A stretch of DNA of 64,000 bases from Physcia stellaris (lineage: Eukaryota > Ascomycota > Lecanoromycetes > Caliciales > Physciaceae). This document shows positions 1-64,000 of this stretch, piece after piece. Made by a program: the position numbers and the translations under genes. The stretch spans positions 124,001-188,000 of the forward strand of contig JABSSW010000053.1 in NCBI GenBank assembly GCA_018902385.1, in the 5' to 3' direction. The stretch's first letter is position 1. Every line of letters starts with the position of its first letter. The notes below the pieces were generated by a model. The model did not search any database. It had not been told where the DNA came from and saw nothing but the letters and a program-made list of their open reading frames with translations.

Positions 1-1193
1 TTCACCTGCTTCCGAATCGAAACCTCCTACGCCTCCTCGATCGGTCACCTCGTCACCTCCCTCGTCACCGAAACTCTCACCTCTCGAGATCCCTACACCA
101 GAAATTGTATGCGAGCGTTCAGAGAGCATATCACCTACCTCGTCGGTTGCAACACCAAAGAAACCGATATCTTGGGCAGAAATAGCCTCACGGCCAGTCG
201 TTGCACCGAAGCCCTCTCGTCTCCCGATTGCGACACCCAAATCGGTGTGCAAACCGTTGGAGAATGCAAGCATTGCTTGCCCGCCTACTCCGCCTCGAGC
301 ACCTACACCATCGAGGCCCTATCTCACTGTGGACGACCTGTTCCGCATGTTCGCTGGGAAGCCGAGTCCATTTGGCCTGCAGCGGCACCAAATGCGCTCG
401 TTTTCTCCGCGCGGCCCTGGCAAATGCAGTCCCGCAAGCAAATGTGGCCCCGTACAAAGCCGCATTACGTCATACTTTCATGCGGTGGCCTTACCTGCTT
501 CTAAATTGGCCAAATTCGAAGCATTTCCAGCAGCACACGCCTCGGTGAAACAGTCGGCCCGCACGTCACCTTCCTCGTTTCGCCCGACTCCTCGATTTTC
601 TTCTTCGGTGCGCCCATCTCTCTCGGCATTCTCTCGCCTTCCTCCTGTTTGCAGGCACTGCCAAGGGCGTTCTGCCACCTATCGGCCTACTGGTTGGGCC
701 ATGCCAAATGCCTCAAGAGTTGGGAACAATGAGATACCCATGGGGCAGCGCTATTGGAGTTTCGCTCCTCCCCGCCCTACTTTGGGGGAGTATTGACCCT
801 CCTACCTCGGGGGAGTCAGCATGTTGTTTGTTTGCTTTGCCCGCCCACCTCCCCTTATTAACCGTTGATCGGCCTGGGGGGACTAAATGTTGTTGTTTTA
901 ATGGATTCGATGTCCAGCCCCTCCCGCCCTGTGGCCTGGGGGAGCTTTACAAGTTGTTGTATGCTTTGTTTATTTGTTTATTGTTTCACGAATATGGTAG
1001 GGACTTACCTTTGTTGTGGCTTCGTCTTGATCTAACACGACTAATCTCGCCTCTATTCCCTACTACCCTTTGAGGCTTTAGTCGCCCGATAAATACGAGG
1101 GGGAGAGAGTGACAGTACAGCCCGTCAGTGCAGTCTCGGAGGAGCGTACTGACGTACTGTACGAACAGTTGTTAAGGAGGACGAACAGACTAG

Positions 1194-1264
1194 ATAGTAC
1201 GACTTCGGGGGAGCGTACTATACAGTCAGGAGTCACATAGTACCGCTTCGGGGGAGCGTACTAT
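1194..1264 (+). repeat. Tandem palindromic 28-bp units
   Basis: Two near-identical 28-bp units lie at 1194-1221 and 1237-1264. Each has 7-bp inverted arms (ATAGTAC and GTACTAT) around a CTTCGGGGGAGC core. They sit in the untranslated part of the retroelement relic and could be a duplicated hairpin or a purine-tract module. Confidence 0.6.
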
Positions 1265-2047
1265 GGAGTCATTACATACTCGGCCTTGCAGAGCAGGAAC
1301 TCGATCAAGAAGGACAAGAACTCGATCAAGGACTGGAGATATCTGACCTTTTCGCATACTAATCGACCTGGTTCTCTGGCAGGTCTTAGTCAGGTCAGAA
1401 AAGCTCGATTCTGCACCCTTTGCATCGGTGTATGCCCGCAATGCATGCCGCGCATTCGATGCATTACCTTCCTTATCGATTTCCCGACCATCTGGCATAC
1501 CTTATGGACTTCCTACAGCCAAATTGCATAGGTATCGGTCCATTGATGTCGCAAGAAGTACCTGAGAACCCTGAGATCCACAATGATGCTACCAAGATCA
1601 TGGTGTGACCTGCACTCTCGTCAATATCGCACTACTCAGGCAAAAGGTACTTGCTCCATGGTGTACCTTCCACCCAATTCTAGGTACCAGATCCCACATC
1701 GATGCCTCACCTCATGGAGAAACCCAGAACGCCTTCAGTCACTCGGTCGCACGTCTTACAAATCGACCTTACGTCATATCTGAAGCGCATGGACCTCGAT
1801 TCGTTCGTTTCTGCAGTCTTCGCATCGGTGTATGTCCTAGCCCTACAGGACCTACGTCATTGGGGGAGCTTGCTCGGAAGCCCCAGGCAACACACCGCTG
1901 GGGAGCTCTAGGATACGCATCGCTGGGGAGCCGCATCGCTGGGGAGCATCATGACTCGTCGCTCTGGGGAGCTTGCACGGAAGCTCCAGGCCAGGCTGGG
2001 CTCGTTAGGATACAGGGCAGGAGGCACAAGCGGTTGCTGTGGGGGAG

Positions 2048-2250
2048 TGTTGGAAATACAGCCTCCGCAGGTGTGCTCGGCAGGTGCTGCAGTCAGGGTC
2101 CATTGGTATAGACCGGCCAATCGGGACTAGCGCCTTGGCACTCGCACACTTCTTGTGCTCCCACCTGCATGTATCTTACAAGAATAACGAGATTCAGAGC
2201 AATAGAATGGTAGTCATCCATGATTCTTTCAATACGAAACGAATAACGTT
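2048..2250 (+). repeat. LTR-like end of the relic
   Basis: The sequence begins TGTTGGAAATAC immediately after a GGGGGAG polypurine tract and ends near CGAAACGAATAACG, just where the AT-rich block starts. TGTTRGAAATA starts after a purine tract are usual for fungal and plant Copia LTRs. I could not find the matching partner LTR in the window, so it is either solo or its partner is too altered to see. Confidence 0.45.
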
Positions 2251-3129
2251 TTCTTGATTTCGCATATTAAATTGATTGCATTGATCGAAAAACAAAATTT
2301 CGTAACGAATTTCAAAATGTCATAAATGCGAATATGCTCGTATAATTTCTCGTTGAAATTGAAGTTTTGTTTGCAAAATTTGCAAATTATTCGAACGTTT
2401 GTAATTTCAAAACTAATGAAATTTCGATCGATTTTGATACAACATCGAGTGTATTTAATTGAAAATTCGAACTTTTTGAAGACGTCGTACAAACGCTTCT
2501 GAAAACGTTTTCGTTAAAATTTTATCGAAACGTTTCAACGAAATGAATTCAGATTGAATTTTAAATCATTCGAATGTCAAATCACATAAACATTTCGACA
2601 ATAAATTCAACAAATCTGATTTGCGATATTGATGTTGACATTGTTAAAAATTCTGTAAAAAGTTCGCGATTTCGTCATACAATTCAAATTTTGATTCGTG
2701 ACATGATGTTGAATCGAAAATATCAATATTTTGAAATTTTGATGTTGACTTAACGACTTTTATCGTTTTCAATTCAATTCGTTTTGTGACTTTTCGAACT
2801 TTGCGTTTTGTTAACTTTTGAATTTTTGTTTTCGATTGCGAAAAAAAGCAATCGTTAAAACAATATTGAAGATATGAAAAAGTCGAAATGCGATCGCTTC
2901 TTGAATCATTCAAACGTCGAATCGTTGAAACAATTGAATAAAAATTTGAAAAAATTGATTTTTCGATATCGATACAAAGATTGACAATGTTGAAAATTTC
3001 GCAAAAAGTTCGCGACTTCGTTGTATTGTTTAATCTTTGAATCAAAATGTATTATATTCGAATCGAAAAAATCGATATCTTGAAGCAAATTGATCGAAAA
3101 TTTTGAAAATATTGAAATCATCGTCAAGA

Positions 3130-3830
3130 CAGAAAAGAAAAATTCATTTTATTAATGAAATAAATGCAAACGTGTAAAATTTTCGAACAAAAAAAATGAT
3201 TGCGATAGATTGTTGAAAAAAAATACGTGAAAATTGTTTGATCGAATATTCAATTCATTCTCGAAATAAAAAAAAAAAACGTCGATTTGCTAAATAATTA
3301 AATGTGATTTCGAAAAATTTTCAAACACAATGAATGAATTCAATATCGAATATTAATGAAAAATTTCGCTAAAAAATTCTTATCGTTTTTGATGTAATGA
3401 TATTGAATTCAACTCAAAAACGAAAAAAACGAAATTTTTGCAAATGAAACAAATAAATTTTCACAATGTTTTCGAAAAAGAAAAATGATATCAATATCGA
3501 ATTCTTGTCAAAGTATTGAACAAAAATATGAAAAATCTGAAAAACTAATTTGAAATCTGAATTCGAAATATTATCAATTTCATCACAAACGATGAAAATT
3601 CAAATCAATTTGCTAAACAAACAGATGTAAATTTTGAAAATTTTCAAAAATCAAAAATGATTTCAATGTTGATTGCAATATTAAATACTGATAAAAATTT
3701 GAATGATTTTCTGATTCGATATTGAGTTTATCATCGAAACAGAAAAAAAAGATCGTCTTAATATAATTAATAAATATGTGTTCGAGTCGATTCTCGAACG
3801 AAAAAAATATTTCGAATATTGATGATCAAA
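3130..3830. repeat. Degenerate tandem array of about 150-bp units
   Basis: Similar segments recur at about 3141, 3280, 3429, 3602 and 3752. Each has an AAATAA...AAATGTxAA...TTTTC core followed by an AAAATGATxxCAATxTxGA segment. Spacing is 139-173 bp. The units lie inside the AT-rich retroelement relic and would be about 50-codon modules on its minus strand. Divergence between copies is high. Confidence 0.45.
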
Positions 3831-6800
3831 AATCTGATTCTTGATTCAATGACGAAATTTCTGATTCGATTCTTGTTCAAATATTTCTTGTATGATGTTT
3901 TCTTGATGATTTAAATTTGATTTGATAATTTTTTGAATTTCAAACACGAATGTTTCGTCAAAAATGATAAATGAAAAAATTTATTTGTGAATCGAAACTA
4001 TCGCGTAAATTCGTTTGTTTTGAACGTTTTTTAAAACACAACGACGAATCTATTATGTTTCGTTTTGCACATTCACAACTAGTTCACGTTGTTAATGTTC
4101 AATTGTTTTCGTTGAATGATCAAAATCGATACGAATTTATTATGTTTCGTTATCGTCAATTGACTTTATAAACAAAAAGTTTTGTTTATTTGATGTTCGC
4201 GTATCTTATAACGAACATAACGTGAATGATTTCGATATAATGTGAAATACTATGCAAAGATATAATATTATTACATAATTACACGAAAATATCGAAAAAA
4301 AAAACAAATACAAAGAATCTGACAAAACATATGTAAAAAATTTAATCATAAACGAAATTCGACTTTGTCATTCGATGTGATAAAATAAAAATATTAATTT
4401 TAATGATTGATCAAATATTGATTTCAAATGTTGAAATCGATGCACGTTCGTCACACGACGATGAGTTTTTCGTCGATGAAAATATCGATTTTCATTCAAT
4501 TTTTGATGCATTTCAACGTTTCGATAATTTTAAAAATCAATGAAATTCGTTTTGTCGTTATCATGTGTTTCAACGAAAAAAATATTCGTTTTGATTCGAA
4601 AAACATCGATGAAATATTGAAAATATTCAAAATCATGCGAATCAATGTTGATAATTTCGTTCTTTGATTTAATCATCAATCAATAATGTTCAAATTTTTA
4701 TTGAAATTAAACGATTCAATGAAATATTGTTTCAATTCGTTTGTATGTTTTTGTTCGTGATTTCGATACATTCAAAAATCAAATTTGACGATTTTTTTTC
4801 TGAAAATTGATTGATTGTTGTAACAAAAAAAATGCGATTGTACGTGTTTCACAATTTCGTAATTTTGATTTTTGTTTCAACAATTGACAATGAATTTCAA
4901 TGCGTTTCGAAATAATTTCATTTTTGTGCAAAATTCAAAATCACGACGACGATATAAACGAAAATTTTTTTGATGTTTTTGTTTCAATATTTTTGCAAAT
5001 TTTTGAATTCAACATCAAAAAATAATTGCATGAAATCATTGTCGATGAAATCATACGTCGCATTTTCGTAATGAGCAAACAAATAATTCAACGTCGATAA
5101 ATAATCGTTGATTATAACAAAACGATTTTTCATTTTTTTCGTGATTTTTTGAAATGATTTCAAGAAATTTTTGATGTTTCGAAAAAGAAATCATTCGAAT
5201 GAATTGATATTATCGTTTTGAATATTTTCGTTCATAATGTATAATTGCAATGTCTTTTTGATTTTTTCGATAAATCAATTTATCATGATAAATCACGAAT
5301 TTCATTTCATTTTCATGTTTCGCAGAAACATGACATTGTCGTTGAATTGTTTGAATTTTTGTATGCGTTGATTATTTTTCATGATGTGTGTATTGACGTT
5401 GTGCAATTTTTTTTGAAATTCGAAACGTTTGTAATGTTGTAAATTTTCGTCGTTGAAAATTACATCGAATATTTGTGTTTGTTTGTCGAAATGTTGATCA
5501 AATAAAAAACTTTGAATTGATAAATTAATAATATGATTCAAACAACGAAATCGATGTTCAACGAAATCGTATTTGAAAAAATCGTTGTTTCAAAAATTTT
5601 GCGCAATAATTTTCATTATTGTATCGTTAAAATCAACGTTATTCATGACGAAATATTTCAATTTGTTGCGAAATTCGAAATTTCGAATCGTATGCAAAAT
5701 AATGATTGTCATGTTTGCATCGTTATGAACATTTTGAATTTTTTTCAAATTCAACAACAAAATACGAGAAATTTTCGCATCGTCAATGAAATGAATCACG
5801 AAATTTAGAAAATTCAAATGATTTGACGAAAATCAAACATCGCATGTAATATGTATGAAAATGATCGCAACGTTCAATTTATGACGTAATCGTTTTTTGT
5901 TTTTTTCGTACAATATCATGATTTTCGTTTGAATAATATTGTTCGAAACAAAAAATAAAACGTTCGCAAATTTGTTGATGTAATGTAAAAACATTCGAAA
6001 ATTTCTATTGCGCATTTGTTTGAAAAAAACGTCAATCAATACGATTCATCGAAAATACAAATACAAAAAATGTTGTTTATTCAACGAAACGATTATGTGT
6101 TTTGCAATTTGACGATTTTTCAATTTTTTTTTCATTGCAAATTGACGATTAAAAACGAAAACAAAATCGTCATTTTAAAAAATTAAACGAATTTCGTCAC
6201 GATTTCGAAAATCGATATGATGTTTTAATCGCAAATGTATTTTGAATTTCATGATATTGTCGAATTTGACGTATTTGATGATGCAATATTTGCATTTTGC
6301 GAAAAAAATTTTTGTTTTCGAAACAACGTGAAATGATGATAAATATTCGACGTAATTTTGCGAAAAAATTTGTCAATCGAAATTCGTGTTTTGCGATTCG
6401 AAATTGTTTGTGATATTGTTGTATCGATTGCAAAATCGATTGCAAATTCGATTGATTTTTCGTCGAATTCGTTGAATAGTGATTCGTCGATTTTCGAAAT
6501 CGTTTTTTGAATTTGAATATTCAATGCAATTTTCACGACAATTTTCACGATCGAATTCGTTCGTGTTCGCGCTCGTTTTGAAATTCGTTTCGAATATTCA
6601 AACGACACAAATTGAAAAATTATAAATCGTCGTTCGTTGATTCGACGCGTTGTAAACGTTGAAAATTTGTCGAATTGATTATTCGACATGTTGATTTTAT
6701 CGACATTTCGATTTTTGCGAAATTGAAATTTGAATTTGACGATCGTCGTTTTGATAAAAAAATTATTCGATGCAACAATTAACATAATAATAACATCAAA

Positions 6801-7893
6801 TAATTCGAATCGATTTGATTGAAACATCGTTGATATATAACGTGAATTGTTGATATGTGAAAAATTGAATTGAATTGAAATAAAATAACAAAAACAAAAT
6901 TTTTGAAAATTGATGTTTGAATTTTGCTCGAAAATTCGTTTATTCGAAAAAAATACAAAAATTTGAAATTGAAATTTATCAAAAATATCAAAAATCAACG
7001 TAATTTATTGCAACATCATTAACAAAAAATCTGATAATGCACGTTAATTGATGTTTTGTAATTTATCATTCAAATTTCGATGAAATATTCGAAATTTCAA
7101 AATTGAAACATTCGAACATTTCGTAATATTGAACAATATAATAATCATTTGCATCACACATATTACTGATACGCATTAAAATTATCATTTTTTTTTTTTG
7201 TATTATATTAAATAATATGATGCGACAAGTAGATTCGAAAGTTTTTTTAAAAAAAACTTTGTCGAGAAATCTTAGAATTAGAGCCAAATCTGATAAGATT
7301 GCAAAATTCGAAGCGAACACAAAGTTGACAACGACGTAATTTTCGAAACTTCAAAACTATTGCGATAATGAATCGATTTTTGTTATTTTTACGACGTTGA
7401 AATGCGCTCATTTCGCTTTACAATTTTGACTAAATAAGTGAAAATCATAAATGATTGTTGATTGAAATGCAAAATGCGAAACAACTGTATAACGCATTAC
7501 GTTCGATAATGAGACGTCAAATAAATTTTGAATTAATCAAATCAAAAAAGAGTGTCGCAAATCAACTTGAAAATCTGAATGTCAAACATGAAATTTGAAT
7601 TGCAAAAATTGCAGTCATTTGATCACATTTTCGAAACATATCATGATTTTCGATTGAATATAACGCAATAAGATATCAAAATGTATTTGTTTTGATATTG
7701 ATCATTTTGAATATTATGTACATATGTTGATTTCAGAATTCTGACTGATCTGATCATTTGCGACGAAGATATCGAGAATATGTCATACAAATCGGATCTG
7801 TTTTTTCAGCGAAATCTTTTGACTTATTAAGATTTCAAAAGTTCGAATTTGCAATTTTTGCATCGATGTATGTTTGCGAAAATGATTCGCGCA

Positions 7894-7985
7894 TGAAAAC
7901 ATTCGATGAAACATTCGATGAAACATTTGCTGAAACATTTGATGAAACATTTGATAAAACATTTGATAAAACATTTGATGAAAAT
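7894..7985. repeat. 12-bp minisatellite, about 8 copies
   Basis: The unit ACATTYGATGAA repeats about eight times without interruption and in frame (Thr-Phe-Asp-Glu on the plus strand). It lies inside the AT-rich relic. One copy has GCTGAA instead of GATGAA. Confidence 0.8.
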
Positions 7986-9559
7986 CGATTCGATCTGAAA
8001 AAAACAATTCGTGAAAATTATATCGATCATGACATACTCGAATAAAACTTTCTTTTTTGTTTTCATTTATGTTCGTTTGTTTCGATTTTCAATTCAATCA
8101 ACTCGTTTCATTGCATTTTTCGTCGTCGTCAAAACGATTGTCAGAATCGATCGATTCGTCGATCATATATGTATCGTTCGACTCATCAAAATCATTCGAC
8201 TCGTTTGATCAAATTGAATGTTTTTTTTTTTTTTTTGTTGTTTTCGCATTTATTTTTTCGTTCGTTTTTTTCGTTCGCTTGATATTTTTTGCAAATTGAA
8301 TTTCTTCGCGAATTGAAATATTGTGTGAAAAATCAAATTTTCATTTTTTTCGTTGCATTGCATTGCAAGCGTATTTCGTCAACGATTTAAAAAGAAAACG
8401 ATTGTTATGTTTGATTATTTTCTTTCTCATATGCAAGCGAATTTCGTTCTCATCGTTGATTCGAACAGCGATAAAAAAAAAAAAATAATACTTTTTGAAT
8501 TTGCAATGAGCATAATCATTTCATACAGAACGTTTCGTTCAAGATTGAAAACGAAAATGCTTTTGAAACAAAACTTCTTCAGACAATTCTAATCGATATT
8601 CGAAATTCGAAAAAAGTTTTTCATTGATTCGTATGATTTCAAATCGTTTCAATCGTCAAAAGTATTGAAAAATTTGATTTTTTCAAGTTTTTTGATTTTT
8701 TTGCAACAATTTTTGCTGTGATTTCACTTGAAAACGCGTATGTGTTTTAATTTTTGAAACATCGAATGCAACGTCAAACATGAAACGTGCTTTAATCATT
8801 GAATTTTGAATAATAGCTGATTGTGAAATCGAATAGATTTCAGATTTTTGTTTATTCAACATCATTTCATTTCGGTCATTGATTGTGTAGTGAGACTTTC
8901 GAAACTCGACGAATGTTTGAGATGTAACAGTCATTGAATGACATTCGTAAAAAGCGCTGATTTCGATCGATGCAACAGCAGAAATAAAAATAAAAATAGA
9001 AATAAAAATAAGTTTCTGAAAAGCATTTCGTTTCTCTCGCTTTTTGACATGACGATTTGCTGCATCACGCGAACGCGTCGTAATAAGAAGATTTAAATTC
9101 AACGTCAACTGCATGATTTGTTGAAATTCGTTGAAATTCTCGTGATTGAATTGATATGAAATTGAAGTTGATATTGTTGTTGATGTTTGAATCATCGAAT
9201 TTCGAATTCATCAATTTGTATGCGATCAAAACTTCGCATTTCAATAACTCGATGCGTTCACGTCAAAATTTAACAAACGTTACAGTATTGAATTTTTCTC
9301 ATTAAACTTTACAACTTTGATTACATAAACAAAAATCATATCAAGTTCTTGATTGATGTGCAATGTGCGAAAAAGTTGCATCAAAATTTTGATGTTCTTC
9401 GTCAAGATTGATTTAATTCAATAAGAAAATAAACTTTTTGTAAAGAAAACGATAGATATTTTTTTATAAATTGTGTTCTATAAATGATTCAAATTATACG
9501 CATTATTCGAATTCGAAATCGTGATACATCGATAATACAAATAATTCGATGTATCATTG

Positions 9560-10290
9560 AACGTTTTAATTTATGAAATTAAACGTATCAAGATTTCAAA
9601 AAAAGAAAAAAAGCAAATTAATTCAAATTTTAGAAAATCGTTGAAATTCGAATTCATTCTTCATGACAAATCAACGTTGTCAAACGATATTTACGAAAAA
9701 ATCAAATTTTCGAATTTATTCAGTCACGCCTGGCTGCTATGAATGATAAAAAATGGAGAATCAAGATGGGCGAGCATTCTATTGAGGTTCGAGATCAGTT
9801 TGACCGAATCGTCAAAATTGTCCTCATAGCCAAAGATTTTGTTTCTTCCGTCGTTAACATGAATTCTGTTCACGTTGATTTATCATGAACAAAAATCTAT
9901 GTATTATTTTTCTTGTTCATCAATGATATTAAACAACGTTTCACGATTATAAATGAATTTGAAAACATTGCGAAATTCATTCGAAAATATTTTCAAATTG
10001 AAAATTTATATCTGAATGATCAATTCTTCAAACTGATTGAAAAATTACGATTGATCGTGATCAAACTTTACAAAATAATTTTGAAATTTGAAACAAAAAT
10101 CGTTTGTCAATTTTCACGAAATGTTGTTCATCAAACATTGAAAAATGTTTTCATTGTCGACGATTGAAACGAAATCTTGAAAAATATCAAACAGAATGAA
10201 ATTCATTGCGAAATATTGATACGAATAATCGACACAGAAAATCGAAAAATACGAACGAAAACATTGAAAAATCTCATCGTTCAACAAAAT
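9560..10290 (+). pseudogene. 5' half of a split NLR (STAND) gene: NACHT N-terminal domain
   Basis: This is the N-terminal part of a fungal NWD/NACHT receptor. The frame that reads RLAAMNDKKWRIKMGE, then VRDQFDRIVK and AKDFVSS near 9720-9880, matches the conserved N-terminal domain found before the nucleotide-binding domain in fungal NLRs, and continues in the same frame to 10290 through VCQFSRN and TENRK. Two in-frame stops (near 9884 and 10165) are both TGA at places where the family has Trp. Most of the segment is as AT-rich as the flanking transposons, but about 9720-9880 is a GC-normal island. The frame stops exactly where the inserted element begins at 10291 and resumes in phase at 15067. 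I do not see a convincing start codon; the true 5' end may be lost in the retroelement relic to the left. Confidence 0.75.
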
Positions 10291-10410
10291 CGTTCAAACT
10301 AAACGTGAATATTAATGCAAAAATAACGAAATGAAAAAAACTTGAAAAATTGATTTTTTAATTAAATAGAAAATCAATGTTTCATTTTTTTCATTTTTCA
10401 ATTTTTTTTG
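10291..10410 (+). repeat. Terminal repeat A1 of the Ngaro-like element
   Basis: Starts CGTTCAAACTAAACGTGAA and matches A2 (start 14698) through the AATTAAAT and AAAATCAATGTTT segments for about 120 bp. No B segment follows it, which separates this element from an ordinary LTR retrotransposon. Confidence 0.75.
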
Positions 10411-13400
10411 GCAAATTATTCGCAAAAATCAATTGTAAAAATCATTATATCAATTTTTGATATTGCATATTTCAATTTTTCGATTTTCGCATATTTTTTG
10501 CTGTAATATTTCGTTCAATTTAATTAAAATTCGATTTCGTTGAATTTTTCGTCGTCGCAATAATGTTCGTCGACATCAAATTCATTTTTATTTTTGACAA
10601 AAATCATGATATCGTCGTCAAAAAAAATGATAACGAAATATTCAAATTCAAATTCAAATCGTTTACAATTTTCAAACGTGTCATTTTCGACGTAAAAAAT
10701 CGTAATCGAATTGAAAAATTTGTTTTATGTTTTCGTTTTGATTTAACGCGTTTATTTCGAAATATTTTTCGTAACGTTCGTTTTCGAATTTTTTTTTTTC
10801 GTTTGATTATTTCGAAAATCAAATTGAAAACGAAAACGAAAACGATTTCAACGTCATGATTATCGATTTCGACGACGACGACAACGACGTATTCGACAAC
10901 GACGAATTTTAAATTCGACGATCACGCGCACGCGAAAAATTTTCAAATAACGAAAATTTCGTTCAAAAAAAAAGAATTTTCGTCGAAAAATAATTTTTCA
11001 AAAAAAAATAAAAAAATATCAAAAAAAGTTGAATGAATTCATTTTTATTCAACGTACGTTGTTTTCGTTGTTTTTTTTTTACATTTTTCAAATTCGTATT
11101 TCGTCGTTTCGTTCGTTGTTCAAACGATCGAAATTCGTACGAATTTTTTACACATGATTCATGATTCGAAATATTTCAAAATGAAACGAATATTTGTCAA
11201 CGTGTCGTTTCGATTTTTGCAAAACGTTTATCATTGTCGTTTGAATGTCAAAAAATTTTTCAAATTCATTTTTTTTTGAATTGCATTCGAAATCGTTGTC
11301 GATACGCGTTCAAAATTTTTCAAAAACATTTTTTTTTGTTGATGACGATGAAAATGTATTGCAACGTTGTTTTCGAATTCATTCATTCGAATATTCAATA
11401 TCAATTGAATTTCGTCATGAACGCATATCGCATTCGTATCATGAAAACGTATTTTTACAAAACGTGATCGTCGATCGTAACATAACACGAAAAAAATTTG
11501 ATTCGAATCATTCGCATCGATCAAAATGTTTTCGTCAATTGATTGATCAAAATCGATTTTATCGAATGAAAATTCAAAAATATAATCGTTGTTGAATCAA
11601 ACAAAAAAACGTTTAAATATCAATCAATTTTCGTTTTTCGTAAATTCAAAAATAAACGTATTACAATTCGTATCGACGTTTGTGCTGCGTTCAACAACAA
11701 TATTCGATACGAAAAAAATTGCAAATTCAAATATATTTGTACAAAATGTCAACAAAAAAATCACGACAAATTCGAATGCATCAACAAAATCACAAAATGA
11801 TTAATCGTTTTTTTTTTTTTCGTTCATTTTTTTTTTTTCATTTTTTTTTTTTCGAATTATTCATTTCGTATGATCATGTCGATTTCGATCGAATAATCGT
11901 CGAAAAATTTTTTGTATGACGTCGTTTTCGAAAACGTTTTTAATTTCGATATCAAAATGTCATTGAAAACAACGAAATGAAATTTTCGATTAAAAAATCA
12001 TTTTGATCGAAATTTCGTTAACAAATTGTTTGACATTATTAAGCGAAACGCGAACATCGAATATATCGAAAATAAAAAATTTCGCATTTTCAACAATCAC
12101 AATTCGATCAACGAGATTTTCGATATATTCATTGTCGATTTCGTCAAACAAATGAATGTTCATCGATTGTTTAAATTGCGTGACGTTTTTTTTATTCATT
12201 ACGTTTGCTCGTCGTTGAATTTGATTTCGAAACACGACGACGATTGAAAACGTATTCATGATTTATCATATTTCAAAAACGATTCAATCAATGAAAACAT
12301 TATATTCGACGCAAAAATTTTGAAATACGTCACGTTCGATGAAATCATTGCAATATTCATATTTCAAAAACGAAATGTTGTAATGTTCAAGAAAAATTTC
12401 GCAAACGCGTTCAAACACATTTTTGTGATCATATTGAATCGTTGATTATTCGATTTTTGTTGAAACGACGAATTTTACATGAAATTATTTTTATTTTTCG
12501 ATTTTCGAATCGTTTCATTTTTTTTTGATTTATTTGTTAAAACGTTGCATTGAATTTTCGTTAAAATAAATCATTTTCGTATCGTTTTTCATTATTTAAA
12601 CGATTTTTTTATCATCATGAAATTTCACATCGATTTTGAATTATATAAAATCATTTGACGAGATATTTGCAACAAATTCGATTTCGAAACAAACGCGAAA
12701 AAAAAAAAATTTGACACAAAATTCGAATTTTTGAACATCGAATTCGATAACGAAATCATGAAAATTCGATTTTTTTCAATTAAATTGACGAGAACAATGA
12801 AATTCGTCAACGAAATTTTTATCGAAAATTTTTCACACATCGTCAAATCGATTTTCTCGTGAATTTTCTATTTTTTTGTGCAAAAGTCGTGATTTTTGAA
12901 CGATTTTTTTTCATTTTTTTGTATCGAATTCGCGATCATTTTCGAAACGTCAATAAATCATGCAAATTTAACGAAATCATGCGAACAAATTTACGTTGAT
13001 GACAAACGTTTTTATCACGATAAAACGATATTAAAATGTTGCGAAAAATATTTTTACAATCGTCAAATCATATTTGAACAAACGTTTCGAATAATTGAAA
13101 CATAAACGATTTTTGATTTCGTGTTTTTAACGATGAATCATTCGAAAATTTCAATTGACGTTATTCAACGCGTTTTCGCAATCGACAATTGAATATTCAA
13201 ATCAAAAAAATGCGAACGATGTTACATGCGTTACGTCAATGATTATTTCATTTCGAAAATAACAAAATCGTCATTCATTGCGACAATCAGATCGTCTGTG
13301 CGAAACTCGACAAAAACACGATGCGTGATTTAACAATGACATTTTTTCGTGACGTAATCATGTTATTCGTTTTTCATGATATTTTGATGAAAATGATGTG

Positions 13401-14575
13401 ATTAAATTCGAAATTTAATCATTTCGTTGATTTGTTTTCACGTAATGAACACGATACGATTGTTGACGAATATTTTCAATTGCAAATTCATCATGATCAA
13501 TTTTAAAATTCGATTTTTCGTTTATCGTTGACGCATCGAATTATTAATATGTTCAAATTTCATTGAATAAAACGATCGTTCGTTTCTTGTGATGAAATTT
13601 GACTTCGAACATTCGAAAAACTCACGATTCTGTCGTCAATTCATACGTGAAATTTTGCGTTTTTGACAAATTTCAAACGTTTTCATTCACATGATTTTGC
13701 ATTGTCGAATGAATAAACAATTTGAAATTTCGAAAATTCAAATCGAAAATTATCAAAACATATATCATTGATTTACGTTTCGTTTGCGTCGATCGAAAAT
13801 ATTTTGATTTCAACGTTTTCAATGAATTTTTGTTACAACGCGAAATCAACGACATTAAACGTATGTATAACGAAAACGAAAAACGTGAACGCAAAACGAT
13901 TATTCGTGATATTTTGTTAAAAATTTTGCAATTTTTCGATATTCGCATCAAAAAAAATGTTACATTGCACGTCGCATTTTGTTTGATTTTTGCAAACTTT
14001 TTGCGTATAAATGAATTTACATGATCAAATATTGATCGCACATTTAATTTCGACAATTGATTCGTTATTCGTTTTTCGATGATTTTTTTTGACGATCATT
14101 TCGTTTTAACGTTTTCTGTTTCGAAAATCGACTCATTTCGCAAAAAAATCTCGATATTTATTGCAATCACGAACGATGTTGTTTGTGCGATAATTTCATT
14201 ACGTCATTTGTTTTTGCATTTCTCGATTTCGAAATACGTTTTCTTGTTTCAAATCGAAAAATCAAAAATTTTCAATGTTCAATTCGTCATCAAGATATTA
14301 CGTAAAACGATCGAGAATTTAAAACACGATGACAATTATTCGAAACATTTTTTTCGACGTGATGCGACAATCGAAATTCGCAATGCAAACGTTTCGAACG
14401 ATTTGATTCAACTTTTAAAAAAATGAAAATTCGAAACGTTTTTGTTGTATATCGAAATCAACAAAAAATACGTTTTTCGAACATCGCGTTATCATCAAAA
14501 CGATTGAATTGTTTTTTTTTTCGTTTTGTTTAAACGACGACGTCGTTTTTCGACGTGTTTTGAAATTGTGAAAAA

Positions 14576-14697
14576 TAATCAAATTTTGAAAATTGTTTTG
14601 TTGAATTGTTTCGTTCATGCAAAAAATTTACAAATCGATCAAATTCAAAACATCAAAATTTTTGTACATAATAATGAAAAAATACGAAACATTAATT
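14576..14697 (+). repeat. Internal terminal-repeat segment B1
   Basis: Aligns end to end with B2 (14944-15066) with one single-base length difference. All substitutions are C-to-T or G-to-A relative to B2. It abuts A2 directly. Confidence 0.85.
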
Positions 14698-15066
14698 CGT
14701 TCAGACTAAACGTGAATGCTAATGCAAAAATAACGAAATGAAAAAATTTAAAAAAATTGATCTTTTAATTAAATAAAAAATCAATGTTTATTTTTTTCAT
14801 TTTTCATCTTTTTTTTTTTTTTTTCGCTCACTTATTTTTTGATTTTTTTCGACGTTTTCATTTTTTTATGAAACTTTGTTTGTCATTTTTATTCGAAATT
14901 TTTCTGCTTTCGCTTCTTAATCCAATCGCAAAAACAGAAAAAGTAATCAAACTCTGAAAGTTGTTCTGTTGAACTGTTTCGCTCATGCAGGAGATCTACA
15001 GGCCGACCAGACTCAAAACATCAAGATTTTTGTACATAGCAATGAAGGAAGTACGAAGCATTAGCT
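14698..15066 (+). repeat. A2-B2 terminal unit of the Ngaro-like element
   Basis: A complete A-to-B unit of 369 bp. The A part (14698-14830) is hypermutated, while the B part (14944-15066) is GC-normal. Solo copies of the whole A-B unit occur at 21561-21946 and 39201-39536, which shows the unit is the natural repeat of the family. Confidence 0.8.
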
Positions 15067-17901
15067 CGTCGTGTCACCAATCTGTTACAGGCGTCCCGGA
15101 GGGAAGATGAGATATTTAAGCAACAATTACTGGGAGAGTTTCAACAAATACGGAATGACGATCAAGAGAGACATGTAATTCAAGAAGAATCTAAAGTTCT
15201 CGAATGTCTTCGTACTAATGACTATGAGCTTGATAAAGAAAGTAATCCTGATAGGATACCTGGTACCTGCGAATGGTTTCTCCAGCACTCGAAGTATAAG
15301 CAGTGGCGAGAGGCAACCGTGTCGAGTTGGTTGTGGGTCACGGCCGATCCAGGCTGTGGCAAATCAGTTCTGACTCGCTTTCTTATCAATAGCTATAAGA
15401 ATCCTAACGCTGAATCCCCATCAACTTGCTATTTCTTCTTCAAAGATAATAGCGAGGCCAACCGAAGTGCAGTGAACGCTCTAGCATCCATGTTACATCA
15501 GTTGTTTTCCCAGAACCATAAGCTTATCAAGCATGCATTACCCTTCTACCGGCAGAATGGAAGTACGCTAAGCCAACTTTTTGAGTCTTTGTGGAACATC
15601 TTTGAAATTGCCATTACTGATCCTGCAGCCGGAGAGACTCTCATTTTCCTCGACGCTCTGGACGAATGTGAGGAAAGGACTAGAACAGCGCTAGTCCGTA
15701 AATTTGCTTCCTTGTTTTCCAGTGACCAGCACAAAGGTCTTCTTAAGCTATTAATTACGAGTCGACCCAGCACACAGCTTGGAGATGAGATCTGGCGTGG
15801 GAAGATAGATCCTGCTAGCATCAATTTGACGGGTGAGAACGAGGTAGAGATGGAGGCTATCAGAAGTGAAATCGACTTGGTAATTCGAGAAAAGATTAAG
15901 CACTTCGGCGAACTTAGGAAGTATCGTGGGATTGAAGATAGCGCACATGAAATTCTCTTAGATCATCTACTCCAGGTCGATAATCGTACCTATCTCTGGG
16001 TTACCCTGGTCCTCCCAGAACTCGAACGAATTGCTGGATCATCGAAAAAGAAGCTGCTTGAAGCTATTCGGACCGTTCCTCAAACTGTAAATGATGCATA
16101 CGAGAGAATCCTGTCCCGCAGCACTGATTCGACGCTTGCCACAAAGTTGCTGCAATTAGTGCTCGGTGCGGTACGCCCACTGACGCTAAATGAGATGAAT
16201 GTTGCGCTCTCTATTACCGAAGACAGCCGTTGTCTGGCTGATCTTGACTTGGAGTCATCAAGCTCTTTCCGGACCACAGTACGCGATCTCTGCGGTTTAT
16301 TTGTGAATATCAGAGATTCAAGAATTTATCTCTTACATCAGACAGCGAAAGAATTCCTTTTACAGCGTAGAGATCATTTTGGGCGATGTAACCTGTCCGT
16401 TCGTTGGCAACAGTCGATGGATGCGGCGATCTGTAATATTACTATTGCAAAGATTTGCCTTTCCTTTTTAAGCTTCTCAGATTTCGAGACGGGCCCAAGC
16501 CCTGACCTTGAAGCTGGTCTTGTGGAGTATCTTGGAAGATATCCCTTTCTTGAATACGCTTCAATTAATTGGCTTGAACATGTAAGGTCATTTACTGACT
16601 TGGAGTATGACGAAAATGAAGGGGCCATTGTGAGTATCTGCAATCCGAGCTCGAGAGGATGTCACATGTGGCTTCAGATTCACTATAATGCAACAAATAA
16701 GACTGCAGTTGATCGTCTGCCAAAAGGTTTCAATGAGTATATCATCGCGGCTTATTCCGGCTTAAACAGAATGTTCAGTTCGCTTGACCGAATGGGTATC
16801 AGACCTGATGTTACCGACCATCACTCTGGAAGCGCTCTTTGGTGGGCTTTGGAGAAAGGGCACGAAGACACGGCCTGCAAATTACTGATGCACCATCTAT
16901 TTCGCCCAAAGCTTGATGCCTTGACAGCACTTCAGTTTTCCTGCATACTTGGCCGTGTCAGCGTTGTCGAATGTCTTCTTAAAAGTTTTGAGGTTAATGG
17001 GCACGATAAAGCTAACGATGGCTGGACTGCCGTTCAGCGTACTGCGGCTTATGGAACCCCGCGCATACTCGATGTACTACTGGATTACGATATAGACAAG
17101 GCGCCGTCTAACACCAAGGAGATAGCGCTTTCCCATGCTGTAATTTATAACAATTTCGAAACGGCACAGTACCTGATCAAGCAAGACGTAAACCTTGAGG
17201 CAAGATCAGCGAACGGGACTACTGTTTTGTATAGCAGTGTAGCCAATGAAAACGTAGGTATGGCCCAGCTATTATTGCTGGCTGGCGCAAAGCCAGATAA
17301 TCTAAGCAGCAATCCACGCAACAAAAAAGATCATAACTATGGAGAAACTGCGCTATATAGGGCGGCCTCAATCTACAACGTAGAACTAGTCTCGCTACTG
17401 CTTGAACATGCTGCCGATGTAGAAGTCAAGAACGGAGGTTCCGAGACAGCTATATATCGCGCCGTCGGCCCGCACTCGAGTAATCCATTTGGTCTTCCTG
17501 TCGACGAGACGTGCCAAGCAGCGATTTTGGAGATACTCCTGGAAAGAGGTGCCCGCGTGGATTGCCAGACAGCAACAGGGGATACTCCAATTCGAAGGGC
17601 ACTCAGGGCTGGTAGTGAACCCGCTAAGAGCATCATGGAAGACTTCGCAAAGAAGTCGGGCCTTGATATTGCACCCATCGTCAACTCTCCGAAGAAAGTG
17701 TCTACTATAACAGTGCTTTGCAGACGGCACTTTGCAATGATTGAAGAAAGTAACCTCATAAATGCAGAGACATTTAGAGACAAAATACTTGAATCCGTGG
17801 AGGATGATCATGGCCCAAGCCTGAACGTTCCTCGAGACGAGTTATTCAGGGGTATTCGGATGTACGACGGCCTAGTCAGAAGACTATTGCATGCGACGTA
17901 A
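15067..17901 (+). pseudogene. 3' part of the split NLR gene: NACHT plus ankyrin repeats
   Basis: The frame runs unbroken from the edge of the inserted element (15067) to a stop at 17901, 944 codons. It has no ATG before the nucleotide-binding site, as expected for a gene cut from its 5' half. After a linker (CLRTNDYELDKE, GTCEWFLQHSKYKQWRE) comes a P-loop, DPGCGKS (near 15350), a Walker B-type segment LIFLDALDEC (about 15645-15675) and an LLITSRPS sensor motif. The middle part is helical. From about 16840 the C-terminus has six to eight ankyrin repeats (for example GETALYRAA and LLLEHAADVEVKN). Such proteins are signal-transducing NTPases of fungal allorecognition or defence. It is flanked on both sides by hypermutated transposons yet shows no hypermutation. 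Without the insertion the two halves would be in phase. A truncated product from a downstream start is possible but would lack the P-loop. Confidence 0.9.
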
Positions 17902-18094
17902 GTTTGTATAGTCAATCAGAATGCTCCTCCCTTGACACTGCCTCATGTATTGATTGACCTTTACTGGAACCAAGAGCTGGAATATATCACTCACTGAAGA
18001 CGTGCCAGTCGTTCAGTAACAGAGATTCTCGATTATATTTCGAAGACCTAGTAGATGGCATTTTGATTCTTTTCAGAACAGAGCCCCGATGGAA

Positions 18095-18102
18095 TATAAG
18101 TA
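18095..18102. repeat. Target-site duplication TATAAGTA, left copy
   Basis: The same 8 bases are found at 20869-20876 directly outside the right inverted repeat of the Mutator-like element. A perfect duplication indicates that the flanks have not been rearranged since insertion. Confidence 0.9.
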
Positions 18103-18161
18103 GGTAACCGGTATTCACACCTACCACTTCGGTAGACACACCTGCAGATTCGGTATACACA
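18103..18161 (+). repeat. Left terminal inverted repeat of the MULE
   Basis: Begins GGTAACCGGTATTCACAC and ends CGGTATACACA. Its reverse complement matches 20810-20868 at 55 of 59 positions. Confidence 0.95.
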
Positions 18162-18351
18162 TTTTCAGGGCTTTAATTTTCGAATAATGCTCGGATTTTT
18201 CACCCGAAAGTTTGCAAAGTTCATATTCGTCATATCATGTTGCAAAGATTTCGGATTCGAACGATTCAGCATTCATTGAAAGCTGTCTTATTTACAAGAA
18301 ATGAAAATCATTTAATATGATGAAACGATCATTTTTTTTAAATTTATTAAT

Positions 18352-20760
18352 TTATTCAATCATTTTCTTTTTTTTTGTCATCATGTTTGTCGTCGTCAAA
18401 TTTCTCGTTATTGTTTTCGAGATTTTCGAAGTCGTCGTCGTTTTTCTCGTTCTTTTCGTTATCGCTAAATATTTCGATAAAATGATCGATGACTTTGTTT
18501 TGATCGCAATCGTATTTTTTTCGTTTTTTGCGATTGTCATTTTCACGATTTTCGCGACTTTTTTTTCTTTTTCTCGAGATTTTCGTTCGATCGTAGTTTT
18601 TTCTTTACGTGTAATCATTTTGACTCGTTTGTAACGAGTTTTCATTGTTTGTTTCACGATTTCGAAATTCGAAACGTCACGTTTCGTAAATTTGACGATT
18701 TTTTTTTCAATTTTTGTCATTGTATCTTTTTTGTTTTGCGATTCACGAAATTTTTTTTTTGATTTCATTTTTTTCGATTCGTTGACGTTTAAAAAATTAT
18801 TTATTTCAAATATCGAATTTGAATCGAAAAAAAACGCGAACGACGAAATGCGATTGTTGCGATCATGAAAAATATCGTCGAATTCAAAAAAATCGTCATC
18901 GAACATTTGTTCAATGTGCATCGATTGATAAAATGACATTGACGTTGTGTTTGAAACGACAAAAACATCAATAAAATCGAAAATGAAATCGTCGAAAAAA
19001 AAATCAAAAACGAAACGAATTTTTTGAATTTTCAATGAAAATGTACGTTTTTCAAAAATAATTTTTTTGACGTTTGAATGATGATTTGAATGATGTGAAC
19101 ACACGAAAAATTCATGATTTTGATAAATGCATGATTGCACGATTGCAATGAATGTTTTTTTGATTGTTTTTCGATTTTTTTGACGAATTTATATTGTTTT
19201 TGTATTTTTTGCAATGCGTAAAATGAAATTCGATTTATTAAATTGCGCATTAAATCACGTGATAAATTCATTGCAATTTTGTTTTTGATTTGATTCAATC
19301 GATGTTCGTAATTTTTCATTTGATTCGAAATAAAAATTTTTAAACGATTTACAACGATCATGAAATCATTCGTAAAAAATTTCAACATGTGTTTCAATAC
19401 GCGATGATCGCTCTTCACTCGCGAAATGATAAAAGTATTGAAATGAAATATTTCGTTGATTTTGTATTTGCAAAATCGATTGCGTCATGATGTCATTCAG
19501 AAATTTTTCACATATTGTACGTTTTTGATGTGTTCGTTTCGAAATTTACGAACGAATTTTTTTGTATGTCGCATTGTATTCGATTCTGATGTGAGCGTAA
19601 ACGACTCGATATCAATAAATTAAAAATTTCTTTCAGTTTTTTTGCGTGCGAAAGAACGATTTGCAGTTTTTGAGCACGTTCTTGTTGATATGTCAGATGC
19701 ATAGAAGATTGAAAACGTCAGAATATTGAGTTTTGAAAACGTTCATCAAAACGAAATCTCTGTCAATAACAACAACAGCGAAATTCTTCAAATCGAGTGA
19801 TTTGTATAGAAGTTTGATTTGCTCAATGACTCAAACGAAATTTTTTTTTTTTTCTCAATAAAAGCGAAGCCGATATAGAAGCTCGTATTCAATGAGATGT
19901 GATTCATGACAACAAACATCGACATGTCGTATTTATTGATTTTGTACGTGCAATTCATGACGAAAATTTCGAAATTTTTGCACAAGATTTTCTTGATATG
20001 TTTGTTGACGAAAAACAATTTCTTAATTCGTTTGATTTCGTTTTCGAACAACATTTTCGTGAATTAATTATTTCGATTCAAAATCATTAACAATGTTTGC
20101 GTAATATTGTATTTTTTAATCGTAATTGTTTGATTTTCTTTTTCGCATTGTAAATATTTTGAAATTGAAACAAAATGTTGAAATTTTGCTTGCGAAATTT
20201 GATTCAAATTTCGTAAAAAGTAAAATTTTCGATCGATTAATTTCAACATACAAACATTTGCGAACACATATTTGAGTCGATATCAATCGCGATGTTTCGA
20301 AACATTTTTTCGATCAATTTATTGTGACGATGCATCGAATGCGTAGATGTTTTGATGTTTGAATGATTATGTGTTGCGATTTTGACAATTATCTTTCATC
20401 TTTCATTGTCAGATAACGATTTCAGAATCATCTTTCAAAAACAGACAGTTTTGATAGTGTTGACGTTTTTGATTTTTTTGTTTTCGCGTTTCTTGTATGT
20501 GATGCTTCGATCGCAAATCAGTTCGATGTAATTGATTTATTTCGTGATTTTGATTTTTTTGAAACGTCGTTTGAAAATGTCGAATTCGTGCTTTTTGCGT
20601 CGCGTTGAAGCACATTCACAACGATTTCATAAAAGTCAAATATGTAAAAATCATCATAATCGAAATCAGAATTAACGTCGTCGATCGATTCAAAAATCGA
20701 AAAATTGTTTTCGATCATGACGAGATAAATGAGTGAATAGAATTCTCGATGTTTTGACAA
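18352..20760 (-). pseudogene. MULE transposase remnant
   Basis: Read from 20760 downward. An acidic N-terminal region starts at MSKHREFYSL (20760). The frame at 19788-20054 has the MULE core pattern (M-x-CTYKINKY, then VVMNHISLNTSFYIGFAF). The first catalytic Asp normally found before CTYK is Asn here (codon at 19953-19955), which a G-to-A change explains. The frame at 19032-19418 ends with a SWIM-type zinc finger (CNHAF...CVHII). A Lys/Thr-rich tail follows to 18352. The parts are in different frames and separated by stops, so no functional protein can be made. Family length is usually 600-800 residues, which fits the space. Confidence 0.85.
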
Positions 20761-20809
20761 ATTTCTCGAAGGTAAACAATAGGGTTATTTAGAATTAAGA
20801 CTTTGAAGG

Positions 20810-20868
20810 TGTGTATACCGAACTTGCAGGTGTGTCTACCGAAGTGGTAGATGTGAATACCGATTACC
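20810..20868 (-). repeat. Right terminal inverted repeat of the MULE
   Basis: Inverted partner of 18103-18161, followed at once by the right copy of TATAAGTA (20869-20876). Confidence 0.95.
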
Positions 20869-20945
20869 TATAAGTAAACTGTCTGAGCTAACATCCGGTC
20901 GTTAGAATTTGCCGAAAAATCTCCATACTATCCCTTTGGGGTCCA

Positions 20946-21179
20946 TTGCTTCATGATGTAGGCAAGAGAATGAATTTCCCCACGGTGATAGCAGCCATTG
21001 AAAAATTTGGATCCATAGCGACAAACACTACGGATGACAATTACCGTGTCACGGAAGACCAATGGGCTGAAATGACCCAACAACTTCTTGTCATCGAACA
21101 GATAGTTGCAGACACAAAGGACTTGCTGCACAGATATTTCGACGCCGTTGACACTTCCATGATCGGCTTATATCAATGA
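20946..21179 (+). other. Small open frame of unknown status, 77 codons
   Basis: A GC-normal, plausibly coding frame (NFPTVIAAIEKF ... LLHRYFDAVDTSMIGLYQ) just right of the MULE. It has balanced amino-acid use and amphipathic helical character, but I do not recognise it and cannot place a start or neighbouring exons. It may be a fragment of a host gene that the MULE or the repeat at 21561 has damaged. Confidence 0.3.
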
Positions 21180-21560
21180 GGCCGGCTCAAAAGATATGCA
21201 CCCGATATCAGAATGGTAGTCTTGCCGAAAATGGCCCTGATACGGCAAAGAGTGTCCGCCTCGAATGATCAAACGTGTTTTCCCCTGACTTCAAGAAAAC
21301 TTTGATGGCGCGCTTCCCGGAGGCTTTCATGTTTCCCACGGATTATTACTCCCAAGAATCGTCGATATCAATAGCAGGAGTGCTAAAATCGAAGCGCAGA
21401 TAGAAGGACGGTGTCAGGGGGTCACAAAAATGGCTGGGCTTACTGATCGCTTAAAGTCTACGTCTATCGCCTCTCTTTACCATAGGGTCTGGTACTAATG
21501 CGGCTGCGGTTTTGGGACAGAAAAAAATATGATGTCTTCTTCATGTCATCTTCATTAGCT

Positions 21561-21946
21561 CGTTCAGGCTGGACAGTGGGTGCTAATAAACGGATGACGA
21601 AATAAAAGGGGCTTGGAGGGGCCGGCCTCCTGATTAAATAGAAGGTCAATGCCCCATTCATTTCATTTTCCATCTTTCGTCTCTTCTTTTTGCCTCGCTC
21701 ACCCACTCCTGCTTCTGGCCTTGTTCGGCGTTTGCACCTCCTTATGAGGCTTTATTTGTCACCTCCATTAGATGGTTGTATTTTTATTTTCGCTCCATAA
21801 CCAAGTCGCAGAGACAGGGGGAGTAGCCAGGCTCTGAAAGCTGCTCTCTTGGGCTGTTTCGCTCATGTAGGAGGCCTATAGGCCGGCTAGGCCTAGAATA
21901 CCAAGATTTTTGTACATGGCAATGAAGGAAGTACGCAGCATTAGCT
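21561..21946 (+). mobile_element. Solo A-B terminal repeat of the Ngaro-like family
   Basis: Starts CGTTCAGGCTGG and matches the A2-B2 unit (14698-15066) throughout: the GATTAAATAGAAGGTCAATG segment, a TTTCGCTCATGTAGGAGG segment and the end GATTTTTGTACATGGCAATG...CATTAGCT. It is GC-normal. Recombination between A1 and A2 of a full element would leave exactly this A-B2 unit. CATTAGCT occurs both at its end and just before its start (21553-21560). Confidence 0.8.
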
Positions 21947-23291
21947 TTGTGCTAAGGACAGATACGCGTTTTGTCACAATGGATACATCAATGACGATGC
22001 ATGGAAAACAAAAATTGCTTCACACCAAATCATTGATAAACTATCTGTATCTCTCAATCATTTCTACCGTGAGAATTTTTAAACCTACCATCTTCATTAT
22101 ACCGCGGTTATTAAAAATCCTAAGACTTCTCGAATTCTAATGCAACGAGCGGTCAGTAAAGCATTGTGTGCGACCCCCTCGTGCCGAGTATGATCAATAC
22201 ATAATTGCTGGAATAGACTGACGATCACGATCAGCTTCACCAGCACGGTCTGCCAAAACCGTGGATACATTGAAGATCCTATATCACATTATCACCACCT
22301 TGCTAATCCTATCACGCTTACGGAAATATATGGACTGCCGAACAAGCAGAATATCTCACGCACAATCCAATACTAGCTCTTCAATTACTCCGTCGATGAC
22401 CTGGAACCAAGCTGCATTACTGTATCCCCGTACAAAGATGTGCTTGCAGCGATGAAAGTCATATAACTCCATGAAACAGAGTGATTAGAACACGAGTCTA
22501 TCATCATGCGTCACTTGTGTAACGTATGACCATTCTCATACGCATTTTTCTGCGGATTGGTCATATCGTTGCTTTTCTATCCTCATACTACTAATAGCCC
22601 TATTCATCCAGCCGTATGAAATCCTAGCACCATCGACCTCCGTTCTTGCTTCGTTTGCAATCAATCTTTCTCAACCGTGGTTATATCCTCCGTACTTGTA
22701 CCACATACTTATGAAATATCCCAGTTGCTCTACCTCCTGAGCCTGGAGCCTCCCGCGTATCACTCTAGAGAGCCTCATCTTGCTAATCCGCTTCTTCTAT
22801 TATAGTAGGGACATGTCGGACAACTACATTCTCGCGGGGGTTCGGGGTCCCTAACTGACTGGCCTCTAACGAGTTGCCAGCGCGGATGGGTGGACAGATC
22901 CATCTCCTGGGTTTGAGTTCCATAGCAGCACCTACAGCGAGATCGATAAAGCATCAGACCTTTGCGATATATCTGACTCCAGGAAAGATTTGGATTTGGG
23001 CAGTACTTTAGTGTTTTTTGCTCCTGATAATAAAGTGGTTCTATGGCTTGATGATCAGGTTGACAGAAGGAGAATTGGGATAGAGGCTTTGAGGATGCGA
23101 TAGCAGACATAGAGTGAGGCGGGGTGTACTCTTGCCATATATGCCAAAGGGTGAGCCGAAGGACCCGCGCCAAAAAGCTGATCGTAGCTGTGAAACAGCA
23201 TTTCGGCTTGCAGTTATGTAATCGTACCTAGAATTTATACTGGATGCAATGTTTGTGCAGTCAATGGATTCTCTCCCTTCGTCGCTCCATC
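21947..23291. other. Gene-poor GC-normal stretch
   Basis: No recognisable gene. Open frames on both strands are short and without family motifs. A minus-strand frame of 132 codons at 22775-23173 has no recognisable domain and is probably chance. Confidence 0.4.
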
Positions 23292-24379
23292 TACCAAGGA
23301 TGCTCCTGTATTGGACGATCAGAGTTGACGATGCCGTGAAGTTGATTAAACTTACTCTTCCCTCCCACGTTAGGAACTTACCACTATCCCTCGGAGTTGT
23401 CGTGGCGATCACCTTCAGCATCGACGATACAGAATACTCGGCACTTATGGTTCCTTCAACTTCCCAGCTAACAGAGGCGTCTGCCGCCATATCACTTCGG
23501 ACGACGTATGAGCTGCAGCCCATACATAAGAGCTATTTGACTCACGTTGTGACTTCTCCGGGATGCATCGCGAGGACGGCAGTGCTGCTGCCCTTTCTTT
23601 GTAACTCGGCAGCCATATGCTAAGACACCGTGTTCGTCAAGGCTACTCTGCGTCTCAATCTTCTACAACGTACCCTCAGCATCTGGTTCAAGGCCGCTTT
23701 GGACGCAGCGTAAGCCGCGAATCTGATGGATGATCTCAGCACCATTCTATTCAATCCTAGATGCCATCGTACCCATCTTCGAAGCCTCGAAAGTCACCAG
23801 CAGAGCCCGAGTCGCTCGACATAAAAATCAAGGTCCCAATCGGGATCCCTGTCCGCAGAAGCTTCTGGGCAACGATAATGGGTCCAATTGCATTGGTTCG
23901 CAGATGATCAGAGAAGGAATCAAAGGATCTATGAGATTCAGCAAAAAGGGGTCGGAGCATATAGATAGCGGTTTAGTACACCTCTGTGGCTCTCTGGAGT
24001 CGTCAGAAGGAGCATGAGCAATAGATTGCTGCACTTACATTGGGATACCTAAGGATCCCAGCATTTAGAACGACTCGGTCGATTGCTTTCATCTTCATCA
24101 ACGCAGCTACATCGCTTGCAAACCTCTACTGGAACATAAGACTCTGCGAAGAATAATTGGATCACAACAGCCACAGACAACGATGCTAGCTTCATGGTCG
24201 ACATCACATTCGAACAACTGGCAAGAGCCCCGGTCGGCGGCGCCTGCAAGCGCCCATAGCTGGGACGCCTTTCCGGCATCACGGACGGTGGCTATCACAT
24301 GGTTTCCTCGAGCGAGTAGCTGGCGCACCCATTCTAGCCCAATGCCTCTACTGGCTCCTACGACGACCCAGGTCGACAT
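23292..24379 (-). CDS. Short-chain dehydrogenase/reductase (SDR), 8 exons
   Basis: Predicts a 243-residue classical-type SDR, an NAD(P)-dependent oxidoreductase. It shows the Rossmann motif GASRGIG (residues 8-14), the NAG motif (in RVVLNAGILRYPN), FMSSDSGSA, and the catalytic YAASK (Tyr156, Lys160). My exons are 24379-24182, 24125-24039, 23993-23980, 23928-23773, 23722-23674, 23619-23546, 23494-23356 and 23306-23292. All seven introns are GT-AG and 45-56 nt long, and the sum is 732 nt, exactly in frame. The third exon is only 14 nt; it supplies the RATEV that follows NAGILRYPN in this family. The last exon is 15 nt, giving the usual C-terminal GREHPW-type ending. The start is MSTWVVVGAS. It is divergent from cytochrome c. 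Substrate cannot be deduced. Confidence 0.88.
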
Positions 24380-24803
24380 ATTTCGAATAAGCACTGCAGC
24401 TTGAAGGAAGTAAGATGTACAAGATAGGCTAGAAATATGCAGAGGTGAAAGTTCGACCGATCTAGCTTGTATTCAGTCCCGAGCCTCGTATTTTGCCTGA
24501 TGATCGGATTCTGTTTTCAGGGAGTGAGGGGAGTATGGAGAGAAAGGCCCAGACGGTGAGTGCCAAGGTCTTGGCAACCGACGGGAATAAACCGGAATCG
24601 CCATGTCCGGATCCGGAGCAGTCCGATGAGTCGATGACAGGGCTGCAATTGGGAGCTCTTTGATTGGCCACATGCATCGTCATTAAATCTTGCATTTCCC
24701 ATTTCAAACTTCTGCATCTCATCAATTTTCTTTGCGCAACTAAAACAACCTTCATCCACCAACCCAGTACTCACCATTTCATTGCACACACATATCGCCA
24801 ACC
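24380..24803. promoter_or_regulatory. Divergent promoter region, SDR and cytochrome c
   Basis: A 424-bp intergenic region between two outward-reading start codons. A CCAAT box in reverse orientation (ATTGG at 24663-24667) lies 137 bp before the cytochrome c start. The CCAAT-binding HAP complex is an established activator of fungal respiratory genes, so control by it is a reasonable inference. Confidence 0.45.
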
Positions 24804-25584
<781 letters not shown>

Positions 25585-26400
25585 ACCTCCTTCATCTTAA
25601 CCCCTCATCATCATCTTTCTCCGCTCTGCGCACCCATGGGCTTATCGCCCCATGGCCAAAACCTGTATCACTAGTACTAGATTCGGTTAGACAGGATAAT
25701 TGTTGTGAATAGAAGTGGCTTTTTCCAGAAGTCGAGGCGTAGACTGGGACGCCGCAGTACATATTTATCTCTTCGGATCGAATCAATCGTCTCAACCATG
25801 CTCTCTTACAATACGCGAGTTCAAGTGACTGGCGGTCTATGGCCAATGTGCTGCATTGGACTCGCAAACTCTGCCTAATAGGGGCTAGGAACTTCATAAA
25901 AACAGCAGGCTACGTGAAGATCAAACATCTTCAATTATGACTCGCAGCTTGAAGTTGAGGGATACCTCAAGCAGATAGTGTTGGACGTGCACTGGGAGAT
26001 CTGCATCGTGCATAAGTGAGTCACGATAACACCCAATGAAGTCCCCACAGCATTTGAACCTGCAGCCTACCTTCTTCGGTCAAGAAGCTCCACGACTCTA
26101 TAAGAGAGCCAAAGTACGAAGGTATGTATGTTCGAATGTGATCAGACTACTCTCAGCTTTCGGTTTTCTAGCTAGTCACGCGACCTAAATACCTACATTT
26201 TCTTAATCTCAGACACAGTTTGGCAGGACTAGACCAGCACATCACCAATCCTCAAAGACCATAGCTAGGCATCTCAAGGATTCTCAGCTTATCCTTCTAT
26301 CTACCATTTGCGAGACCGTATCTCTATCGCATTCATCTTCTCGATCCTTCAGTCCACATCGCCAACCAATAACTTACAAATCGACCCTAAACCCACAACC
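25585..26400. other. Intergenic, no gene seen
   Basis: Contains the 3' end of the cytochrome c transcript and the presumed promoter of the downstream hydrolase, a CT-rich stretch just before 26401. I see no conserved open frame. Confidence 0.5.
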
Positions 26401-27800
26401 ATGTCCTCCCAAACCCAGTCTCCCTCCCCCTCGCCTCTGGCTTCGGTATCCCTCCCCACTTCCTCCTCCACTGTCAATGTATCCATCCTCAATACAACAG
26501 CACGCATCGACCGCCTTCCAACCTCATACCACTATCCTCCTTCCCACATTCCAGCACCCTTCACCCACCTCAACTGTCCCTGTTTCGCCTTCTTAATCGA
26601 GCATCCGCCCTCGGGCCAAAGAGTGCTTTTTGATCTCGGCATGCGCAAAGACTGGCAGAACCTCGCTCCGAGCATCGTCAGCATGATCAAGACCGTGGGC
26701 GCGGACATCAGGGTGGAGAAAGATGTATCTGAGATCCTAGAAGCGGGCGGGATCGACCTGAAAGACATCGATGGTATCATCTGGAGGTGCGTTTTCACTT
26801 TTGCCTGCCCTATCCACTTCTCTTTCCGCAAGATCATGGATTGGTAGAATTGTAAAGCCTGTTCAGAAATTTCTCTCTCTTCTTCTTTCGCATCTCAGAT
26901 CAAGAAAAAAACGTCATGAAAACCCCTACTCACGAAACAACGCACACTAAAACCACCCTCCAACCCAGCCACCACCACTGCGACCACACCGGCTCGCCCA
27001 CACTCTTCCCTCTCTCCACGAAACTCTACGTCGGCCCCGGTTTCCAAGCCGCCTTCACCCCAGGCCACCCCACCAACGCCTCCTCCCCAATCCTAGATTC
27101 CGACTACACGGGCCGCGAACTCCACGAGATCACTTTCTCTGCTTCCAGCCCCGTGGTAGCCGGATTCCGCGCGTATGACTTTTTCGGCGATGGGAGTTTC
27201 TACCTGCTCGACGCGCCGGGGCATTCCGAGGCGCATATGTGTGGACTGGCGAGGACGACTGCTGCTACTATAAACCGAGAAGAGCGGGAAGAGCAGGGGG
27301 ATGGGCAAAGAATGGGAGAGAGCTACATCCTCCTAGGCGCCGACACCGCACACCACCCCGCCGAGCTCCGCCCCTCCCCTTCCCTCCCTTTGCCCCCCTC
27401 CAACCCCCTCTCCCGCGTGCATCGCCTCGCTCCCTCCCCTCAAGCATTCATATCCCCCTTCCTGGTCTGTAAAGACGAAGTCACGCACAACGTTGCTGAG
27501 ACCGCGGAGACGATCAGGAAGGTGCAGGCGCTGGATGCGAGAGAGGATGTCCTGGTCGTGATGGCGCATGACCAGAGCTTGGTGGATGTTGTGCGGTTTT
27601 GGCCCGAGAGCGCGAACGCGTGGAGGAGGGAGGGGTGGAAGGGACGGGGCTGTGGGGGTGGTTGCGGGATTTTGGAGGGGAGGGGGTCTGAGTATGGAGG
27701 GGAAAGGGGAGGGGATCGTGGTGATATTCTCTGGGGGTCATTTGAGGGGAAAGGTATGTTGGAAATATTCTGGTTGCCGAGTTGGAAAAGGATGAGGTAG
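26401..27800 (+). CDS. Metallo-beta-lactamase-fold hydrolase (AHL-lactonase-like)
   Basis: Two exons, 26401-26786 and 26969-27800, encode 405 residues. The zinc-binding HxHxDH motif (HHHCDH, residues 130-135) is split by the intron: the exons join inside the Ser codon just before it. Other family marks are LIEHPPSGQRVLFDLGMRKD before it, and a DAPGHSEAHM segment and a LGADTAHH segment after it, which supply the later metal ligands. This matches the lactonase branch of the MBL fold, whose fungal members have varied and mostly unknown substrates. The intron of 182 nt is long for this window. The C-terminal third carries Pro- and Gly-rich low-complexity insertions. An upstream in-frame ATG at 26308 exists; I prefer 26401 because the N-terminus then matches the usual start. 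Confidence 0.85.
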
Positions 27801-29712
27801 GCGTTGAAGCCTGCTCATCACCTCTACAATCGGCTGATAGACTACTTACAGAGGCCCTGACTTGTGGCCGTTCTCAGCACTACCAATTCCCCTATTTCAT
27901 CCCCCGTCGCGCTGCATCTACAAGGCGACGTCGCCTTCGTAAGGGTCCAGGTGAGCCGAGGCCGGAGAGGCCGGAGCGCAAGCCGAGGCAGCCCCCAAGA
28001 CGCGCTTCGAGCGGTGCTGTGCGACCTTATTCCCGGGCACTAATGTAGTTTCTAGGCGGCAGGTTGATAGCCGCTCCATGGCGTAATCAAATCGTGCTAA
28101 CAATAATAATGGAATTCAGACTTCACGGCTCATAAGGCATCGGAACATCGGAAGGGCAACCTTGACGCTTGATCAAATCAGTATTACTTGAGATTCGTCG
28201 AACACCAGCTGGGGCGCCTGGCGATGAGCACGATAAGTGCATCGGACGGCAATGACAAGGCGGTGAGCTATCAGCGAGGATACGCCTGAGCTTTTCGATC
28301 CTTCCACCGAGCTACTGTTTCATGTTGTCGAGGAATCCACTTTCAAAGTCGTCAGCATTTGGATCTATGAACCCAGCCTTCCGCGGTACAAAGCCATCGG
28401 CGCTACGCTACAGGAGACTAAACCCGGTGATAGCCATAACGCTGCCAGTATCTCTTGCCAAGAATGCAGCGCGGCGGGGGTTTTTCGGTCATCTTCACAT
28501 CTCAATTGGGTATCAAGACAACGAAAAGCGCATCATCCGTTCGCAGCGCGCCCGCTTCATAGCAACAATGAGGCTTTGCTAAGTATAGTATCATCACTCT
28601 CAATCAACGTACGAGGATTATATTAATGCGGCGATCTACATATAGCTGAAGGGGGCATTTCCTTACAATCTGCACTAAAGGCGTCGTCTAGCGCATGGCC
28701 AGAGAGCCCCCCAGTATACGAGTAGTAGTACTGACACAGCTTCGGAGAATGCTCCTTGTGTTTAGAGCTATTGCTTTGAAGAGCGTCATCACAACTTTCA
28801 TTGCAATGTTCAATTTTCAGGATCTACAAGCGAAGGTTACTATGACCTACTATGACAAGAGGTTATTCCGACCTTTGGGAGGGTCGAAACCACATATCAA
28901 GAGTTCCAAGTTTGATCACGGAAGAAACCTCCTGTAAGCCGTGAGACAATAGGCAGGTGATCATTAGACCATGACTCAATTGAAACTTGTCAACAGGCGA
29001 GGCGACGCGACGCGATAAACGATCAAGATGAACGTAAGATTCCACTCATTGAAGCCGGAGATGAAGATAGGACCATCACATTGCAACGGGACCGCCTGTT
29101 ACTGTCTTCTCTTTCAAGCGATTCCACTTGCCGAAAGAACACCGATCAGGAAGTTCGTACTCGGTTAGGTGCTTGGCAAAATCTAATGGAACTTCTCATG
29201 GACTGAGTGGATGAAGAATGCTCCAAGACAGTAAGTAAGACTCGAAAGATCTCGACTTGATGGATTCGAAACAGCGGAGCCGGCGAGACTGATTGTCGGT
29301 TAACAGAGAGGCCTCGTATTCCTCATACGGGTATGTGTCTTACATGCAGATGCACTCGAGAACAACAACATGCGATCGCGAAGAAAGATCCTTCGAAGTC
29401 TTATCCCGTGCAGATCCTCTTTGAGCTTACCAAGCACAGTCATCTGCCAGTACAAAGGCCTTTGATCGATCATACGGGCATGAGTCTTACATGCAGATGG
29501 AATCGAGAACAACAACATGCGGTCGCAAAGAAAAGATCTGCATCCTGCGCGGATACCTGTCTCTGATCAGTCAGCTGAGCTAAGGCCTGTAAGCACTAAC
29601 AGTCCTCTGTGGCGATATCCGATTAAATTAGCCGCACTGGTCCATCTTTTTCCCTATATATTGACGGAATTGTCCGAAAATGCAAGCCTAAGCTGCAGGC
29701 AGCCTTTTCAGG
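27801..29712. other. Long intergenic stretch with one direct repeat
   Basis: No recognisable gene in 1.9 kb. It holds an imperfect direct repeat (listed separately). A CCCTATATATTG sequence near 29652 could be the TATA element of the following gene. Confidence 0.4.
29309..29538 (+). repeat. Direct repeat, two copies of about 82 bp
   Basis: Copies at 29309-29390 and 29456-29538, spaced by about 147 bp. Both carry CATACGGGYATG, TCTTACATGCAGATG and TCGAGAACAACAACATGCG at the same distances. Most differences are single substitutions. They lie 175-400 bp upstream of the start of the secreted protein at 29713. Confidence 0.85.
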
Positions 29713-30702
29713 ATGTACCGGATAAATGTGCTGTTTACCATGGCCTGCGTTTGTTTCTTTTGTGTCACGACTCGGTCGGTTCCCCTGGAGTATAGCATGC
29801 CACCTATCCCTCCCGGATTCAGCACTAAGATCGAGTTCGGTAGTAAACCACTAAACCCTGTTGGCGTATATATCAATGCAATTGAAGCCGTGAGAGAGTG
29901 GTCTCGAAATGCCTGGAATTCAAGATTTACTGGCACTACTGGTCTGATAGACTCCAAGCTTGGCATCGCGATCAGATGTGTTGAAATTGTTCAACCGAAG
30001 AAAGGACCTTCTATGCAAATGGGCGACGTTTTGCTTGGACTCCAATCCGGCGTGGTGGCAATGGCAGAAAGGAACCATTTTCGAGAGTTGGTTGTTTTTC
30101 TGCAATATCACGGTGTAGTCCGCGGTGTGGTCGAATTCACCCAGAGACTCCGATCCGAATTCGCTTTAGACTCTCCTTCTAACAGCAGTACTTTCGGAGG
30201 CGGGGGTCAAGATAATTCTAGCAGTCTGACCCAGGATTCAGGTCAGGTGTACGACCCAAACTATAAATATCACTGGCTATCCATTGATTGGCGTTTCGAT
30301 GGTCGCACCGTTCCTGCCTCGGAGATCTTCACTACTATACTGGACGCCATGATCAGTACCGCATCTGAAAAGCCTGATGCCGAGCGCTCATACATTTATG
30401 GCGTGAGCTCTTCGGGCAACACTGGGTTCAATATACATGAATTGACTTATACTGCGCCTGGAGGACGGAAACTTACTAATAATCTTATCTGCGAGTCCCT
30501 TTACCTGATCGCCCGTTTCATATTCATGAAGGAGCGCAAATTCCTAGAAACGGATTTCACTGTTTCAATTTTCAGGAAGACGATAGCGGAGGGCTTCTTC
30601 ATGAAGATCAGTGACGTTGAAGGCAATCATACTATGCCAACTGCAGTTGAGAGGAGGAAAATGGCGCGAAGGATAGCCACAAGCCCAAAGATCCTCCCTT
30701 AG
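29713..30702 (+). CDS. Secreted protein of unknown function
   Basis: An intronless frame of 329 codons. The first 22 residues form a signal peptide (MYRINVLFTMACVCFFCVTTRS). The mature part has no transmembrane segment and few cysteines. It has recognisable secondary structure (VGVYINAIEAVREWSRNAW; WLSIDWRFDGRTVPASEIF) and a Gly/Ser/Gln-rich linker in the middle. I do not recognise a catalytic motif. An extracellular or secretory-pathway location is inferred from the signal peptide only. Confidence 0.75.
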   Translation: MYRINVLFTMACVCFFCVTTRSVPLEYSMPPIPPGFSTKIEFGSKPLNPVGVYINAIEAVREWSRNAWNSRFTGTTGLIDSKLGIAIRCVEIVQPKKGPSMQMGDVLLGLQSGVVAMAERNHFRELVVFLQYHGVVRGVVEFTQRLRSEFALDSPSNSSTFGGGGQDNSSSLTQDSGQVYDPNYKYHWLSIDWRFDGRTVPASEIFTTILDAMISTASEKPDAERSYIYGVSSSGNTGFNIHELTYTAPGGRKLTNNLICESLYLIARFIFMKERKFLETDFTVSIFRKTIAEGFFMKISDVEGNHTMPTAVERRKMARRIATSPKILP

Positions 30703-33022
30703 CTCAAAGGAAGCCCCTCCATGGCTGCAGTTTCATGCTTCTCTTCCAATTCTGGTGGGAGACGCGGTTGATTCTAGAGTGGCTGAGAACAGCTTTCGTC
30801 GTATCAGTAATGCATTATACTCTCAATGCTCGAACAGCGAAATCAACATTCTTCCAAACGTCCAGATCAACATTTTACCATGATCCCGCATCGTCACCCA
30901 GAGCATCCTACAACGAAGCGTTGGATGGTGAATGAGGGTGGTAACTGTTGCTGCTTGAAGATTCGCCCGGCGACTTGCTTGGGGCCTGCTTTGGAGGTGT
31001 GGTGTGCGAGTCTATGTTCTGCATGCCTCGGAAATCTTCACGAGAACTTGGGAAGCCCAAAAAAGTGATCCAGGTTCACCGTGATTCTTGGCCGCGAGTT
31101 TGTTTTTTGTGTGCATGGACAGAAATGGGAAGGAGGAAGGTCTTTCCGATTCTCCTGCACAGCGTCTGCCCGGCCTCTGTGGCTCTGGTGCGTGGGTGCA
31201 ATATCACAGAGATGACTTGGGGAAGATGTGCCGAGCTCGACAAAAGGCACGGGCGGGGTTTGGGAAGTTTGTTTTTCTTTTTCTGCTGTGAGTGGGTGGG
31301 GAAAGAGTGAAAGTACTCGACGAGCGGTTTTCAGTCATGCGGAAATTAACTGAAATGGCATTCTCTGGTTGGATGAAGCTCCGGACTGATCAAAACCAGG
31401 TCCTTGCGGCGAAGAGGGTGCGCGAGATCTTTTCATGACGTCAAGACTCAAATCCGCTTCAAGAATCTCGTAGTCGAAGGAAGATTTCTCCATTCAAGTA
31501 ACACCACTTTTGCGACCTTTGCGTGTTTTTGATTAGCGTGATCCCAGTCGGAGGCTCCGTGTGGTGTGCGTTTTGGTGTGGGGATAGGATAAGCGTCTGA
31601 GATTAGACTCGGCCTTGTCCGTTGTGCCGCGGTTGGCTTGACGTGGAGATTCAAAGCTAGATTGTTCTAAAGCCTTTTCAGGAAGGCGTGGATATTCCCC
31701 AGGTTTACAAGGTAGAGGCTTCCTGGTCGATTATAGAAAAGATCACCTTCAAGATGTCCAGGCTAAGGGTCACATTTTTGACACCATCCAGCCTTCAGAC
31801 CCGATGGAGGGGTTGAATCACGCCACAGCGATAACAAATTACGAACTTTTGGTGATGAAAAACTCAGCGGAATTCAGATCTCAGGAGTCATATACTGTGC
31901 AAATGTTCGAGCCAGTGGACGCAGATATCCGGATGGCAATGTCACCCGATGTCACCTTTGCCGTGCCTAATCGAGGAGCACTTCAAGAACAGTACCAATG
32001 GCGAGAGACTCGTCGAAATAGTCAATCTGTAACAGAGAGAGAAGCAGCGCTACGGGAGGGCGTATGAGAGTCTCCCTAGTCTCAAAAAAGCTGCTCAGTC
32101 GTGGGGATGTTTACGTTTCTCCAATGCAGTGTGACAGACATGGGCGGAAATTCAATTCTGAGGTGAAGCCGACCTGTCCTCTAGGTGCTCTGACAACTGC
32201 CGTGAGCAATCCTTAAGCTTGAACATCCGCATTGAGTGACTCATCGGCAAATCTCGGCCGAGTTATTTGCAGGTGTGCGGAGGACTGGTCTCAGATATCG
32301 CCGCGGAGTCTGGGCTCCCCGACAAGAAAATGGCCATATTCACACAGATGGGATTTATTTTCATCCATTGCCTTTCAAGTGACCCCGCTGAATTAATCGC
32401 GTCAGCGTCCTGTGGCTTTCTGGAATATTGGACTAAGGCTCAAAGGACTTGTATCGTGAAACCCAATGATCATACAACACTAGCATCGTCTACACACAGC
32501 TAGCACGAGAAAACAACTACAGTCTGTCCAGCAATGATCAAAATATGATCAAATGCTTTCACGATGACTCTACAGCATATAGGTCACTGAGCGGTATGCA
32601 GATGAGTCCGCAAGCGCCTGGGAATGATCGACGTACGCAGATCTCCGCCAGTTAAAATCGGATATCCATAAACCGCTGAGGGTGTATGGTGGTACACGGC
32701 TTGTGCAGTGGCCGAGCATTACCGTTGTTGCTGATAACAGCATCCAATAGTAATGGGTTCTCTCGTTGCACCAAGAAAAAGAAATATGAACGTGATGTAC
32801 ATCCTGTAGCTGACCTACTCGACGATCTCGACCCCTGGGACCTTTGTCATCAATTGCCATGATCGAATCTGGCAGAAGAGAATTCGACCCTAAATCAAAG
32901 TCCCACTAGTGAGTGAGAAGCAGTTTTTTCCGAGTACTCCCTCGAGAAGCCTTGTGGTCCATCTTCTGAATATCGCAACTATACAGCAAATATTAACCCT
33001 TTCATCCGGTACAACTGTCAAA
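30703..33022. other. Long intergenic stretch, possible decayed coding
   Basis: No clear gene in 2.3 kb. A frame open from about 31681 to 32067 (FLVDYRKDHLQDVQAKG ... EALREGV) has fair codon character but no family I recognise and no flanking exons, so it may be a gene remnant. Confidence 0.35.
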
Positions 33023-33675
33023 ATGAAAGCCACAGTAGCTGGTCTCGCTGTCTGTTTCGCACTTGCAACTACGACGTTAGCCACGTCTCCTGCGCTGATT
33101 CTTGCCAATGTGAAGATCCCACAAGCTCAAGACTCTGGTACATTGACTGACCAATTCCATAGTATGACGACCTCACCCGCCAAATCCTCGACTCCCCGGT
33201 CCCGACGTACAAATACCTTAACTACACCGCCTGGGACTTAGGCAATGTCGTCGGTGGAGTGGTTCCCGTCAGACTCTCTGGCATTCAAGTACAGTCACCC
33301 CCGAACGCCATAAGCGCGACTGTCGCCTCTCAGCTTCGCGCAACCCCGGCATTTACGGTCGTAAGCCCATATAACTACGTCAGTCCGTACGACTTCTACT
33401 TCGCTTGTGTAATCGAAACTGACCAGGCTGTCGTCTCACCTCCTACCCGGTGCACGATTACCGTCGCAGGCTTCAGGAGGGGGACCAATCAGGAGAGCGC
33501 CCTCGCTAGTTACACATATACACCGCCGCCAAAAGATTTTGTGGGCAAGGCTCCGATGATACATGCTGTCCTGCCGGATTCGTTTCACGCCCCTCTGTAC
33601 AATATCACGGTGGCTCAGGATGACCCGTTAGTGAGGGTGGTCTTCGACAGTTTCTCCTACGCATTGTCCAAGTAG
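33023..33675 (+). CDS. Small secreted protein, effector-like
   Basis: Two exons (33023-33109 and 33163-33675) with a 53-nt intron give 199 residues. A signal peptide (MKATVAGLAVCFALATTTLA) is followed by a region beginning YDDLTRQILDSPVPTYKYLNY, typical of a large family of fungal small secreted proteins of unknown function. The mature part has two cysteines (in YFACVIE and PPTRCTI) that could form one disulfide. The intron lies near the end of the signal peptide, a frequent arrangement in secreted fungal proteins. The function is unknown; effector or surface roles are speculation. Confidence 0.75.
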
Positions 33676-34537
33676 GGTAGCCCGGGGAGGAAACATAGGA
33701 GAATCTGAGGGGGAAGTATTACAGCTTTTTTCAGACGGCAGGAGGCAGAATAGGAGGGTGAACAAGATTGTCATATGATAGCTCATGCTCTCCTTGCCGT
33801 ATTCAGCAGTATCCTTCGCATAATATACACAGCCCTTACTTCAATTTCGGAGCTAAGAATGTTTCTGTGTTTGATAAATACCTTTGCGCAAACCAGACAC
33901 GGCTGACTTGTCGATCACCAACTCTGCCCCCAGGTTCATCGCGCCCGGTTGAGGAAACATGTGCTCGGTGACCTGCTGGACATCGATTCCAGAATAACAC
34001 ACGAGGGTTTTATGGGAAAATAAAACGAGAACGTTGTCCTGTACTACGACCGCTCCTGCCTCAATCAAGTCCATTGCATTTCTCCGGGCGGTTTCCATCC
34101 TTCTGTTGAAACGTATTGAGTGACTACCGGTTTCATTGCTACCGTTTTGCATGCGAAGCTATTTACATCGAGATCTCGCTGATAATAGTCGATTCAACGG
34201 CATTACTTTCAATCGAATAAAAGTGCTGCAGATGAGGACTGCGTCTCTTGTGAGGGTTTACAACAAGGGGAGGGGATTGGATCTTTTTTCGGCGATGGCG
34301 GGTTAGGCGATATTTGTTTAGATCCATTGATTCTATCTTTTTTTGTTTGGAGATGAAAATTCTTGTTTAGTTACGAGTTGGGAACTTTGGACTCTGTGTG
34401 TGCGGAAGGTATTAGACGAAGATGTTGAAGAACGGTGACAATACAGACGTAATATAACAAAAACTAGAACTGCGACAGCAAAGCCATAGTAACAAACAAG
34501 CGGTATTCTGGGCTCCCAGACAAGAACCAGCCTTAAT
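33676..34537. other. Intergenic between convergent genes
   Basis: Holds the 3' ends of the secreted-protein gene and of the BLOC-1 subunit gene. No further gene was recognised. Confidence 0.5.
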
Positions 34538-35026
34538 TCAATACCAGCTATTGCCCCTCTTCTTCCCCCCAGCGCCATCAACACCAACCCCATCCCGTCT
34601 CTGATCCTCCTCTTCATCCGCAATCCGCATCGTCTCCTCCAAGACGAGTAAATCCTTCTCCAGCATCTCCGCCCAATTCTGAACATCGCCCAACTCTTTC
34701 AGCTTCTTTGCGCCATCCTCAACAACCTTGTCATACTTCCTACTCTCTTTTCCCAGCGCATCGGTCTCATTCTTGACTTCGTTTTCTTGTTCGGAGATTG
34801 CGATCGCGTTGTGGTGGATATCTTGTGCTCGCGTCTGTAAGGCGGCTGAGACTGACGAGCCGGTGGAGTTGAGAGAGGCGAGGAAGGCAGCTCGCGCTTC
34901 GGCGGTCTGCTGTGGTGTTGGAGATGCAGGTTGGGTGAATGAGATGTGGGGGGCGCTGGGTGATGACATAGGTGCTGAGGTCGAGCGAGCATCGAGCAGT
35001 TGACGAGTGAGGGTGCGGGGACTCAT
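34538..35026 (-). CDS. BLOC-1 subunit 1 / GCN5L1 homologue
   Basis: A single-exon frame of 162 codons. After a Pro/Ser/Thr-rich N-terminus of about 35 residues comes a helical region, ARAAFLASLNSTGSSV ... KYDKVVEDGAKKLKELGDVQNWAEMLEKDL. It matches the GCN5L1 family, including the diagnostic KELGDVQNWAEMLEKD (human KEIGDVENWARSIELD). In animals the protein belongs to the BLOC-1 and BORC endosome/lysosome complexes; in fungi the homologue is thought to act in endosomal sorting. The C-terminus is acidic and Gly-rich. It is divergent from the gene at 35378. Confidence 0.82.
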   Translation of the reverse strand: MSPRTLTRQLLDARSTSAPMSSPSAPHISFTQPASPTPQQTAEARAAFLASLNSTGSSVSAALQTRAQDIHHNAIAISEQENEVKNETDALGKESRKYDKVVEDGAKKLKELGDVQNWAEMLEKDLLVLEETMRIADEEEDQRRDGVGVDGAGGKKRGNSWY

Positions 35027-35377
35027 GCAAGTAGTATGAGCTATTTTTGGATCAAGGGCTAGGCCTGATCTGTCAAAAGATCGTCGATCTAGCGCGTTTC
35101 GAAATTCGGTAGGATCAAATGTAGAAATACTTTAGGAACCATTTCTGTATCACCACCTTTCATAGTTACACAACCTCTCGTTGGGTGATCATATAACGGA
35201 CATCAGTTGTGTCCAATACGTATGTAGTCTACAATGGCAGGGGTTTTGATCTAGCACTCTTCAATGCAACCGCCACTTTCAATAGCAGTGGCTCGTATTT
35301 CATAGGAAAACTGTGGGAGGATTCTCTTTCTTCTTTTCTTTATCTGGAGATCCAAGATCTGTTCTTGTCACTTGAGT
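35027..35377. promoter_or_regulatory. Divergent promoter region, BLOC1S1-like and ubiquitin-like genes
   Basis: 351 bp between two outward-reading start codons, so it must contain both promoters. I see no motif specific enough to name. Confidence 0.4.
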
Positions 35378-37037
35378 ATGTCTGCTGGTTTTGGGTTCTC
35401 AATTGGCGACCTCATCGCTGGGATCAAACTTATCAAAACATCAATTGAAGCTGCCAAAGATGCCAAAAGTGCTTCAACCCACTTCGCCTCGCTCCTCGCA
35501 GAGATATCGACGCTTGAAGATGGTCTGGAAGCCATTGAAGAATTACAGTTAGAAGGAGAAGTCTCCCTGAAGCAAGGAGCTGCGATCGATGGCGCGGTTG
35601 CTGCCTGCAAGACGAGCATCGACGAATTCTGCTCTTCCATTGCAAAGTACCAGCCACATCTCCGAAACAGTGCATCCGGACTGCAAGCGACTTATCGAAG
35701 GATCAAATGGGCTTTGTGCAAGAAGGAAGACGTAGCCAATTTCCGAAACAATGTGGCTCGACATGCCTCGTCAATCAACATGCTCCTCGTCACTTTCCAG
35801 ATCAAGCAGAGTCTAAAGTTGACTCATTCACGGGACCCGTCTGCCTTGGTCATCTCGAACCACAGCGGTTGGGATCATCAGCTTATTGGAACCTTGAGCG
35901 GGTTGTCTGCCGAACACCGTCAATATTTTCTGTTTTTAATGCAGCAGAACAAGCAGTTGCTACAGAGTATCGAAGATCTCGGGAGAATGATGCAATGCCA
36001 TAACTCAATTCCACCCCAGGTGCTGCTTGCGCGGCCAGTTGTTTTACTGGATTGCTTTGGGAAGACGGCACCTTTCCACCTAGAGTTCATTGATTCATTT
36101 GAAAGCTTCATGGCGGTCATGAAAATACGCTTCAAGCAGGCGGGAGTAAAATCGAGTGGAATCGCTAAGTTGGAGAATCACGAATTCTCCATTCAGGATA
36201 CCAGACGGAAAAGATTCATTGATGTTACCCAGCCTTGGCCTACCGTCTTTCAGTCCGGTCAGAACGTTGACATGAGTATGGTATTTCATCGCTTTGCATG
36301 TCCTCCAAGTACTTGTCCAGCATGCTATTCGAAGAACGAAAGTGTTGAAGAGGAAGTAAACTGGTAAGTCTTTGTGTGACTCATCTTGACTCCTATTACA
36401 ATCTTATCTTACTATCACGGCTACCCGCGTTACTTTCATAGCTACCCATCGTCGCTAACGAATGCAAAGCCAATCTTGCGGACTTGCATATCAAAGCTTC
36501 CAAGCCATAAAGTGTCAGTGCGATGTATGCGAAAGCCAGCCCATGAACACCAATGAGACAGTATTTCCATACATGCTGCATCAACCGCGACCTGGAACAG
36601 GCAGTGCCAACTTTCCAGCAGTACGCCTCGGTAGCCGTGAAGATGAGATCTTCCAGGGTTATCGAAGAGTGCAGATCATCTCTCAAACAATGGCTCTACT
36701 ACACACTCGGTATCCAGCCTTGGTCTTGATGCAAGACTTCCGTAACTTTGCTGAGCTTCTACTTGAGGTTCCGGCCGATCGATGGGAACACCTGCCTCGC
36801 ATTAGGGAATTACATAGGGCGGCTTCACAGCATTTGCTGCGGGCTAGCAGAGTTCCGGCGTTTTCTACCATTTCGCATGTTGACCAGTCGCGCCGGAATC
36901 TGACTGAGGAGACTATCAGCATTCGAGAAGATATTGACGGCCTCATGGATATCATGTTCGATAATGACGAAACCAGGGATATTGTTGATTATATCAAGCA
37001 AAGTAGGTCTTCCGAATGTGAAAATCTGGTAAGGTAG
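35378..37037 (+). CDS. Ubiquitin-like domain protein with STAND-type N-terminal domain
   Basis: Two exons, 35378-36363 and 36470-37037, give 517 residues. The N-terminus, MSAGFGFSIGDLIAGIKLIKTSIEAAKDA, is the start seen in fungal proteins with a NACHT-N or HeLo-like helical domain, here to about residue 155. Residues about 210-300 (VVLLDCFGKTAPFHLEFIDSF ... VDMSMVFHR) form a ubiquitin-like domain of a type common in this protein family, closed by CPPSTCPAC. The second exon adds a Cys-rich KCQCDVCESQP motif and a long helical tail. Such proteins are partners or orphan relatives of fungal NLRs, but no function is established here. The first in-frame ATG after an upstream TTG is at 35378. Confidence 0.8.
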
Positions 37038-37997
37038 ATGCAAGCTGACCATTCGAAGAATATCCCCCCAAACGTTTAGTCGGATATTATACGTCAATGC
37101 TCATCCGACGCTTTAATGCTTCATCGCAAAAATCAATGCTAATGATCGAGGCTCGGAACGGGAGTTCACCACCGAAGTCATCGGAACAGATGCAATGGAG
37201 ACTCCTCGATAGTAGATTTAAATAAACAGTTGAAAGGTAGTCTTAGCATCGTACAACCACAAACTCCTGGCATCCCTCTGGGCTTGCGATTCACCTACCA
37301 TGGATTGGATCGCATCATAGGAGCCCGAATAGCAAGATGAGACTGCATTACTACAGCAGAGCTACTTGAGACTGAGTGCCTGTTCGCCCGGAAATAGAGA
37401 TGTCTTGGATCGCAAGATCCAACCATAGGATATCTAGAGTGAGAGTCGAGCCTTCGAGGACCTTTTATGGCGTCTTCGAGCCGCACTCCATCACTGTACA
37501 TCACATTCACTTCTTCTTAGCGATATCTCTGCGGCGTTCGACCTAGATCCATAATTATCCTAGGCCTTGTGCTAAGAATACAAAAAGACAGACCTGGGAC
37601 GGAACCAGAAGATGACATCTTCTCCAGTCATCCATGTATTTTGCGTTAAGGGTGGGTACTTACTGCGATGGGTTCGTCAGCGGCGATGCAGGGAAGACAG
37701 AATTGCACCACATCAGACCATGGGATGTTCGGCTCCTAGCCTGCGTTGCTCACCTCATCACCGGATTACTACACCCAAAAAGAGGACACGGTAGCTTGCT
37801 AAAAATTTGGCCAAACTACTTTGAGATTCGTCCTAGTAGGGACTGATCCTTGAATTGCCATTCTTCACACAGGCTCCTACCACCATGTAGATGCCATCAC
37901 AGATTCACGAGCTGCAGGACTTTCATCTTCCATTTTCTGAGCTCCATCAAATCTATTCCACAAACCCGGAAGAACTCTGCGTGCTGTTCTCGCAAAA
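37038..37997. other. Intergenic, no gene seen
   Basis: 960 bp with short frames only and no recognised motif. Confidence 0.45.
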
Positions 37998-39023
37998 TTA
38001 CTTCGAGCCTAACTTGCTTGGAGTTGAAGAGTCGGCTTCGTGATACAGAGTGGAATTACTCGCCGGCATCTCCCTTCGAATCTCCATTCCATCGAGCTCA
38101 CGGTTTCTGACGTCGGTGTGCTCTCTCATCTCTAGCTGCTGACGAGATATACGGTGTCTGCTTTGTCCTATTGTTGTCTGCTGTCGTCGCACTCTCCAAA
38201 ACAGGAAAACGAGAAAGCCGATAGCTGCAATGCCGAGCGGAATCCCCAGTCCGGCGCCTAGTGCCGTTGGCAGTTTACTATCGTTGTTTTTAGTATTGGT
38301 GGTCCCACTACGGGTAGCTACTGATGTCTCCAAAATAGAAGAACCCGTGGAGGAGTCCAAGTTTGTGGTCGGCACAGAACGAGTGGACCTAGCTAAGGGC
38401 GATGATGATCCCGCCGTGGGGATCACAGAGCCCGACGATCCGCCAGGTTTAATGACCTTCCCTACGTTGGCCGAGGGCCAAATGGTAAAAGTCGCGCTTT
38501 TGCCGGACTTGCAAGGTGTCGTTTCCTGTTCGTCGCCCGCCCACCAAGGACCTCCCAGGCTGCTGCGTGAAGACCCACAGAACCACATGTTGGCCCACGA
38601 ATCTGGGTAGACTTTAGATGCTACAAGTCAGATACGTCCTAGTTTCATGGATTCCAATGCTCCCTTGAGGAACTCTGACCCACCATCATTCGCAAGTTCC
38701 TGACAGTCGGTCCAATCTTTATTCGTGCATGCACCTCGATATGGCTGATCGCAGCTCAGTTTCCCATACCGACTCACTTTCCACGGACATCTGTGACTCA
38801 CTATGCCAAAAGTAGCGCCGAAGCAAAGACCGTTGGATAGACATGCTTCCGTTTCGCGACAGCATGGGCCCCCTGATGATGTACAAGGAGCCCAATATCC
38901 CTGGTCTGGGCGAACACTAGAGGAGTTGGGCCAGTAGCACGTTTGTGCCCATCCACAGCCCACAAGGCTTGCACCAAAGATCAATGCATGAGGGAAATGC
39001 CCGAGTTGAACAGGCGTACGCAT
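37998..39023 (-). CDS. Cys-rich single-pass membrane protein, sensor-like
   Basis: Two exons (39023-38684 and 38602-37998, intron 81 nt) give 314 residues in frame. A signal peptide is followed by TCYWPNSSS, CTSSGGPCCRETEACLSNGLC and RGACTNKDWTDCQEL. This is a recurring fungal extracellular cysteine pattern. A Ser/Thr-rich stalk follows, then one transmembrane segment (LGIPLGIAAIGFLVFLFW) with Arg-rich stop-transfer RVRRQQ, and a cytosolic tail of about 60 residues. The layout resembles cell-wall sensors, but no ligand or pathway is known. A solo transposon repeat lies only 178 bp upstream of the start. Confidence 0.85.
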
Positions 39024-39200
39024 GGCGCGCCTGCGATGAAGCCTGATTTATTCAGATATGCTCAAAGGGGAACAAGAAATGTGAACAGCAAGACTACTTG
39101 GGAGAACCAAAGACGTGCGCAAGACCCGGAAACAGTTTCTGGGACTGCTTCTTCTGGGGCTGATCGTTGCTTCGGGTGCTGCGCCGTTTGCCGAAACCAT

Positions 39201-39536
39201 CGTTCAGGCTAGTCATGGGTGCTAATGCAGGGATGAGGAAATGAAAGTGGCTTGGAGAGGCAGGCCTCTTAATTAGATAGGAAGTCAATGCCCTATCATT
39301 TCTATTTACCATCTTTCGTTTTTTTTTTGGGCTTCGCCCACTCATTCCGTTTTGGTCTCTTTCAGCGCTTTCCACCTGTTTAGGAGGTTTTGTTTCCAAA
39401 AATCCAATCGCAGAGACAAGGTGAGTAACCAGGGTCTGAAGCTGCTCTGCTGCGCCATTTCGCTCAGCAGCTGGCCAGGTCCCAAACCCCCAATTCTAGG
39501 TACACAGCAACGAAGGAAGTACGAGGCAGCGTTAGC
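39201..39536 (+). mobile_element. Second solo A-B terminal repeat of the Ngaro-like family
   Basis: Starts CGTTCAGGCTAGTCATGGG and follows the A2-B2 unit through AGGAAGTCAATGCCC, TTTCGCTCAGCAG and CAACGAAGGAAGTACG. At 336 bp it is shorter and more diverged than the copy at 21561, and it shows no hypermutation. It occupies the promoter of the membrane-protein gene on the opposite strand. Confidence 0.75.
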
Positions 39537-41927
39537 ACAAATATCTTGGTCTACAAGGGGGCAATAGTAGTTCTGGACATCACTTCGCTTTTTCCTCCCC
39601 GTCTGAATCTGCCTCCCCATGTGGGGATCAAATCCTTCTTTCACCAAGGGCTTTTATCCCTTCCAATGAGAGTTCACAAAGAATCGCTAGCAAAAGGCTG
39701 TATGCAGCTAAATCCTTCGCAGGATCTGGATTCTGGAAAGCGCTGCGGCTGAACCATTATCATTTGAATTGCTACCGCATTATCCGTAATTGACCAATAA
39801 GAGCACTCCGAATCATAAAGACACTCTTGAGCAGTAATAAAAAACGGTTCTGACATGAGCTTTTTCTGACCTCTTTGAATCCTGAAACTAAGATACTTTG
39901 TTTTGGTTCCAAGTACTAATTATCGTGTTTTCATTGAGTTTTGTTCGGCTTCGATTTACGTAGTACGGTTTTAATTTGATACTCCACGCTCTCGAATCGT
40001 TAATTACGATTAGTGAATGAGTACGGAATAGTCGAAACATCAAGACGCGCTTCAGAATTATCGACGCTGAGCGATTCTATGGGTTGGAAATTGATTAGTC
40101 ACTCTATTAACTGACCTACCCATCAAGCACCTTGACCTATAAAACATATTCGATCATAAAATCCCATTTTCATAGAGGCTAACACATACCTCTCGATCAC
40201 ATCTTAGTGGTTCATTGGTCAATCAAGGCGGTACAGATCGCGCAGCCAACCTTCTTCTCCAACCAACCAATCTGTTGATATCCTCGACCTCCACCTGTTT
40301 GACGCCTCTATCACAGTCTTGGGCTACTGCTGGTATGGCTCACGTCTACCGGGAGCCAGCAGTGGTGGTTATTGTGACTGGGAGGAGTTTGTTGCATGTA
40401 CCTGTTTATTTTTTGTCGAGTCCGTACTGCTCCCACAACGATAGAGCGCGCTCCTTCCATTATTGTTCTGGATTATGGAGTAGGAGTAGGGTAGTCTATC
40501 CCTCCATCATCCAGCCCGCACCGATCCACGCCCTTTTATAAGCGCATAGATCCAAACTACGGGAAACCTCACCATAGCTCTCAAATCCCGATTCCCAGAG
40601 ATAGAGCAGATCCATTGCATCCCCCAGAAAACCTTACCCAGATCCGTGTATATAATTTAGTCAGTTTACGCCCAGGCACTACCTCGCTAGCGCTATGACC
40701 TCCTACAATAATCAAAGACCCAGCGCATATCTAGTACTAGTTCAGTATCTACGCTATATGCGGTGGAAAAGGTCATTCATCGTCCTGGCCCGTGCTTATA
40801 TCTATCCGTGCACCATAATGGTGTCCTACACTGCGACTTGTGATGAATCTAAAATCGTAATTGCTGGAGAGGATGGTAGATTTAATGAGGTTTCTGGGTA
40901 CAGGGAACGGGGGAGGATAAGACTAAGAATATAATTGCAGCCAGGGACCGCCAAAAAGAACAAAGGGCGATGTGCTTGGATATAGCCTCTGATCAACAAT
41001 CACTGTAACAAGAAACCCACGACAAACATCGTGTCTCAGTGAGTCTCTTTTGGGAGGGTCTACTTTGAGTGATAAGCTAGGAAGCAGGATGGCTCGGAAA
41101 AGGGGACTTTTTGAGGGTATGAGATTCGGAACTCGGAATGGATAAAGGCAGAGGTTGCTAGGTTGCAGAATATCATGGGGGAGGGATTAATATAGAGAAT
41201 CACTATAGCCATCTCCCGTATTGCTTATCCCATTTCCAATTTTGCCAACGTCATTTTCCTATCCAGAAAACATCCAGAGTGAGTTTCGAAGTCTCGCCCA
41301 GATATCGTCCGATTCTTCTGGCTCTCAAGCGATCGCGTCTCCCAATTATTTCACTCACAATGTATCAAGAATAAAAGAGAATACATCAAATGTTTGCCTT
41401 TCTAATTATCAAACGCCACATTTATTGCGATACTGATTTCGCAGTCATATGCTGATGATAACAGTCATATATTGGTGATAATTCTTCGGTTTTGACCGAT
41501 TTGGCTCAGACCAGATCAGAAACAGACCGGTAGATAGGTGAGTGGACAGATAGGTAGATAGGTAGGTGGGTAGGTGAATGGGTAAGTAGATGGATGAGTA
41601 GATAGATGAATGGATAAATAGGTAGATAGGGAGATAAACTAAAACGAATGGCAAAATCGAACTTTGATAGAAGACAGAAATCGAATGATATTCGAGCGAG
41701 ACTTCGAGGCCCATTCCTGATGATTTTCTGAGTAGGGAAGTGACGTTAGCAAAATGGGGGATGGGATTAGCAATATAAAAAATGACTATAATGACTCTCT
41801 TAATATAGTGAAATCCTATGTTGATAGCAAAAACCGAGCATGAGTGCTTTAGTCCATGCTGATACAGAGGACCGAGAACACCAAGGTAGCAACACCCAAC
41901 CCCCCCAAACCCAGGGCGCCGCGAGTG
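39537..41927. other. Long intergenic stretch
   Basis: No gene recognised in 2.4 kb on either strand. It contains the microsatellite at 41529-41637. Confidence 0.4.
41529..41637 (+). repeat. Degenerate GATA/GGTA tetranucleotide microsatellite
   Basis: About 25 units of a mix of GATA, GGTA and GATG (for example AGATAGGTAGATAGGTAGG), with point variants in many units. It is likely old and no longer uniform. Confidence 0.85.
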
Positions 41928-43299
41928 CTAATAAGTGCGCACACTAGCAACCGTCGCGCCATAAGCCCTCCCGACAGCCTTTTCCAAGATATCCTCAATC
42001 GCCTGATGGCCAGCCGGCTTCGGATGAAATACAGACACAGTATCGATGCCAAGCTGCAGCTGATCACCATTGTCGCCCGCGGCGTCGGATATCACTTGAA
42101 AGAACTCCTCCTCCGTCAGTGGCACCGAGCTCGGGTCATCTGTGAGGTCGCGAATACGGGGAATGCTATTGAGGAATTGTCCGCTCGCCAAATCATTTTG
42201 ATTGACTTTGTAGGTGAGGAACCAAGTGTCTGGGTCGTCCGGGTTAGGCTCCGGTCGATCACAGAAGCGGTGGGTTTCGAAGGCTTGGTCGTAGTCCACG
42301 TAGACGACTTGAGCGGGGTTGCTGACGCCCGCAATGCCCGTCTGGATGGCGGTGTTGAGGTCTCGGGCGAGCTTGTTGAGTGCTTGTCGTAGTTCGATGG
42401 TGAGAGTACCGTGTTTATGTGGGTTCAGGTAAGCCGGGGTGAGCAGCTGTGCTCCATTACATTGTGGGGTTTGCTCGTTGAAGAACTGCGCGTAGCCTAC
42501 GACGAATACTTTGAATGTTGATCCAACGGCTTCGTTGCCCTTTGCGATTGCTGTGTTGATGACTTCGATGAATCCTTTCTGGAAGTCGGGGCTTGCGATC
42601 TTGTCTTGGGATGATTTGATCACGTCGTCGCAGGTTTTTCCTGGGGTGAAGTACCATATTCCGTATACGCATCGCGTGACTAGTTCTTTGAAGCCGATGT
42701 CATTCCCGCCCCTGTGAAGATTTCGGAGTTAGCTAAGTATCTTAAGAAATTACTGTTACAAATCGTATCTCGGAAGCTGGAGTATATCTCTCATTGGAAT
42801 TCGGAACTCAAACTGGCTGGAACGCCTTGACACTACTTACAAGCTAATGGTGACGAATTGAGGTTTGCCCCAGAGTGCTTTGCGTTTGTCGTAAAAAGGG
42901 CCGATGGCTTTGTCGAGAAATTGATTTTTCAGTATCTTGTCAAAGGTCTCACCGGCACAGGCCACGTAATTGAAGGTTGGTGACTCCAAAGCGCTCTCAA
43001 GAAGAGGCCCGTAGGCTTCATCGAATCGAAAGCAGAACTCGTCCCCGATTCCGCCGGTCTTAACCCAGTTTCCGGAACCTATGCCGGAAGCGTACGAATC
43101 TCCCATTGCGGTCCATTCTGTAGGTATCTTATCCAAGACGCTGTTCTCCTTTAGTAAGCTACTTGAGTCGTCAGATGCTGACGTACAATGTGTCGGCTGG
43201 TTGAGCGATATCACCACTCGGTGCGGCAAATGCAACGTAGAGTTGGTTACAACAGAAGAGCACCGACAAAAGAGGCTTCGTAGCCTTGAGAGAGAACAT
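41928..43299 (-). CDS. Secreted SGNH (GDSL-type) hydrolase / lipase
   Basis: Block I is GDSYASGIGSGNW (the Ser nucleophile is in GDSY), block III is GGNDIGF and block V is FHPKPAGH, the full SGNH set of a secreted esterase/lipase. Clear exons are 43148-42841 and 42711-41928, with a 129-nt intron that splits the Leu codon before GGND. An upstream exon at 43299-43187 gives a good signal peptide (MFSLKATKPLLSVLFCCNQ). Joining it is a problem: the best splice (38-nt intron, GTACGT to AAAG) leaves the frame one base short, and the in-frame alternative would need a 28-nt intron. Either the first exon is wrongly placed or there is a small indel. The catalytic part is intact. Confidence 0.85.
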
Positions 43300-44485
43300 G
43301 CTGACAAAATTAGAGCAGACTCCTTGATGTCAATGTATGTTGTTGAGACGCTACAGAGAGACGGAAGAACAAGGGGCTTATATACCTCAGATACAAAGCC
43401 TGAACGTGAGTCCATCATTAACTTTCAATCCATGGGTAGAATCAGAACGGGCCTGCAGATTGACTGTCCGGAGGTGTTGGTATGCTATCCGCCTGCTAAT
43501 GCCAGGGCTGAGTGCAATGTCTGTATCACAGTGAGCCGTGCACACCATCTTTACGGTCTAAGACATACTTTAGCAATGTCGCAAAACAGTTCAAAGATGC
43601 CAAGATATGCAGACCGGCAAACCCAAATAGTTGTAGAATAGTGTATGATACCACTAGAACATCAGACGCTTAGGGAATCTCACTGATTTGCTGTGCTTGA
43701 ATATGTATTCTCGGACCATCTTGATACCGCGCTATCAATGAACGACGTGCCATCGACAGGACATAGTGATCTTGTGCTCTTGGGTTAGATTTGCATGATT
43801 CCAAATCACTACTCCCCAGGGTTCCTGCAAAAGGGAAGGCGTAGAATGGTGGTGTAGGACCGTGATGTCTGATGAGTGCGGCTGTCAGACAAAAGACCGT
43901 TCAAGACGAGGCCAAACGCGGCAGAACATGAACGTGTTGGACATTGATCGATCAGAGACAGGTTGCGCCCAGCGAAACGGCTCAAAGCGGGGAGTCGGCC
44001 CATGTTGTTTCAATCGGAAGATAAAAATAGCGTTGGCCCCCAACGCGGAAGCCAGCAGGTACAATTCCGGGGTGATATCCGGGTGTCGAGACCGCCTATT
44101 AGATTTCGATTTTTCCTCCTAGAGTTTGCCCTGTCGAGGACTCGAACTTGTCTATTTCTCAAGACACCGTTTCACTAACCACTGACGCACTTGCTCAAAA
44201 CTGCCTGCGCCTCGATGCCCAAGACAGATTGATGTCTGGTGAACAACTTTTGATTCAACATACGGAATCAGCTATGTGATACGTCAGACCTCTTTCCTTC
44301 AGTAGAGTAGCGCTCAAACCGCGCAATGTCTTTCCTGTTCGCGACGGTAGCGTCATCTGCCAAAACGAGCCCCTTGACCGCAAAATGTTCTCTTTTTCTT
44401 TACGCGACATCGTGGTACATAAGCCTGGGGTCGATCCAACTTAGATGTTCTGCTCCAAGCTTGTTCTGTCCATCAACAGTCCGCC
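43300..44485. other. Intergenic, with a tRNA-like remnant
   Basis: 1.2 kb without a recognisable protein gene. On the minus strand near 44125-44195 there is a B-box-like AGTTCGAGTCC and an A-box-like CAGTGGTTAG, but the arms do not pair as in a real tRNA. Confidence 0.4.
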
Positions 44486-45306
44486 ATGCATCCATCGCGA
44501 ACCTACTCCAAAACTGCTATCTTGAGTATTTTGACTCTACTCAGATTGTCTGCGGCGAGTTTGTTTTACGGTCGACCATCGAAGCCAAATGTGCAGCTGA
44601 CAATGACCATTGACGCCCACGTTAACAACACCGCCGACGTCATACCAGGTGGATCCCCATTTTTCTACTTGGAAGATCCCAAGAACAATGGATTTCAAAT
44701 TCAGTCGATTTCTGTGACCCCAACGCCGTGCCAAATGTAAGCAAAACTATTTTTTTCCTTTTTCCATCTCCTTCCAATCCGATTATCTTGCCTCACACAG
44801 GTAGCCAACAACCCTACCACATGAACACAGAAGCAAAGCTGACAGCGCATCCGTTCTAGAGGCTTACCATGCACCATCGAAGCCAAAGGCGAATTCCAGT
44901 CTGATCTCTCCAAAATCGAACTCAACTTCGAGGTCGAAGCCCGCTTCAAAGGCGGCCACTCGGGCAAGGTTCTGACGCGCAAAGACGACTTGTGCGACTG
45001 GGCCACCGTCAGGCAGGCGGGAAGATCGCAATGCCCTCCAAACAAAGGATCCGCTACGATTACTACGGAGTTGCTGTTGGCCTCTTTTGTGGTACCTGAG
45101 GTAAGTGGAAGTGCTGTTACTTCCCCTGGAATATTGGGGATTTTGTGGATTGTCTAAATGCTAAATCGACGTGTTAATAGGCTACCTACGATATCGATCT
45201 GAATTTGACGTCTGGGAATACGCTGCTTACACATGTTGGTGCGAGAGTGAAGCTAGAGGACGCGGATAAATTGGTTGCGGACACGAATCCTGCGGAGACG
45301 CCGTAG
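44486..45306 (+). CDS. ML-domain (NPC2-like) lipid-binding secreted protein
   Basis: Three exons, 44486-44736, 44860-45100 and 45181-45306, total 618 nt and 205 residues in frame. A signal peptide is followed by FQIQSISVTPTPC, the usual first strand of the MD-2-related lipid-recognition domain. GLPCTIEAKGEF, an LCDW motif, a QCPPNKGSATITTELLL segment and a final YDIDLNL...GARVKL strand follow in the right order. The cysteines fit the domain's disulfides. Homologues (NPC2, and phosphatidylglycerol/phosphatidylinositol transfer proteins in fungi) carry sterols or phospholipids in the vacuole or secretory path. The ligand here is unknown. Confidence 0.85.
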
Positions 45307-46098
45307 AATGGTTTCCATATAATGGATGATACCACGCACTATCTCTTTCTGCGCTGTGCTACCTGAATTTGAAACTCAGAGTCGGCGAAATCGAAGTCCA
45401 AAATATCAGCATAATATGGATGGTATCCTTTGCGTCCATACTCATTCTCTAGGTTAAGTCGGAACTGAAAAGACCAGAAAAGACAGAATGTCTGGATATA
45501 GGTAGGTGTGACATAGCGTTATTGCACTCTCATGTGGTATCTAATCTTTCTTGCGGTCTGCACGGCAGCGCGCATTTTTCAAGTCACTAAATCTTGTCGC
45601 ATTGTCGGTAACGTTGTCGCATTGCCGTCCTGAGAATCCAAGTTTTGAATGGAGTAAAGACACTCCACTTATATGCGAGACGACATTGGGAAAAGGAAAG
45701 AATTAAAAGTTCTCAAAACCTTTCACTATCAAACATGGATCTGTCACATACCGATTGAGACTCGTAGGAGCGATGCTGACGAATAGGAAAAATGGCGTTA
45801 CGAGCATGACTGGCATCGAATTTGGCCATACCGATTTAGGGGGCGATGCAGACGGAGTCTAGAACCACAGTGGCTTGAGACTTGAGCCTCTGAGAGGCAC
45901 GACGTTGTTGGTGGCGCTTTCAGCCCACGGCTAACGCCCGACTGCTATCAGAGACCCCCAACTCCATGTGTGACTGTAGACTGATTGCCTTTGTCTAACC
46001 ATCCAATGGTACAAAATTTTGAGGTACAGCTCATGATAGATTTCCTTCTTCAGGAGCTTTTTGGTCGCCTACCTCAAATGTTTATACGTGGCCAGCTG
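45307..46098. other. Intergenic, no gene seen
   Basis: 792 bp between two same-strand secreted-protein genes, with no recognisable coding segment. Confidence 0.5.
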
Positions 46099-46746
46099 AT
46101 GATGTTCCGTCTAGCAGCGTTCCTTAGCTGCATAGCCGTCCCCACATCTGCATCGACTCCTTCGTGCGCTGTAAGATCCTATTTCTGGGCAAATTTCTAA
46201 TATCATACTCATAAGCGATAGACCAAATGTTACAATGTTGGCATAGGAGGCACCTTCAACTGCAACTTCGGTAACTTTACATGCTATTGCCAACCGCCTG
46301 CAAGCGACACCTATCTCAAGTGTGTCGAAGACACATGCAACAAGGCGGATGTGCAGCCAGCCATTACATGGGCGAAAAAGAACTGTGGTGGGTATGACTT
46401 TAGCGTCGACGGCGCATTTGCAACCATGACGGAGACGGCAGGAGCCATTACAAGTTCTTCGTTGGCCTCGTCATTTGTTTTCACCTCTTCTGTGGATGTA
46501 CCCGGCACTTCTAGGCAAGACCCGAGTAGTTCGGAGACAAATCAAAACCCTAAGCCATCAAGTTCGACGGCAACCGATCAGAGCAGCAATAACAAAGCAT
46601 CCGATGGTGGACTATCGACCAGCGATATCATCGCTATAGCTGTGGGGGTATCAGCCACTATTGCCACCGTTGTGGGCACCTTTTTTGTTGTGAAGGCATA
46701 TCTTCGGAGACGTGAGATTAGGCGCAAGCAAGAGACCTCACAATAG
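46099..46746 (+). CDS. CFEM-domain membrane-anchored protein
   Basis: Exons 46099-46170 and 46222-46746 (intron 51 nt) give 198 residues. A signal peptide (MMFRLAAFLSCIAVPTSAS) is followed by a Cys-rich module, PSCATKCYNV ... FTCYCQPP ... KCVEDTCNKADVQPAITWAKKNC. It matches the fungal CFEM domain (eight cysteines, haem- or iron-binding in some members). A Ser/Thr/Asn-rich stalk, one transmembrane segment (IIAIAVGVSATIATVVGTFFVV) and a short basic tail follow. So this is a single-pass surface protein rather than a GPI-anchored or PTH11-type one. The intron falls at the boundary between signal peptide and domain. Confidence 0.85.
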
Positions 46747-47269
46747 GATCGCGCTGGAGTACGAAGAGCTCCTCTGTGATAAATGAGATGCTTCCACTGG
46801 AAATATTTAGCGAGCGTGAACCTCTGATTCCTCATATCGAAAAACGGAAATATCCTGCCCCACTGAATTCTTGTCTGGACAATAATATATCTCAAACGTT
46901 CAATGTCAGGTAGAGTTAGATACCATTACGGAGTTGAATTCTGTTTGCCTCATCGCCTCATTTCTTTCCCACCACAAAGGGATTAGTTGACGATGGATCA
47001 AAATATACACAAGGTGTGGTTTCAAAGGAATTTCGCAATGAAGTCCAATACTTCTGTTTATCCTTGATCTTCTTTGCGGTTATTTGAACTACATCGTTAT
47101 TCCAGAACGGTGGGAGTTGTATTTTCAAACTGTATTATCGCGTTTGACGTGGCTGGTACCCTTCCCAAGATATGCTGGTTAAGAACGATGAAAAGTCCTT
47201 TGGTAGACATTAGGGCAAGAAAATAAGAGAGTCTACCCATGACCAACACTTCCCTCACGGTTTTCGTAG
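46747..47269. other. Intergenic, no gene seen
   Basis: About 520 bp between the CFEM gene and a convergent APH-like pseudogene. Nothing recognised. Confidence 0.5.
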
Positions 47270-48150
47270 TTATAGGTTACCTCTTTCAGCGATGAGTTGC
47301 TGCATGAGTTTCTCTTCAATCTCAAATGACTCTATGATTTCCTCGCGTAGGACGTCGTAGTTTTCTCAGTGCTTGTCTTCATGCTGATCTATTCCTCGAT
47401 TGCTCAGCCAGGGCGAAGGACTCTGCATCTCGATTGTCAGAGCGCAAGCCCACTCTAAGTCAATCAAATACTTGATGCGCCATTGATGATCGACGCAGAT
47501 GTTGGGTGGATGTAGGTCCGTGAGCGTCATTTGAAATGTTCCGCTGCTGGAGATCCTGACAACGAAATGAGGGAGTACGGCTCGCATTGCAGTCAATGCT
47601 GCCATTTGTCTTATGCGGTTAGTCTCATCGTGTATTACTTTAGACCGGTATCGTAGCAAATTTTTATGATAAGCTAGAGTATCAAGCACATATTTCTCCG
47701 TCGATGTGTAAGTTTGATGTCTTGCGAAAGCTGCTGGTACGCCTTCCTTTTCCAGGTCATGAAGGGCACAGATTAGTGGCCGAATAGTAAGACTCAATGC
47801 TCTTTCGTCATTCAGTGTGAAAAACCCAATTCGAGGTAAAGGTACCCTGCTCGAGGGAATTTACTAATCCTACGGCTCCATTGAAACCGGAAATCCCCAG
47901 ATCTAGGAATATCAACCACTGGAGCGCCTGTAGTCTCGATATTACGCATCCAGCGCCATTGGAGGTCTCGACGAGGCAGCCAGGTTGGTTGAACGCATCG
48001 CTTAGCTAGCCCATTCGGTACTCGTAGCGAACAGAACCGCTCACGAATCATAGCTATAGGCTGGGAACTCCCAAGTGTGCGGCACACAGATGGATTATAG
48101 CCATAAGCGGCTGACGACCATGCATGGCCGCGCCCTTTCATTCCTTCCAG
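47270..48150 (-). pseudogene. Aminoglycoside-phosphotransferase-family (APH) kinase, decayed
   Basis: The frame at 47797-47366 carries the C-lobe of a fungal APH-like kinase: TLTDLHPPNICVDHQWRIKYLIDLEWAC, where the usual catalytic loop HxxN and the D-L/F-E metal site are visible, then MQSPSPWLSNRGIDQHEDKH. A TGA stop then interrupts a tail that remains readable for another 30 or so codons to 47270 (LREEIIESFEIEEKLMQQL). Upstream, to about 48150, pieces of the N-lobe side appear in another frame (TTGAPVVDIPRSGDFRFQW). At least two breaks make it a pseudogene unless an unseen intron bridges the frames. Fungal APH-like proteins mostly have unknown substrates. Confidence 0.7.
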
Positions 48151-48755
48151 CAGCTAATATTTTCAAGCTCTACCCCACCCCGAGCATGACGCTGTGCCAT
48201 CTATACACCGCAAAACTCTCAAACATACTTCCCATCATGCATGGAATCCGCGGACTTATTCCAGCTCCGCAATCGCGACCACGCGGGCCAGCCAACATGT
48301 AGAACAAACAACCCCGACCTGCTACTGCGATAGAGCCTTTCGAGTTGCGTTTGGCTAGGTTTTCAAAACTGAGACCCTCCAACCGCTGTGTATTCTGTCT
48401 CTCCTAGCGTTCAAATAATTTCTGACCTAATTTTTGCTGCCGTATGCGTGCATGTTCTCACCCGATTGAGGCGAAGTCATAGAGGATCCATAAAAGCAGA
48501 CGGCGTAGACGTTTCCTGACTCGTAAGCAACTTGAACGCACCGGATGTTGGACAACTTTAGGCATGCGGTCCCTTCCGCTTATCCTTCTACGTTTTCTTA
48601 TTCAGCCGTTGATGCCTTTGGCCAATTACCACGTACTTGGCGACTGCATTAGAATGACCAGCTGAAACCATGCGGCACAGGTGACATATTCAGAACACTG
48701 CAGGGATCTCAGTTTCTCACACAGCATCCCCAAGAAAATTATCTTAGCATCAGCA
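48151..48755. other. Intergenic, no gene seen
   Basis: About 600 bp without a recognised gene. It contains the presumed promoter of the oxidase at 48756. Confidence 0.45.
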
Positions 48756-50362
48756 ATGCTCACCGCTGCGCTCTTTGTCGCGGTAGCTCTTCTGTCGCCA
48801 TATACTGTTTCGGCCCGCGACTTCAGCACTCCACGGATGGATTGTAACGCCCTAGCCAATGCCTTGCCCAGGCGCGTATACGCTCCAGGGAGCACTCAAT
48901 ACGAAAAAAGTGACCAATCTTATTTTGCCGCTTTTGAAAATGAGTTGTCCCCAGCGTGCATCGTACAGCCTCAAAATCCTGCCGAGGTGTCGATCGTCAT
49001 TAAAATTATTGCATCTGGTGCCCACGGCTACCTTGCGATCAGAAGTGGCGGGCATACGCCATGGGCCGGGGCCGCCAGCATCAACGATGGCGTTACTCTG
49101 GACTTGCAGGCTTTAAGAGGTGTTTGAGTCCATCCAGACACCGGTATTGCCTCCGTGGCGTCAGGAGAGAGATGGAGCAGTGTTTATGAGCAGCTAGGCA
49201 CCCAGGGCCTCGCTATTGCTGGTGGGCGGGTTTCAAAAGTGGGCGTCGGAGGTCTCATTACGGGAGGTTTGTCGCATCCCAGGCTCCTAAATCGTCGCAC
49301 ACTGCCATCGCTCACCTTACCCTGAGATGACACAAGGCTGAGTAGTCCTCAACAGGTGGTCTGTCCTACTTCTCTGCTGCCACTGGTTTCGTCTGCGACA
49401 ATGTCGTCAATTTGGAAGTCGTCCTTGCATCCGGAGATATCGTGCAAGCAAACGACAAAAACAGTCGTGATCTATTCATTGCGCTAAAAGGAGGTTCAAA
49501 CAACTTCGGTGTAGTCACACGCTTCGACCTACCCACGTTCGAACAAGGACAGATGTGGGGTGGAGGCATCTACTACAGTCCTTCTGTATACCCGCAGTTG
49601 GTTCAGGCTTTCACCGACTTTGCCGCATCCTCAACGCCGGACGAACTGGCTCACATCATCGTGGCCACAAGCTGGAGCGCTGGTACGGAGACTGGCGTAT
49701 CTAATATCTACTACGCCAGACCCGTTCCCGAACCGCCGTCCTTGAGACCCTTCATGGCCCTGCAGCCACAAATCTTTAAGTCTATACGGATAGACTCTCT
49801 GCTTGGCTTCGCAAACGAGCAATCCGCCTTCAGTAATGATGGTGCCCGCCAATTGTATTTCACTACGAGCTTCCGTTTAGATTCGCAACTCATGTTAGAA
49901 GCTCGCGAGCTCTGGCTTGATGCGCTAAAACATATCCAGGCTGTACCTGGCCTTATGCTCTCCCTAGTATTCCAACCCATTACCAAAGGGATGCTCGTTC
50001 ATTCTGCGCAGCGGGGCGGTAACGCACTTGGTTTGACCCCCGATGACGGGCCATTGGTGATCACCCTACTCAACAGCGTCCATACGAACCCAGTAGATGA
50101 CGATAGGGTCGTCAATGCGGTCCTTGGTCTCATCGGAAAGATCGAAGCCGCAGCAGGGAGAAGAGGCAAAGCTGCAAGATACCGTTTCACCAACTATGCG
50201 TACAGGAACCAGAGAGTTTTTGAAGGATATGGAAGTAGGAGTGTGGCGGCGATGCAAGCTGTGAGTCGAAAATACGATCCAAATGGATTCTTTCAGAAAT
50301 TGGTGCCAGGGGGTTTCAAACTATCCAGGGTTTCTGAGAATCTGTCAGATGGCGATGAGTAA
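48756..50362 (+). pseudogene. Secreted FAD-linked oxidase (BBE-like), one nonsense codon
   Basis: Exons 48756-49266 and 49356-50362 (intron 89 nt) would encode 505 residues. A signal peptide (MLTAALFVAVALLSPYTVSA) precedes a PCMH-type FAD domain: CIVQPQNPAEVSIVIKII, then IRSGGHTPWAG, where the His usually binds FAD covalently. VGVGGLITGGGLSYFSAATGF and LFIALKGGSNNFGVVTRFDL follow, with the BBE C-terminus YDPNGFFQKLVPGGFKL at the end. A single TGA at 49125-49127, between LRGV and VHPDTGI, breaks an otherwise perfect gene. No splice pair removes it cleanly. It is a very recent pseudogene, a sequencing error, or a polymorphism. Relatives oxidise sugars, alkaloids or secondary metabolites. Confidence 0.8.
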
Positions 50363-51137
50363 GCATTAGATAGTACTACCTCTCAAAGCAGCCATCTCTA
50401 GGTAACGGTTGAGTCTAAAATGTCACTTTAGTCACTGGTAAAGCTATCTCCGGATGGGGAGGTATTCATCAGTCATAGTGTGAGTGTAGCCAAATCAATT
50501 GCTTCCGTAATGTGAGGACCATCCCCTAGCACACGAAGCAGGCCGCTAACAGTTGGTCTGAAAAATACTGTACACCAATCTAGGTGCCCGATCGAAGTCT
50601 AGCGCGAGAGTCGTGGTCTTGCCGAATGCTAGCATTGAGGAAGGCGTGCCCAAATCAGACCAAACTTTTGTTTTGTCGGCTCTTCTCCATTATCGTACTT
50701 ACATGATGGAGCCAGTAAACATTACTCCCATAGAAGGCGCCTTAGAGACAGCCAGCTACTAGCCTGAGGACATCATCAGCAAAGATTGCAATACGCTTAG
50801 CATCGTGGTTATCGAGAAGCAAGCTACTCTCAGTGGCCATGCTTCTAACTTGTACCTACTTACATTAGAGCTTGGCAATGGGTTGCTTTTCTTGCACCTG
50901 TGGGACTAAGCCTCATCATGCTTAGGTCATCAACCCGAAGATCTAGCGGCTTGGCGCTGAAAATTGCCTCGACATAGCATGAGGTTCTCGGAGCACAACG
51001 ATATCATTCCAGTGACCGCCTATGCAAGCATCATCGGCTGATAAATTTTCCAACTTTACGCCCTGCATCACTTTATTATCACTCTCGGTGTCTTCTCGTC
51101 CTTAGACGATTCACAATAAGATTGTCCAACCACGAAG
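50363..51137. other. Intergenic, no gene seen
   Basis: 775 bp with stops in all frames at short intervals. It contains the presumed promoter of the gene at 51138. Confidence 0.5.
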
Positions 51138-51926
51138 ATGGAAAACCTCGACGCGCGGACTCCATCAGCTCCAAACGCTTCAAGCGCAATATCTATTACC
51201 TCAGACAAAACGATAGAGATGTTGGGCACGCAGCAAGATGCTAGGCGGCTCCCCCAAATTTGTCGCGATGATGAAAAAGCCTGCGGAGAAGATGAACCTT
51301 TACACTTTTTCCGCCTACCGATCGAGCTACGGCACAGAATATACGAGCTAGTATTTGGTAAAAGCCTCGTGTTGCGCCCTCACGAATCAGATGATGAAGT
51401 AAAACCCTGGACGAGACTCGTTGACGGGGCTCTTTTCAGCGTGAATAAGTTCTTGCGCGCTGAAGCAATGGGCTGGTTTTTCGCCAACAATAGCTTCGTG
51501 CTGAATTATGACCAGACTGGTATGGGAGGAGTATTGCCATCTTTCTTCAGGAGGAATAGGCATGGTCAGCGATCCTGGCTGCTGGACAATCTTAAGAGAT
51601 TACGGATAGAAATCGCTCTGTATCGTTGCAGTCAGCGTCAGCATGTCGAAAACACGCTCATAGAAATTTGCGATGTACTTGCAAACTGTACAGGGATAGT
51701 GGAACTTAGGATCACCTGTTTCTCCTTTCATATATCCTACGAGCCTTGGCTAGATGCGGTTATGGATGAACTTTTGGAAAGATTCTGTGTTTTGAGGGGA
51801 ATTGGCAATGTTTGGTTCACCTCTCAGTCAGATATGGCACACTTACCAAGGCACTCATTCCGCTGTATCATTGGGACGGAGAAGCAGAAAGAGCGAGTCG
51901 CCCAACTGATGATGGCAAGGGCTTGA
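51138..51926 (+). CDS. F-box-like domain protein
   Basis: An intronless frame of 262 codons. After a low-complexity start of about 55 residues comes LHFFRLPIELRHRIYELVFG, the F-box-like opening of a very large fungal family. It is followed by the typical ALFSVNKFLRAEAMGWFFANNSFVL segment. The rest (LKRLRIEIALYRC, CTGIVELRI) resembles leucine-rich-like strands. F-box proteins recruit targets to SCF ubiquitin ligases, but for this family neither targets nor Skp1 binding are established. Confidence 0.75.
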   Translation: MENLDARTPSAPNASSAISITSDKTIEMLGTQQDARRLPQICRDDEKACGEDEPLHFFRLPIELRHRIYELVFGKSLVLRPHESDDEVKPWTRLVDGALFSVNKFLRAEAMGWFFANNSFVLNYDQTGMGGVLPSFFRRNRHGQRSWLLDNLKRLRIEIALYRCSQRQHVENTLIEICDVLANCTGIVELRITCFSFHISYEPWLDAVMDELLERFCVLRGIGNVWFTSQSDMAHLPRHSFRCIIGTEKQKERVAQLMMARA

Positions 51927-52030
51927 TTGAGCCATGAAGGGCAGGCTGTACATCGAGAACCCCTTCGAATAAGGAAACACCCACCACAATGCCGGCAAAA
52001 GTCACGCTACAGCCACTCCGCAAGCAAAGT

Positions 52031-52652
52031 TCAATATAAGTACCCTATCGCCACCTTTTCTCTCACGCTATCATCACTTTCAATCTCAAATTCGAACCCG
52101 ACTCCCTCGTACGCCTGCGTAAACCTCACAAACCCAACCAATACATTCGCCCACCCCTGCCAACTAAGTGCTCGTTCATCGCCTCTTCTCAAGCCCAAAG
52201 TTTCCACCGAAAAGAGTACGTCAAACGGACTAGCTCCCCCATAGGTGACGATACGTCCATGCAATCGATCGTCGGCATGAAGATAGGACATGGCTGAGGC
52301 CATGCGTACCGCTTTAGTGATGCAGGTATGGATTTGCGTTGCATTGACATCCCAGAGGACGGAGGTTCGGAAGAAGATTATGTTGTAGGAGGTGTACTGG
52401 ACATGGTAGGTGAATGGGTCGGGCAGAGGATGGGGAAATCTAGAAAGCAAGAGCAGACGCGTTCAGTAAAAAGACAAAGTATGAGGTACTGTGGGATAAT
52501 ATGGGGGCTTACTCTGGTGCGCGTGGAGTTGTGATGTTGAAGAGTGAGGAAGGGATGGTAGCTGGGACAAGGCGGCTGGTTGGTGGTGCTGCAGCTACGA
52601 GCAGCACAAATGTTACGAAACCTAGAAGGCTCAACAGTTGCTGTTTTGGCAT
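52031..52652 (-). CDS. Small secreted protein of unknown function
   Basis: Exons 52652-52513 and 52439-52031 (intron 73 nt) give 182 residues. A signal peptide, MPKQQLLSLLGFVTFVLLVAAAP, is followed by a globular part (FTYHVQYTSYNIIFF, HGRIVTYGGASPFDVLFSVE, WQGWANVLVGFVRFTQAYEG) with only one cysteine (in THTC-like context). The pattern recurs in fungal secreted proteins without assigned function. It is convergent with the F-box-like gene; the stop codons are only about 100 bp apart. Confidence 0.75.
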
Positions 52653-54403
52653 GATGAAGTCTACTTCGGCGTTTACAACATAAGGCGCTTTGCGGTCCCT
52701 ACATACTACCTACCGCGGATATCTCGTTTGCACGACAGCTATCTAGACCCCGACTATGCGCTGGGGGTTTTCTGGATACCTTAGATCACGGATGTCGCGG
52801 TTATCGCCAAACAAGTCAAGTTAGCGACTGAGAACGTTACGTGCGCACTGATGAGCCAGAGATTTCCTACTTGCAACTTGCAGCTTGCAGGTCGAGAATT
52901 GAATGCTTAAATCATGAATCTTAAAGATGAGTAGAACTACAGAAGCAGTGCTCTTGAGAGATGTTTCACAATCGATTCCTTCAAGCTATGCATTTATCTT
53001 TTGTTCTATTTTTTGAAATCTTCTTTGCACATGTGGAAAGGCAATTGGTTCTTCTATTTTTTCCTATCTGTAGACCGAGCATCCCGGGTTCGAGCAGTTC
53101 TGAGAACATTCGAGCTCATCATTGAACTCACGCACGATCTTGCTTTTCATATGGCTGTCTTAGCTTCGTCCATTCGCCTCTCGAAAGAAAGAACTTAATG
53201 TAATCGATGTGCCAACTAATGATAAATGCCACACAAATTTGAGACGGAGACTTCAAAGGACCTCTGACATTGTGCAGATACAGTGGATGAGAAACTCTTC
53301 TACCACCAAAGGAATTCGTCTCAAAATCTCCCCGAAAAAAACGAGAGATCGCTGAATTCTCTAATCCCCTCAGAAGATTTCAAGAAGCATAATTTATCGC
53401 AAAACAAAATAGTAGATCTCAAAGCTAATAAAATAGCACCTACACACTCACTTTCGTCATATTCGTTTGACTAGAACGAGCTAAGCTACCGACATCATGC
53501 GCAAATTACAATCGACCCTCAAACGTTCACCTACCAAGCACTACTCTTTGCGATGAAGGGTTTCAAACCTTCTCGCCTCAGCATTACCGTCAAACCAGCC
53601 GACAATACTATGAACAAAGCTTTCAAGGATGTCTACTTGCGCTGCTCTCAGAAACCAGATCACTAATTAGCGCTCACCTGTGATCATTTTCTTTTCGACG
53701 GAAATTTTATTCTCGCAAGACTGTCAGGCGTACGAGGAGAGTCACGAGATGTACTACACTAACAATGTCTTTAATCTGCTACACGGGTTGGTTGGGATAT
53801 GGAGCCGAACAAAGTCTGTTTTAACACGCGAGTCGTCTGGAAAGCTACTTCGCCAATTGGGATTACGGATACAAAGTTGAAGGTGCCTTGGGGAAAGTCT
53901 TCCGGGACTGTTCGCTCTCTGTTCGAACAAGCTGTTTGGGTCTTGAGGAGCTTCGAGTCCATATGGTACAAGAACTCCTTCGGGGTGGAATCTCGCATAA
54001 CCTCAGCAGCTCTCCAAGGCGTGGTAATAGGAGAGCGGTCATCATTCAAGCCGAAGACCCTGACTACCGAAACTCGAGATAAGCTTGGATCTGAGAGGTG
54101 TTGGAATATCATGGTCGCATCATTGTCTCATTCTACGGAGGTGGGAGTACTATTTACATGTGGGCCTGACAACGTGCCAAGCCCCGTGTAGACCTCCTAA
54201 TCAGGCTTAGCGAATATTTCTGAAAAGAGGGGACCTCGGAGGTTGCACCGATGACCCCCCCGCTTAAACTCCGGAGGCCCTAACCCTGGTTGTCTGTGTA
54301 CTGTATGTCTGGTTTACGTCCATCGCAACGCGTGTGTTTTCGACCCACATCCAGAGACTTCTAGCCAGCTAACATTGTTAGATCACATCAGAATTACGCC
54401 AAT
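52653..54403. other. Long stretch without a confident gene
   Basis: Two segments look weakly coding: about 53498-53665 (FTYQALLFAMKGFKPSRLSITVK) and 53799-54191 (130 codons, with SLFEQAVWVLRSFESIW). Neither has a start, a family or consistent splice sites. They could be the remains of one gene. Confidence 0.35.
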
Positions 54404-55303
54404 ATGGTACCAAAGTCATTCATCCAACCAAGACGTATTATCTCCAAGATGAAAGCACCAACGAATTTAGGTCGACTTTTGGGAAACAGTATTGACAGCT
54501 ATGGATTCACACACGCACTCCGTATACCATTGCCGACACCAACGTCAAGACCTCAATTCGAACGCTCATTTCAACAGATCAAATCGGATCCTGTGGCTTC
54601 GGATGTCCACCCTGCAGCATTCTCGCCACCTGATATCCAGTACCTCGACATCGGCGCTCTTGTTCTCCAGACGCCTCAGGCCAAAGAGGATGCTCTAGGC
54701 ATATTACGAGACCTCCAACTTGACCGTAACTTATATGAGGGCAGATCAGGGAGCCATCATTCCCCCAAACCCATGGTTGTCTCCGTAGCTGGCTTAGTCC
54801 ACAACGATGTTCTACACGATTGCCGACGTCTGTATGCCCCTGTACACGATCACAGCGGCAAACTTTCCGATTTCATGCTGTCTGTGAAGGAAGTGTTCTT
54901 ATCGGCGGGGCTGATGGTAAGAAGAAAAAATGAAGATACACCGCGAGCGAAGTTGCATACTCGGATTATTGGGAACAAGCGTGTAAGAACCAAGGTTCCA
55001 AACCAATCAGCTCACATACGCCGAAAACTCGCAGGAACCGAGGCTACCGTGACAACATTAGCTTCTTGGGATTTAAGGGAATTGTACGACAAATACCGGA
55101 ACTTTTCCTGGGCGGCAGACTTTGCCTTGGAGCGGCTTTCCATAGTGGACATACATGCAGGGGATATCTGGAAAGATGGCAGAGTGATTGGTCGGGGTTC
55201 GCAAGAGTTTGCGAGTGTTCCACTCCCCGGGATCACTTATATAGGGGAACAGTCGGCACTGCAGAACGTCACCTACAACCCAACGCCATTGATTTTGATT
55301 TAG
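54404..55303 (+). CDS. AKAP7/ASCC1-like 2H phosphoesterase-fold protein, probably non-catalytic
   Basis: An intronless frame of 299 codons. FTHALRIPLPTPTSRPQ at the N-terminus, LVLQTPQAKEDALGILRDLQ, and the C-terminal WDLRELYDKYRNFSWAADFALERLSIV follow the order of the 2'-5' RNA ligase-like domain of AKAP7 and ASCC1 homologues. The two catalytic HxT motifs are not intact. The first, normally in a HLTLGV context, reads YLDIGAL, and the second, normally HATI, reads HTRI. So a binding rather than phosphodiesterase role is likely, or the gene is drifting. A second in-frame ATG about 16 codons on is an alternative start. Confidence 0.65.
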   Translation: MVPKSFIQPRRIISKMKAPTNLGRLLGNSIDSYGFTHALRIPLPTPTSRPQFERSFQQIKSDPVASDVHPAAFSPPDIQYLDIGALVLQTPQAKEDALGILRDLQLDRNLYEGRSGSHHSPKPMVVSVAGLVHNDVLHDCRRLYAPVHDHSGKLSDFMLSVKEVFLSAGLMVRRKNEDTPRAKLHTRIIGNKRVRTKVPNQSAHIRRKLAGTEATVTTLASWDLRELYDKYRNFSWAADFALERLSIVDIHAGDIWKDGRVIGRGSQEFASVPLPGITYIGEQSALQNVTYNPTPLILI

Positions 55304-57894
55304 GGTGGCATACAGATGTAGCTTCCGTCCTCGAAAACCGATTTGTTTCACTACACTGTTTTTGGCATACTGGAGGTAATCTTGGAACGATGAGATACAA
55401 GAACACTTGCACCTTGCACGGGTATTTCAGCTACAAAGATCTCGCACTCCTCGGCAATATCATTCGCTTTCAAAGGCCCGTCTTTCCCTTCAATCAACTA
55501 CGGTAGTCTATCGACTGGTTTACGATGGCGCGCCTTCCATCGACTCATCTCACCGAGATAAGTGACTGATAGGCCTGGTTCATGCGGGATTATCTTCAGT
55601 AAGACCGGGTCTCTTGAAGAACGCCAGCATCTTGGAAATGAGCGACACCAGCCTTTCAAATCTGGACCTATAATGAGAGTCTATAAGCATATGAAGACAA
55701 GGTAATCTCATATATCAGAAGCAGTGAACTCATCAATCGGATTTTTTCTAGGCTCAATTCAAGGCTTGGCAACTGGATAGACCGAATATCAATACCTCGA
55801 TCAAAGAAGCTTAAGGTTCCTTGAAAGCCTCTTCTTCCAATCGGAAATAATCATCACTAAGGGTCCCTGAATCTGGAGTGTACTGGAGCAAATCTGATCT
55901 CTCAACGTATGGGTAATGCAGCACTAGAGACGGAGGGAAGGTGGCCAATATTGACAAGGCATCCGGCTACATAACCTAAACGCTTGAGCTTGAGATCTTC
56001 CATGTTAGACGATCTGCGGAGACTCCACGACTAAACATAGCTTGATATTCAACAAACTAACCAAGCGACTGACATCAAAGCCTGATACAACCCACGGGGC
56101 CAGAACAGCGGACAAGCCAAGGACCAGCAGACCACGGGAATCGCAAGGCGATTATATTCACAAGCACCAATTATGGTCTTCCCGCATCGAGCATCGTCTC
56201 CTTCCTAATCCTTGAGATCTTGCACGTGCAGAATCGTATATATGACTTGTGCAATCATAGCGATCCATTCAGGCGCAGCATCAAGGCCGTCCCCGGAAAT
56301 AACCCTCACAAATCCGGCGCAGTACTGCACATATCTGGCAGCGAGCCAAATGACACCAAGAGGAACCTTACGACGCCGATGGACGCCAAGGGTTTTTGTG
56401 AAGGCCAGGTCGGTTCAAGCAAACATCTACAACGGAAAAATGAGTTCCTTGCTTAGAAAGGGATAATCAGCATGCATGATGGGCTTATGGTGGGAGATTA
56501 GGTGCCGTGTTGTATGAGTAGGGGGTTTTTTCTATATCTAAACAAGAATCTTCCTCCTAGCGACGATAAGCTGCTGATCAGGCGATTCGATCAAAGCTGC
56601 CAAAGCAATATGTTAGTGAACGATAAGTACGGACATGGTATCAAGCCCCGCGGTAGGTCCTCTTACAACTAAATCTTATATCTTGTAACTCGATGTATAG
56701 TTTACGGTAATTCGCTGCAGCACAAGTCCCTAACTCCAACAGCTGCCTTAGGCGCTCTTCTTGCAAAGTTCTTGTCTCATCACGATTTTTAGATACAGTC
56801 TGAGTGCAACTGACACAATGAGTGCCACAAGGCCAAGTAGTGTCTGCGTTTCAATCGTCAAATGGGCTCGTCTGGTGAAGACAGGGATATTGAAGACAAG
56901 AAGATAGGTTAGATATCAAATCATGGAGAGATCCCAAAGTGATAATGACAAGGAAGCAAGACTGTCTAAGACGTTGGGTAGGATGAAAGATGTGATAGCG
57001 TCAACATCCCCAGGGAAAAGGCTCTGAGTAGAGGCTATTCACTAAAAGCAGATGTCCACCCGTTACTTCCAATAACATACATTTCACATCTCCGTTGTCC
57101 CCGAAGAATGACCGGGTTCATCGTTGTCAAACTTTATCTGCAAGTATTATTACTGTGGAGATATGGAGTGCACGTCTATCAATAAAAAGTCAATCGCGCC
57201 ACACCGTCCTACTCCCTTTTAGTACTCATAAACAACTGTAAACCACCCCGCCTAGGCCTAGTATTCACGGTTCCGCAGTTCGAAGCACAGACCACGAACC
57301 TATTCTCCGTACTGAAGCGTTACATCGTACGCAAGATGCAATCTTGCAATATCTCACCATGTCCCGTCACACTTGAGAAGAACCATCAAGCCGAAACACG
57401 CCTGTGTTTACTCTATCCGTACGCAATCAGAGGTCCGGACGTGACCAGCAGTAGTAGAAACGGGATTTAGATTAGAAATCCTGGGTCTTGACTTAGCTTG
57501 CCAATGTTCCATCTCCACAATCAATATCCTTTCCATAGAAGCGCCGCAAATCCAGCCAACTCCAGGAATCGGAAGGTGAACGACAGAGATCGCCAGACCA
57601 AAACAAAAAAGCAAGGGGAAATCCCATGCTTTCCAGGTGCGGGATGATAAGGCCGAAGTTCAGAGTCAGACAGAGTGTTCCGCGCTTGAAGGTACAGGTC
57701 TTGTATACAGAACCTTTGATCGTATTACAACGGCCAAAGGTCTACGTTTTTTAGCTTTTCGATGTCAGCACAAGCTTTTGTGAGCTGCATAGTACTCGTC
57801 CCACAGATACCCAGAAATCAGAATTCAAATCGCTGTACTAGTCTCTCCTACTGACGCATCCAAGCTTTCACATTCGAACCCCCGACGCACCCAT
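55304..57894. other. Long intergenic stretch, no gene seen
   Basis: 2.6 kb with only short frames. The two overlapping frames of about 80 codons at 56212-56466 have no recognisable features. Confidence 0.4.
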
Positions 57895-58908
57895 CTACCG
57901 GAAACCCTCCAGTATCTCCGCAGCCAGCTCATCGTCCTCGGCGAGGATCTCCACGCTATTCGGTCTATTCCTCCCGAAGCTAGGCGCGCTGCCCATGAAC
58001 GGGCCCGCCAAGCAGGACCCATCCAACCCCACCGCATCCCTAACATCAACAACCAAACTCTCCAACTTAAGACTGGCCAAAATTTCCAACTTAAAGTACC
58101 AGATGGCACACAGTCTTTCGGCGACCCGGTTGCACTCCTGATCGAATTCCTCCATCATGGATATAGGGTCAAAGATCGCTCCCCGCTGATAACAGATCCA
58201 GGACCTACGCTCCGCGTCGCTGGTGAGTTCTTCACCCGTAAGGTCCCGCGCATCGAGACTGAGGTACACCTTCCGGATCTTGCGCCGCGCGTCCTTGTCC
58301 ATGCGCTGCAGCCATCGCAGGGAACGACCCTCCCCCCCCCTCCCGACCACGAAAAAGTTGTCCCAGAACTGGGGACCGTGCCACGCGTAATTTTCTCGGT
58401 TGAGAGCAAGCAGGATCTCGTACTTGGGAGGCTCGTAGTAGTTGCCGAGGAAGAAGTGCCGACCGTTTGGCCCGGGCGCCTGGTCTGGGAAGATGAAATC
58501 TGGATATAGGGTGCTCTCGATGAGCATCGCTTCTGTGGCTTGCTGTAACTCCTTCGGCAACTTCTCCAGACCGTGGCGGAGTGCTTCGGCGGATAAGTCG
58601 TTGGGGCCGTCTCTCGCTGGCTGATCGCTGTGCTTTTGCTCGCAAGTCTTTCGCGGCGGAAACTTGTCCTTCCAGTAGGCGCCTAGGATGTAGATGTAAT
58701 GACGAAGACGGCCTGATTCGCTGTTTGCGAAGCGGCGGATCAGAGTCTCGAATTGGGTGTCCGCCATATGTGCTAAAGTGCAATTTAAAATGACCTGGCT
58801 AGTTGGAGGTAGGTCCTGAATGACATTTTGCATTAGATGCGCTTTGGACTGGGGAAGTGCGCCCATGACATCTTCGCAAGTCTTGGGATAAGTGTTTAAT
58901 TGATCCAT
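57895..58908 (-). CDS. Hypothetical protein, conserved fungal type
   Basis: An intronless frame of 337 codons starting at MDQLNTYPKTCEDVM; the extra 15 codons upstream lack an ATG. Middle segments such as YPDFIFPDQAPGPNGRHFFLGNYY and FFVVGRGGEGRSLRWLQRMDKDARRKIRKVYLSLDARD resemble the region after the F-box-like domain in large fungal families, where measured bristles of SLRWLR and IR-x-LTI are frequent. I see no F-box itself and no catalytic motif, so I assign no function. It is soluble and has no signal peptide. Confidence 0.65.
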   Translation of the reverse strand: MDQLNTYPKTCEDVMGALPQSKAHLMQNVIQDLPPTSQVILNCTLAHMADTQFETLIRRFANSESGRLRHYIYILGAYWKDKFPPRKTCEQKHSDQPARDGPNDLSAEALRHGLEKLPKELQQATEAMLIESTLYPDFIFPDQAPGPNGRHFFLGNYYEPPKYEILLALNRENYAWHGPQFWDNFFVVGRGGEGRSLRWLQRMDKDARRKIRKVYLSLDARDLTGEELTSDAERRSWICYQRGAIFDPISMMEEFDQECNRVAERLCAIWYFKLEILASLKLESLVVDVRDAVGLDGSCLAGPFMGSAPSFGRNRPNSVEILAEDDELAAEILEGFR

Positions 58909-59990
58909 ATTCTCACGCTGTTGGACCTTAAAGAGATGATTGACGTTGAGCAACTTGACCCCGACTTCAGAATCGAGTAAGAGAGCAGGTGATTATGGTG
59001 CTTTCGAGTTCAAAAATCGAGAGAAAGGCGGGTTTGCAGATTCGCTATTGTGATGTGTGTTTGATAAGCGGTGACGGCTACAACATATAGTTATTAGAAT
59101 CTCAACCCGACGACTCAACATCTGTATATTATCAACCATGACCCAACAATGCGCCACAGCCGCATTCTTCAACCGATGACTCATTGCGCACCACAATGAG
59201 TGATACACCAGTATTGAGACCCAAAGATGTCCTCCGCAGGAACTATGTTTACGCAGGATCATTGAGCTCGAGAATGTGATGTACGATGAAGAGCACATCA
59301 GCACCGAAGAATTTGATCAAGCATCCCGAATGATGTGTCGAGGATGTCGTAGGCAACATGTCGGGTTATGAGATCATCTATGTAAAAAGATGTGCACTGA
59401 CCTTGGGCATACACCAACCTTTGGTAGACCGGACCATGTCTACGGCGCTTACTCACTCCAATAGGGAGTTTTCAATCCACTGTCGAATGTTGTACGATGA
59501 GCATTGCACTTACTGATATGCCTTTAGAACGCCTCAGCACGTGTGATGGACAGGTAGATGTAAATTCGGGTTTGCTGGCGCGGAAAGGAGTGGAACACGC
59601 TGCGAGTTTGTGGCAGCCGCAACACAAGGCCCTCACGGCAGCGTGATTTCTTTGCTCTTTGTTCGCTCATCGAAGTACCCATGTCTGACAAGGTCAATTA
59701 AATCTTTGCCCTTCACGTAGCTCTTTCTGTGACCCTCCAATAAGGACTTTAGAACGCAGCAATCCATGTTTGTGATGCATGTACCAGTAGTGGCATGTTT
59801 GCCGCAACCACGCAGAATGCCGACAAAGGGCTATCGACGTGGCATGGTGCATGGTAATGCTGCGATTTCGTTGCTCGGTTCCAGTATCGTGGAGGAAGAG
59901 TAGAGGGAAGCTCCAGGCTTACAGAATTGATGTTCTTGCTTGCGTACATCTTAGGAGTAGTCATTGTCAGGCTGACAAAGACGCTAAGCC
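58909..59990. other. Intergenic, no gene seen
   Basis: 1.1 kb with short frames only. It contains the promoter of the minus-strand gene at 58908 and the 3' region of the HbrB gene. Confidence 0.45.
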
Positions 59991-62432
59991 TCAAGCTACG
60001 CTGACGGTCCTTCCCTCGGTCTGATCAACTTGGTGTCTGGAGCTACCATGGCTGGTCGGATTTATCCTGGTCCCTACAAATCCTTTTCTGTTTCTACCCG
60101 TTCGACCTCTACCCAACCAGTTGAGCTTCAATTCTTTAGCCAGACCCTCCATCTTCCTTTGTGGATCATCGCCACTTTGTACGCTAGCAAGTACACTGAC
60201 ACATTGTAGCATCCTTCCTACCGTTTCAGTGACCTTTGAGCTATCTGGAGGAGCCTGTCGCCGAACATTCGGCGAGCCGAATGGAGGCAGCTCAGGAGCA
60301 GAGAGATTCGACGTTGCTCTACTTCTCGTTCCAGCTGCATCGCCAAAGACTGTCGAGCCTTGGGAATTATAGCTGGCGAAACCTGGATCGAGACTCCCTG
60401 CAGTCCCAGGGCGGACAAAGCCTCCTTCTGGGCTTTCATTGACCAAGCTGACACCTGCGTTGTCTAAGCTTAAGCGGGAGAAGATCGCCTTGAGTGAGTC
60501 GTGGCGAGGTAAAATCACGTTGTCACGGTAAGAGACTAGAACCATCCTCCGTACATCGAATTCGTTCCCGAATGCATCATCGGTTGATTCGAGGCTAGCG
60601 CCCCAGAACTCGGCAGCTTCCTGGGAAGTCATGAGGGTACCATGGCCTTTGAACTCAAGATCAAGCGGTAGGAAAACAGCTTGCATATACGGTAGCACTT
60701 TGCCATAGACGAAAAGCCACATGCTAGCTAGATGAGGCACCAGCCGAGAATCAGGGACTCCGCGCAACGTCTGGTCTAGCGATATAAATCCTGTTTGCGC
60801 CAAGTCACGTAAGTCCTCTGTGATCGTAGCAGGCGTTCGCTTCAGGATGCATCGCTGTATATGAATTGATACCAGCCGATTGAGATCCTCAACAGGCGAA
60901 CGTAGCTGCTCGCCCTCGAAAATGATTAATAACTTGGCTTTCAGAAAGTCCCACGCGTCTTCCGCGCTCATATTAGAAATACCAAAGCCCTGGAGACTGG
61001 CTTGAGTGGGTAGCTCTGCTCCATACGAGCCTGATGCACCTCCACCAAACACCGCAGGGCCGCCGGTCCCTGTAGGTCCCAGAAAAGCATAGGAAGAAGA
61101 GCCTTGAGTTGCTGGGAGAGCCCAATCGCTTCGCTCAGTATCTGGTCGTCTCGTGTCAAACGAAGGGTTAGCTGCGGAGGCCTTTTCTTCTTTCTTCTTC
61201 TCACGCAACGCTCGTCCGCCGTGACGGAGGTCGAGACCACTTACAGATTTTGCGAAGGAGGAAGCCGATGGTCCAGGTGATGCTGGTGCGAAGGAGTATA
61301 GAGATTGCGGTGCGCTTGGGTCCACTGGTCTAGAATTACTCGATGCTGAAGATAATGGTAAAGTATGATCATCCATTCTGTCTCTGAGTTTATTCTTTTG
61401 TCTCGACAGAAAGTGGTGTTTATGCCCTTTGTCTCTTTCACCCATTATTTGTCGGTCAATTGGGATCAAGGTAGAAGTCGAGGCATTAGCCGAAGAATAA
61501 ATAGATGGAGCATTAGATGCTGAGTCCGCAAGACTCGTGACGGACGGGTTGATCATTCTTGAAAGTCCACTAGGTCCAGGAGGGCCCATCTTATTTGGCG
61601 ACGGTAATGGCTTGTCCTTCTGGTCAACCTCCTTGTTGCTTGAAAGTGTTAGCTGCTTGGGTTTAGAGAACAACTTCATCTTCGACCTCTCGGACTTGAG
61701 CTTATGCTCTTTCTCTGCCGGTAGATCGAAATTCGTTAAGCCAGGAGATAGCTGAGCGGATCTAGGAAAGGCCGCATTTGCTGCAGTCGTGGCGGCTGCT
61801 GTAGGTCCCCCAACTGATCCGTTCGAATATTGCTGACCGGGTGCACCGACCCCTCCGCTTGGTTTCCTAGCAGCATCTGTAGTAGTCTGAATAGGCTGTG
61901 GTTTTCGACGGCCACCTGCAGGCTCTGGGGGGCTCTGTGGACTTGGAACGGTCTGAGATCTTTTCCTGACGTGTTGACTTGTAGACTGCTGCAGCATTGC
62001 CGCTTGCGCAGCGATTTGAGATGCCGTGAGCTTCCCCATAGCACCAGTGTCTGATTGTGTAGATGGAAGTGAGGGTTCAAAGAAACCTTGAGAATGCTGT
62101 CGTCGATGCCTCTGCAATTCCGGTCCCAATGGAGATTGATTTCTGAGAGGAAGCTCACTATTGGCGTGGGACAGGGATGGTCTGGAGAAATTGTTGACGG
62201 ACGCTGAGCTAACGTTTGAACTGGCAGCAGAGAAAACTGGAGGTCGAGGGGTCTGTGTCTGGTGCGGACTGCGTGGTTGCTTTTGTGCGGAGAGCGATGT
62301 CTGTTGTGAGGAAGAGCTGGAAGTATCACTTTCCGAAGGGTCGGCAGTCGAAGGCCTTGATGGGGGAATATTGGGTGAAGTAGGTGTACGAGGTGAGAAA
62401 GCACCAGGACGTCGGTAATTTGAGGAATTCAT
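59991..62432 (-). CDS. hbrB: HbrB-like TORC2 subunit (Bit61/Protor homologue)
   Basis: An uninterrupted frame of 813 codons. The first 480 or so residues are a disordered Ser/Pro/Gln-rich region. From about residue 488 the HbrB domain starts: MSAEDAWDFLKAKLLIIFEGEQLRSPVEDLNRLVSIHIQRCI. It continues through WLFVYGKVLPYMQAVFLPLDLEF and FDVRRMVLVSYRDNVILPRHDSLKAIFSRLSLD. This is the family of Aspergillus HbrB, yeast Bit61/Bit2 and animal PRR5, non-catalytic subunits of TOR complex 2 at the plasma membrane. In Aspergillus a mutant is hyperbranched, hence the name. It is divergent from GON7. Confidence 0.92.
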   Translation of the reverse strand: MNSSNYRRPGAFSPRTPTSPNIPPSRPSTADPSESDTSSSSSQQTSLSAQKQPRSPHQTQTPRPPVFSAASSNVSSASVNNFSRPSLSHANSELPLRNQSPLGPELQRHRRQHSQGFFEPSLPSTQSDTGAMGKLTASQIAAQAAMLQQSTSQHVRKRSQTVPSPQSPPEPAGGRRKPQPIQTTTDAARKPSGGVGAPGQQYSNGSVGGPTAAATTAANAAFPRSAQLSPGLTNFDLPAEKEHKLKSERSKMKLFSKPKQLTLSSNKEVDQKDKPLPSPNKMGPPGPSGLSRMINPSVTSLADSASNAPSIYSSANASTSTLIPIDRQIMGERDKGHKHHFLSRQKNKLRDRMDDHTLPLSSASSNSRPVDPSAPQSLYSFAPASPGPSASSFAKSVSGLDLRHGGRALREKKKEEKASAANPSFDTRRPDTERSDWALPATQGSSSYAFLGPTGTGGPAVFGGGASGSYGAELPTQASLQGFGISNMSAEDAWDFLKAKLLIIFEGEQLRSPVEDLNRLVSIHIQRCILKRTPATITEDLRDLAQTGFISLDQTLRGVPDSRLVPHLASMWLFVYGKVLPYMQAVFLPLDLEFKGHGTLMTSQEAAEFWGASLESTDDAFGNEFDVRRMVLVSYRDNVILPRHDSLKAIFSRLSLDNAGVSLVNESPEGGFVRPGTAGSLDPGFASYNSQGSTVFGDAAGTRSRATSNLSAPELPPFGSPNVRRQAPPDSSKVTETVGRMLQCVSVLASVQSGDDPQRKMEGLAKELKLNWLGRGRTGRNRKGFVGTRINPTSHGSSRHQVDQTEGRTVSVA

Positions 62433-62824
62433 CGCGTTTGCATGCGTGATGCTGGTTCGCGCTTAGTGTCACTGAAAGTTTGCAGGAGCTCCTCATCCGG
62501 CTTCCAACCAGGCTTGTAAAGCTATTTTGCATGGTCTTTCCATCTTAGAGAATTCGAAGCCTCGGACAAAAAGACAAGCGTCTTGGAGAATGGTGACTAT
62601 GGAGAGTCTCTACCAGTCTTTAAGTCCGCACAGCTCAAACGACCCTTCCCCCCACCTTGCTGGCCGCCCCCACGTGCTCCTTGCAGAAGTGCCCCATCCG
62701 TAATCCCTGTAACCGCCACGTTTGAAGAGCCGCGCCCAACCGCGTCACCCATCTCTTCAACAAACGCTTCCATCTTCACTCCAACCTACCTCTCTGTATC
62801 GCAACTTTGCTTTGAAGCATAAGC
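62433..62824. promoter_or_regulatory. Divergent promoter region, hbrB and GON7
   Basis: 392 bp between outward-reading start codons. A palindromic CACGTG (62671-62676) lies about midway and is a consensus site for bHLH factors. Confidence 0.45.
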
Positions 62825-63127
62825 ATGGCGCCAGCCACCGAGGAAAAAGGCGACATGCCCGTCCTCACAGCCTCCTACTCGGCTCCAAATGCTTCCAAAA
62901 CCTTTGAGCATCCGCTACCAGCCATAGACACTTCGTCTGCAGAAGGAAAGGCTGAATATCTATCCGCTCTTCGAGGCTCGGTCACCAATCTACAGGACCA
63001 GATCAATACTTTCCTGACTGGGAAGATGGAAGAGGACAAGGCGCTGGCGGCTGCGGCGGGGCAGAAGATTGATGATAAGAAGGAGGAGGAGCGCTATGGT
63101 GAGGAAGGAGAAGAGGAGGAAGGTTGA
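62825..63127 (+). CDS. GON7: EKC/KEOPS complex subunit Gon7
   Basis: A single-exon frame of 100 codons. The family pattern is clear: LTASYSAPNASKTFEHPLPA, then AEYLSALRGSVTNLQDQINTFLTGKMEEDKA. Gon7 is a small, largely disordered subunit that binds Pcc1 in KEOPS, the complex that makes the t6A modification of tRNAs. The Glu-rich C-terminus (EEERYGEEGEEEEG) is usual. Confidence 0.88.
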   Translation: MAPATEEKGDMPVLTASYSAPNASKTFEHPLPAIDTSSAEGKAEYLSALRGSVTNLQDQINTFLTGKMEEDKALAAAAGQKIDDKKEEERYGEEGEEEEG

Positions 63128-63360
63128 GGCTGGACTAATGGATGCTGGGAGAATAAGGGAAATTAAAGCGGAGGCAAAGGGAAAGTAAGAGCTGCGCTAC
63201 AACTTGGAAAGACTGGTGATCACGGTACATGGCCATTATTCACTTGCATGGCGCGACTCGTACAGATTTGATAGGTTGGGTTTTGATGGCGCAGCTCCAA
63301 CCGAGCACGGGACCCGACTCCAATACCATGATGGTATCCATATACTATCTCCCACAGACT

Positions 63361-64000
63361 CACAAACTAGAGCAACCATAGTGGACCACAGAGTTACTGT
63401 CATCTTCTCGTCAGTGGTGCCTTTCAAGAAAAAGCGTGGTGGAAAGACGTACTTTGGAAGAACCTTGACAACACTACCTCCAAATCGCTTGTAACAGACC
63501 GCACAGACGCGATCTTCCGTGATCAGCACATGGCGGTTCCGTCCCTTATTACCACCCGGCAAATCATCCCCAAGTCTCAAGCTCGCCTCTTGGTTCACGG
63601 CGAGTACGCTGCGCATGCCAGCTACTATCCTACTTTCGTTCATCACCGTGTTAGCAGAGCGGATTCGCCCGCGGAAGTAGGATTCCAAGTCTTGGATGGG
63701 CAAGACTTCGGGAATGAGCTCTAGTGTTGAAGATGCAGGCATGCGCGCGCCGTGATTAGCGAGGAGACGGAGCGCAGGCTGCCATTGTGGTCTTTGTGGT
63801 GCAGGTGGGGAGAGATACAGGGAGAGAAGGGTGTGGTAGATTGAGGTTTTGGATTCTTCTGTTGTCGAGGTACGACGTGTTTGAGTCGGTGTGGCGGGAG
63901 GTGCGAGTTCTTTGAGGTAGACTTGGTTGCAGTACCTGTGGTCATGTTAGATTATAATCATAGTTCCAACTGCAACAACTTACTCTTCGGCCTTCTCGGG
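63361..64000 (-). CDS. VPS39: Vps39/Vam6-family HOPS subunit, 3' end
   Basis: The C-terminal part of a vacuolar sorting protein that continues past the window edge. Exons seen: 64000-63984, 63935-63453 and 63397-63361, with introns of 48 and 55 nt. Family marks are ALRLLANHGARMPASSTLELIPE, LESYFRGRIRSANTVMNESRIVAGM and the terminal zinc-finger-type CAVCYKRFGGSV, completed across the last intron by NSVVHYGC. The final exon is 37 nt. In the HOPS complex Vps39 tethers vacuoles and late endosomes through Rab7/Ypt7. The gene ends about 230 bp from the convergent GON7 gene. Confidence 0.9.

What the first reader, a model, noticed from the sequence alone, without database searches (positions are those of the whole stretch)
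2300..14940. RIP-like hypermutation with a CpC/CpT instead of CpA target
In the AT-rich tracts, C survives before A and G but is almost absent before C or T, and G is absent after A or G. Over 600 bp (11041-11640) I find no CC, CT, AG or GG at all, while CpG, CpA and TpG are common. Canonical RIP (Neurospora and most studied ascomycetes) mutates CpA and leaves a TpA excess with CpA loss. This is the opposite context, symmetric on both strands. Either the RIP enzyme of this lineage has changed specificity, or another DNA deaminating/methylating process is at work. I know of no fungus in which CpY is the near-exclusive target, but I cannot search the literature.
Basis: partly seen in the sequence, partly recalled or inferred. 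Interest (0 to 1): 0.93.

Follow-up and report, generated by a model that had tools for sequence, protein, structure and literature searches.

The report
Repeat mutation system with reversed target
In an unnamed fungal genome, transposon copies and a ribosomal gene copy are riddled with C-to-T mutations almost only where the C stands before another C or a T, close to the reverse of the C-before-A rule known for this kind of fungal genome defence.

Summary
Confirmed, and the cause is mutation, not composition. The window lies in an unnamed 44 Mb genome. Its AT-rich tracts are multi-copy repeats plus one short, nearly single-copy linker. Against an un-mutated copy, the window's family-B copy has 354 C-to-T changes and 11 others in 2203 sites: CpC 194/203, CpT 151/255, CpA 8/306, CpG 1/228. 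A mutated rDNA copy agrees at Rfam's most conserved positions: CpC 15/19, CpU 13/27, CpA 0/32, CpG 2/25. Lightly hit copies show CpC going first, CpT second. The 3' base decides; the 5' base matters little. Published orders for Neurospora and Trichoderma put CpC last (passage), so this is close to a reversal. The genome has one DIM-2-type gene, two RID-family genes (EQT and EET types) and a DIM-5 candidate. Best explanation: RIP whose methyltransferase reads a 3' pyrimidine; which enzyme, and when it acts, is not shown. CpT-rich RIP is in print for other fungi. Ten searches of the held papers showed no CpC-first RIP, though one table for Rhizoctonia lists CpC as its most frequent C/T class.

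The parts
1..2234 (+). Family A repeat copy, un-mutated (about 53% GC), abutting the AT-rich tract; other copies in the genome are lightly mutated
   Evidence: 69 matches reported, 40 of 301 first-look candidates scored; composition and contexts
2240..4455 (.). Hypermutated repeat; other copies 70-87% identical
   Evidence: query 1-2216; composition
4455..7195 (.). Hypermutated low-copy repeat; copies at C34 and, in pieces, C46 (92-94%)
   Evidence: query 2216-4956
7225..9483 (.). Family B repeat copy, hypermutated: the main test case with un-mutated reference copies
9484..10299 (.). Nearly single-copy linker between two repeats, mutated except about 9720-9850
   Evidence: only 61 and 80 bp matched elsewhere
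10300..14940 (.). Family D repeat, hypermutated nearly to saturation; the repeat itself runs past 15000 but the mutated part stops near 14940
   Evidence: query to 15000 matched elsewhere
15319..17901 (+). Single-copy, un-mutated open frame (NPHP3_N and ankyrin domains) between the two islands
   Evidence: composition
18101..20871 (.). Family C element with terminal inverted repeats (about 18101-18178 and 20793-20870); interior hypermutated, outer 150-200 bp much less

Best explanation
The tracts are repeats inactivated by a RIP-type process (recognition of repeated DNA followed by massed C-to-T change) whose C5-cytosine methyltransferase recognises a 3' pyrimidine: CpC first, CpT second, CpA and CpG poorly. 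Shown: the mutations and their direction, dependence on the 3' base, the order CpC then CpT, concentration in repeats, and presence of two RID-family genes, one DIM-2-type gene and a DIM-5 candidate. Inferred: that a methyltransferase does it, that it is a RID (my first candidate is the EET-type gene L001), and that it happens in the sexual cycle as in Neurospora. My estimates: RIP-type methyltransferase process of any of these enzymes about 0.8; a RID rather than DIM-2 about 0.5; the EET-type gene in particular about 0.4.
For: Context rates in six mutated family-B copies against un-mutated copies; 5' base and +2 base matter little; CpC-then-CpT order in lightly hit family-A copies, and same-strand clustering of hits, 526/832 against a permutation maximum of 0.623 in 500, with one-strand patches; independent rDNA reference; AT-rich windows across 44 of 56 sources; the tract consists of repeats while the 15.1-18.05 kb stretch is single copy and un-mutated; RID-family motifs and DIM-2-type match, meaning of EQT/EET from PMC6709928 passages; Pre-SET candidate.
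Against: No enzyme is tied to the mutations and no generation was observed. Several family-B copies are nearly identical to each other and un-mutated (L039 against L036, L040, L041: 2, 0 and 0 differences), so the process missed the latest burst. The strand clustering is modest, and some patches are hit on both strands (L022 columns 0-599). The nearly single-copy linker is also mutated, so either leakage occurs or an old repeat went undetected. Phialocephala, with four Dnmt1-family genes, shows CpA loss (passage), so extra genes do not imply CpY. DIM-2 is reported to prefer CpT (passage). HP1 was not found, but no control rang, so that says nothing.
Confidence: 0.7

Rival explanations
1. DIM-2, not a RID, is the mutator: the heterochromatin-linked branch of RIP with DIM-2's non-CG preference gives CpY changes.
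For: A DIM-2-type gene is present (that 9bap is a DIM-2 is recalled, the listing says only DNA methyltransferase); a review passage gives DIM-2 a non-CG, CpT-preferring activity (PMC13297926).
Against: Here CpC precedes CpT, which a CpT preference does not predict.
Confidence: 0.25
2. Slow decay: CpY cytosines in silenced repeats are methylated in vegetative cells and deaminate over time; no RIP is involved.
For: It would give C-to-T only, in silenced repeats, in the methylation context.
Against: Near-saturation beside very few other changes (L028: 497 C-to-T, 12 others in 2102 sites) and patchy, partly one-strand hits in lightly mutated copies.
Confidence: 0.1
3. An APOBEC/AID-like deaminase, or UV damage at dipyrimidines.
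For: Both give C-to-T.
Against: Both are governed by the base before the C (recalled); here TCA and TCG change at only 27/333 and 13/362 while the 5' base matters little. No search for such a deaminase was run.
Confidence: 0.03
4. Original base composition or an assembly artefact.
For: None found; raw reads were not available.
Against: Un-mutated copies of the same repeat, change at conserved rRNA positions, and the same pattern on many contigs.
Confidence: 0.01

Closest known systems
Canonical RIP (Neurospora crassa)
   Same: Massed C-to-T change in repeats, few other changes, strand-biased patches, RID- and DIM-2-type genes present
   Different: Order reported as CpA>CpT>CpG>CpC (PMC5496416 passage); here CpC>CpT>>CpA>CpG in four of six family-B copies (in the two older copies L030 and L034 CpG slightly exceeds CpA)
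RIP with CpT signatures (Botrytis, Sclerotinia, Magnaporthe; Anisogramma; alignments of Neurospora Tad1)
   Same: CpT is a major, sometimes the predominant, context (PMC4352252; PMC10998396; PMC2621366; PMC7882544, one sentence; passages only)
   Different: In the species tables and passages seen CpT comes with CpA, and CpC is not the leader
CpG-type hypermutation (Basidiomycota, Tuber; Rhizoctonia solani AG8)
   Same: RIP-like C-to-T change
   Different: CpG context (PMC4352252, PMC4014442 passages), which is spared here. Note: Table 2 of PMC4014442 gives the shortest spacing, 214 bp, to CpC among CpN classes, although its text names CpG
RIP-mutated rDNA copies in ascomycetes
   Same: An rDNA copy is AT-mutated
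   Different: Those papers (PMC5555474, PMC7493409) were seen as search listings only; their contexts were not read

Membership tests
RIP, broad sense | C-to-T (and complement) change far above other substitutions | tested here: met
   354 against 11, 349/18, 457/22, 497/12, 389/124, 404/116 in six copies
RIP, broad sense | Repeats hit, single-copy DNA spared | tested here: met
   Tracts are repeats; single-copy 15.1-18.05 kb spared. Exception: the 816-bp linker is mutated though nearly single copy. Not tested genome-wide
RIP, broad sense | Strand-wise hits in single rounds | tested here: inconclusive
   Same-strand clustering exceeds 500 of 500 permutations but is modest, 0.632 against 0.576
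RIP, broad sense | Occurs before meiosis in the sexual cycle | not testable with these tools
   No crosses or reads
RIP, broad sense | RID-family gene present | tested here: met
   Two genes with PPCQ and EQT or EET, short recognition stretch, about 83 and 76 residues by eye. Presence only, not function
RIP, broad sense | DIM-2, DIM-5 and HP1 present | tested here: inconclusive
   DIM-2 type yes, Pre-SET candidate yes, HP1 search uninformative
Canonical RIP | CpA as preferred target | tested here: not met
   CpA 8/306 in the window copy, 0/32 in rDNA conserved positions
CpG-type hypermutation | CpG as preferred target | tested here: not met
   CpG 1/228, 2/25; 54.8 against 55.4 per 1000 in AT-rich and normal windows
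APOBEC/AID or UV | Governed by the 5' base (recalled) | tested here: not met
   NCC 0.96-0.99, NCT 0.66-0.78, NCA 0.04-0.09, NCG 0.01-0.04 whatever N is

The most novel reading that the evidence does not exclude
RIP's sequence rule is not fixed: in this lineage it has been inverted, so that CpC, the context Neurospora and Trichoderma mutate least, goes first and nearly to completion while CpA and CpG are spared. The cause would be a RID paralogue (the EET type) that reads a 3' pyrimidine. New stops then arise almost only as TGG to TGA, so that transposons are disabled mainly by amino-acid change.
Probability: 0.4. Interest if true: 0.93.

Novelty: new variant of a known kind. Interest (0 to 1): 0.86.

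Why it matters
A kingdom-wide 2025 screen concluded that RIP-like defences share a CpA preference (PMC12543289, section 9 read). A near-inversion would show that the rule can evolve, and two RID-family types in one genome offer a way to find what reads the base after the target C, an open matter since purified RID shows no detectable activity (review passage). It also has practical weight: at 11001-12000 the two usual indices are TpA/ApT 44/126 = 0.35 and (CpA+TpG)/(ApC+GpT) 117/97 = 1.21, which the thresholds quoted in PMC4188875 (>0.89 and <1.03) would score as no RIP at all. And it changes the damage done: in family B's 395-aa frame, 9 of 9 TGG became TGA in the window copy, and none of the CAA, CAG or CGA codons compared (32 in the frame) became a stop.

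Tried and rejected
The pairwise table mixed copies in opposite orientation and is discarded; redid the alignment. Only one search's composition lines are used (CC and GG, CT and AG are swapped in minus-strand copies there, which does not matter for the sums). The 5.8S pattern search found nothing; the Rfam search reported one, hypermutated, copy with 39 of 2644 first-look candidates scored, so the organism's class stays unknown. Family D gave no un-mutated reference: both copies fetched for it are mutated (one search stopped with an error after printing their composition, and its second part was rewritten). HP1 search uninformative. PMC11969663 and PMC7296669 gave no contexts, PMC13207899 none on RIP. 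UV, APOBEC, CpG decay and composition were rejected on the context tables.

Literature limits: ten searches of open-licence PubMed Central papers; 15 papers opened, as passages except PMC12543289 (outline and sections 9 and 11). Clutterbuck's RIP survey was met only as cited by PMC4188875 and PMC8959702. No supplements were available.
Full report
WHERE IT IS. That it is a filamentous ascomycete is inferred from its RID-type and DIM-2-type genes.

OBSERVATION. At 11041-11640 there are no CC, CT, AG or GG, against 84.7 expected from base composition (lowest of 10,000 shuffles: 59). Over 2300-14940 observed/expected is CC 0.03, GG 0.03, CT 0.26, AG 0.19, CA 1.23, TG 1.29, CG 3.36; in 22000-64000 it is 0.95, 0.97, 1.06, 1.06, 1.10, 1.08, 0.89. 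Beyond the window, over 56 sources (the window and 55 of 59 fetched loci; L003, L005, L025 and L045 dropped as overlapping; the overlap of L053 with L054 was left in; 329,698 bases), the 209 500-bp windows under 30% GC have CC 0.7, GG 0.7, CT 10.5, AG 9.5 per 1000 dinucleotides, against 58.2, 57.6, 65.2, 65.4 in the 334 windows over 42% GC. CA is 60.1 against 68.0, CG 54.8 against 55.4, TA 61.7 against 45.6. Windows under 33% GC number 240, in 44 of the 56 sources; 223 of them have CC+GG of 10 or less, and 232 keep CA+TG at 40 or more. The 8 that do not have no CC or GG, so by these thresholds no window lost CpA while keeping CpC. The sample is biased towards repeats, because repeat searches brought most loci in.

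IT IS MUTATION. Repeat family B (window 7225-9483) gave 64 matches, with 40 of 300 first-look candidates scored. Of the 20 copies fetched, 14 have 44-45% GC and 6 have 22-30%. Seven of the 14 were tried as reference, and for each mutated copy the one with fewest other differences was used. Rates for CpC, CpT, CpA, CpG: L025 (window) 194/203, 151/255, 8/306, 1/228; L026 198/205, 140/259, 8/311, 3/230; L027 205/207, 229/257, 17/311, 6/218; L028 199/200, 237/243, 50/298, 11/215; L030 165/186, 164/245, 31/291, 29/213; L034 170/182, 183/232, 23/285, 28/213. Other substitutions: 11, 18, 22, 12, 124, 116, so four copies look recently mutated and two older. Over L025-L028 the 5' base matters little (NCC 0.96-0.99, NCT 0.66-0.78, NCA 0.04-0.09, NCG 0.01-0.04), as does the base after next (CCN 0.94-1.00, CTN 0.69-0.81, CAN 0.04-0.11, CGN 0.02-0.03).

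AN OUTSIDE REFERENCE. The one 5.8S match reported (C41:45899-46052; 39 of 2644 candidates scored) lies in a hypermutated rDNA copy with 18S, 5.8S and 28S pieces. The two 5.8S blocks, three full 28S blocks and part of a fourth were counted; the 28S block at 183-271, which holds an insert, and the later ones were left out. At the 250 upper-case (most conserved) positions, C-to-U or its complement occurred at CpC 15/19, CpU 13/27, CpA 0/32, CpG 2/25, with 3 changes of other kinds. Counting lower-case consensus positions too, where the ancestor is less sure: CpC 47/71, CpU 35/55, CpA 5/53, CpG 13/62.

ORDER. Family A (window 1-2234) has copies at an early stage. Seven light copies pooled against L007: CpC 553/2152 (0.257), CpT 266/1845 (0.144), CpA 110/1938 (0.057), CpG 118/1744 (0.068). 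The 12 other copies give 0.076, 0.074, 0.045, 0.067. CpC is hit first, CpT next, CpA and CpG stay near baseline. Hits are patchy, some on one strand: L018 columns 2000-2199 + 0/14, - 24/42; L013 2200-2399 + 1/25, - 17/37; L012 1800-1999 + 12/29, - 0/16; others are hit on both strands, as L022 columns 0-599. Over nine copies 526 of 832 neighbouring hits are on one strand, 0.632, above all 500 permutations (mean 0.576, sd 0.016, maximum 0.623): real but modest.

REPEATS AND EDGES. The tract holds repeats at 2240-4455 and 4455-7195, 7225-9483 and 10300 to past 15000; the second island is an inverted-repeat element at 18101-20871. The stretch 15100-18050 is single copy and not mutated. The linker 9484-10299 matches elsewhere only over 80 and 61 bp, yet is mutated except about 9720-9850: leakage of a few hundred bases from each side, or an undetected old repeat. 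Ends are hit less in some copies (the window's family-C copy; the first bin of family B in L025 and L028, 14/27 each) but not in others (L046; L027, 24/27).

CONSEQUENCE. In family B's 395-aa open frame (no Pfam match) the window copy and L026 gain stops only as TGG to TGA, 9 of 9 TGG. L027, L028 and L034 have 1, 3 and 1 stops from CAA or CAG, and L030 and L034 each have one TTT and one TTC aligned to TGA. The window copy has 124 amino-acid-changing and 28 silent codon changes. The frame has 15 CAA, 8 CAG and 9 TGG, all open to CpA-type RIP by the genetic code.

ENZYMES. PF00145 finds four matches in three genes: L002, DIM-2 type (E 4e-180 to 9bap_A); L003/L004 with EQT; L001 with EET. L001 and L003 align over 70/174 identical catalytic residues and 50/149 N-terminal ones. 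EQT and EET mark the Masc1/RID family, EET being named for Botrytis cinerea and Pseudogymnoascus destructans (PMC6709928 passages). Both genes have PPCQ and a short recognition stretch, about 83 and 76 residues by eye. One Pre-SET gene is at C37. HP1 could not be tested.

MECHANISM. Dependence on the base after the C suits a C5-methyltransferase; deaminases of the APOBEC kind and UV go by the base before it (recalled). With concentration in repeats, patchiness and near-saturation beside few other changes, this points to RIP with a changed target. I favour the EET-type RID as the enzyme, because Botrytis cinerea carries EET and has CpT signatures. Against it stand DIM-2's reported CpT preference and Phialocephala, with four Dnmt1-family genes and CpA loss. 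Un-mutated, nearly identical family-B copies show that the process missed the latest burst.

LITERATURE (passages unless stated). N. crassa CpA>CpT>CpG>CpC, T. reesei with CpC last (PMC5496416). S. sclerotiorum CpA and CpG more mutated than CpY, citing Clutterbuck (PMC4188875). CpT with CpA, sometimes CpT predominant (PMC4352252; PMC10998396). In Neurospora Tad1 CpT overshadowed CpA in alignments (PMC2621366); CpT/ApG as dominant form in control genomes (PMC7882544). Monilinia CpA with CpC-to-TpT double mutations (PMC8959702). R. solani AG8: text names CpG, but its Table 2 gives CpC the closest spacing (214 bp, against 370 CpG, 422 CpA, 491 CpT; PMC4014442). PMC12543289, sections 9 and 11 read: shared CpA preference. 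In ten searches I saw no CpC-first RIP in repeats; most subscription papers are not held.

VERDICT. A strong and unusual finding: a RIP-like process with a nearly inverted dinucleotide rule, well shown as a mutation pattern, unproven as to enzyme and timing.

Noticed in passing
L059 (C41, 45.9 kb): The one 5.8S match reported in the assembly is in a hypermutated rDNA copy; no intact rDNA was seen.
   Followed up: yes
window 15319-17901: Single-copy, un-mutated open frame with NPHP3_N and ankyrin domains (NACHT just under its cut-off), an NLR-like gene between two hypermutated islands.
   Followed up: partly
window about 9720-9850: Small un-mutated patch in the middle of a mutated, nearly single-copy linker.
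   Followed up: partly
L036, L039, L040, L041 and others: Nearly identical, un-mutated family-B copies on different contigs: a recent burst that escaped the process.
   Followed up: partly
L027 flanks (C92) and parts of L018, L034: Windows of 11-20% GC where CA and TG are also lowered while CC and GG are zero: CpA may be reached last.
   Followed up: partly
window 26916-27800: 294-aa open frame in the GC-richest kilobase (60.6%), no Pfam match.
   Followed up: no
L002, C37:394263: Between them the DIM-2-type gene and the Pre-SET candidate leave HP1 as the untested member of the Neurospora pathway.
   Followed up: no
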